The notes below the pieces were generated by a model that was not told the DNA's origin, ran no database searches, and saw only the letters and a program-made list of their open reading frames with translations. Positions 1 to 37,454 of a stretch of 37,454 nucleotides of DNA are shown here, piece after piece; the stretch's first letter is position 1; each line of letters starts with the position of its first letter. The stretch comes from Vicinamibacteria bacterium (GTDB lineage Bacteria; Acidobacteriota; Vicinamibacteria; Marinacidobacterales; SMYC01), in NCBI GenBank assembly GCA_035620555.1, contig DASPGQ010000717.1:1-37454 (forward strand), read 5' to 3'. The position numbers and the translations under genes were made by a program.

Positions 1-759
1 CCGATCTAGCGCGTTGCCGACGTTGTCGCCGAGCGGTTGCGACATGTCGGTCAGGAGCGCCACGGCTTTCTTGCCCATCTTCCCCATGGTGTCGAGGAGC
101 ATCCGTCCGAGGAGCCTCGCACGCTCCTCCGTCTTCATGAACGCGCCACTGCCCGTCTTGACATCGAGGACGAGACCGTCGATGCCTTCCGCGAGCTTCT
201 TCGACAGAATGCTTCCGGTGATGAGCGGGAGACTTTCTACCGTCGAGGTCGCGTCCCTCAGCTCGTAGAGCTTCCGGTCGGCGGGAGCAACGTCCTTTGT
301 TGGACCCACCATGGCGACGCCGATTTTGCGCACCGCGGCTCGGAATCGCTCCAGATCGAGCCGGACGTCGAAGCCGGGAATGGACTCGAGCTTGTCGAGA
401 GTGCCGCCGGTGTGCCCGAGCCCGCGACCGGAGAGCATCGGAACCACCACGCCGGCGGAAGCCGCGATGGGAGCGACGATGAGCGAAACTTTGTCACCGA
501 CCCCGCCGGTGCTGTGCTTGTCGATCTTGGCGCCGGGAACGTCGCCGAAGTCCATGACCGAGCCACTCAGAAGCATCGAGCGGGTGAGGCAAAGCGTTTC
601 CTCGTCGCTCATGCCCTTCAGATAGACGGCCATCAAGAATGCCGCGATTTGATAGTCGGGCACCTCGCCCGATACCGCTCCCTGTACGAAGAAATCGATC
701 TCATCGGGCTCGAGCTTCTTCCCGTCGCGCTTACGCCTCAGGATATCGACCGCTCTCAT
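1..759 (-). CDS. deoA: Pyrimidine-nucleoside (thymidine) phosphorylase, N-terminal part, cut by window edge
   Basis: The enzyme splits thymidine or uridine with phosphate into free base and (deoxy)ribose-1-phosphate, for nucleoside salvage in the cytoplasm. The reverse strand reads without stops from ATG at 759 to the window edge, giving 253 codons of a family usually about 430-440 aa. The start MRAVDILRRKRDGK is typical of the family. The phosphate-binding stretch KIDKHSTGGVGDK lies near residue 80, followed by SGRGLGHTGGTLDKLE and later DVKTGSGAFMK, all strongly conserved. The C-terminal domain lies outside the window. No Shine-Dalgarno sequence precedes the ATG. The gene is divergent from upp, another pyrimidine-salvage gene, across 39 bp. 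Whether it prefers thymidine or uridine cannot be read from this fragment; pdp is an equally good name. Confidence 0.93.
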   Translation of the reverse strand, partial: MRAVDILRRKRDGKKLEPDEIDFFVQGAVSGEVPDYQIAAFLMAVYLKGMSDEETLCLTRSMLLSGSVMDFGDVPGAKIDKHSTGGVGDKVSLIVAPIAASAGVVVPMLSGRGLGHTGGTLDKLESIPGFDVRLDLERFRAAVRKIGVAMVGPTKDVAPADRKLYELRDATSTVESLPLITGSILSKKLAEGIDGLVLDVKTGSGAFMKTEERARLLGRMLLDTMGKMGKKAVALLTDMSQPLGDNVGNALDR

Positions 760-764
760 CGTGA

Positions 765-784
765 AAGGATTATGATGATAGCAA
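765..784. promoter_or_regulatory. Possible back-to-back promoters between deoA and upp
   Basis: The two divergent start codons are only 39 bp apart. The plus strand shows TATGAT at 771-776, and an overlapping CATAAT reads on the minus strand; both resemble -10 hexamers. No good -35 hexamer is seen on either side. If real, the upp leader would be about 15 nt with its AGAGG ribosome binding site, and the deoA transcript would be nearly leaderless. This is an inference from motifs only. Confidence 0.3.
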
Positions 785-798
785 GAAAGAGGTTTTCA

Positions 799-1425
799 GT
801 GACCATCCACGTCGTAGAACACCCACTGGTGGACGACGTTCTCGCCGCCCTGCGTGACGAGACGACGCCTCCCTCAAGGTTTCGTCTCTTGACGAAGCAG
901 ATCACGATGCTCGTCGCCGTAGAGGCCACCGCAGACCTGCCGGTTCGCCGTGAGAGGGTCCGAACGCCCCTCGAGGAGGCCGAGGTCCGCCGACTGGCGG
1001 CAGACATCGTTCTCGTGCCCATCTTGCGCGCCGGACTGGGAATGCTGGACGTCATGCTTCAGCTGTTGCCGAACGCTACCGTCGGGCACGTCGGGCTGGA
1101 GCGCGACGAAGAGACCGCCGTCGCCCGGGAGTACTATCGCAAGCTTCCGCCGCTTCAGGAACGAATCGTCCTGATCCTCGACCCCATGTTGGCAACCGGG
1201 GGATCGGCGAGGGCGGCGATCGGCCTTCTCGACGAGCACGGTGCCAAAGACGTAAGACTCCTCTCGATCGTCGCCGCTCCCGAGGGGATCGACCTTCTCG
1301 CCACACACTGTCCCAATGTGTCCATCTACACCGCCGCCGTCGATCGAGGCTTGAACGATCAGAAATTCATCCTGCCGGGTCTGGGAGATTTCGGCGATCG
1401 CCTCTACGGCACTCAATTCGGCTAG
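799..1425 (+). CDS. upp: Uracil phosphoribosyltransferase
   Basis: The enzyme makes UMP from uracil and PRPP in pyrimidine salvage. The PRPP-binding loop appears as LILDPMLATGGSARAAI, and the C-terminal uracil-binding region as FILPGLGDFGDRLYGT. Both are hallmarks of Upp. The frame is open far upstream, but that part is antisense to deoA. GTG at 799 is preferred: it has AAGAGG a few bases upstream and gives 208 aa, the same length as E. coli Upp. ATG codons at 772 and 775 would add nine or eight residues. Its divergent pairing with a nucleoside phosphorylase makes a small salvage locus, since the phosphorylase releases the base that Upp recaptures. Confidence 0.95.
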   Translation: MTIHVVEHPLVDDVLAALRDETTPPSRFRLLTKQITMLVAVEATADLPVRRERVRTPLEEAEVRRLAADIVLVPILRAGLGMLDVMLQLLPNATVGHVGLERDEETAVAREYYRKLPPLQERIVLILDPMLATGGSARAAIGLLDEHGAKDVRLLSIVAAPEGIDLLATHCPNVSIYTAAVDRGLNDQKFILPGLGDFGDRLYGTQFG

Positions 1426-1437
1426 AATCGACGAGAC

Positions 1438-1836
1438 ATGGATACTCGAGAAATCTCCCGAACGGGGCAGGGGCTGGCGGCGATACCGATTTCCGCTTCG
1501 GCTTGGCTCGTGCCCGGTCTCGGTCATTTGATGTTGGGCAAGCGCGGTCGTGGATTCACGTTCTTCACCGTGATCGTCGGCCTCTTTGTCATGGGACTCC
1601 ATATGCACGGTGAGCTCTTCGCCCTCGACGCCGGGGAGCCGTTGACGTTGCTCGCCGGACTCGCCGAGATTGGCGTCGGCTTGCCGTACTTCGCCGCCAA
1701 GCTCCTCGGTGCTGGGGCCGGTGAGGTGACCTCCCGGACGTACGAATACGGCTACACGTTTCTCATCGTGTCCGGGTTATTGAACGCGCTCGTGGTGCTC
1801 GATGCTTACGACATCGCCATGGGGAGAAAAGATTGA
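1438..1836 (+). CDS. DUF6677-like integral membrane protein, function unknown
   Basis: This 132-aa protein is hydrophobic, with about three to four predicted membrane segments. Near the N-terminus is SAWLVPGLGHLMLGKRGRG, a motif seen in small membrane proteins of the DUF6677 type. The C-terminus has FLIVSGLLNALVVLDAYDIA. I recognise the pattern from Acidobacteria-like genomes, but the function is not known to me. It starts 12 bp after upp, and its stop overlaps the TTG of the next small ORF, so the two are probably translated together. The family name is from memory and should be treated as likely rather than certain. Confidence 0.75.
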   Translation: MDTREISRTGQGLAAIPISASAWLVPGLGHLMLGKRGRGFTFFTVIVGLFVMGLHMHGELFALDAGEPLTLLAGLAEIGVGLPYFAAKLLGAGAGEVTSRTYEYGYTFLIVSGLLNALVVLDAYDIAMGRKD

Positions 1837-2006
1837 CGAGCCACTTTCTAATATTGAGTGTATTCGCCTTCGGAGTTTCCGTCGGGTTCGCCCTTCTGAT
1901 GCGGGAGACCCCCAGCGAGCAGATCCGTTTCGGGATATTCGCGTTTCTGTGTTTCCTCGGTTCCGCGTTTCTCCTCGGATGGCTCATGTACCCTTTTCCA
2001 TCTTGA
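1833..2006 (+). CDS. 57-aa membrane micro-protein, function unknown
   Basis: A TTG at 1833 overlaps the stop of the upstream gene (TTGA) and is preceded by GGGGAG about seven bases away. The 57-codon frame has two hydrophobic stretches: FLILSVFAFGVSVGFALLM, and FAFLCFLGSAFLLGWLM near the end. Between them is a short charged loop (RETPSEQIRFG). This fits a two-helix hairpin in the inner membrane. It fills the gap between the DUF6677-like gene and the VanZ-like gene. Its end overlaps the ATG candidate of the VanZ gene by 28 bp, or exactly abuts the TTG candidate at 2003. I do not recognise the family. Confidence 0.6.
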   Translation: MTSHFLILSVFAFGVSVGFALLMRETPSEQIRFGIFAFLCFLGSAFLLGWLMYPFPS

Positions 2007-2425
2007 ACTTGCTACGCTATTACGGGCCGCTGCTCCTTTTCATGGTTTTGATCTTCTGGACGTCGTCGAGGAGCCAGCCGCCGCTACCCATCGAGGCGCC
2101 GGACTACGTCCTTCACGCGGGCACGTTCTTCATTCTCGCCTTGCTCGCATCACGGGCTTTTGCCTTCGGCCTTGCCAAGCCCGCAGCGACGTGGAAGCTG
2201 TGGGCGGCGCTCGCCGTCTCGATATTGTTCGGACTCAGCGATGAATGGCACCAGTCCTACGTTCCCGGCCGCCACGTGAGCCTCAGAGACGTGGCTGCCG
2301 ACAGCATCGGCGCGCTGCTCGCGGTCTCCGGCGTCGCGCTATTGTGGAAAACACGAGGCGCCTCGAAGTCGTCCGCGGCGGCGACGATGGAGGCGAACGC
2401 GGGAGGGAGAAGGGACGTTGACTGA
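1979..2425 (+). CDS. VanZ-like family membrane protein
   Basis: The protein has about four membrane helices and the VanZ-family signatures. These are APDYVLHAGTFFILALLAS in the first half and GLSDEWHQSYVPGRHVSLRD with DSIGALLA in the second. VanZ itself gives low-level teicoplanin resistance, but most chromosomal relatives have no known role, so no resistance should be inferred. ATG at 1979 gives 148 aa. TTG at 2003, overlapping the previous stop, would give 140 aa and is nearly as plausible because the family starts just before the first helix. A still longer frame upstream is antisense or out of frame to the micro-protein and is rejected. The last codons overlap the thiolase start by 8 bp. 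Confidence 0.85.
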   Translation: MAHVPFSILNLLRYYGPLLLFMVLIFWTSSRSQPPLPIEAPDYVLHAGTFFILALLASRAFAFGLAKPAATWKLWAALAVSILFGLSDEWHQSYVPGRHVSLRDVAADSIGALLAVSGVALLWKTRGASKSSAAATMEANAGGRRDVD

Positions 2426-3602
2426 ATCCATATACATCCTCGGTGGTGCGCGAACGCCGATGGCCGAGTACGTGGGCGCGCTGAAGGATTTCACCGCAGT
2501 AGCACTCGGAGTCGTCGCGGCGAAGGAAGCGTTGCAGCGTTCGCGGATCGATCCCGAGGAGATCGAGCACGTCGTGATGGGCAACGCACAGCAGACATCG
2601 GCCGATTCGATCTACGGGGCGCGGCACGTCGGTTTGAAAGCGGGCATCCCCGATGAAGTGCCCGCGCTCACCGTCAACCGACTCTGTGGATCCGGGATTC
2701 AGTCGGTCGTCTCCGCGGCGCATCTCATGCGTGCCGGAGAGGCGCGCCTCACCCTTGCCGGCGGAATGGAATCGATGAGCCAGGCCCCCTTCGTCGTGAG
2801 AGGCGCCCGTGAGGGACTTCGGCTCGGCAGTGGCAGGCTCGAGGATTCCCTGATGGCGGCGCTTCTCGATTCGCAGTGCAATCTGTACATGGCGAACACC
2901 GCCGAGCTCCTCGCCTCGCGCTATGGCATCACCCGGGAAGCCTCGGACGAATATGCGCTTCGCAGCCAACGGGCCGCCGAGGCGGCTTACCGAGCGGGCA
3001 AGCTCCAGGAGGAGATCGTTCCCGTGGAGGTGCCGGCCAAGAACGGATCGACGTTCTTTTCCGAGGACGATCACCGCCGCCCCCAGACGACCCTCGAAGC
3101 TCTCGCCAAGCTTCGGCCCGCGTTTGGCAAGGACGGGATGGTGACGGGCGGAAATGCCAGCGGGATCGTGGACGGCGGGGCAGCCCTCGTTCTCGCGACC
3201 GAGGGCCTGGTGAAGGAAAGACAGCTCAGCCCGATGGGCCGGGTCGTGAGCTGGGCCTATGCGGGAGTTCCTCCGGAGATCATGGGCATCGGTCCGGCGC
3301 CGGCAACGCGGGAGGCTCTCGGGAGAGCGGGTCTCGCGCTCTCGGATATGGACCGAATCGAGGTGAACGAAGCATTCGCACCCCAGTATCTGGCGGTCGA
3401 GAAGGAGCTCGGACTCGACCGCGACAAGACGAACGTGAACGGAGGAGCCATCGCGCTGGGTCATCCGCTCGGGGCGACGGGAACGCGACTTCTTCTCACC
3501 CTTCTCCACGAATTGCGACGAGAAAAGCTTCGCTACGGGCTCGCCACCGCCTGCATCGGCGGCGGACAGGGCATCGCAATGATCGTCGAACGAGCAGGGT
3601 GA
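2418..3602 (+). CDS. Acetyl-CoA C-acyltransferase (thiolase)
   Basis: Thiolases condense or cleave acyl-CoA and acetyl-CoA through a cysteine-bound intermediate. At 394 aa the protein matches the thiolase II family. The catalytic set is intact: Cys90 in NRLCGSG, His349 in ALGHPLGATG and Cys379 in CIGGGQG, almost the same numbering as the Zoogloea enzyme (89/348/378). The TTG start at 2418 follows a purine-rich GGGAGGGAGAAGGG tract and overlaps the VanZ-like gene. An enoyl-CoA hydratase follows 33 bp later, pointing to beta-oxidation or a related short-chain acyl-CoA pathway. Chain-length preference (AtoB/PhaA-like or FadA-like) cannot be told from sequence by eye. Confidence 0.94.
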   Translation: MTESIYILGGARTPMAEYVGALKDFTAVALGVVAAKEALQRSRIDPEEIEHVVMGNAQQTSADSIYGARHVGLKAGIPDEVPALTVNRLCGSGIQSVVSAAHLMRAGEARLTLAGGMESMSQAPFVVRGAREGLRLGSGRLEDSLMAALLDSQCNLYMANTAELLASRYGITREASDEYALRSQRAAEAAYRAGKLQEEIVPVEVPAKNGSTFFSEDDHRRPQTTLEALAKLRPAFGKDGMVTGGNASGIVDGGAALVLATEGLVKERQLSPMGRVVSWAYAGVPPEIMGIGPAPATREALGRAGLALSDMDRIEVNEAFAPQYLAVEKELGLDRDKTNVNGGAIALGHPLGATGTRLLLTLLHELRREKLRYGLATACIGGGQGIAMIVERAG

Positions 3603-3635
3603 TGACGAGAGCAACCCACACTCAGGGGGCCTGAG

Positions 3636-4421
3636 ATGCCAGACCACGAGAATCTGAAGATCTCACAGGACGGCAGTGTCGCCGTGGTCGCGGTGAACCG
3701 GCCGAAAAAGCTGAACGCAATGAACGGTGCTACCCTCGACGAGCTCGAGGCGGCCTTCGACCGGCTGGGCGGCGATGAGTCAACGCGCGCGGTGATCGTT
3801 ACCGGAGTCGGCGAGAAGGCGTTCGTTGCCGGAGCCGATATCGGCGAGCTCGCGAAGTTGGGCCCGACGAGCGGGAGAGAGGCTTCGCTACGGGGCCAGA
3901 CTGTGTTCGGCAAGATCGAGCGCCTGGGTAAGCCCGTCGTGGCGGCGATCAATGGCTATGCCCTCGGGGGAGGGCTCGAGCTCGCACTTGCCTGTCATCT
4001 TCGCGTGGCGGTCTCCGGTGCAAGGCTCGGTCTTCCCGAGGTCAAGCTCGGCGCAATCCCGGGTTACGGGGGCACCCAGCGGCTGGCGCGACTGGTGGGT
4101 CGGGGCAGGGCGTTGGAGATGATCCTGACGGGCGAGCCCGTGGGGGCGGAGGAGGCCTATCGCATCGGTCTCGTGAACCGGGTCACGAGCTCCGAAAAGC
4201 TGCTCGACGATACCCGAGACCTCGTTGGCAAGATCCTGGAGAACGGCCCGCTCGCGCTCGAGTACGCGCTCGCAGCCGTGGGCGAAGGTCTCGAGACGGA
4301 TCAAGATCGGGGATTGCTCCTGGAATCCACGCTCTTCGGGATCCTCTGCGGCAGCCAGGACCTGAAGGAGGGAATGAACGCTTTCCTCGAGAAGCGACGC
4401 GCCGGATTCACCGGCAAGTAA
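3636..4421 (+). CDS. Enoyl-CoA hydratase/isomerase (crotonase family)
   Basis: This 261-aa crotonase-fold enzyme adds water across the double bond of 2-enoyl-CoA. The oxyanion-hole motif AFVAGADIGEL and the two catalytic glutamates are present. One glutamate is in GYALGGGLELALAC, the other in LGLPEVKLGAIPGYGGTQRL, which match Glu144 and Glu164 of rat mitochondrial hydratase. Both acids being present argues for a true hydratase rather than another crotonase reaction. The gene follows the thiolase and precedes ribH by 3 bp. It may work with the thiolase in fatty-acid oxidation; a matching hydroxyacyl-CoA dehydrogenase is not in the window. Confidence 0.93.
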   Translation: MPDHENLKISQDGSVAVVAVNRPKKLNAMNGATLDELEAAFDRLGGDESTRAVIVTGVGEKAFVAGADIGELAKLGPTSGREASLRGQTVFGKIERLGKPVVAAINGYALGGGLELALACHLRVAVSGARLGLPEVKLGAIPGYGGTQRLARLVGRGRALEMILTGEPVGAEEAYRIGLVNRVTSSEKLLDDTRDLVGKILENGPLALEYALAAVGEGLETDQDRGLLLESTLFGILCGSQDLKEGMNAFLEKRRAGFTGK

Positions 4422-4424
4422 GCC

Positions 4425-4895
4425 ATGCCGAAGATCTGGGAGGGCAAGTCGAGCGGCCGGGGAGTGCGCTTCGCCGTCGTCATGAGCCGGTTCAACAGCA
4501 CGGTGACCGACAAGCTGCTCGAGGGGGCGGTCGCGGCTCTGCGCCGCTGCTCGGTGGCGGACGAGGATGTGGAGATCGTCCGGGTCCCGGGCGCGTTCGA
4601 GATTCCGATCGCCGCGAGGAAGCTGGCGGCGACCGGGCGTTTCGCTGCCGTCGTTTGTCTCGGAGCCATCATCAGAGGCGGGACACCACATTGGCACTAT
4701 CTCTGTCATGCCGTAACCGAAGGGATCGTGAGGGCTTCGCTCGACGCCGACGTTCCGATGACGAACGGTGTCCTGACGACGGAGAGCCTGTCTCAAGCGG
4801 TGGAGCGCGCCGGCAAAGGGACGGACAACAAAGGCTACGACGCCGCGGTCGCCGCAGTCGAGATGGCGAGCCTCGTGAGGCAGCTCGGGGAATAA
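4425..4895 (+). CDS. ribH: 6,7-dimethyl-8-ribityllumazine synthase
   Basis: RibH makes the riboflavin precursor lumazine from 5-amino-6-ribitylaminouracil and dihydroxybutanone phosphate, as part of an icosahedral or pentameric shell. The 156-aa protein has the substrate-binding PGAFEIP, then CLGAIIRGGTPHWHYLC with the catalytic histidine (His89, matching His88 of B. subtilis). It also has PMTNGVLTTES, which lines the active site. The gene is 3 bp after the hydratase gene and 4 bp before nusB. The ribH-nusB pairing is very common in bacteria. Other riboflavin genes are not in the window, and no FMN riboswitch is seen upstream. Confidence 0.96.
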   Translation: MPKIWEGKSSGRGVRFAVVMSRFNSTVTDKLLEGAVAALRRCSVADEDVEIVRVPGAFEIPIAARKLAATGRFAAVVCLGAIIRGGTPHWHYLCHAVTEGIVRASLDADVPMTNGVLTTESLSQAVERAGKGTDNKGYDAAVAAVEMASLVRQLGE

Positions 4896-4899
4896 GCTG

Positions 4900-5322
4900 A
4901 TGGGCGCGAGACGTAAGGGGCGGGAGCTGGCTCTCCAGATGCTCTACCAATGGGAAGTCTCGAAGCAGCGTCCCGACGAAATCGCTCGATCCAGCGAGAG
5001 GCTCGCGCGATCGGGTGAACCGACGCGCGATTTCGCCGTCATGCTCTTCCAGAGTGCCGTGCGGCGCATCGAGGAGATCGATGCCCTGATCGCGGCGCAA
5101 TCGGCTCGCTGGCGGCTCGCGCGCATGGCGGCCGTCGACCGAAACATTCTCCGGCTTTCGGTGTGCGAGTTCATCGAGCTCGGGACCCCCAAGAACGTGG
5201 TGATCGACGAAGCGGTGGAGCTCGCGAAGCGCTACTCGTCGACGGAAGCGGCCGGTTTCGTCAACGGGGTGCTGGACGGGATCTTCACGCGCCTGTCGTG
5301 TGCGCAACCGTGCGAACCTTGA
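4900..5322 (+). CDS. nusB: Transcription antitermination factor NusB
   Basis: NusB binds boxA RNA with NusE (S10) and keeps RNA polymerase elongating through rRNA operons. The 140-aa protein has the family's N-terminal KGRELALQMLYQWE, the central MAAVDRNILRLSVCEF and the C-terminal VVIDEAVELAKRYSS followed by AGFVNGVLDGI. These are all diagnostic. The ATG at 4900 lies 4 bp after ribH, so the two are probably co-translated. The next gene, lysS, starts 3 bp after the stop. The organisation looks like one operon from about 1438 to 8778, although internal promoters cannot be excluded. Confidence 0.96.
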   Translation: MGARRKGRELALQMLYQWEVSKQRPDEIARSSERLARSGEPTRDFAVMLFQSAVRRIEEIDALIAAQSARWRLARMAAVDRNILRLSVCEFIELGTPKNVVIDEAVELAKRYSSTEAAGFVNGVLDGIFTRLSCAQPCEP

Positions 5323-5325
5323 CGC

Positions 5326-6840
5326 ATGTCGGTTGAAGAGAGAATCGAGGACGAAAGGCGCCAGAAGCGGGCGGCGATTCGCGGCCTGGGCGTCGAGACC
5401 TACCCCACTCGATTCGAGAGAACCCACACGGTATCCGAAGCGTCGAGAACGTTCGCGTCGAAATCCGCCGAGGAGCTGCAGCAGGCGCCGGTGCAGGTCC
5501 GCACCGCAGGTCGAATCGTCGGGGCGATCCGGAGCTTCGGCAAGGCGGGGTTCTGCCACCTGACTGACGGCACCGGTCGGCTCCAGGTGTACGTCCGTAA
5601 GGACACGGTCGTGGAGCCGGGATTCGAGGTCTATGAGCTTCTCGATACCGGCGACTTCATCGGAGTCGAAGGCCACCTCTTTCGCACCAAGACGAACGAG
5701 CTCACGCTCAAGGTCGAGAGCCTGGCGTTCCTGGCGAAAGCCCTCAAGCAGCTGCCGGAGAAGTGGCACGGTCTCACCGACGTCGAGTCCCGGTATCGGA
5801 TGCGTTACCTCGATCTCATCACCAACCCCGACTCCCGCGCAGTCTTCGAGACCCGAAGCCGCCTGGTCCGCGAGATTCGTTCCTTCTTCGACGAACGTGG
5901 GTATCTCGAAGTGGAGACCCCGATGCTGCAGACGATCGCGGGAGGGGCGACGGCGAGACCGTTCAAGACGTACCACAACGCGCTCGGCATGGATCTGTTC
6001 TTGAGGATCGCACCGGAGCTGTTCTTGAAGCGGCTCACGGTGGGCGGAATGGAGCGGGTCTACGAGATCAATCGTAACTTTCGCAACGAAGGGATCTCCA
6101 CGCGCCACAACCCCGAGTTCACCATGCTGGAGTTCTACGAAGCCTACAGCGATTTTCACGATATGATGGCGCTCACCGAGGATCTCTTTTCTGGCCTGCA
6201 GACCCGAGTTCGCGGCGGGTCTCCCCTCCGCTACGGCGAGCACGAGATCGACCTGACGCCGCCCTACCGGCGGGTGACCATGCTCGACGTGACCCGAGAG
6301 GGCATGGAGTTGCGCGGCATCGCCGCGGAGGCAGCGGACTTGAGGAGTCGCGACCGGATTCTGGATCTGGCACGCGAGCTTTCGCTCGGGCTCGACGACG
6401 ACGCCCCATGGGGGAAGCTCCTCGCCAAGCTCTTCGAGGAGTTCGCCGAGCCCAACTTGATTCAACCGACGTTCGTCGTCGACTATCCCGTCGAAGTCTC
6501 CCCTCTCTCCAAGAAGAAGCCCGACGATCCGACCCTGGTCGAACGTTTCGAGCTGTTCGTGGGAGGGCTCGAATGCGCCAACGGATTCAGTGAGCTGAAC
6601 GATCCCGACGACCAGCGCGCAAGGTTCGAGGGCCAGCTGAAGGAGCGCGCTCGAGGTGACCTCGAGGCTCACGTCATGGACGAGGACTACGTTCGCGCCC
6701 TCATGTTCGGCCTTCCGCCGACGGGTGGTGAAGGAATCGGGATCGATCGGCTGGCCATGCTCTTCACCGACTCGCATTCGATCCGGGACGTCATCTTGTT
6801 TCCCCATTTGAGACCCGAGGGTGGCCGGGAAACGAGCTGA
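5326..6840 (+). CDS. lysS: Lysyl-tRNA synthetase, class II
   Basis: The enzyme charges tRNA-Lys with lysine. At 504 aa it has the usual class II LysRS layout. An N-terminal OB-fold anticodon-binding domain (about residues 55-150) includes VGAIRSFGKAGFCHL. The catalytic core carries motif 2 around FRNEGISTRHNPEFTMLE and motif 3 GEGIGIDRLAMLFT near the end. The lysine-binding region ELNDPDDQRARF is also typical. Nothing is missing. ATG at 5326 follows nusB by 3 bp. The lipoprotein-release permease gene starts one base after the stop. Confidence 0.97.
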   Translation: MSVEERIEDERRQKRAAIRGLGVETYPTRFERTHTVSEASRTFASKSAEELQQAPVQVRTAGRIVGAIRSFGKAGFCHLTDGTGRLQVYVRKDTVVEPGFEVYELLDTGDFIGVEGHLFRTKTNELTLKVESLAFLAKALKQLPEKWHGLTDVESRYRMRYLDLITNPDSRAVFETRSRLVREIRSFFDERGYLEVETPMLQTIAGGATARPFKTYHNALGMDLFLRIAPELFLKRLTVGGMERVYEINRNFRNEGISTRHNPEFTMLEFYEAYSDFHDMMALTEDLFSGLQTRVRGGSPLRYGEHEIDLTPPYRRVTMLDVTREGMELRGIAAEAADLRSRDRILDLARELSLGLDDDAPWGKLLAKLFEEFAEPNLIQPTFVVDYPVEVSPLSKKKPDDPTLVERFELFVGGLECANGFSELNDPDDQRARFEGQLKERARGDLEAHVMDEDYVRALMFGLPPTGGEGIGIDRLAMLFTDSHSIRDVILFPHLRPEGGRETS

Positions 6841-6841
6841 C

Positions 6842-8083
6842 GTGCCCTACGAGCTCGCAATCGCCCTTCGGTACCTCGCGGCGCAGCGGCGCCAGCTCTT
6901 CATCTCGGTGATATCCACGATCTCGACGCTGGGCGTCGTCGTGGGGGTCATGATCCTGCTCATCGCGCTGGCGATCCTTACCGGCTTCCAGGGGGAGTGG
7001 CGCTCGCGGATTCTCGGCGCCGCCTCGCACCTGAACATCTATCGAGACGGTGGTGCGGCTTTCGAGGACTATCGCGAGGTGATCGGGCGGCTGGGTGCGC
7101 TCGGCGGCATCGAGGGGGCGGCACCGGTTCTCTATGGGAAGGCCCTCGTTTCCAGCGACACCGGTTCGGCACTCGTAAGCTTGAAGGGAATCGACCCCGA
7201 GCTCGAGCCGAGCGTGACCGAGTTCAGCGAGAGGATGTTCGCCGGGGATCTCATGGGGCTCGTGGCCAGGGACGGCGATGAGAACGGCGGCACGCCCGGG
7301 ATCGTGGTCGGCGACGAGCTCGCCATCACCCTTGGGGTGTTCACCGGCGACACCGTCCAGGTGACGTCTCCCGAAGGGCACCTCGCTCCCTTCGGTATGC
7401 TGCCACGAACGCGCCGGTTTCGCGTGGTTGGGATCTTTCGGCTCGGCCTTTACAACTACGATAGCTCCTGGGCCCTTCTGGCCCTTCCTGACGCCCAGCG
7501 CCTTCTGGGGGTAGGAGACGAAGTGCATTTCGTCGAATCGAAGGTGCGGGACATCTATGACGTCGAGAGGGTCGAGATCGAGGCGATGAGAGCCCTGGGA
7601 GAGGGCTACGGCTCGTTGAACTGGAAGGAGACCAACAGGAGTCTCTTCTCCGCTTTCTGGCTGGAGAAAATGGTGACCACCATCTTCGTCAGCTTCATCG
7701 TGGGGGTCGCTGCCCTCAATATCGTGGCCAGCCAGATCATGATCGTCATGAACAAGACCCGGGACATCGCCATTCTGCGCTCCATGGGCGCTACGGCGAA
7801 GAGCATTCGGTCGATCTTCATGCTGCAAGGCACCATCATCGGGGTGGTCGGAACGACGCTCGGCGCCATCCTGGGAGTGTCTACTTCGATGGTGCTCGAC
7901 CGCTATCGGCTGGTCAGTATTCCCGAGGACGTCTACCAGGTCGCCTACGTTCCCTTCACGTTGCTCTGGTCGGACTTCGCTCTCGTCGTGGCCGCGGCTC
8001 CGCTCATCTGTTTTCTCGCCACGATCTACCCCGCCCACCGCGCCTCTAGCCTGGTCATCGTCGATGCGCTGAGATTCGAGTGA
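6842..8083 (+). CDS. Lipoprotein-release ABC transporter permease (LolC/LolE/LolF type)
   Basis: Permeases of this type extract mature lipoproteins from the inner membrane and pass them to LolA for transport to the outer membrane. The 413-aa protein has one helix near residues 17-45, a large periplasmic domain, and three helices in the C-terminal third. It opens with VPYELAIALRYL, typical of LolC/E, and has the FtsX-like region NIVASQIMIVMNKTRDIAIL with RSMGATAKSI. GTG at 6842 is preferred; GTG at 6821 overlaps lysS and adds seven non-typical residues. Only one permease gene is present beside lolD, so it may act as a homodimer (LolF style) unless another copy lies elsewhere. Confidence 0.92.
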   Translation: MPYELAIALRYLAAQRRQLFISVISTISTLGVVVGVMILLIALAILTGFQGEWRSRILGAASHLNIYRDGGAAFEDYREVIGRLGALGGIEGAAPVLYGKALVSSDTGSALVSLKGIDPELEPSVTEFSERMFAGDLMGLVARDGDENGGTPGIVVGDELAITLGVFTGDTVQVTSPEGHLAPFGMLPRTRRFRVVGIFRLGLYNYDSSWALLALPDAQRLLGVGDEVHFVESKVRDIYDVERVEIEAMRALGEGYGSLNWKETNRSLFSAFWLEKMVTTIFVSFIVGVAALNIVASQIMIVMNKTRDIAILRSMGATAKSIRSIFMLQGTIIGVVGTTLGAILGVSTSMVLDRYRLVSIPEDVYQVAYVPFTLLWSDFALVVAAAPLICFLATIYPAHRASSLVIVDALRFE

Positions 8084-8100
8084 GAGAGACGCGGGGCCTG

Positions 8101-8778
8101 ATGCTCGAGGCACGAAACCTCGTCAAGACCTACCGCACCGACGGGCGGAACGTGCCGGTGCTCCGCGGCGTCGACCTTCGGGTTGCCGAAGGGGAAATGG
8201 TGGCCGTGGTCGGCGCTTCCGGAGTGGGGAAGAGCACGCTGATGCACATGCTCGGCACCTTGGACGTCCCCGACGAGGGGCAGGTGCTACTCGCGGGAAA
8301 GGACCTCTTCGCCCTCGGGGAGGAGGAGCGAACCCGACTGCGCAACGAGACGATCGGATTCATCTTCCAGTTTCATCACCTCCTGCCGGAATTCACTGCG
8401 CTCGAGAACGTGGCGATGCCGCTCCGGATCGCCCGCGCGTCACGGGAGGAAGCCAATGACCGGGCGGATGAAATGCTTGTCGCGCTTGGTCTCGGTGAAA
8501 GGCTCGATCATCGGCCCGCGCAGCTCTCCGGGGGCGAGCAGCAGCGCGTCGCCGTCGCCCGCGCGCTGGTGAACAATCCCCGGCTGGTGCTCGCCGACGA
8601 GCCGACGGGAAACCTCGACACCGCCACGAGCCGGGAACTGGTGACGCTCTTCCGGTCGGTGCACCAGACCCGCGGCCTCACCTCAGTCGTCGTAACGCAC
8701 AGCAACGAGGTCGCTTCGGTATGTGATCGGGTCTTCCGCATGGAAGACGGCCGCGTCGACGAGGTGGTTTCGCCGTAG
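8101..8778 (+). CDS. lolD: Lipoprotein-releasing ABC transporter ATP-binding protein
   Basis: LolD powers lipoprotein release by the neighbouring permease. The 225-aa protein has Walker A GASGVGKST, the Q-loop in FIFQFHHLLPEFTALENVAM, signature LSGGEQQRVAVARAL, Walker B LVLADEPTGNLD and the switch histidine in VVVTHSN. The phrase QFHHLLPEFTALENV is close to E. coli LolD and separates it from other MacB-type ATPases. ATG at 8101 has GCGGGG just upstream and gives the usual N-terminus MLEARNLVKTY. A GTG at 8080, overlapping the permease stop, would add seven residues. The gene closes the upstream operon; the next gene has its own promoter. Confidence 0.93.
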   Translation: MLEARNLVKTYRTDGRNVPVLRGVDLRVAEGEMVAVVGASGVGKSTLMHMLGTLDVPDEGQVLLAGKDLFALGEEERTRLRNETIGFIFQFHHLLPEFTALENVAMPLRIARASREEANDRADEMLVALGLGERLDHRPAQLSGGEQQRVAVARALVNNPRLVLADEPTGNLDTATSRELVTLFRSVHQTRGLTSVVVTHSNEVASVCDRVFRMEDGRVDEVVSP

Positions 8779-8867
8779 CCGCGGTGTAGCCGATCTTCGG
8801 CCCGGCCGGCGATCCGAGACCTCGTCCCGACCCGTGGCATTAACCCAACAACTTTAAACTACAGAAT

Positions 8868-8890
8868 GAGTTAACTCGGTGTGATATAAT
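8868..8890 (+). promoter_or_regulatory. Promoter of clpC with extended -10 and adjacent palindrome
   Basis: A perfect TATAAT at 8885-8890 is preceded by TG at 8882-8883, giving the extended -10 form TGnTATAAT. No strong -35 is seen, as is usual with extended -10 sites. A perfect 10-bp palindrome, GAGTTAACTC (8868-8877), sits just upstream, in the core-promoter spacer. It could bind a repressor or activator. It is neither a CIRCE element nor a clear CtsR heptad repeat. Transcription would begin near 8897, leaving a leader of about 20 nt with GGGGAGG before the clpC ATG. Confidence 0.65.
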
Positions 8891-8915
8891 CCGACCCAGC
8901 AGTTCGGGGAGGAAC

Positions 8916-11348
8916 ATGTTCGAGCGATACACCGAGCGGGCAAAGCGCGTCATCTTTTTCGCCCGCTATGAAGCCGCGCAGCTGGGTAGCAGTTCCATCG
9001 AGACCGAGCACCTCCTGCTCGGGCTGATTCGGGAAGGCAAGGGGCTCACGAGCCGGATCTTCTCGAAGTCGCATCTGTCCATGGAGAGCATACGCAAGGA
9101 GATCGAGGGACGTATCGTCATTCGCGATCAGGTGTCGACATCCGTCGAGATTCCGCTATCTCTTGAATCCAAGAAGGTCTTGACGTTCGCCGCCGAGGAG
9201 GCCGAACGTCTCGTCCACAACTACATCGGCACGGAGCACATCCTGCTCGGAATCCTCCGCGAAGAGAAATCCGTTGCCGCGACCATTCTTCACGAGCGCG
9301 GCTTGCGTATCACCACGGTTCGCGAGGACATTGTTCAAGAGTTGAACCAGAAGGCGACGATGTCGAAGGCCAAAGAAACGCCACTTCTGACCGAGTTCAG
9401 TCGAGACCTTACCGAAGCCGCCAGTCGGGGCCAGCTCGACCCGCTGATCGGACGCGAGGGGGAGCTCGAGCGTACGATTCAAGTTCTCTGCCGGCGGACG
9501 AAGAACAATCCCGTGCTCATCGGCGAGCCCGGCGTTGGCAAGACCGCCATCGTAGAGGGGCTCGCCAACAAGATCGTCCGTGGCGACGTTCCCCTGTTTC
9601 TCGCCGACAAGCGCATTCTTGCCCTCGACATCTCTCTCATCGTCGCCGGGACCAAGTACCGCGGTCAGTTCGAGGAGCGGCTCAAGACGATCATGAAGGA
9701 GCTGACCGAGAACAAGAACGTCATCATCTTCATCGACGAGCTCCATACTCTCGTGGGAGCGGGCTCCGCCGAGGGATCGCTCGACGCCGCAAACATTCTC
9801 AAGCCCGCGCTCTCCCGGGGCGAGATTCAATGCATCGGCGCGACCACCCCGGCGGAATACCGGAAGTACATCGAGCGGGATCGCAGCCTCGAACGGCGGT
9901 TCCAGGGGGTCAAGGTCTCGAGCCCCACCGAGGCGGACACGATTCGGATCCTCGAGGGCATCAAAGAGCGGTACGAGGCGTTCCATCACGTGTCATACTC
10001 CGCCGAAGCGGTGGAGGCGGCCGTCTATCAAGCGCATCGCTACATCACCGACCGCTTCCTTCCCGACAAATCGATCGATTTGCTCGACGAGGCGGGCTCG
10101 CGGGTGAAGCTCAGGGAGTCGACGTTTTCCACCGACTTCGCCGACGTCAAGAAACGAATTCGGGTCATCGCCGACCGCATGGACAACGCGATTGCCAACA
10201 AGGACTTCGAGCGTGCGGCCATGTATCGTGACGAGGAGATCGCCCAGCGAGAGAGTCTTCAATTCATACGCGAGCGGTGGGAGCTCAAGAACTTCGACCG
10301 GCCGATTGTCGAGCGACGTGACATCGACGAAGTCGTGTCGCGGTGGACCGGCATTCCGCTGTCTTCGATCAAAGAAGAAGAGAGCGCGAAACTCCTTCGC
10401 ATGGAACAGGAGCTGCACAAGCGGATCGTGAGCCAGACCGAGGCGGTCTCCTGCATCTCGCGGGCGATCCGGCGCTCCCGGGCAGGGTTGAAGAACCCCT
10501 ATCGACCCGTGGGCTCGTTCATTTTTCTGGGTCCGACGGGCGTGGGCAAGACGGAAGTAGCGCGCTCTTTGGCCGACTTTCTCTTCGGCACGGAGAAGGC
10601 GCTCATCCGATTCGACATGAGCGAGTACATGGAGAAGCATTCGGTCTCCAAGCTCATCGGCTCGCCCCCGGGCTATGTCGGGCACGAGGAGGGGGGACAG
10701 CTCACCGAAAAGGTGAAGCGAAACCCCTATTGCGTCATTCTGCTCGATGAGATCGAAAAAGCCCATCCGGACGTCTTCAACATCCTGCTGCAGGTCTTCG
10801 AGGACGGACAGTTGACCGACGGGCTCGGAAATACCATCGATTTCAAGAATGCCATCATCATCATGACCTCCAATATCGGAGCGCGTTTCATCGAGAAACG
10901 CGGCCGGGTCGGCTTTCAGTCGAGCGATGACGACACCGCCTCGGTTCGAATCCAGGACATGGTGATGGGAGAGGTCAAGAAGACGTTCAACCCCGAGTTC
11001 ATAAACCGAATCGACGAGATCATCGTCTTCGACGCTCTGAACGACAACGACCTCAGGAAGATCGTGGCGCTCCTGACCGAGCAGATGAACCGTGTTTTGA
11101 AGGACCGGAAGCTCGAGGTCGCCCTCACCGCCGACGCGGTCGACTGGATCATCGAGAGCACTTGTCGGGATCGGTCCTACGGGGCGCGTCCGCTGAGGCG
11201 AGCACTACAAAAGTACGTCGAAGATCCGCTTTCGGAAGCTTTTATTCGCGGATCGGTCAAGCCGGGGCAACCCGTCGAGATCTTTGCCGACGGGGACAAG
11301 CTCGGGCTACGGCAGACGGACCCGGTCGAAGAGCCGCTGTCCGTCTGA
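8916..11348 (+). CDS. clpC: ATP-dependent Clp protease ATP-binding subunit ClpC
   Basis: ClpC is an AAA+ unfoldase that feeds proteins to ClpP. The 810-aa protein has two N-terminal Clp repeats (each with an EHLLLGL/EHILLGI core). The first AAA domain has Walker [10 protein letters not shown] near residue 203 and Walker [11 protein letters not shown] near 270. A UVR motif follows (about 418-443, [14 protein letters not shown]), then a second AAA domain with GPTGVGKTE near 540 and [15 protein letters not shown] near 606. VGF at 665-667 matches the tripeptide that docks on ClpP, so proteolysis rather than pure disaggregation is expected. The middle domain is short, as in ClpC and unlike ClpB. 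ClpP and known adaptors are not in the window. It has its own promoter. Confidence 0.95.
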
Positions 11349-11353
11349 GCGAT

Positions 11354-11377
11354 TTTATTTATTTGTTTGTTCGTTTA
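11354..11377 (+). repeat. TTTN tetranucleotide tract between clpC and bamA
   Basis: Six consecutive 4-base units (TTTA, TTTA, TTTG, TTTG, TTCG, TTTA) form a T-rich run in an otherwise GC-rich sequence. It begins 6 bp after the clpC stop and ends 16 bp before the bamA ATG. It has no hairpin upstream, so it is not a normal intrinsic terminator. A TATAAA at 11376-11381 is too near the ATG for an ordinary promoter. A U-rich translation enhancer is one option. Confidence 0.55.
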
Positions 11378-11393
11378 TAAAAGGGAATCCGTC

Positions 11394-13805
11394 ATGCCCA
11401 GCCTGGCGTTGTTCGGCACTCTGCTGCTCGTTCCTGCAATAGCGAGCGCGGTGCAGCAAAACAGCATCGAGCGCATCGAGATCCAGGGCAATGTGGTCGT
11501 CGATGCCGAGACCTACCGGTTCCATATCACTCAGAAAGTCGGGGACCCTTACGAGCGCGAGCAGGCGCTTCGTGACTATCGCGAGCTCTGGAACACGGGG
11601 TTCCTCGACGACCTGACACTGGATGTCGCCGATGGAGAGCGAGGGAAGATCGTTACTTACATCGTCACCGAGCGCCCCCGGGTCCAGGCGCTCGACTTCG
11701 TGGGCTCGAAAGAGCTATCGCCAACCGATATCGCCGACAAACTCACCGAAGAGGATGCCTCCATCCCCGTCGGCTCTTTCTACGATCCGGCCAAGATCGT
11801 CAAGGCGGAAAAGATCATCCGCACCATGCTCGTCGACAAGGGCCGGAGCGAGGGCGGCGTGTCGAGCCGGGTGGAGGTGCTCGATGCCGGCGGGGTGAAG
11901 GTGGTCTTCGATATCACCGACGAACAGAAGGTTCGCATACGAACAGTACACTTCGAGGGCATCGAGAAGTACGACGACTGGCGGCTCCGCTGGGCGATGA
12001 AGAAGACTCGCGAGAGCCACTTCCTGGGTGCCCTGATGGGAGGAAGCACTTATACCGAAGAGCAATATGCCGAGGATCTCGAGAAAGTTCGCGAGGTCTA
12101 TCTCGACAACGGCTATGTCGACGTCTCCTTCGGGCCGCCTTCGATGGAGTACGAGGACGGCCAGTCGCGGTTCTTGTTCTGGACGAGTCCCAAGAGGTGG
12201 CTGGACCTGACCATCCCCGTGGTCGAGGGCAAGCAGTATCAAGTCGGAACCATCGACGTCGATGGGGCGGAAGTCTTTCCCCCCGAGTTCATCAAGGCCT
12301 TTTTCAAGCTCGGCCCGGGAGACATCTACAACGAATCGAGGATCACCAAGGGACTCGAAAGCCTTCGCGAGCTCTACGGCGCCCGCGGATACGTGCAGTT
12401 CACCGGATTTCCCATCAAGCGCCCCGTTCCCGACTCCGACGTGGTGGACGTCACCATCAACATCAACGAGGACAAGCAGTATTTCGTGAACCGTATCGAG
12501 TTCAAAGGCAACACCACCACCAGGGACAAGGTCATCCGGAGAGAGATGTGGCTCAACGAGCAGGACGTCATGAACATGGAGCTGCTCAAGGCCTCGATCC
12601 GCCGGATCAACCAGCTCGGGTACTTCCAGCCGATCGAGCAGCCCGATATCCAACCCGTGGAAGGCGAGGACGACAAGCTCGATATCACCCTCCGCCTCGC
12701 CGAGCAGAACCGCAACCAGTTCACCTTTGGGGGCGGAGTCTCGGGGCTCGAGGGTGCGTTCATCAATCTGGCTTTCTCGACCACGAACTTTCTCGGGAGG
12801 GGCGAGACGGCTTCGTTCTCGCTGCAGACGGGAAGCCGGACTCGGAACTTCCAGATCGCGATCACCGACCCCTACTTCATGGATCTCCCCATCACCCTGG
12901 GGTTCGATGTCTTCAAGCGCACGCTCAAGCTTCCCCAGTTCACGCGTCAGGACACCGGGGGCAGCCTCATCTGGGGAATTCCGGTCAAACGGTTCTCGAG
13001 ATTGTTCCTCAACTACAACTACTCGGTGATCAAGACCACGGAGCCCGATCCCGATCTGCAGCTCAATTATTACGACATTTTCACCGACAGCCGATTCTTC
13101 GACCCCCGCTTCTACGGCATCGAGGGAAACTTCACCCAGAGCAAGATCACACCGTCGCTGGTGCACAACACCACCGACAGCCCCCTCTTTCCCACCCGGG
13201 GCAAACGCTACACCACGAGCTTCGAGGTGGCGGGCGGAATCCTCGGGGGAACGGTGAACTACTACAAACCGACATTCGAAGGCGTCTGGTATCTGCCGGT
13301 GACCCGAACGACGAGCTTCGGGTTTCGTACCATGGTGTCGTGGCTGAAGGGATTCGCCGAGGGACGCGTCATCGATGGAGAGATCGGAGAGGACGGAACG
13401 GCGATCTTCGACGTCGAGCAGACCGGCATCCCGTTCTTCGAGCGGTTCTTTCTCGGGGGCGAGAACCAGATCAGGGGATACGACATTCGGACAGTAGGTC
13501 CCACCGACCCCCTGGGTCGATTCATCGGCGGGAGCAAGATGTTGCTCTTCAACGCCGAGTATTACATTCCTCTGGCCGGACCACTGCGGGCCGTGTTGTT
13601 CTTCGATGCCGGCCAGGCCTATCTCGAGACGACCGCGTGGAGTTTCTCGATGCTGAAAGAAATGAGAACCTCCACCGGAGCAGAGATGCGATTCTTCGTT
13701 CCGGTATTGAACGTACCCTTCCGGCTGATTTGGGCATATAATCCCCATCGCGATGCCTTCCAGCCGGCGACGGCATTTCGATTCGGAATCGGAACGACTT
13801 TCTGA
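11394..13805 (+). CDS. bamA: Outer membrane protein assembly factor BamA
   Basis: BamA inserts beta-barrel proteins into the outer membrane. From ATG 11394 the protein is 803 aa: a signal peptide ending near ASA, repeated POTRA domains over roughly the first 400 residues, and a C-terminal Bac_surface_Ag barrel. Conserved POTRA strands include IERIEIQGN and NRIEFKGNTTTRDKVIRREM. The barrel loop 6 motif is GGENQIRGYDIR with Arg694, and the end FRFGIGTTF gives the C-terminal aromatic residue of barrel proteins. AAGGGA lies eight bases before this ATG. A TTG at 11367 would add nine residues including KR, which would improve the signal-peptide N-region, so the start is not fully certain. Skp/OmpH follows, the usual partner order. 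Confidence 0.95.
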   Translation: MPSLALFGTLLLVPAIASAVQQNSIERIEIQGNVVVDAETYRFHITQKVGDPYEREQALRDYRELWNTGFLDDLTLDVADGERGKIVTYIVTERPRVQALDFVGSKELSPTDIADKLTEEDASIPVGSFYDPAKIVKAEKIIRTMLVDKGRSEGGVSSRVEVLDAGGVKVVFDITDEQKVRIRTVHFEGIEKYDDWRLRWAMKKTRESHFLGALMGGSTYTEEQYAEDLEKVREVYLDNGYVDVSFGPPSMEYEDGQSRFLFWTSPKRWLDLTIPVVEGKQYQVGTIDVDGAEVFPPEFIKAFFKLGPGDIYNESRITKGLESLRELYGARGYVQFTGFPIKRPVPDSDVVDVTININEDKQYFVNRIEFKGNTTTRDKVIRREMWLNEQDVMNMELLKASIRRINQLGYFQPIEQPDIQPVEGEDDKLDITLRLAEQNRNQFTFGGGVSGLEGAFINLAFSTTNFLGRGETASFSLQTGSRTRNFQIAITDPYFMDLPITLGFDVFKRTLKLPQFTRQDTGGSLIWGIPVKRFSRLFLNYNYSVIKTTEPDPDLQLNYYDIFTDSRFFDPRFYGIEGNFTQSKITPSLVHNTTDSPLFPTRGKRYTTSFEVAGGILGGTVNYYKPTFEGVWYLPVTRTTSFGFRTMVSWLKGFAEGRVIDGEIGEDGTAIFDVEQTGIPFFERFFLGGENQIRGYDIRTVGPTDPLGRFIGGSKMLLFNAEYYIPLAGPLRAVLFFDAGQAYLETTAWSFSMLKEMRTSTGAEMRFFVPVLNVPFRLIWAYNPHRDAFQPATAFRFGIGTTF

Positions 13806-13852
13806 GCGCACGCTCATAGGATATTTTGCATAACGAAGGAGTATCGCCAATC

Positions 13853-14398
13853 ATGAATTTCTTGAGAGTGGCAGTTCTTGCCGTTTTGATCGCCTCTCCG
13901 GGCCTTGGGCTCGCGCAGGAGACGAAGATTCGCGTGATCGACATCGAGCGTATCGCTGCCGAGTCGGCCGAGGGCAAGAAGCTCTTCGAATCGCTGAAGG
14001 CGGAGAACGACAAGATCATGGAGGAGCGTGCCAAGAGAGAGCAGGAGATTCGAGAGATGCAGGCCAAGCTGAACTCGGAGATCCTGTCCCAGGATGCCAA
14101 GGTCCGGCTCCAGCGCGATATTCAGCGAAAGCAAACCGAGGCGCAGAGGTGGCTCGAGGACGTTCAGGCCGAGTTCGAGGTCAAGCGACAAGAGGGCGAA
14201 GCCACCTTCCAGGAGAAGCTCGCGCCCATCGTCGAGGAAGTGGCGCGGGAAAACGGGATTGGGCTCATCATTCGCGCCACGCCAGGCCTGACGTTCGTGC
14301 TCGACGATTCGCTCGACATCAGTTCCCTGGTCGTTCAGAAGCTCGATTCCACGGCCGCAGCACCGCCCCCGGGCGATAGCAGCTCGCCGAACCGCTGA
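13853..14398 (+). CDS. Periplasmic chaperone Skp/OmpH family
   Basis: Skp trimers hold unfolded outer-membrane proteins in the periplasm on their way to BamA. The 181-aa precursor has a signal peptide (MNFLRVAVLAVL...GLGLA, cleavage near residue 22). A beta-strand start KIRVIDIERIAAES follows, then a long charged coiled coil (about residues 40-125). The C-terminal strand is GIGLIIRATPGLTFVLDD and the tail is proline/serine-rich. ATG 13853 gives a clean signal peptide; a TTG at 13826 would add nine residues. AAGGAG stands about 11 bases upstream. A weak 5-bp hairpin with a T-rich tail (13803-13825) follows bamA and might dampen read-through. The position between bamA and fabZ is classical, although lpxD is missing here. 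Confidence 0.9.
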   Translation: MNFLRVAVLAVLIASPGLGLAQETKIRVIDIERIAAESAEGKKLFESLKAENDKIMEERAKREQEIREMQAKLNSEILSQDAKVRLQRDIQRKQTEAQRWLEDVQAEFEVKRQEGEATFQEKLAPIVEEVARENGIGLIIRATPGLTFVLDDSLDISSLVVQKLDSTAAAPPPGDSSSPNR

Positions 14399-14422
14399 CC
14401 AGGCAGTCTCTTCTCGCGCCCC

Positions 14423-14881
14423 ATGACAGACAAGTCGGACAAACAGGAGAAGGACGTACAATGGATTCTGGAGCGGCTGCCGCACCGGTATCCGCTCCTT
14501 ATGATCGACCGAGTCGTCGACCTCCAGCCCGACGTCAAGATCGTCGCCCACAAGAACGTCACGATCAACGAGGAGTTCTTTCAAGGCCATTTCCCCGGAT
14601 TTCCGGTGATGCCCGGGGTGTTGATTCTCGAAGCGATGGCGCAGGCGGGCGGGCTCCTGGTTCTACCCGACGACGGTAGCGCCTCGGGAAAGAACTTCTA
14701 TCTCGCCAGCATCGAGCACGCCAAGTTCCGCCGGACCGTCGTGCCGGGAGACAAGCTCCAGGTAACCGTGACCCTCACGAAGTCTCGCGCGAATTTTCGT
14801 CGACTGTCCGGCCGAGCGGAAGTGGACGGTCAGCTGGCCGCGGAAGCGGAGCTCACCCTGACGGGAGTGGATGCACCATGA
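14423..14881 (+). CDS. fabZ: 3-hydroxyacyl-ACP dehydratase FabZ
   Basis: FabZ removes water from 3-hydroxyacyl-ACP in fatty-acid elongation. It also competes with LpxA for 3-hydroxyacyl-ACP, which explains its frequent place in lipid A clusters. The 152-aa hot-dog-fold protein has LPHRYPLLMIDRV at the start, catalytic His56 in GHFPGFPVMPG, and Glu70 in LILEAMAQAGG. The later KFRRTVVPGDKL is also conserved. The N-terminal MTDKSDKQEKDVQ is a short charged extension. Its stop overlaps the lpxA ATG by 4 bp (ATGA), implying coupled translation. Confidence 0.96.
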   Translation: MTDKSDKQEKDVQWILERLPHRYPLLMIDRVVDLQPDVKIVAHKNVTINEEFFQGHFPGFPVMPGVLILEAMAQAGGLLVLPDDGSASGKNFYLASIEHAKFRRTVVPGDKLQVTVTLTKSRANFRRLSGRAEVDGQLAAEAELTLTGVDAP

Positions 14882-15684
14882 GGACCGCCGCCGTAGACTG
14901 CCACCCCACCGCAGTCGTTCGCGACGGCGCCCGGATCGGAGACGGCGCCAGGATCGGTCCGTATTGCATCATCGGCGAGCACGTCGAGATCGGTCGCGAC
15001 ACCGTCGTCGAGGCGAGCGCGGTCATCGGCGATTACACGACCATTGGAGACCGATGCCGCATCTTCCCTTTCGCCTCGATCGGACTCGAGCCCCAGGATC
15101 TGAAATTCAAGGGTGAAGTCTCGACGCTTACGATCGGCGACGAGAACATCTTCCGGGAGTTCGTAACGATACACCGAGGCACGGCTCTCGGAGGGGGGCG
15201 AACCCGAATCGGAAATCGAAACCTCTTCATGGCCTACACCCACGTCGCTCACGATTGCATCGTAGGAAGCGGGACCATTTTCGGAAATGCGGCGACTCTG
15301 GGCGGTCACGTACGGGTCGAGGACCACGCCACCGTGAGCGCCTACAGCGGAATTCATCAGTTCTGTCGCGTCGGCACCTATGCCTTCGTCGGCGGCTATA
15401 CGGTGGTCACCAAAGACGTCCTTCCTTTTTCCAAGACGGTCGGCAACCGGGCCCGGTTGTACGGTGCCAACACGATCGGGCTGGAGCGTCGCGGATTCCC
15501 TCGCGAGCGAATCGAGCAGATCCGTGCCGCCTTCCGCGTTCTGCAGCAGTCCTGCCTGAATGTCTCGCAGGCGGTCGAAAAGCTCTCCGATATAGCCTCT
15601 GCCGACGTGCGCACCATCGTGGAGTTCGTTCGCTCATCCGAACGAGGCGTGATCGTCAAGCGGGGGCGCGAAGACGCCGAATGA
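14878..15684 (+). CDS. lpxA: UDP-N-acetylglucosamine O-acyltransferase LpxA
   Basis: LpxA starts lipid A synthesis by moving a 3-hydroxyacyl chain from ACP to UDP-GlcNAc. The 268-aa protein shows the left-handed beta-helix hexapeptide pattern throughout its first 190 residues and an alpha-helical C-terminus. The catalytic His125 lies in THVAHDCIVG, at the same number as in E. coli, and VTIHRGT and LERRGF are conserved. A GG pair aligns with Gly173 of the E. coli enzyme (in YAFVGGY), a position that sets acyl length there, so a chain of about C14 or longer is possible. It overlaps fabZ by 4 bp and is followed by lpxI rather than lpxB. Confidence 0.96.
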   Translation: MRTAAVDCHPTAVVRDGARIGDGARIGPYCIIGEHVEIGRDTVVEASAVIGDYTTIGDRCRIFPFASIGLEPQDLKFKGEVSTLTIGDENIFREFVTIHRGTALGGGRTRIGNRNLFMAYTHVAHDCIVGSGTIFGNAATLGGHVRVEDHATVSAYSGIHQFCRVGTYAFVGGYTVVTKDVLPFSKTVGNRARLYGANTIGLERRGFPRERIEQIRAAFRVLQQSCLNVSQAVEKLSDIASADVRTIVEFVRSSERGVIVKRGREDAE

Positions 15685-15779
15685 CGGAAGAAATGCGAAC
15701 CCATAGACTTCGAGACGTGAAGGCGCAGAGAAGAACCTCCCGCGCTCGGCCGCTCTGGCTCTCCGCGACTCTGGGTTGA
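15681..15779 (+). CDS. Possible 32-aa ORF between lpxA and lpxI
   Basis: An ATG at 15681 overlaps the lpxA stop (ATGA) and opens a 32-codon frame that ends 19 bp before lpxI. The product would be very basic (MTEEMRTHRLRDVKAQRRTS at the start) with no hydrophobic segment or known motif. Overlap alone can arise by chance. It may be a coupling ORF that carries ribosomes towards the weakly marked lpxI start, or simply non-coding. Confidence 0.25.
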   Translation: MTEEMRTHRLRDVKAQRRTSRARPLWLSATLG

Positions 15780-15798
15780 GTTTTCCATCGACCGCCGC

Positions 15799-16623
15799 TT
15801 GGGAAAACTACCGTCGGTTCTGGGGCTCATTGCCGGGGAAGGAAAGTTCCCGTTTCTCGTGCTCGAAGAGGCACGGCGGCTCGGGATCCGAACCGTCACC
15901 CTGGGAGTCGAGCGAGCGGCGGATCCCCAACTAGAGCAGGCGCAAGGGGAGGACTTTCACTGGGTTGGTCTGGGGGAGCTCAGCCGCTCGGTACGAATCT
16001 TCCGCGAAGCCAATGTGGCCGAAGCCATCATGGCGGGACGCGTGCGTCATGCGCGCGCATTCGATATTCTCCGACCGGACCGCCTGATGCTGCGCGTGCT
16101 ATCGCGCATCCAGGCACGCACGACCCAGGCGATGCTCGAGACCGTGGCCGACGTTCTGGCGGGAGAGGGCATCGAGCTCATCGATTCGACGAGCTTGCTG
16201 CGGGAACATCTCGCCATCTCGGGGCCGATGGCCGGCCCGCCTCCGTCCAAGAAGGAGCTCGAGAGCATCGGTTTCGGCGCCAAGATGGCCAGAGGTCTCG
16301 CCGAGCTCGACATCGGCCAGACGGTGGTGGTCAAGGAAAATGCTGTCGTGGCGGCCGAGGCCATGGAGGGAACCGACCGGACCATCCGGCGCGCCAAGGA
16401 GCTCGCCACGGGGCCCTTCGTCGTCGTCAAGGTCGCGCGTCCGCGTCAGGACATGAGATTCGACGTTCCCGTCGTGGGACCGGGGACTCTGGATTCCATG
16501 TCGGAGTCGAACGCGACCGCTCTCGCCCTCGAATCGGGCCGGGTTCTTCTGCTCGACCGGGACGAGTTTCTGCCTCGGGCCGAGTCCAAGGGAATCGCGG
16601 TTTACGGGGTCGACCTTGCCTGA
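15799..16623 (+). CDS. lpxI: UDP-2,3-diacylglucosamine pyrophosphatase LpxI
   Basis: LpxI cleaves UDP-2,3-diacylglucosamine to lipid X and UMP; it replaces LpxH in many non-gammaproteobacteria and is unrelated to it in sequence. The 274-aa protein begins with LGLIAGEGKFPFLVLEEARR. Its C-terminal domain (formerly DUF1009) has QTVVVKENAVVAAEAMEGTD and the DMRFDVPVVGPGTLDSM block, which contains the conserved catalytic aspartate region. A stop at 15718-15720 closes the frame upstream, and TTG at 15799 is the first usable start. The ribosome binding site is poor. It overlaps the next gene by 8 bp. Its place after lpxA supports the assignment. Confidence 0.93.
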   Translation: MGKLPSVLGLIAGEGKFPFLVLEEARRLGIRTVTLGVERAADPQLEQAQGEDFHWVGLGELSRSVRIFREANVAEAIMAGRVRHARAFDILRPDRLMLRVLSRIQARTTQAMLETVADVLAGEGIELIDSTSLLREHLAISGPMAGPPPSKKELESIGFGAKMARGLAELDIGQTVVVKENAVVAAEAMEGTDRTIRRAKELATGPFVVVKVARPRQDMRFDVPVVGPGTLDSMSESNATALALESGRVLLLDRDEFLPRAESKGIAVYGVDLA

Positions 16624-17572
16624 GAGGATCCGAGTCGGAGTCGTAGGGGTCGGGGAGCTCGGATCTCGCCACACCCGGGTCCATGCGGAGATCCCGGCGG
16701 CGCGTCTGGTGGGCGTTGCCGACATCGACGCTGCCCGGGCGCGCCGCGTGGCCGAGATCTATGGCGGCGTCGAGGCGGTCACAGACTTTCGCGATCTGAT
16801 TCCGAAGATCGACGCGGCGAGCGTTGCCGTCCCGACGGTCGAACATCATCGGGTCGCTCTCGCGCTCGTCGATGCCGGCATCCACGTTCTCGTGGAAAAA
16901 CCCATCACCTCGCGTCCCGAGGAGGCTCGCGCCCTCGTAGAGCGAGCCAGGGAAAAGGGGGTTCGGCTCGCGGTGGGTCACACCGAGAGATACAACCCCG
17001 CGGTTCAGGCCCTCATCGAGCAGGCAAGGGATCCACGATTCATCGAGATTCATCGACTCGGCTCGTTCTCCCCCCGGAGTCTGGACATCGATGTGGTCCT
17101 CGACTTGATGATTCACGATCTCGACGTCGTAACCGCGCTCGTTCGACGAGACGTGGTTTCGGTCGATGCCGTAGGGGTCGCAGTCCTCACCAAACGGGTC
17201 GATATTGCCAATGCACGCCTCAAGTTCGCCGGAGGCGCCGTGGCGAACATCACCGCAAGCCGCGTCTCGCGGGAGAAGGTGCGGAAGCTTCGGGTCTTCG
17301 AGCGCGATCGCTACATATCACTCGACTACCAGAAGCAGGAGGCGCTCCGCTACCGGCTTTCGGCCGAGGACGGCGGGGGCCGGCCGGAGATTCGACAGGA
17401 CGAGCTTGCGTTTTCTCGAGGTGAGCCGCTTCGGATCGAGATCGAGGACTTTCTTCGCTCGATTCGCGGGGGGCCCGAGCCCAGGGTTCGCGGGGAGGAC
17501 GGTGTCCGAGCCCTCGAGCTCGCCCGCCGAGTCGCCGAGGCGATGAGTGGGGGGGGTGGGGGTGAGCTATAA
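16616..17572 (+). CDS. Gfo/Idh/MocA-family oxidoreductase in the lpx cluster
   Basis: This 318-aa NAD(P)-dependent oxidoreductase acts on a sugar or sugar derivative. It has the Rossmann start IRVGVVGVGELGSRH, the family's EKP motif (Glu94-Lys95-Pro96 in HVLVEKPI), and GHTERYNPAVQAL, where a substrate-binding region is expected. The TTG start at 16616 overlaps lpxI by 8 bp. Relatives sit next to lpxA/lpxI in several lineages. GnnA, which oxidises the 3-hydroxyl of UDP-GlcNAc for diamino-sugar lipid A, belongs to the same superfamily, but its partner aminotransferase GnnB is not here. The substrate is therefore not assigned. The gene ends in a G8-T-G5 run coding Gly-rich residues. Confidence 0.88.
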   Translation: MPERIRVGVVGVGELGSRHTRVHAEIPAARLVGVADIDAARARRVAEIYGGVEAVTDFRDLIPKIDAASVAVPTVEHHRVALALVDAGIHVLVEKPITSRPEEARALVERAREKGVRLAVGHTERYNPAVQALIEQARDPRFIEIHRLGSFSPRSLDIDVVLDLMIHDLDVVTALVRRDVVSVDAVGVAVLTKRVDIANARLKFAGGAVANITASRVSREKVRKLRVFERDRYISLDYQKQEALRYRLSAEDGGGRPEIRQDELAFSRGEPLRIEIEDFLRSIRGGPEPRVRGEDGVRALELARRVAEAMSGGGGGEL

Positions 17573-17573
17573 T
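17568..17573 (+). promoter_or_regulatory. Possible -10 element ahead of the TonB-like gene
   Basis: A perfect TATAAT overlaps the stop codon of the oxidoreductase gene, 58 bp before the ATG of the TonB-like gene. The bases upstream form a G-rich run (17549-17562) with no -35 hexamer, and no TG stands one base before the hexamer. It could give the TonB-like gene its own start, but support is weak. Confidence 0.35.
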
Positions 17574-17631
17574 TCGATCGGCCGTCCGTCCGCTGGTTTC
17601 GTGGCGGAGGGCCAGAAACACTTTCTCCGGA

Positions 17632-18903
17632 ATGCATCGTGGAACGGGCCGCAAGAAGCTGAAACGGCGCGGGCAGCCCCTCCCCCCGAAACGGCGCAAG
17701 AGACCGCCCGTTCTGATCGCTAAGGGAGCCAGCGGTTTCGAGTCGCTCGTTCCCCCCGACAGCTCCCAGGATTTCTTCTTCTCCGCATGGCTGGAACGCC
17801 CGGAGGAGGCCGCCGAGTTCCTGGAGCACGGAGGCGAGGATCGCGAGCCCCTGACGGGCAACCCGCGCTTTGGCGCCGGTCTGTCGGCAGCGCTACATGT
17901 TGCGCTTCTCCTCTTTCTGTTCGTCGAGCCGAACCTCGACTTCCTCCGATCCGAGGAGGCCGTCGATCCGGCGATGGAGCCAGAACGTTCACCCCTCGTG
18001 ATGTTCTTCGATGAGCCTCAACCGGAGGTGGTAGCCGTCCCGGTGGTTCCCGCCGATCCCGCCGAGGCGGAACAGCAGCCAGCGGAGCCACCGCAGGTTG
18101 CGGACAACCGCCTGCTCATTCCCAAGGCGCTCCTGCCGGCGCCGGACCGCCAGCAGGAATTCATGAACGACCTGCCTTTCTCCGAAGGAAACACTGACGA
18201 GTTCTACACCAAGGAGGAAGTCAAGGAGCCGGGTGAGGAAGGTGTTCCCGAGGATCCTGTGGAAGTAGAAGCGCAGCTGACGCCGGAATCGGGTCAGGAT
18301 GAGACCTTCGCGGACGCCTCGGCGGGCGAGGACAACGGCAACAACGGGACCGAGGCCGATCGGCGGATCGATGCGAGCGAGCTCTCGGCGCTGCTCTTTG
18401 GACAGCCCGACCTGAAGGAGCGCCAGCGTCCCCGGGCCGACGTGCCGCCCCCGACGCCACAACGCTCACCCGACCTCGGTCAAGGGGGGGAGAATGGCCG
18501 ATGGACGGACATCCGCCGTTTTCTCGCCGGGGCTCAGTTTCACAATCCCGAGGGCGGCCTCGTGGCCAATACCGGCAACACGCTCTATTACAACGACATG
18601 GGCGCCAACTTCGTGCCCTGGATCGCTCGATTGTTGGCGGAAGTCCGGCGAAACTGGTTCATTCCCTACTCGATCGCGTTTCAGCACGGCCACGTCGCGG
18701 TCGGTATCACCGTCGACCGCGGAGGAAACCTGTTGGTTCTGAGGGTCTTAGTGCCGTCGGGAACGGCGAGCTTCGACAACGCGTCCGTGGGCGCCATTCG
18801 AGCGGCCAACCTCTTGCCGTTGCCGTCCGACTACCCGGACCAGACCTTCGACATCATCCTCGTCTTCTGGTACAACGAGCGGCCATACGACCTTTTTGGA
18901 TAA
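17632..18903 (+). CDS. TonB-like energy transducer / TonB C-terminal domain protein
   Basis: The 423-aa protein looks like a TonB-family periplasm-spanning transducer. It has a basic cytoplasmic N-terminus (residues 1-80, RKKLKRRGQPLPPKRRKR), one membrane helix at about 81-98 (GAGLSAALHVALLLFLFV), and a long acidic, proline-rich linker (about 100-300). The C-terminal domain (about 325-423) includes VPWIARLLAEVRRNWFIPYS and VAVGITVDRGGNLLVLRV. The N-terminal cytoplasmic part is much longer than in E. coli TonB. No exbB, exbD or TonB-dependent receptor is nearby. A TolA-like role is an alternative, since TolA also has a three-part layout. ATG 17632 is the natural start. Confidence 0.8.
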   Translation: MHRGTGRKKLKRRGQPLPPKRRKRPPVLIAKGASGFESLVPPDSSQDFFFSAWLERPEEAAEFLEHGGEDREPLTGNPRFGAGLSAALHVALLLFLFVEPNLDFLRSEEAVDPAMEPERSPLVMFFDEPQPEVVAVPVVPADPAEAEQQPAEPPQVADNRLLIPKALLPAPDRQQEFMNDLPFSEGNTDEFYTKEEVKEPGEEGVPEDPVEVEAQLTPESGQDETFADASAGEDNGNNGTEADRRIDASELSALLFGQPDLKERQRPRADVPPPTPQRSPDLGQGGENGRWTDIRRFLAGAQFHNPEGGLVANTGNTLYYNDMGANFVPWIARLLAEVRRNWFIPYSIAFQHGHVAVGITVDRGGNLLVLRVLVPSGTASFDNASVGAIRAANLLPLPSDYPDQTFDIILVFWYNERPYDLFG

Positions 18904-18937
18904 TCGTCCGCATCGGGCTCCTTCGAGGGGATGAGAT

Positions 18938-21109
18938 GTGAGCACGTGTGCGAATAATAGGGCTCTCGTTCTCATCGCACTCCTCGCCGGTTCCTGCGGC
19001 GGCAGGACCGGGGCGCCTGGTGGCCCATCGGTTGAACCGACGACCGCCGATCTCGGCTTCGCGCCGGCACCCCGACTGCGAGTCGGACTTTCGACCCGCG
19101 CCGAGCTCGTAAGGCTCACCTCGTCGAGTCCATTTCACGTACGAGCCCCGGGGATGCTCCTGGACACGGCGGAGGTGATCGTGGAGCCCGAGAGAGGCCA
19201 GTCTGGCGTTGGGAGGACGTACCGGGTGGTGGTCGCGAGCTTTCCCGACGAGCGCAGTGCGGTCGACTATCGAGCCCGACTCGGTGACGAGATCGGAGAA
19301 GAGATGATCCTCGGTCGCGAGTCGGGAAGCGGACGGTTCACTCTCAGCGTGGGGAGCTTCTCGACTGAATCCGGAGCCGAGTCGAGGCGGACCGAGCTCG
19401 AGCGCAGAGGATTCGAATCGACCCGGGTGGTTCGTGAGGGCGGGGGAGACGAACGGCCTCGGGGGCTTTCGTTGCGCGCGATGGGCCGGGAGCCTTTCCG
19501 AACCGACTCGCTCGAGCTCGAAGTCTTTCCCGGGGCCAACGGGGGGTTCCTGGAAATCGACGGCGCGCCCTATCGGGGTTATCTCGAGATTCGCGTCAAC
19601 GCCTCGCTTTCGCTGACGATCGTGAACGTCGTCAACCTGGAGGATTATCTTCGAGGCGTCGTACCCGCCGAGCTGTCCCCAACGGTGTTCGCCGAGAAGG
19701 AGGCCCTCAAGGCCCAGGCGGTCGCCGCCAGAACCTATGCTTTGAAGCGAAGGGGAGAGTACGCGGGTGAGGGGTACGACATCTGCGCGACTCCGGCCTG
19801 TCAGGTCTATCAGGGCGTCTCCGTCGAGCACCCCCTCAGCGACGAGGCGGTGATGGAAACGGAAGGAGAATTCCTTACATACGACGGTGAGCCGATCGAC
19901 GCCCTCTACACCTCGACCTGCGGAGGGAGGACCGAGGCCTCGGAGAATGTCTTCACCACCTCCGCACCCTATCTCGTGAGCCGCGCCTGCGCGCTCGAGA
20001 GGCGGCCCTCCGAGCTCGTCGCGCGGAATCCAGGTCCTCTCCCCGTCGAGACCGCCCTCCTTCGCGTTCTCGGAATCGACGACGGCTCCGAGTCTCTCAC
20101 CGGCTCTGGGCTCCATCGCCTCGTCGAAAGGACCCTCGCGTATCTGGGACAGAGCCACTGTCTCGAGGCGAATCCCTCGGATGGCGCCGTCGATATCATC
20201 GCCCTTGCCAGCACGTTAGCCGAAGGACTCTGCTGGGAAGGACGAACGTCGTTTGTGATGTCATCGCTCGAGGCGGAGAAAGTGGTTGGTGTCCCGTCCC
20301 TTTCGGAGAGCGAGCGCCGCCACCTCGCGTACTCGATTCGCGAGGGGCTCGTTCGCCCTCCGCCGGCGGGAATCGTTGCGGGACAGACCCTCACAAGAGA
20401 CGAGGTTCTCGCGACCCTCCATCGCCTGATCGTTGCCCGCGGAGAGGCTCCGCTGAGGCCGGCCTCGATCGAGAGCGCCACGCGAGAGGCGATCGTACTC
20501 AAGGGTGAGCACGAAGAGGGCCCTCGAACCGTCGCAATCGGCCCCGAGACCTACCTCTATCGCCGGGTGGGGGAGGCAACGTTCTACGAGCCTTCGGTCG
20601 TGCTTCTTCCCAACGATCCGATATGGTTTCACCAGGGAACGAAGGGCATCGACGTGCTGGTCGTGGGCTCAGACGGGGCGAGCTTCGATCGAAGCTCGCG
20701 CTTCTCTCACTGGGTCGTGAGGAAATCGAGCGAAGAGCTCACGCGTGACGTCAACGCACGACATCGAGTCGGGGAGGTCATCGAGCTCAAGCCTCAGCGC
20801 TACGGCCTCTCGGGACGGATTGCGGAGCTCGAGATCGTCGGGCGGGTTGCGAGCGCGACGGTGAGAGGTCTTTCGATTCGGCGCGCGCTCGGCTTGCGGG
20901 AAAACCTCTTCTTTCTCGATTCCCAGCTTTCTCCCGATGGGACGGTCCGCGGGTGGGTGTTCACCGGTCGAGGCTGGGGTCATGGGGTGGGATTGTGCCA
21001 GGTGGGTGCTTACGGCATGGCAGGCGCGGGATACCATCACGCTGAGATCCTCGCGCATTACTACGCCGGGACCGAGCTTCGTGTTGACAAGGGAGGACGC
21101 CCCCCGTAG
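18938..21109 (+). CDS. SpoIID/LytB-domain lipoprotein with SPOR region (probable peptidoglycan glycan-strand enzyme)
   Basis: SpoIID-type proteins are lytic transglycosylases that cut denuded peptidoglycan. This 723-aa protein starts with a short hydrophobic leader ending LLAGSC (Cys20), a slightly atypical lipobox. A SPOR-like region at about 93-166 (TYRVVVASFPDERSAVDY) would bind denuded glycan. The SpoIID core begins near 200 with NLEDYLRGVVPAELSP, where Glu245 aligns with the catalytic Glu88 of B. subtilis SpoIID. EALKAQAVAARTYAL comes next, and the core ends with GRGWGHGVGLCQVGAYGM (from residue 677). About 300 residues are inserted between, including a stretch resembling an SLH repeat (about 452-498). 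GTG 18938 has GAGGGG eight bases upstream. The role is probably cell-wall remodelling at division. Confidence 0.88.
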   Translation: MSTCANNRALVLIALLAGSCGGRTGAPGGPSVEPTTADLGFAPAPRLRVGLSTRAELVRLTSSSPFHVRAPGMLLDTAEVIVEPERGQSGVGRTYRVVVASFPDERSAVDYRARLGDEIGEEMILGRESGSGRFTLSVGSFSTESGAESRRTELERRGFESTRVVREGGGDERPRGLSLRAMGREPFRTDSLELEVFPGANGGFLEIDGAPYRGYLEIRVNASLSLTIVNVVNLEDYLRGVVPAELSPTVFAEKEALKAQAVAARTYALKRRGEYAGEGYDICATPACQVYQGVSVEHPLSDEAVMETEGEFLTYDGEPIDALYTSTCGGRTEASENVFTTSAPYLVSRACALERRPSELVARNPGPLPVETALLRVLGIDDGSESLTGSGLHRLVERTLAYLGQSHCLEANPSDGAVDIIALASTLAEGLCWEGRTSFVMSSLEAEKVVGVPSLSESERRHLAYSIREGLVRPPPAGIVAGQTLTRDEVLATLHRLIVARGEAPLRPASIESATREAIVLKGEHEEGPRTVAIGPETYLYRRVGEATFYEPSVVLLPNDPIWFHQGTKGIDVLVVGSDGASFDRSSRFSHWVVRKSSEELTRDVNARHRVGEVIELKPQRYGLSGRIAELEIVGRVASATVRGLSIRRALGLRENLFFLDSQLSPDGTVRGWVFTGRGWGHGVGLCQVGAYGMAGAGYHHAEILAHYYAGTELRVDKGGRPP

Positions 21110-21138
21110 CATGTGCTTTACCACCCCAACCCGTTCCA

Positions 21139-22269
21139 ATGAGTACGTCCAACACCTTGAGTGCCTCGAATCCCACGGCGGAGGGAGGTTTGAGAGGTCG
21201 CCTCTCCGACGTGGGGCTGCCTTCGGTGATGGCCCTTCTCGAGGAGCCGGCTCGGACGGGAGTGCTCTCTCTTCTCAACTCGGGAGTCAGGAAGTCGATT
21301 TACTTTCTCGACGGGAAAATCGTGTTCGCCACCTCGAGCTCCACCCAGGACCGTCTTGGCGAGATATTGCTTCGCGGAGGGAAGATCTCCACCGAGAATT
21401 ACCTGCGACTGTCGCAGCTCATCCGCGGCGGGCAGCGCATCGGCAAGGCGCTGGTGGAGAGCGGGTTGCTCCAGCCCCGAGATCTCTGGTGGGCCATCGA
21501 GCAGCAGATCAAAGAAATCGTCTGGAGCATTTTCGACTGGGAGGATGGGTACTTTCAGTTCGAGGAGGACGACCTTCCTCGGCGGGAGAAGATCACCTTT
21601 GAGCTGGCCCCGGGAGAGCTCGTCGTTCAGGGGATACGCCGCTCGAAGAGTAGTGGAGCCATCCGGAAGCACTTCATTTCCTTGGACTCCGTGATCGCGC
21701 GCACCGAGAAGCCGTTCCCGGTAGAGCTCGAGCCTCAGGAGCGCCATGTCGTGAGCCTCGCGAATGGAAAGCGAACCATCGCCGAGATCTGTCAGGAGAG
21801 CGAGATCGGAGAGTCGGAAACGAGAAAGGCTCTCCATACGCTGCTGGCGGTCGCGACGTTGCGATCGCTGGGACCGAGGCAGGCGCCCCTGGAGAAGACC
21901 TTGGACGACGTTGCCGATTACCGTTCGGTCGTCGAGCTCTACAACGATATGTTTCGGCAGCTCTTTCGACGGATGGCGGACGAAGTCGGCCCCATCGCCG
22001 AGATCATTCTGGAGAAGTATCTGAAAGACCTGAAGGAGCATCCGGGAACGCTCTTCGAACGGGTGCGCTTGAGGCCGGACGGCTCTCTCGAGGCGGGCCA
22101 GATCGAGCAGAATTTGAAACGTATCTCCGAGCCACAGCGCCGCGATCAGCTGATCGCTTCTCTGAACGAGCTCCTGTACGCCGAATTGCTCGCCGTCAAG
22201 CGTACTCTCGGAGCCAGTCACGAGACGGAGCTCATCCAGCTGTTTCGAAAGTTGCAAGACGCTGTATGA
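21139..22269 (+). CDS. DUF4388 (PATAN-like) domain protein
   Basis: The 376-aa soluble protein begins with a DUF4388 domain (about residues 15-100: LRGRLSDVGLPSVMALLEE, then GVLSLLNSGVRKSIYFLDGK). A second conserved part follows (LGEILLRGGKIS, IGKALVESGLLQPRDLWWAI, IFDWEDGYFQFEE). This layout occurs in proteins linked to signalling and gliding or surface behaviour, but the biochemical role is unknown. The C-terminal half is helical and charged with no motif I recognise. The ATG at 21139 is 29 bp after the SpoIID gene. Its stop overlaps the ATG of a 35-aa micro-ORF, which in turn overlaps miaA. Confidence 0.82.
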   Translation: MSTSNTLSASNPTAEGGLRGRLSDVGLPSVMALLEEPARTGVLSLLNSGVRKSIYFLDGKIVFATSSSTQDRLGEILLRGGKISTENYLRLSQLIRGGQRIGKALVESGLLQPRDLWWAIEQQIKEIVWSIFDWEDGYFQFEEDDLPRREKITFELAPGELVVQGIRRSKSSGAIRKHFISLDSVIARTEKPFPVELEPQERHVVSLANGKRTIAEICQESEIGESETRKALHTLLAVATLRSLGPRQAPLEKTLDDVADYRSVVELYNDMFRQLFRRMADEVGPIAEIILEKYLKDLKEHPGTLFERVRLRPDGSLEAGQIEQNLKRISEPQRRDQLIASLNELLYAELLAVKRTLGASHETELIQLFRKLQDAV

Positions 22270-22373
22270 GGAGACCGACCAGCCTTCATTTCACGAGGAC
22301 GGAGCTCGTGGGGGCGGTGGTGACCGGAGCCATCATTCTGGGAATATTCCTCCTTCGGTGGATCGTCGCTTGA
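22266..22373 (+). CDS. 35-aa single-helix membrane micro-protein
   Basis: ATG 22266 overlaps the stop of the DUF4388 gene (ATGA), and the frame ends at TGA 22371-22373, inside the start region of miaA. The product has a basic N-terminus (MRRPTSLHFTRTEL) and one strong hydrophobic helix (LVGAVVTGAIILGIFLLRWI). This positive-inside, single-span layout is what a real membrane micro-protein would show. It bridges two genes that would otherwise be separated by about 90-100 bp. I know no family for it. Confidence 0.5.
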   Translation: MRRPTSLHFTRTELVGAVVTGAIILGIFLLRWIVA

Positions 22374-23356
22374 GGTCGAGGCACCGGACCGACGCCCTGG
22401 TTGCCATCGTCGGTCCCACGGGGTCGGGGAAGAGCGATCTCGCCGTCGAGCTATCGCGTGCCCTTGGCGGGGAGATCGTGGGATGCGACGCGCTCCAGGT
22501 CTATCGAGGCCTCGACGTAGGCACGGCGAAGCTGCCCCAGCAGGCGAGAGGGGAGGTGCCCCATCATCTGCTCGACGTGGCATCGCCTTCGGACGAGTTC
22601 TCGGCGGCGCGCTATGTCTCGATCGCGACCGAGTGCATCCAGCAGATACGGAACCGGGGGAATCTTCCGATCGTGGTCGGAGGTACGGGACTCTATCTTC
22701 GCGCTCTCCGATATGGATTGTTCGAAGGTCCGTCTCGGGAGCCGACGCTCAGGGCGAGGCTCTGGGGCATCGAGAGGAAACGCCGGGGCAAGCTTCACCG
22801 AATGCTGGCTCGCTGGGACCCGCCCTCTGCGGCCCGCATCCATCCGAACGATTCCGTACGCCTCGTTCGCGCTATCGAGGTTTATCTTTCCAGCGGTCGT
22901 CCGATGAGCTCCATGATGACGGAACGGCGGCGCCCTCTTTCGGGTTTCCGCGATATACTTGTCGGCCTGCGGCCGGAGCGAGCCGCGCTCGCTCTGAGGA
23001 TCGCTGAGCGCGTCGAGTCCATGTACGCGGGCGGATTGGCCGATGAAGTCCGAGGGTTGGTCGCGCGATATGGCATGGCGCTGCCAGCCTTCAAAGCGAT
23101 CGGCTATCGCGAGTGTCTCGCGGCAATGGCGGGTCGAATCGATTGGGACCGTGCGCGGTCCATGACCGAGAAGGCGACGATCCAGTACGCGAAGCGACAG
23201 CTCACTTGGTTCCGCAAGGAGACTGGTGTGACGTGGTTCGATGGCCTGGGCGACGAGCCTTCGGTTCGAAGCACGGTGTTGTGGCATCTGAGGCGGGAGC
23301 TTTCACGAGAGGTGCTTCCGGGTATGGAGAAAGACGATGCAGAAACAGCCCCCTAA
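22358..23356 (+). CDS. miaA: tRNA dimethylallyltransferase MiaA
   Basis: MiaA adds a dimethylallyl group to A37 of tRNAs that read codons starting with U. The 332-aa protein has the P-loop VGPTGSGKSDLAVEL near residues 18-32, then GCDALQVYRGLDVGTAK and PIVVGGTGLYLRAL. The C-terminal EKATIQYAKRQLTWFRKE is a strong family signature. The start is either GTG 22358 or TTG 22370, the latter overlapping the stop of the micro-ORF as TTGA; GTG is used here. It overlaps hfq by 20 bp. The miaA-hfq order is widely conserved in bacteria. Confidence 0.96.
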   Translation: MDRRLRSRHRTDALVAIVGPTGSGKSDLAVELSRALGGEIVGCDALQVYRGLDVGTAKLPQQARGEVPHHLLDVASPSDEFSAARYVSIATECIQQIRNRGNLPIVVGGTGLYLRALRYGLFEGPSREPTLRARLWGIERKRRGKLHRMLARWDPPSAARIHPNDSVRLVRAIEVYLSSGRPMSSMMTERRRPLSGFRDILVGLRPERAALALRIAERVESMYAGGLADEVRGLVARYGMALPAFKAIGYRECLAAMAGRIDWDRARSMTEKATIQYAKRQLTWFRKETGVTWFDGLGDEPSVRSTVLWHLRRELSREVLPGMEKDDAETAP

Positions 23357-23603
23357 TGTGCAGGACAGCTTCCTGAATCACGCTCGTCGCGAGCGCGTGC
23401 CCGTGACCGTGTACCTCGTCAACGGGGCCAAGCTTACCGGACGCATCAAGAACTTCGATCGCTTCGCCATCATTCTCGAAGCCAACGGCGTGGATCAGAT
23501 GCTTTTCAAGCACGCCGTTTCCACCATCAGCGGAAGTCGTCAATTCGGAAACTATATGAACGTGGAGGCTGCGGTGGAGCAGGCCGAGGAGAGGGAAGGC
23601 TAG
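23337..23603 (+). CDS. hfq: RNA chaperone Hfq
   Basis: Hfq hexamers bind small RNAs and mRNAs and help them pair. The 88-aa protein carries both Sm motifs: VQDSFLNHARRERVPVTVYL leading to LVNGAKLTGRIKNFDRFAI, then LFKHAVSTISGSR, where the KH pair lines the proximal RNA site. The C-terminal tail is short and acidic (VEAAVEQAEEREG). ATG 23337 lies 20 bp inside miaA, so translation is probably coupled. An Hfq in this genome means base-pairing small RNAs are possible, which is relevant to the candidate RNA at 32893-33160. Confidence 0.97.
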   Translation: MQKQPPNVQDSFLNHARRERVPVTVYLVNGAKLTGRIKNFDRFAIILEANGVDQMLFKHAVSTISGSRQFGNYMNVEAAVEQAEEREG

Positions 23604-23622
23604 ATCCGATCCTCGCTCCGCG

Positions 23623-23650
23623 TTGACCGGCGGTGCCGGCGTGCTATAAT
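23623..23650 (+). promoter_or_regulatory. Sigma-70-type promoter of the yceD-rpmF-fab operon, with internal inverted repeat
   Basis: TTGACC (23623-23628) and TATAAT (23645-23650) are 16 bp apart, and TG at 23642-23643 makes the -10 extended (TGnTATAAT). This is the best promoter in the window. A perfect inverted repeat CCGGC-GGT-GCCGG (23627-23639) overlaps the end of the -35 and the spacer, a natural place for a repressor. The sequence is not like the FapR or FabR/FadR sites I know. The transcript would start near 23657, about 15 nt before the yceD ATG. Confidence 0.78.
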
Positions 23651-23671
23651 CCCGCCACAGCAGGGGCGACA

Positions 23672-24223
23672 ATGTACCTTGACCTTCAAAACGTGCCCCT
23701 TGAGGGGCAGGCGGTAGACCGTACGATCGCGGCGACTCAATTCGGAGTCCTCGACGATGCGTTCGAGCTCTCCTCGGACGTCGCGATCGCGGCTCGCGTC
23801 TTTCCTACGGGCGAGCCCCAGGAGCGGGCGTTTCGCCTCAAAGGCCTCCTCACGGCGAAACTCGAGGTCGTTTGCGTTCGATGCCTGGATCGATTCCGCA
23901 TCGCTCTGTCGGAGCCGCTCGATCTCATGTACTTGCCGAGCTCGGCGAACGTGGCACGGGAAGTAGAAGAGGATGACGACGAAGGTCATGCTCTCGGCGC
24001 CGACGAAATGACGGTCGGATTCTACCGGGATGACCGAATCGATCTCACTCACATGATGTTGGAGCAGATCGTCTTGTCGCTTCCGATGAAGCCCCTTTGT
24101 CGACCCGAGTGCCTGGGACTCTGTCCCGAGTGTGGCACCAACCGTAACGAGATGGCGTGCGGTTGCGGCACGCAATCCATGGATCCGAGGTGGGATGCGC
24201 TCAAGTCCCTCTTGGGGTCCTGA
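23672..24223 (+). CDS. yceD: YceD / DUF177 family protein
   Basis: DUF177 proteins are encoded next to the L32 gene in almost all bacteria; a role in 23S rRNA or ribosome maturation has been proposed for relatives. The 183-aa protein has the central pair CVRCLDRF and the C-terminal cluster CRPECLGLCPECGTNRN followed by CGC, a possible metal site typical of the family. Acidic residues precede it (EVEEDDDEG). ATG 23672 is chosen because it lies downstream of the promoter. An earlier in-frame start at 23633 would fall inside the promoter and is rejected. The spacing to rpmF is 22 bp. Confidence 0.9.
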   Translation: MYLDLQNVPLEGQAVDRTIAATQFGVLDDAFELSSDVAIAARVFPTGEPQERAFRLKGLLTAKLEVVCVRCLDRFRIALSEPLDLMYLPSSANVAREVEEDDDEGHALGADEMTVGFYRDDRIDLTHMMLEQIVLSLPMKPLCRPECLGLCPECGTNRNEMACGCGTQSMDPRWDALKSLLGS

Positions 24224-24245
24224 TCTCACTGCAAACGAGGAGCTT

Positions 24246-24428
24246 ATGCCCAATCCCAAACGACGGCACTCGCGGGCCCGCCGTGGAAAACGACGCGCGC
24301 ACGATGCTCTCGGTGCAGCATCCCTGTCCGAGTGTCCCAATTGTCACCAGCCCAAACTTCCTCACCGTGTCTGTCCGAGCTGTGGATTCTACAAAGGTTC
24401 CCAGGTCGTTGAAGTGAAGGAAGTCTGA
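24246..24428 (+). CDS. rpmF: 50S ribosomal protein L32
   Basis: L32 is a small ribosomal protein of the large subunit. The 60-aa product starts MPNPKRRHSRARRGKRRAHD, the standard L32 start. It keeps all four cysteines of the zinc-binding form (Cys30, Cys33, Cys43, Cys46 in CPNC and CPSC). A longer open frame extends to 24132 but overlaps yceD, and ATG 24246 with GAGGAG just upstream is clearly right. Being in one operon with fatty-acid genes is a common arrangement that links ribosome and membrane supply. Confidence 0.97.
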   Translation: MPNPKRRHSRARRGKRRAHDALGAASLSECPNCHQPKLPHRVCPSCGFYKGSQVVEVKEV

Positions 24429-24456
24429 ACGACTCTCATCCGCATGGGTCGCCGTA

Positions 24457-24470
24457 GCCTTGGCGAAGGC
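24457..24470 (+). repeat. Possible dispersed intergenic repeat (short hairpin)
   Basis: GCCTT-GGCG-AAGGC forms a 5-bp stem with a 4-base loop, inside the phrase GCCGTAGCCTTGGCGAAGGC (from 24451). I associate this phrase with short repeats scattered between genes in Acidobacteria-like genomes, but this is memory, and no second copy is visible in the window. Confidence 0.35.
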
Positions 24471-24485
24471 GGCTAGAGTTGGAAA

Positions 24486-24511
24486 TCTCGAGGCCGCTTT
24501 TCGCCTCGAGA
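24486..24511 (+). promoter_or_regulatory. Perfect hairpin directly before the fabD ribosome binding site
   Basis: TCTCGAGGC (24486-24494) and GCCTCGAGA (24503-24511) form a perfect 9-bp stem with an 8-base loop, CGCTTTTC. The last stem base touches the AAGGAAG that serves the fabD GTG at 24521. No T-run follows, so it is not an ordinary terminator. It could limit fabD translation, mark an mRNA processing site between rpmF and the fab genes, or protect the downstream mRNA end. Confidence 0.6.
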
Positions 24512-24520
24512 AGGAAGAAC

Positions 24521-25474
24521 GTGCCGAGCGGACAAGGCAGAGGTAGAGTAGCTTTTCTGTTTCCCGGCCAGGGCTCACAGCATCCCGGCATGGGAGCGGA
24601 AGCGGCTGCGGCCTTCGACGAGGCCCGCGCTGTGTTCGATGCCGCCGACGCGGCGCTCGGATTCGCGCTATCAAAGCTTTGCTTCGACGGGCCAGAAGAG
24701 TCATTGCGGCAGACGGAAAACACCCAGCCGGCAATCTTGACCGTAAGCAGCGCGCTCGACGCCGTGCTCCGGAAGCAGTCTTCTCGTCCCTACTGCGTCG
24801 CGGGACACAGCCTGGGAGAGTACTCGGCACTGGTTGCCGCCGGTGCCCTGGCGTTCGAGGATGCCGTCGTCCTCGTGAGGAAACGGGGACGTTACATGCA
24901 ACAGGCCGTCCCCGTCGGGGAAGGGGCGATGGCCGCGGTCTTGGGAGTCACCCCTGCCGAAATCGACGCGCTGTGCGCCGAGGCATCCAATGGTCGGATC
25001 GTCGAGGCGGCGAATTTCAACGGAGCCGGCCAGATCGTCATCGCCGGACACCGTGACGCCGTCGAACGAGCCAGTGAGCTTGCGAGAGCGAAGGGGAAGA
25101 GAGCGGTACCCCTGCCCGTGAGCGCCCCGTTCCACTGCCGCCTGATGGAACCGGCGGCGGCAGCCTTGCGGCAGGATCTGGAGGAGGTGACGTTCTCGGC
25201 GCTCCGTGTCCCGCTGTTCACCAACGTGGACGCGCGGCCCATCACTGGCGCCGACGAAGCTCGGGAGGCTCTGATTCGCCAGGTCGCTTCACCGGTTCGC
25301 TGGGAGGAGAGCGTTCGAGCGATGGCGGCGGCGGGGGTCACCGCCTTCGTCGAAGTCGGGCCGGGAAAGGTGCTCTCGGGTCTCGCTCGTAAAATCGTGC
25401 CGGGCGCCAGGGTCCTGTCGGTGTCGAAACCCGAGGACGTCGACGGTTTCGTCCGCGAGGTGGAGCTTGTCTGA
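24521..25474 (+). CDS. fabD: Malonyl-CoA:ACP transacylase FabD
   Basis: FabD moves malonyl from CoA to ACP to feed fatty-acid elongation. The 317-aa protein starts near VAFLFPGQGSQHPGMG. It has the catalytic serine in AGHSLGEYSALVA, the histidine in VSAPFHCRLM and VEVGPGKVLSGL near the end. GTG 24521 is chosen because AAGGAAG lies just before it and the length fits E. coli FabD (309 aa). A TTG at 24479 would place the start upstream of a stable hairpin and add 14 non-typical residues. The stop overlaps the fabG start by 8 bp. Confidence 0.95.
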   Translation: MPSGQGRGRVAFLFPGQGSQHPGMGAEAAAAFDEARAVFDAADAALGFALSKLCFDGPEESLRQTENTQPAILTVSSALDAVLRKQSSRPYCVAGHSLGEYSALVAAGALAFEDAVVLVRKRGRYMQQAVPVGEGAMAAVLGVTPAEIDALCAEASNGRIVEAANFNGAGQIVIAGHRDAVERASELARAKGKRAVPLPVSAPFHCRLMEPAAAALRQDLEEVTFSALRVPLFTNVDARPITGADEAREALIRQVASPVRWEESVRAMAAAGVTAFVEVGPGKVLSGLARKIVPGARVLSVSKPEDVDGFVREVELV

Positions 25475-26216
25475 GTGGGATGGGCAGGTAGCACTGGTGA
25501 CCGGAGGCTCTCGCGGCATCGGGAGGGCGGTGGCCACCGCTCTCGCCTCCCGAGGAGTTCGCGTCGTATTGACCGGGCGCGACGGAGGACGGGCTCGGGA
25601 GACGGCGCTTCGGCTGATCGACGAGACCGGCTCGCGCGCGATCGTTGGAATCGCCATGGACGTGGCCGATCGCCTCGCCGTCGATGCGAAGGTAAAGGAG
25701 CTCGTTCAAGAGCACGGACGTATCGACATCCTGGTCAACAACGCCGGTATCACGCGCGACAACCTCCTGCTGCGGCTCAAACCCGAGGATTGGGAAGCGG
25801 TGATCGCCACCAACGTGGACGGTCTCTACTATTGCAGCCAGGCGGTGTTGCGACCTATGATTCGCCAGCGTTCCGGGCGGATCATCAATATGAGCTCGGT
25901 CGTGGGTCTCATGGGTAACACGGGTCAAGTGAACTACGCCGCATCGAAGGCCGCGATAATCGGATTCACCAAAGCCCTCGCTCGGGAAGTCGCCACTCGG
26001 CAGATTACCGTGAACGCGGTAGCTCCCGGTTATATCGACACCGACATGACTCGTGACCTGCCCGCTGGCTCCAAAGAAGCCCTCGCGGCGACCATTCCCA
26101 TGGCGCGGATTGGCCGTCCCGACGAAGTGGCCGAGGCGGTGGTTTTTCTCGCATCGCGGGCGGCGGGCTACATCACCGGTCAAGTGCTGCAGGTTAACGG
26201 CGGTTTGTACATGTAG
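25467..26216 (+). CDS. fabG: 3-oxoacyl-ACP reductase FabG
   Basis: FabG reduces 3-oxoacyl-ACP with NADPH. The 249-aa short-chain dehydrogenase has the cofactor loop [12 protein letters not shown], the [13 protein letters not shown] stretch typical of FabG, a serine in [11 protein letters not shown] and the YxxxK pair Tyr157/Lys161 in [12 protein letters not shown]. It ends [19 protein letters not shown] 25467 lies inside the end of fabD and opens [14 protein letters not shown]. An acyl carrier protein gene follows 11 bp later, which supports FabG rather than another SDR. Confidence 0.96.
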
Positions 26217-26227
26217 GAGGGATGTCA

Positions 26228-26464
26228 ATGAGTAGCGTTGCCGACAAAGTCAAAGGAATCATCGTGGATCAACTGGGCGTCGACGAAGATCAAGTCACCC
26301 AGGACGCATCCTTCGTGGACGATTTGGGAGCCGACTCCCTCGATCAAGTCGAGCTGGTGATGGCGCTCGAGGAGGCGTTCGGGATCGAGATTCCCGACGA
26401 GGACGCGGAGAAGATCACCCGCGTAAAGGAAGCCGTGTCCTATATCGAGGAGCACAGCAAGTAA
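26228..26464 (+). CDS. acpP: Acyl carrier protein
   Basis: ACP carries growing acyl chains on a 4'-phosphopantetheine arm. The arm attaches at Ser37 in [22 protein letters not shown] 26228 stands seven bases after a strong AGGAGG and gives 78 aa, the same as E. coli AcpP counting Met. ATG 26222 would touch the Shine-Dalgarno sequence with no spacing and is rejected. The protein is short and acidic, ending YIEEHSK. It lies between fabG and fabF, the standard order. Its strong ribosome binding site fits the high ACP demand of the cell. Confidence 0.97.
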
Positions 26465-26483
26465 GCGTGGGCGAGGTCGCATC

Positions 26484-27743
26484 GTGAATAGTCGGCCGGA
26501 ACGCCGGGTCGTCGTCACTGGCGTGGGGCTCGTGTCCGCGCTGGGAATCGGCACCGAGGAGACCTGGAGAGCTCTTCTCGCCGGGCGTTCCGGCATCGCT
26601 CCGATCACGCGATTCGATACTTCCGACTTCACCGTCCGGATCGCCGGAGAGGTGAAGGGATTCGATCCGCTTGAGTTCATCGACAAGAAAGACGTCAAGA
26701 AGATGGATGTCTTCATCCAGTTCGCCATGGCCGCCTCGGCCTTTGCCATGGCGAACTCGAAGCTCGAGATCACTCCCGGCCTGGCGGATCGAGTCGGTGT
26801 CGTCATCAGCTCGGGTATCGGCGGTTTCGCGACGATCGAGCGCGAGCATAGCGTTCTGCTGGAATCCGGCCCGCGGAGAATCTCTCCTTTCTTTATTCCT
26901 GCCACGATAATCAACCTTGCCGCCGGCCATGTATCGATTCGCTTCGGTGCCAAGGGTCCGAACTCGGCAACGGCTACCGCCTGCTCCGCAAGCGCCCACG
27001 CGATTGGCGACGCGATGAAGATCATTCAGCGGGGCGATGCCGACGCGATGATCGCCGGAGGCTCCGAGGCCGCGATCACGCCGATGGGTGTCGGAGGTTT
27101 CGCTGCCATGAGGGCGCTCTCGACCCGAAACGACGAGCCCGAGCGCGCTTCGCGACCTTTCGATTTGAACCGCGACGGATTCGTCGTCGGTGAGGGCGCC
27201 GGGGTCCTGGTGCTCGAGGAGCTCGAGCTCGCCAAGGCGCGAGGGGCGAAGATTCAGGCCGAGCTCGTGGGCTACGGAATGAGCAGTGACGCGTTCCACA
27301 TCACCACGCCGTCGGAGGATGGAGACGGGGCGAAGAGGGTCATGAGGCTGGCAATTCGGGATGCGAGAATCGAGCCGGACCGAATCGACTATATAAATGC
27401 CCACGGTACTTCGACGCAGTACAACGACCGAACCGAGACCCTCGCCATCAAAGAAGTCTTCGGAGCGCGCGCCCGTCATTTGTGCGTGAGCTCCACCAAA
27501 TCCATGACCGGACATTTGCTCGGGGGTGCGGGTGGGCTGGAAGCGGGCATTACGGTTCTCGCCCTCAGGGATCAGAAGCTCCCGCCCACGATAAACTACG
27601 AAACACCGGACCCGCAGTTGGACCTGGACTACGTTCCCAATGCGGCGCGTGATGCCTCGGTCGAGTACGCGCTCACGAACTCGTTCGGTTTCGGCGGGAC
27701 GAATGCCGCTCTGGTGTTCAAACGGTACGCGGAGGCAAACTGA
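26484..27743 (+). CDS. fabF: 3-oxoacyl-ACP synthase II (KAS II) FabF
   Basis: FabF elongates acyl-ACP by condensing it with malonyl-ACP. The 419-aa thiolase-fold enzyme opens [20 protein letters not shown]. Its Cys-His-His site is intact: Cys167 in [14 protein letters not shown], the first His in [13 protein letters not shown] and the second in [19 protein letters not shown] 26484 is preceded by GAGG. It is the last gene of the fab string; the next gene encodes a deacetylase-fold enzyme 24 bp later. With no fabH or fabB in the window, it is the only elongating synthase seen here. Confidence 0.96.
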
Positions 27744-27767
27744 GCGGGGCGGGAGGCGAGCGCTAGC

Positions 27768-28805
27768 ATGTCAACCGGTGTCGTTTTCACCGAGGATTTC
27801 AAGAAGCACGACCCGGGCAAGGGACACCCCGAATCTTCCGCCCGAATGGATGCGGTGTCGCGAGCCCTGGCGACACCCGAGATTGCCGGGAGACTCATTC
27901 GCGTCGCTCCGCGACCGGCGGAGAAAGAGCACATCCTTCTCATCCATTGGGAGCGGCTCTACGACGAGGTCATGGCGACCCAGGCCCATGACCGTTCCTT
28001 CCTCGACGAGGATACGGTGGCTTCGCGTCAAACGGCCGAGCTGGCTCATTTGTCCGCAGGTGCGGTTCTCACCGCAGTAGAAGGTGTCATGGAGGGGCGG
28101 CTCGATAACGCTTTCGCCTTCTCCCGTCCGCCCGGACATCATGCCAAGCCCGACAAGGCGATGGGATTCTGTTTCTTCAACAACGTCGCGGTCGGTGCGA
28201 AATATGCCCAGCAACGCTATCTGGCGAAACGCGTTCTCATCATCGACTTCGACGTGCACCATGGCAACGGAACTCAGAAAGCCTTCTACACCTCCCCCGA
28301 GGTGCTCTACGCGTCCATCCATCAGTCCCCGCACTACCCCGGAACCGGGGCCGTCAGCGAGACCGGTAAGGACGAGGGTGACGGCTTTACTCTCAACGTT
28401 CCGCTCGCGGCAGGATCGGGGGACGCTGATTACCTGAGCGTTTTTCGCGACATCGTCGTTCCGGTGGGAATCGAGTTCGCGCCCGAGCTCGTGCTCGTCT
28501 CCGCGGGTTTCGATGCCCATCGCGACGACCCTCTTGGAGGCATGAAGCTTTCCCGCGAAGGCTACGCGGCCATGAGCGAGGAGATCGTCCGCCTCGCCCG
28601 CGCGACTTGTGGGGGGAAAGTGGTATTCGTTCTCGAGGGCGGTTATGACCTCGACGCGCTGGAGAAGTCGATCGTGGCCGTCCTGAGAGTCCTGACCGGT
28701 GAGAAAGCCTCACGGACGATCGTGTCCAACGGTGCCGTTCGGGAAGTCATCGACGAGGTCCGGAAGGTACACGGCTCGAATTGGTCCTGCCTGAGGACTT
28801 CGTAG
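27768..28805 (+). CDS. Histone deacetylase-family (acetylpolyamine amidohydrolase/AcuC-like) zinc hydrolase
   Basis: Enzymes of this fold remove acetyl or other acyl groups from lysine side chains, polyamines or small amides. The 345-aa protein has the His pair His124-His125 in RPPGHHAKPDKAMGFCFFNN. Zinc ligands Asp162 and His164 lie in DFDVHHGNGTQ, a third aspartate in SAGFDAHRDDPLGG, and VFVLEGGYDLDAL carries the catalytic tyrosine. All active-site residues are present. The start CDS context (ATG 27768, 24 bp after fabF) suggests read-through from the fab operon. The substrate is unknown; AcuC-like protein deacetylation or polyamine deacetylation are the main options. Confidence 0.9.
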   Translation: MSTGVVFTEDFKKHDPGKGHPESSARMDAVSRALATPEIAGRLIRVAPRPAEKEHILLIHWERLYDEVMATQAHDRSFLDEDTVASRQTAELAHLSAGAVLTAVEGVMEGRLDNAFAFSRPPGHHAKPDKAMGFCFFNNVAVGAKYAQQRYLAKRVLIIDFDVHHGNGTQKAFYTSPEVLYASIHQSPHYPGTGAVSETGKDEGDGFTLNVPLAAGSGDADYLSVFRDIVVPVGIEFAPELVLVSAGFDAHRDDPLGGMKLSREGYAAMSEEIVRLARATCGGKVVFVLEGGYDLDALEKSIVAVLRVLTGEKASRTIVSNGAVREVIDEVRKVHGSNWSCLRTS

Positions 28806-28958
28806 CAGGGTGATGGGGAGCTCGGCCCACCCTGCGCGAGCGGAGCGAGCCCGGCGCGCTTGCCGCGCCGTAAGCAGCCCGAGCCGTGGCGGCCGATCGA
28901 TCGCAGGTCCCGCCACGGCCCTGAGCACTCTCAGGGTGATTGGAAAATAGGCGCGCCT
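28805..28958. repeat. Cluster of four hairpins and a palindrome in the gap before the VOC gene
   Basis: The 183-bp gap holds perfect inverted repeats one after another. GCAGGGTG/CACCCTGC is at 28805-28812 and 28828-28835. CGGCGCG/CGCGCCG is at 28852-28858 and 28864-28870. GCCGTGGCGG/CCGCCACGGC (10 bp) is at 28883-28892 and 28910-28919. CCCTGAG/CTCAGGG (4-base loop) is at 28919-28925 and 28930-28936. The palindrome AGGCGCGCCT is at 28949-28958. No T-run follows any of them, and no ORF of interest crosses the area. Options are a structured RNA, a dispersed repeat element, or factor-dependent termination after the deacetylase gene. Confidence 0.6.
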
Positions 28959-28988
28959 TCCGATCGCGTTCGACCGTAGAAACACGAG

Positions 28989-29501
28989 ATGGCGAAAAAG
29001 AAGCGGCACAAAGCGAAGAAACGGGCGAGGTCGACGGGGGCGGAAAGAAAACGCACGACGAAGAAAGCGACCAAGAGCGTCGGGCGAACCGCAGCCAGGA
29101 AAAAAGCTCCAGCGGGGCTCGGGATCCGCAATCTCCACATGGACTTTCTCACCTACAAGCCGGAGCAGGTGCGGAAGTTCTACGCCGAGATGCTCGAGCT
29201 GAAGACGCAGGTTCGCGACACCGAAGGACTGAGCTACCTCGTCGTGGGGACCTCTTCGACCTCGAGTCTCGGGTTCATGCCTCCGCATCCCGAGATGCGC
29301 CGAGAACAGCCGTTTCCCCGCGAGCCTGCCATCTATTTTCTCGTCGAAGACGTCGACCGTGCCTATCGAGCTCTCTCGGCGAAGGGAGTCGGTTTCCTCG
29401 GGCCGCCTGAAGAGATGCCCTGGGGGGATCGCGTCATCACGACGACCGACCCCGAGGGACGGACGGTGATTCTCGCTTCGACCGACCGCGAAAAGAAATA
29501 G
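28989..29501 (+). CDS. VOC (glyoxalase-fold) protein with lysine/arginine-rich N-terminal tail
   Basis: Residues 1-42 contain 19 lysines and arginines (KKKRHKAKKRAR at the start, KKATKSVGRTAARKK later), much like the tail of histone H1 or bacterial H1-like proteins. From about residue 45 a single VOC-type domain follows: IRNLHMDFLTYKPEQVRKFY, then AIYFLVEDVDRAYRALSAKG and ITTTDPEGRTVILAS. The VOC fold covers glyoxalase I, dioxygenases and antibiotic-binding proteins, so the reaction is unknown. The tail could bind DNA, RNA or membranes. ATG 28989 has a weak ribosome binding site; a downstream start that drops the tail (Met in HMDF) would cut into the VOC domain. The M20 gene starts 2 bp after it. 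Confidence 0.8.
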   Translation: MAKKKRHKAKKRARSTGAERKRTTKKATKSVGRTAARKKAPAGLGIRNLHMDFLTYKPEQVRKFYAEMLELKTQVRDTEGLSYLVVGTSSTSSLGFMPPHPEMRREQPFPREPAIYFLVEDVDRAYRALSAKGVGFLGPPEEMPWGDRVITTTDPEGRTVILASTDREKK

Positions 29502-29503
29502 TT

Positions 29504-30520
29504 ATGTCGGAGCTCGTACGTTATATCCGGCGGCTAGTGGACATTCCTTCCGTGAGTGGGGACGAGGGCCAGCTCGCGCGGGAGCTCGAGCGCGATCTGT
29601 CGTCACGGGGATTCGAAGTGGAGCTTCAGAAAGTCGCTCCCGAAAGATTCAACGTATACGCTCGAGACCCTGCCGCGCGCCCAAAGATTATTTTTTGTAC
29701 TCACCTGGATACCGTTCCGCCTTTCTTCGCGAGCTCCGAGGACGAGACGTACGTCTACGGTCGGGGCTCGTGCGATGCCAAAGGGATCCTCGCCGCCATG
29801 GTTTTCGCCGTTTCACGCCTGAGGAAGAAAGGAACGGGGGAGGTGGGACTGCTCTTCGTCGTGGGCGAGGAAGTCGATAGCGCCGGGGCCCTCGCCGCGA
29901 ACGCGCTCGAGGTCGATACGAGCTACGTGGTGGTGGGAGAACCGACAGAGAACCGGATGGCGAGCGGCCACAAGGGAGGATTCAAGTTTCGTCTCACGGT
30001 GGAGGGGAAGGCCTGTCACTCCGCCTATCCGCACCTCGGCGACTCGGCCATCGATCGACTGATCGACGTGCTGCTCGAGATCCGGCGTGCGGACTGGGGG
30101 CACAGTGACAGGCTCGGCGAGGCGACGGTGAACGTAGGGACGATCTCGGGGGGCCTTGCCGCGAACGTGCTCGCTCCGGAAGCGGGCGCCGACGTCTTCG
30201 TCCGCGTCGTGGGACGCGTATCCGAGGTCCAGGCGAAGCTCGATGCCATACTCCGCGGCCACGCCGGGGTTCGCTACGAGGTCGTGTCGGGCGGAGATGC
30301 CGTCACCTGCGAAACGCGGCCGGGTTTCGAGGTCGCGCCGGTAGCCTTCGGGACGGACATCCCTTCGCTCGAGGCGTTCGGCAAGCCCTTTCTCATCGGA
30401 CCGGGCTCGATTCACGACGCCCATACTTCGAAGGAGCGGATCGGCAAGAAAGAGGCGGAGGAGGCGGTGGAATACTATCAGCGGCTAGCCCTCGAGCTCC
30501 TCTCGGAAACGGCTCAGTAA
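29504..30520 (+). CDS. M20-family zinc deacylase/peptidase (ArgE/DapE/LysK-like)
   Basis: M20 enzymes hydrolyse N-acyl amino acids or peptides with one or two zinc ions. The 338-aa protein shows the metal and catalytic motifs in order: THLDTVPP, YGRGSCDAKG, VVGEEVDSAG, VVGEPTENRMASGHKG, and near the end IHDAHTSKERI with the last histidine ligand. The dimerisation domain lies roughly between residues 165 and 275. Its short length and the GEPTENR stretch are like ArgE/LysK-type deacetylases, but the substrate cannot be fixed. ATG 29504 is 2 bp after the VOC gene. Its end overlaps the converging zinc-ribbon gene by 7 bp. Confidence 0.9.
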   Translation: MSELVRYIRRLVDIPSVSGDEGQLARELERDLSSRGFEVELQKVAPERFNVYARDPAARPKIIFCTHLDTVPPFFASSEDETYVYGRGSCDAKGILAAMVFAVSRLRKKGTGEVGLLFVVGEEVDSAGALAANALEVDTSYVVVGEPTENRMASGHKGGFKFRLTVEGKACHSAYPHLGDSAIDRLIDVLLEIRRADWGHSDRLGEATVNVGTISGGLAANVLAPEAGADVFVRVVGRVSEVQAKLDAILRGHAGVRYEVVSGGDAVTCETRPGFEVAPVAFGTDIPSLEAFGKPFLIGPGSIHDAHTSKERIGKKEAEEAVEYYQRLALELLSETAQ

Positions 30521-30711
30521 TAGTCAGCGCAGCTCAGGTAATAGTGGCAACGCGGGCAGAGAAGCTTACAGCGGCTTTCCACCAGGCGCGCGGAGCAGTT
30601 GGGACAGGTCCTAATCAGCGCTTCGGGATCGGTGGCCGAGTCGAGGTTTCGGTCGTCGCTTTCTGAGAGCGGGGACTCCCGGTCGGGTTTCGGGTGAAAC
30701 GATCGTATCAA
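30514..30711 (-). CDS. 65-aa zinc-ribbon protein, function unknown
   Basis: The reverse strand encodes 65 aa from TTG 30711, which overlaps the stop of the TPR gene as TTGA. The second half has four cysteines of a zinc ribbon (CPNC...CPRC, in RTCPNCSARLVESRCKLL and CPRCHYYLSCADYY) and two more, ending in an aromatic tail. The first half is polar and acidic (DRESPLSESDDRN). The CKLLCPRCHYYLSCAD phrase looks conserved and I believe I have seen relatives with a similar ending, but I know no function. The frame is open further upstream, but that part is out of frame inside the TPR gene. Confidence 0.7.
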   Translation of the reverse strand: MIRSFHPKPDRESPLSESDDRNLDSATDPEALIRTCPNCSARLVESRCKLLCPRCHYYLSCADYY

Positions 30712-31634
30712 CCGCGCCTTCGCTTGCCGGACAAGACCGCCTTGAACCGAGGCTCGGACCGCAGCGGCTCGAACTCGATTGCTTTCTGCGCATCGGCTCG
30801 ACGGGTGGGATGGATGTCGATAGCCTTCTGCAGCGCATCCAATGCCTCTTCGCGGTTCCCGAGCTGCACGTGGCAGATCGCAAGGTGGTAGAACGCCTCG
30901 TCGCAATCGGGGTGATTCTTGAGCGAATGAGTCAGATCTCGAATGGCCTCCTCGCTCCGTCGGAGCTTCTGCAGCACGATGCCGCGATGGAGCAGAGCTC
31001 CGTGGTCGTCGGGTGTCGTTTCCAAAGCCTGGGTGAACTCACTCACCGCATCGGCGGAGCGCCCGAGATCGAAGCAAGCCATGCCTCTGAGAACGTGCAC
31101 TTCGGTTGAGCTCGGCTCGAGAGAAACGAGCTCGTCTGCGACCTCGAGGGCCCTTTCGAGCTCTCCGAGCTCGAGCAGAGCGTTGCCTCGCGCGATCCGG
31201 GCATCGAGCTTGTCCGGATCCGCCTCGATGGCGCGCTCGTAACTGCGGAGCGCCTCCTCGAAGCGGCCCATGTCGGATAGTGCTATGCCGCGGTTGTACA
31301 GGACGTCACCGCTGTCGGGCTCGAACCGGAGCACGGCGTCGAACGCGGCGATGGCCTCCTCCGGGCGCCCGAGCTCCCGGAGAATGACGGCGCGGTTGTG
31401 CTGTGATGCGAGGTGGTTGGGCTGCAGCGCAATGGCGCGCTCGTAGTCGCCCAGCGCGTCCTCGAGGCGGTCCATCATGTCGTATACCACGCCCCGGTTG
31501 TAATAGGCGAGATAGGAGCTCGAGTTCAACGTGATGGCACGGTCGAGGTACCTCTTCGCTTTTTCGAGGTCATCCTCATCGATGGCCTTGACCCCGAGAT
31601 CGACGTAGCGTTCTTCAAGCGGAACACGCGTCAT
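30708..31634 (-). CDS. Tetratricopeptide-repeat protein
   Basis: The 308-aa protein is almost entirely TPR units with the 34-residue rhythm, about eight copies. Typical units are AYYNRGVVYDMMDRLEDALG, then DYERAIALQPN, and VLYNRGIALSDMGRFEEALR. TPR arrays are protein-docking scaffolds; nothing here shows the partner. There is no signal peptide or membrane helix, so it is expected to be cytoplasmic. The C-terminus is basic (SGKRRRG). ATG 31634 follows mutY by 41 bp on the same strand, and the zinc-ribbon gene overlaps its end, making a mutY-TPR-zinc ribbon string. Confidence 0.88.
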   Translation of the reverse strand: MTRVPLEERYVDLGVKAIDEDDLEKAKRYLDRAITLNSSSYLAYYNRGVVYDMMDRLEDALGDYERAIALQPNHLASQHNRAVILRELGRPEEAIAAFDAVLRFEPDSGDVLYNRGIALSDMGRFEEALRSYERAIEADPDKLDARIARGNALLELGELERALEVADELVSLEPSSTEVHVLRGMACFDLGRSADAVSEFTQALETTPDDHGALLHRGIVLQKLRRSEEAIRDLTHSLKNHPDCDEAFYHLAICHVQLGNREEALDALQKAIDIHPTRRADAQKAIEFEPLRSEPRFKAVLSGKRRRG

Positions 31635-31675
31635 CGGACGACCCTCCGGACCACGTGGGGTTTTGCGCCTGGAAC

Positions 31676-32812
31676 TTACGACACATCAACGGGCTCCCCG
31701 TCGTCTTGACTCGCCTCACCGGTGTCAGAATAGCCCCGGGCGAACCGGCGGCGCAACTCGTTTTTCCCCTTGCCCTCCGGGTCGATCGCTCGGAATATCT
31801 TTCGCACGACGGAGGACACGGGCAGGCGTTGGAGCTCGGATTCGCTGGCCCAACGGTGTCTGGTGGGGGGGCGGCCTCTCAGCCTGGCGGCGAACGCGTG
31901 CAAGATGATGCGTCGGTTCATGATCGCATGCCGTACCCGGGCGACCTCCTCTCGAACCTCGATGTCGATGCCGTAGCGTTCGCGGGCCTCCCGCGCCATC
32001 GCAGCGCGCGGTTTCTCTCCGGCAGAGCACTCGCCGTTTGGAAACTCCCAGAGATCCCTCATGAGGCTAGTGTCGACGCGCTGGAACAGGAGATACTTCG
32101 AGCCGCTTCGGACGAGTGCCGCGGCTGCGGTGACGCGTATGGCAACGGGGCGCGGTCCGGTCTCGGGAAGATCGCGCACCCGTCCGTGACGGAGCGCGAC
32201 GCAACTCACCCGAATCGGGCATGAGAGGCAACCCGGGTTGGATTTCTTGCACACCAGGGCGCCCAACTCCATGAGCGCCTGGTTGATCTCCCCGGCGCCA
32301 CGTTCGGGCAGAACATCCTCGGCCAGCTTCCACAAAACGCGTCGGACAGGGCCGGACCGGACGTTGCCGGCGATGCCGAAGAATCGTGACAGCACTCTCG
32401 CCACATTGCCGTCGAGAATGGGCGCCTTCTTGCCGAAAGCGATGGAGACGATCGCTCCGGCGGTATAGCGTCCCACCCCGGGCAATGCCTGCCATCCGTC
32501 CACATCATCGGGGAGCTCCCCTCCGTTCCTTACCAGTATCTTGGCTGCCCGGTGAAGGGCTCTCGCGCGCTCGTAGTAGCCCAGTCCGGACCACTCCGCG
32601 AGCACCTCCTGGTCGGTTGCCCCGGCGAGGCTTTCGAGGTTCGGGAATCGGGCGAGGAATCGCTCGAAATAGGGAATCACCGTCTTGACCGACGTCTGCT
32701 GGAGCATGAGCTCCGAGACCCAGACTCGATAGGGCTCGGGTCGCTCGCGCCACGGAAGCCGGCGGCGATGCCGACGATACCAGCGCAGAAGCCGTTGACG
32801 GTCGATATTCAC
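31676..32812 (-). CDS. mutY: A/G-specific adenine glycosylase MutY
   Basis: MutY removes adenine mispaired with 8-oxoguanine. The 378-aa protein has catalytic Glu34 in WVSELMLQQTSVKTV, the helix-hairpin-helix ALPGVGRYTAGAI, and catalytic Asp134 in ILDGNVARVLSRFFG. The iron-sulfur ligands Cys188, Cys195, Cys198 and Cys204 have canonical 6-2-5 spacing. A NUDIX-like C-terminal domain (from about 225, KYLLFQRVDTSLMRDLWEFP) recognises 8-oxoG. The last 25 residues form a basic-then-acidic tail. GTG 32812 is the start; it overlaps, as GTGA, the stop of an uncertain 85-codon frame upstream. It is the first gene of the minus-strand string. Confidence 0.96.
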   Translation of the reverse strand: MNIDRQRLLRWYRRHRRRLPWRERPEPYRVWVSELMLQQTSVKTVIPYFERFLARFPNLESLAGATDQEVLAEWSGLGYYERARALHRAAKILVRNGGELPDDVDGWQALPGVGRYTAGAIVSIAFGKKAPILDGNVARVLSRFFGIAGNVRSGPVRRVLWKLAEDVLPERGAGEINQALMELGALVCKKSNPGCLSCPIRVSCVALRHGRVRDLPETGPRPVAIRVTAAAALVRSGSKYLLFQRVDTSLMRDLWEFPNGECSAGEKPRAAMAREARERYGIDIEVREEVARVRHAIMNRRIILHAFAARLRGRPPTRHRWASESELQRLPVSSVVRKIFRAIDPEGKGKNELRRRFARGYSDTGEASQDDGEPVDVS

Positions 32813-32892
32813 CGCGACGATCGTAACGGGCCATCGAGCTCTGCGGCAACGGGAAGTCTCCCGGGTCTCGCTGCTCTCCGACGACTGCGGCT

Positions 32893-32926
32893 AGAAAACA
32901 GGGCGGTGATCCTCCGACCACCGCCC
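32893..32926 (-). terminator. Intrinsic terminator on the minus strand, upstream of mutY
   Basis: Read on the minus strand, a perfect 8-bp GC stem (GGGCGGTG/CACCGCCC, arms at 32919-32926 and 32901-32908, 10-base loop) is followed at once by TGTTTTCT. This is the classic form of a rho-independent terminator. It stands about 80 bp before the mutY start, so it would end a transcript arising further upstream, between leuS and mutY. Confidence 0.6.
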
Positions 32927-33160
32927 CGCGACGGGACTTCCGACATCGTGCAGGTCGCTAGGAATGGATGCCGGGAGCCCTTCCGATGATCCGGGGAAGC
33001 CTCGGCGCTCCCGAGCACACTCGCCGCCGCCAGTGCCGGAAGTTCCGGGGCAGTCCCCGCGACCATCGAAACGAGAATCTTCGCTTGCCTCAGCAGGAGA
33101 AGACTTTTTCGAGCTCATGTCACTCTAGAACGCCGAACATTCCTCTCGCCTGAGGTTCGG
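32893..33160 (-). ncRNA. Candidate structured small RNA between mutY and leuS
   Basis: The minus strand would be transcribed from near 33160 to the terminator at 32893, about 265 nt. The span is rich in self-complementary pieces. CGGGAGC/GCTCCCG is at 32972-32978 and 33007-33013, with a nested CTTCC/GGAAG. GGGG-cagt-CCCC is at 33047-33058, and CCGGAA-g-TTCCGG at 33036-33048. CCTCAG/CTGAGG pair across 33088-33093 and 33150-33155. It does not contain the conserved cores of tmRNA, RNase P RNA or SRP RNA that I know. A small coding gene (75 codons, ATG 33118) is the alternative, but its protein has no recognisable feature. Confidence 0.35.
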
Positions 33161-33210
33161 GCCCTGTTTACAAGGGGACTGAAACGAGGGTGTCAAGGCC
33201 CGAGCCTCAG
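33150..33210. repeat. 14-bp inverted repeat with 33-base loop
   Basis: The arms CTGAGGTTCGGGCC (33150-33163) and GGCCCGAGCCTCAG (33197-33210) pair over 14 positions with one G-T wobble. The loop holds the promoter-like pair listed separately. A repeat of this length is unlikely by chance and could be a regulator-binding site, an RNA hairpin or a mobile-element remnant. Confidence 0.65.
33167..33196 (-). promoter_or_regulatory. Promoter-like pair on the minus strand between leuS and mutY
   Basis: On the minus strand a perfect -35 hexamer TTGACA (plus 33191-33196) and TGTAAA (plus 33167-33172, four of six -10 matches) are 18 bp apart. Both lie in the 33-base loop between the arms of a 14-bp inverted repeat. 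Transcription would start near 33160 and run away from leuS. Confidence 0.45.
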
Positions 33211-33372
33211 TTCACCGAGAGAATAGGCAAGAGTGATGCCACATGCTGTGAAAGCCTTAACATGAGCCGGGGCAGGGAATTGAGTCGCAAATTACCCGCG
33301 CACTGAGACGTGGACCGTCACCCGAAAGAGACGAAGCGGTCCTCGGCAAGCGACACCAGGAGGAAAGGCGTG

Positions 33373-33381
33373 TGCTAGTAT
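33373..33381 (+). promoter_or_regulatory. Probable extended -10 of the leuS promoter
   Basis: TGCTAGTAT at 33373-33381 fits the extended -10 form TGnTAnnAT. No good -35 is seen upstream; GACACC near 33352-33357 is a weak match at 18 bp. The start point would be near 33388, with AAGAGG in the leader ahead of the leuS ATG. No T-box or other leader structure for an aminoacyl-tRNA synthetase is visible. Confidence 0.4.
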
Positions 33382-33414
33382 CCGATCTCGTCTTGAAAAG
33401 AGGCTAGACAACGC

Positions 33415-35904
33415 ATGGGTAGGCCCTACGACTTCGATGAGATCGAGCGCAAATGGCAGGCTCGGTGGCTCGAGACCGGCGAGTTCGAAGCGAGCGAGAC
33501 GGACGAGCGTCCGAAGTATTACTGCCTCGAGATGCTCCCCTATCCATCGGGCAAGATTCACATGGGTCACGTGCGGAACTACTCAATCGGCGACGCCATC
33601 GCACGGTTCAAACGTTCGAAGGGGTTCAACGTGCTCCATCCCATTGGCTGGGACGCGCTCGGGCTGCCCGCGGAAAATGCCGCACTCAAGCACGGCGCGC
33701 ATCCCGAGGACTGGACCCGCGCGAACATAGCCCATATGAAGCGGCAGCTGCAGCGGTTGGGGTTTTCCTATTCCTGGGATCGTGAGATCGCGACCTGTGA
33801 TCCTGATTACTATCGCTGGAACCAGTGGTTCTTCATCCAGATGTGGAAAAAGGGGCTGGCGTTTCGCAAGAAGGCGGCGGTGAACTGGTGCCCGGTCGAC
33901 CTGACCGTTCTCGCGAACGAACAAGTCGTCGATGGGCGTTGCTGGCGGTGTGACGCCCAGGTCGTTCACAAAGAGCTCGAACAATGGTTCCTGAGGATTA
34001 CCCGATTCGCGGAACAGCTGCTCGCGGACATGGAAGGCCTGTCGGGCTGGCCATCGACGGTCCTCACACTCCAACGCAACTGGATCGGGCGCTCCGAGGG
34101 CAGCGAGATCGAATTCGCCCTGGCCGACCCGATCCACGACGGAGAATCCATCCGGGTGTTCACGACGAGAATCGATACCGTATACGGGGCTACGTTCTTG
34201 GTCCTGGCGCCCGAGCACCCCTTGACCTCTCGTCTGGCGGCATCGAACCCTGCCCTCGCCTCCTACATCGAAACAACGATCCGCGAGGACAAAGAGAAAC
34301 GGCGCCTCGGCGAGGTCGAGCAGACGGGAATCGCAACCGGGCATGATGCGTTGAACCCCTTTACCGGGGAGAGAATCCCCATCTGGGCGGCAAACTACGT
34401 TCTGATGGATTACGGGACCGGTGCGGTCATGGCCGTCCCGGCGCACGACGATCGGGACTTTTCCTTCGCTCGCGCGCATGATCTCCCGATGAAAGCGGTC
34501 ATCCAGCCCCCGTCCGCGGACCTCGACGCCCGGACGATGGAGAAGGCATTCATCGATCACGGTACCCTGGTGGACTCCGGTGAGTTCACCGGACTCCCGA
34601 CGCTCGATGCCATCCGGGCGATGAACGCGAAGATCGAGCGGGAAGGACTGGGAAAATCGGCGGTCACCTACAAGATTCGGGACTGGGGAATCTCGCGGCA
34701 GCGATACTGGGGAACACCGATTCCGATGGTTTACTGCGACGAATGTGGGATCCTTCCGGTGCGAGAGACGGACCTGCCGGTGCTCCTGCCCCGGGACGTC
34801 ACCATCACCGGCAAAGGGGAATCCGTCCTGCGGGACAACCGGAGCTTCCTGGAAACGACCTGCCCCGGGTGCGCCCGCCCGGCCCGCCGTGAAACGGATA
34901 CGATGGATACTTTCGTCGATTCCTCCTGGTACTTCTATCGTTACACCGATCCTCGATACTCGGACGGACCGTTTCGCCCCGAGGTGGCCCGGGACTGGTT
35001 CCCCATCGACGTCTACATCGGTGGCATCGAGCACGCCATCCTTCATCTCATCTACGCACGTTTCTGGACGAAGATGATGCGGGAGCTGGGTCTGACCGCA
35101 GACGCCGAGCCGGTCGACGTTCAGCTCTCTCAGGGGATGGTCATCAAGGACGGGGCGAAGATGTCCAAGAACAAGGGAAACGTGGTCGAGCCCGACGAAG
35201 TGGTCGCCAGATACGGTGCCGACACTTTGAGACTCTATGTTCTCTTCGAGGCGCCGCCGGAGAAGGAAGTCAACTGGACCGATCAACGCCTCGAAGGACC
35301 GGCGCGATTTGTTCAGCGCATCTGGCGGTTCGTGGACAACGAGATCGATGCGCTGGCTTCGGCGTCGCCGATCGAGGGCAACGAGAGCTGGAACGAGCCC
35401 GAGTCATTGCTGAGAAGAAAGACGCACCAGACGATTCAAAGAGTCACTCGCGACATCGAAGAGCGGTTCCACCTGAATACCGCCATCGCCGCGATCATGG
35501 AGCTCGTGAACGAGATCTATCGCGCGGTCGAGCCCCGTCCTCAACGCGACGACACCTGGAAGGTCGTGCGAGAGGCTACCGAGGCGGTTATCCTCCTTCT
35601 GAGCCCCTTCGCGCCCCACCTGGCAGAAGAGCTCTGGGAGACTCTCGGGAACGCGAACGGCCTCCGGTCGGCGGGCTGGCCTCGCTTCGACCCCGTTGTG
35701 GCCGCCGAGGAAAAGACGACGTTCGTGGTCCAGGTCAACGGGAAGCTGCGAGGTCGTATCGAGGTTTCGGTCGACGAAAGCGAGGAAGAAGTGAAGCGGC
35801 TCGCGCTCGCGGACGAGAACGTGAGGAAATTCACCGAAGGCAAAGAGCTCCGCCGGGTCATCGTGGTGCCTCGGCGTCTCGTGAACGTAGTGGTGTCTCC
35901 ATGA
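33415..35904 (+). CDS. leuS: Leucyl-tRNA synthetase
   Basis: The enzyme charges tRNA-Leu and edits wrongly attached amino acids. The 829-aa protein has the class I HIGH box as HMGH (residues 49-52, in YPSGKIHMGHVRNYS) and the KMSKS loop as KMSKN (582-586). A full CP1 editing domain lies between (about 220-410, with TFLVLAPEHPL and the DRDF stretch), followed by the anticodon-binding and C-terminal domains (FVVQVNGKLRGRIEV). Nothing is truncated. Its end overlaps the lptE start by 4 bp (ATGA). The order leuS-lptE-holA is the one found in many Gram-negative bacteria. Confidence 0.97.
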   Translation: MGRPYDFDEIERKWQARWLETGEFEASETDERPKYYCLEMLPYPSGKIHMGHVRNYSIGDAIARFKRSKGFNVLHPIGWDALGLPAENAALKHGAHPEDWTRANIAHMKRQLQRLGFSYSWDREIATCDPDYYRWNQWFFIQMWKKGLAFRKKAAVNWCPVDLTVLANEQVVDGRCWRCDAQVVHKELEQWFLRITRFAEQLLADMEGLSGWPSTVLTLQRNWIGRSEGSEIEFALADPIHDGESIRVFTTRIDTVYGATFLVLAPEHPLTSRLAASNPALASYIETTIREDKEKRRLGEVEQTGIATGHDALNPFTGERIPIWAANYVLMDYGTGAVMAVPAHDDRDFSFARAHDLPMKAVIQPPSADLDARTMEKAFIDHGTLVDSGEFTGLPTLDAIRAMNAKIEREGLGKSAVTYKIRDWGISRQRYWGTPIPMVYCDECGILPVRETDLPVLLPRDVTITGKGESVLRDNRSFLETTCPGCARPARRETDTMDTFVDSSWYFYRYTDPRYSDGPFRPEVARDWFPIDVYIGGIEHAILHLIYARFWTKMMRELGLTADAEPVDVQLSQGMVIKDGAKMSKNKGNVVEPDEVVARYGADTLRLYVLFEAPPEKEVNWTDQRLEGPARFVQRIWRFVDNEIDALASASPIEGNESWNEPESLLRRKTHQTIQRVTRDIEERFHLNTAIAAIMELVNEIYRAVEPRPQRDDTWKVVREATEAVILLLSPFAPHLAEELWETLGNANGLRSAGWPRFDPVVAAEEKTTFVVQVNGKLRGRIEVSVDESEEEVKRLALADENVRKFTEGKELRRVIVVPRRLVNVVVSP

Positions 35905-36449
35905 CGAGAAAAGGTTTGTTGTTATCAGTCGCAGCGGTCGCTTGGATCATGACGGGGTTCGGGTGCGGTTACTCCCTTGCCGGGAGGGGAAACTACCTGC
36001 CCGATTACATATCGGTCATCGCCGTACCGACCTTCGCAAACAACACCGATCGGGTGGCGGTCGAGGAGTTGTTCACTCGAAAAGTGGTCGAGGAGTTCAA
36101 CTCCCGCGGACGTTATCGGATACAAGGAGAGATCGAGGGTGCAGATGCGGTGATGGAAGGAACGGTTCTGAGTCTCACCGCGGTCCCGTCCGTGCTCGAA
36201 GGAGGGGATCCCGAAGATCCGCAAAGCAATCAGGCCTCGACCTATACCGTGGTGGTGCGGGCTCAGGTCGCGTTCCGCGATCTGGTCGAAGACAAGGTCA
36301 TCTGGTCGAGCGGCGGATTCCAGTTCCGGGACGATTTCGAGATCGGCGAAGATCCCGAGGAGTTCTTCGATCAGGAAGGTCTTACCCTCGAGCGGTTGGC
36401 GGAGGAGTTTGCGAAATCCCTGGTGAGCAGCATTCTCGAGGCATTCTGA
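35901..36449 (+). CDS. lptE: LPS-assembly lipoprotein LptE
   Basis: LptE plugs the LptD barrel and helps insert lipopolysaccharide in the outer leaflet. The 182-aa precursor has a lipoprotein signal ending MTGFGC with Cys22 as the lipidated residue, then GYSLAGRG, the usual start of the mature protein in distant LptE relatives. Later parts (IAVPTFANNTDRVAVEELFT, TYTVVVRAQVAFRDL) fit the family. Sequence similarity to E. coli LptE is low, so the location between leuS and holA is important evidence. With LpxA and LpxI in the same window it supports an LPS- or lipooligosaccharide-bearing outer membrane. Confidence 0.88.
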   Translation: MTRKGLLLSVAAVAWIMTGFGCGYSLAGRGNYLPDYISVIAVPTFANNTDRVAVEELFTRKVVEEFNSRGRYRIQGEIEGADAVMEGTVLSLTAVPSVLEGGDPEDPQSNQASTYTVVVRAQVAFRDLVEDKVIWSSGGFQFRDDFEIGEDPEEFFDQEGLTLERLAEEFAKSLVSSILEAF

Positions 36450-36451
36450 CC

Positions 36452-37454
36452 TTGAGGCTAACGTACCACCAGCTCAGCCGGCATCTCGACTCGGGGAAGC
36501 TCGAGCCCGTCTATCTCGTCATGGGCGAGCAGGAGCTTCTTCGCGAGCTCGCGGTCGACATGCTCGCGACCGCTGCCGTTGGCGGTGAGCCCACCCCGTT
36601 CAACTCGGATCGGTTCGACGGACAGCAAGCTCGAGTGGAACGAATCCTGGACTCGGCGAACGTCCTGCCGCTGCTCGGCGGCCGTCGTGGCGTGGTCGTG
36701 AGACGTGCTAGCCGGCTAGTCGAATCGGAGCAGCTTGCCGCATATCTGGAAGACCCTTCTCCCCATTCGGTTTTGGTGCTCGATCTAGAAAAGAGACCGG
36801 ATCAGCGCAAGAAGTCGTGGAAGCAAATTGCGGGCAAAGCGAGCGTCGTCACCTGCGACGCGCCGCGCACGTCGGGAGAGTTGGAGGATTGGCTGACCGA
36901 ACAGGCGAAGGGCAAGGGGCTCTCTCTCGTCCGACCAGTCGTGCGGTATCTCGCTTCCGAGTTCGGCTCCGATCTTCGGAGGCTCGTAAACGAGCTGGAG
37001 AAGCTCTCCCTCTACGCCGCGGGCGACAAACTCGATCTCGAGACGGTCGCGTTCGTGATCGGTCGCGGCAAGGCGCAGAACATCTTCAAGTTCGTCGAGG
37101 CGCTCGAGAGCCGGGATTCGGCCAAGGCGCTTCGGCAACTCGGTCGTCTGCTCGCCGAGGGAGAGCCGCCGCTGCGCATCCTGGCTCTCGTGGATCGTCT
37201 GGTAAGCCAGTTGAGAGTGACCAAGGAAGTCCAGGGGTCGGGGGGACGGGCTTCTGGTTTAGCGGGCGTTCTCGGGGTCCCGCCGTTCGTGGCGAAGCGA
37301 CTCTCGGAGAGCGCGCGCCGCTACGACCGGGAAGCACTCGAACGCGCCGTCCAGGCTCTGGCCGACACGGACCGAAGGCTCAAATCGACGAGCTTTCCCG
37401 GCCGCGTCGTTCTCGAGACTCTGGTGATGGCTCTCGGAAGTCCGGCGTCTCAGC
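36452..37454 (+). CDS. holA: DNA polymerase III subunit delta, cut by window edge
   Basis: HolA opens the beta clamp as part of the clamp loader. The frame is open from TTG 36452 to the window end, giving 334 codons, close to the whole protein (about 340 aa in E. coli). It begins LTYHQLSRHLDSGKLEPVYL and continues VMGEQELLRELAVD, the usual delta start. Later come VVVRRASRLVES, the conserved FGSDLRRLVNELEKLSLYA and IFKFVEALESRDSAKALRQL. Delta is an AAA+ relative without a working ATP site, so the lack of a Walker A is expected. It starts 2 bp after lptE and is probably co-transcribed with leuS. Confidence 0.93.
   Translation, partial: MRLTYHQLSRHLDSGKLEPVYLVMGEQELLRELAVDMLATAAVGGEPTPFNSDRFDGQQARVERILDSANVLPLLGGRRGVVVRRASRLVESEQLAAYLEDPSPHSVLVLDLEKRPDQRKKSWKQIAGKASVVTCDAPRTSGELEDWLTEQAKGKGLSLVRPVVRYLASEFGSDLRRLVNELEKLSLYAAGDKLDLETVAFVIGRGKAQNIFKFVEALESRDSAKALRQLGRLLAEGEPPLRILALVDRLVSQLRVTKEVQGSGGRASGLAGVLGVPPFVAKRLSESARRYDREALERAVQALADTDRRLKSTSFPGRVVLETLVMALGSPASQ

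Follow-up and report, generated by a model that had tools for sequence, protein, structure and literature searches.

A candidate sigma-54-dependent structured RNA encoded divergently from leuS in one family of Acidobacteriota

Comparison of the mutY-leuS gap with that of a relative from another genus points to a stand-alone gene for a regulatory RNA, predicted to be sigma-54-dependent, at 33215-32893 on the minus strand of the 37,454-nucleotide stretch analysed here (the window). We regard this reading, in which an RNA of ~323 nt is transcribed divergently from leuS, as likely. The comparison with the relative, G001, supports a structured element that has been conserved, the strand on which it lies, and the positions of its putative promoter and an upstream dyad. 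A separate minus-strand RNA gene had already been suggested in a preliminary description of this DNA. That suggestion now has support: the element is conserved in G001, it shows compensatory changes, its folding is biased to one strand, and it is independent of mutY. The features discussed below, all on the minus strand, are as follows.

32893..33215, minus: predicted structured RNA of ~323 nt, based on the G001 homolog, fold z-scores, covariation and simulation, with start and end inferred
33150..33210, minus: 5' hairpin CUGAGGCUCGGGCC...GGGCCCGAACCUCAG, the same as the hairpin at L156 7446-7507 in G001, including a U-A to C-G change
32983..33071, minus: central rod (covariance model R1)
33017..33031, minus: invariant apical stretch of the rod, GGCGGCGGCGAGUGU
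32901..32926, minus: terminator-like hairpin GGGCGGUGGUC-GGAG-GAUCACCGCCC, then UGUUUUCU, conserved in G001 with a two-sided U-A to C-G change
33227..33241, minus: predicted sigma-54 -24/-12 element TGGCA-TCACTCT-TGC
33316..33333, minus: putative enhancer-binding-protein site, dyad CGTCTC-TTTCGG-GTGACG, judged from the conserved block and its position relative to the -24 element

Locus and distribution

The gap between mutY (31676-32812, minus strand) and leuS (33415-35904, plus strand) measures 602 bp, and the segment is single copy in the source genome, G000. The family comparison covered four genomes, one per genus (G000-G003). No leuS ortholog was found in G002 and leuS of G003 is cut by a contig end, so that neither can show the element; G001, which belongs to the same family but another genus (LeuS 70% identical), is the only relative with the region upstream of leuS assembled. 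That region is homologous to and collinear with the gap in the window, and it carries a homologous element (L156 7442-7693, plus strand) which, as in the window, is divergent from leuS.

On the other side of the element the two genomes differ. In G001 it points at the 3' end of a convergent gene for a TPR protein and does not adjoin mutY, and it is therefore not a mutY leader. A mutY leader or riboswitch is thus excluded for G001 and unlikely in the window. Nor is there the co-transcription with a conserved downstream gene by which a riboswitch or mutY leader would be recognised, since the gene downstream of the element is mutY in the window and the convergent TPR gene in G001; mutY is a bystander beside the RNA element. 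The TPR protein gene of G001 (~396 aa, L156 7704-8903) lies between mutY and the RNA and has no counterpart at that place in the window. The sister family has mutY co-directional with leuS and directly adjoining it; G001 shares the orientation. The inverted mutY of the window (31676-32812) is a single-gene inversion, the order of the TPR gene and an M20 peptidase being unchanged. We also observed a second, more distant LeuRS-like gene in the source genome (G000:C556:1364-3658), 47% identical to the window LeuS over 790 aa, which is possibly a paralog or binning contamination.

Wider searches yielded little beyond these two genomes. A DNA search of 60 relatives returned only short matches, all within coding sequence, and model R1, run on 100 relatives and 193 genomes of the class, scored convincingly only in G000 and G001. 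A weak R1 match in G094 was rejected as repetitive coding sequence, and weak matches of the full-length model R2 in G007 and G013, among 40 relatives, as ordinary terminators behind another gene. Elsewhere in the class, R1 was run on 34 sequences lying upstream of leuS or at a mutY-leuS junction and gave nothing convincing. Neither the RNA models nor the leuS-upstream scan in the class thus found a homolog outside the family. As far as the examined genomes show, the element appears to travel with leuS inside one family, and the best reading of these sequence comparisons is a new RNA family so far restricted to one bacterial family.

Architecture of the predicted RNA

Three hairpins are common to the window and G001 and follow in the same order: the 5' hairpin, the rod and the terminator-like hairpin. 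The inverted repeat at the 5' end, noted earlier as 14 bp, extends to 17 nt (33150-33166/33194-33210, 88% complementary). At the 3' end, the GC hairpin described as a terminator is present and is followed by TGTTTTCT, but it is missing from the output of a simple terminator scan; the U tract behind it is weaker in G001. All 29 consensus pairs of the rod are kept in G001, seven of them changed on both sides, whereas controls with slid partners reach 0-2 and shuffles reach seven in 2 of 500 cases. The stem around the apex has been rewritten by such paired changes while the apical stretch itself stays identical (15/15). Because it is identical in both genomes, this invariant GGCGGCGGCGAGUGU suggests a contact site.

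Over the whole element, 11 of 58 pairs carry two-sided changes relative to G001. The consensus energy of -66.5 compares with -53.0 +/- 5.5 in simulated pairs; it was reached in 2 of 200 simulations in which the substituted sites were kept and the letters randomised, and in none of 200 with random substituted sites. For the rod alone, 30 of 400 simulations with substituted sites kept match the observed value. Covarying stems in the gaps of relatives had been named as a check on the RNA proposal: the paired changes are indeed there in G001, but a covariation test that takes its structure from the window alone was not significant (p ~0.13-0.14). With covariation that is modest and drawn from two sequences, the window and G001, compensatory change across the stems is good but not final evidence.

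Folding strength points to the same strand. The strong minus-strand folding reported initially was borne out, with -135.9 kcal/mol and z -4.8 for 32893-33160 and z -5.3 against shuffles for 32893-33210, the plus strand of the same stretch giving z -2.9. The G001 element gives z -3.75 on the RNA strand and -1.6 on the opposite one. When the whole window was cut into 268-nt tiles on both strands, the minus-strand tile at 32965 was the lowest of 278 (-4.0). One structural proposal did not hold: CTGAGG segments, three of which had been suggested to pair in alternative ways as in a switch, are not enriched (20 copies in the window against 24.5 expected), and the third copy (33088) is without a conserved pairing role.

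Predicted promoter and alternative readings of the gap

Sigma-54 promoters are of the nitrogen and stress type, and the sigma factor itself is encoded by the organism (rpoN, PF04552, E 1.9e-67 in G000) and by all four family genomes. The 37-kb window has a single TGGCA-N7-TGC, where 0.64 are expected by chance, and G001 likewise has one in 20 kb against an expectation of 0.47, so that the weight of the motif comes from position. The G001 copy (L156 7416-7430) lies at the orthologous position on the same strand, the element precedes the 5' hairpin by exactly 16 nt in both genomes, and the GG-N10-GC sequence by which sigma-54 small RNAs are recognised stands directly upstream at both loci. The same TGGCA-N7-TGC is described as the canonical sigma-54 -24/-12 site of qrr1 (PMC10162802). 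Since the conserved element lies 16 nt before the 5' hairpin, the start is predicted at ~33215, placed 12 nt past the -12 C, and the length at ~323 nt, in place of the ~33160 and ~265 nt first proposed.

Farther upstream, the block 33344-33325 is identical to G001 at 17 of 20 positions, the best-conserved non-RNA part of the gap, and holds the dyad. Its centre lies 83 nt upstream of the -24 element in the window and 82 nt in G001; enhancer-binding proteins usually bind at about such a distance. The combination of dyad (CGTCTC-N6-GWGAC) and sigma-54 element, a pattern derived from these same two loci, occurs once in all of G001, at the RNA locus, and three times in G000, where one further match sits upstream of an ABC-type permease. 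A perfect dyad CGTCCCG-GTTG-CGGGACG, followed by TGGCATCAACTTTGC, shortly precedes an ABC/ADOP-type permease frame (L216 ~1501-1593; G000:C643:1973-2065) and is likely another sigma-54 promoter of this genome. The dyad at the RNA locus is also upstream of leuS and could serve it. Shortly before leuS, an extended -10-like TGTGCTA-N2-AT, spotted by eye in both genomes (TGTGCTAGTAT in the window at 33372-33382, TGTGCTAACAT in L156), is probably the leuS promoter.

The preliminary description had placed the promoter elsewhere, at TTGACA-N18-TGTAAA (33196-33167, minus strand). This pair does exist; it is the only copy in the window, is absent from 100 shuffles and is a fair sigma-70 match. One might therefore suppose a structured RNA gene with a sigma-70-type or unrecognised promoter and a merely coincidental sigma-54-like sequence, which we consider unlikely. 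The pair occupies the loop of the conserved 5' hairpin, and G001 lacks it, having CAGACTTCTTGGCTGGCGCATTCTTACCG instead; a start downstream of the pair would cut the 5' stem. The sigma-54 element has kept its position in both genomes. Because the pair is not conserved and lies inside the loop of the RNA's own hairpin, the 5' end is not at ~33160. Slightly less likely still, the gap might hold only regulatory DNA and a plus-strand 5' leader of leuS, acting as attenuator or operator, with no minus-strand RNA. The position of the element beside leuS in both genomes, the dyad upstream of leuS and the extended -10-like sequence would all fit. Yet plus-strand folding is the weaker in both genomes (z -2.9 and -1.6), and between the 5' hairpin and leuS this strand folds much as its shuffles do (z -0.2). 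Outside the dyad block there is little conservation in the half of the gap next to leuS, and the hairpin followed by U works on the minus strand only.

Two further explanations do away with a functional RNA altogether. Chance folding of a spacer, or a repeat or MITE-like palindrome, might be entertained for a sequence that is GC-rich and can be compared in few genomes; we think it improbable, as the segment is single copy in the genome and has been kept across genera with paired changes while its flanks diverged. A short protein gene, in the form of a 75-aa frame at 33118-32891 on the minus strand, is highly improbable. Its 75 codons are open and the same strand is also open across the rod in G001; nevertheless, substitutions are spread nearly evenly over the codon positions (21/60, 23/58 and 28/57, the third position not clearly standing out), the frame is broken relative to G001 by indels of 23, 14, 32, 5 and 1 nt, and there is no Pfam match. 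The protein-coding signal that was to count against an RNA is thus not seen in this frame.

Proposed mechanism and known systems

As for transcription, exact ends, the activator, the mode of action and the targets of the sigma-54-dependent RNA, we infer the following. An activated enhancer-binding protein on the dyad (33316-33333) would remodel sigma-54 RNA polymerase at 33241-33227. Transcription would start at ~33215 and end past the hairpin at 32901-32926. The product, ~323 nt long (~252 nt in G001), would carry in order the 5' hairpin, a middle part that varies, the long rod topped by its constant loop, and the terminator hairpin. Such an RNA would most likely be trans-acting in whatever condition its activator senses, and its constant apical stretch may make contact with a protein or with the mRNAs it targets. 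Hfq, which, as previously pointed out, is encoded in the window (23337-23603), might take part.

No Rfam family matches the window at its gathering score, and none comes near its cut-off at either the window or the G001 locus; the unmatched families include 6S, tmRNA, RNase P, SRP, Qrr, GlmY, CrcZ and others. The nearest scores, asX1 (RF02235; 22.8 bits against a gathering score of 70) and mir-8932 (RF03810; 18.9 against 50), are chance-level hairpin likeness only. The tRNA and tmRNA search likewise found none in the gap, in agreement with the earlier statement that conserved cores of tmRNA, RNase P and SRP RNA are absent.

The predicted control logic is nevertheless familiar. CrcZ is an RNA of a size similar to that predicted here. 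Together with CrcY, it is an RpoN-dependent RNA of Pseudomonadaceae (PMC6292655), as is predicted here; the present RNA differs in lacking an Rfam match, and no CA-rich Hfq-binding repeats were seen in it. The Qrr small RNAs of Vibrionaceae depend on sigma-54 and are activated by LuxO/SypG (PMC10162802). They share with our candidate a TGGCA-N7-TGC -24/-12 element and an hfq gene in the genome, and their upstream activator sites may have a counterpart in the putative dyad; unlike them, the RNA described here is ~323 nt with a long rod, matches no Rfam family and belongs to another phylum. GlmY, whose sigma-54 promoter is activated by QseF/GlrR (PMC7073468), is also a regulatory RNA under an enhancer-binding activator, as predicted here, but shows no sequence or Rfam similarity and has another neighbourhood, and no overlapping sigma-70 promoter was recognised at our locus. 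On the best reading, the control logic is comparable to that of Qrr and GlmY, without membership of either family.

A literature search found no description of a sigma-54-dependent small RNA in Acidobacteriota. There is, in our estimate, about an even chance that the element stands for a family not described before, made up of large sigma-54-controlled RNAs of 250-320 nt, whose fast-evolving rod would present an invariant 15-nt apical effector and so link the signal of an enhancer-binding protein to a regulon. The case also illustrates that one syntenic relative can correct a wrong promoter call. If the RNA is confirmed, a poorly studied phylum would gain an RNA regulator together with its promoter, the probable site of its activator and an unvarying sequence as candidate effector, and the signal and targets of this RNA would become directly testable.
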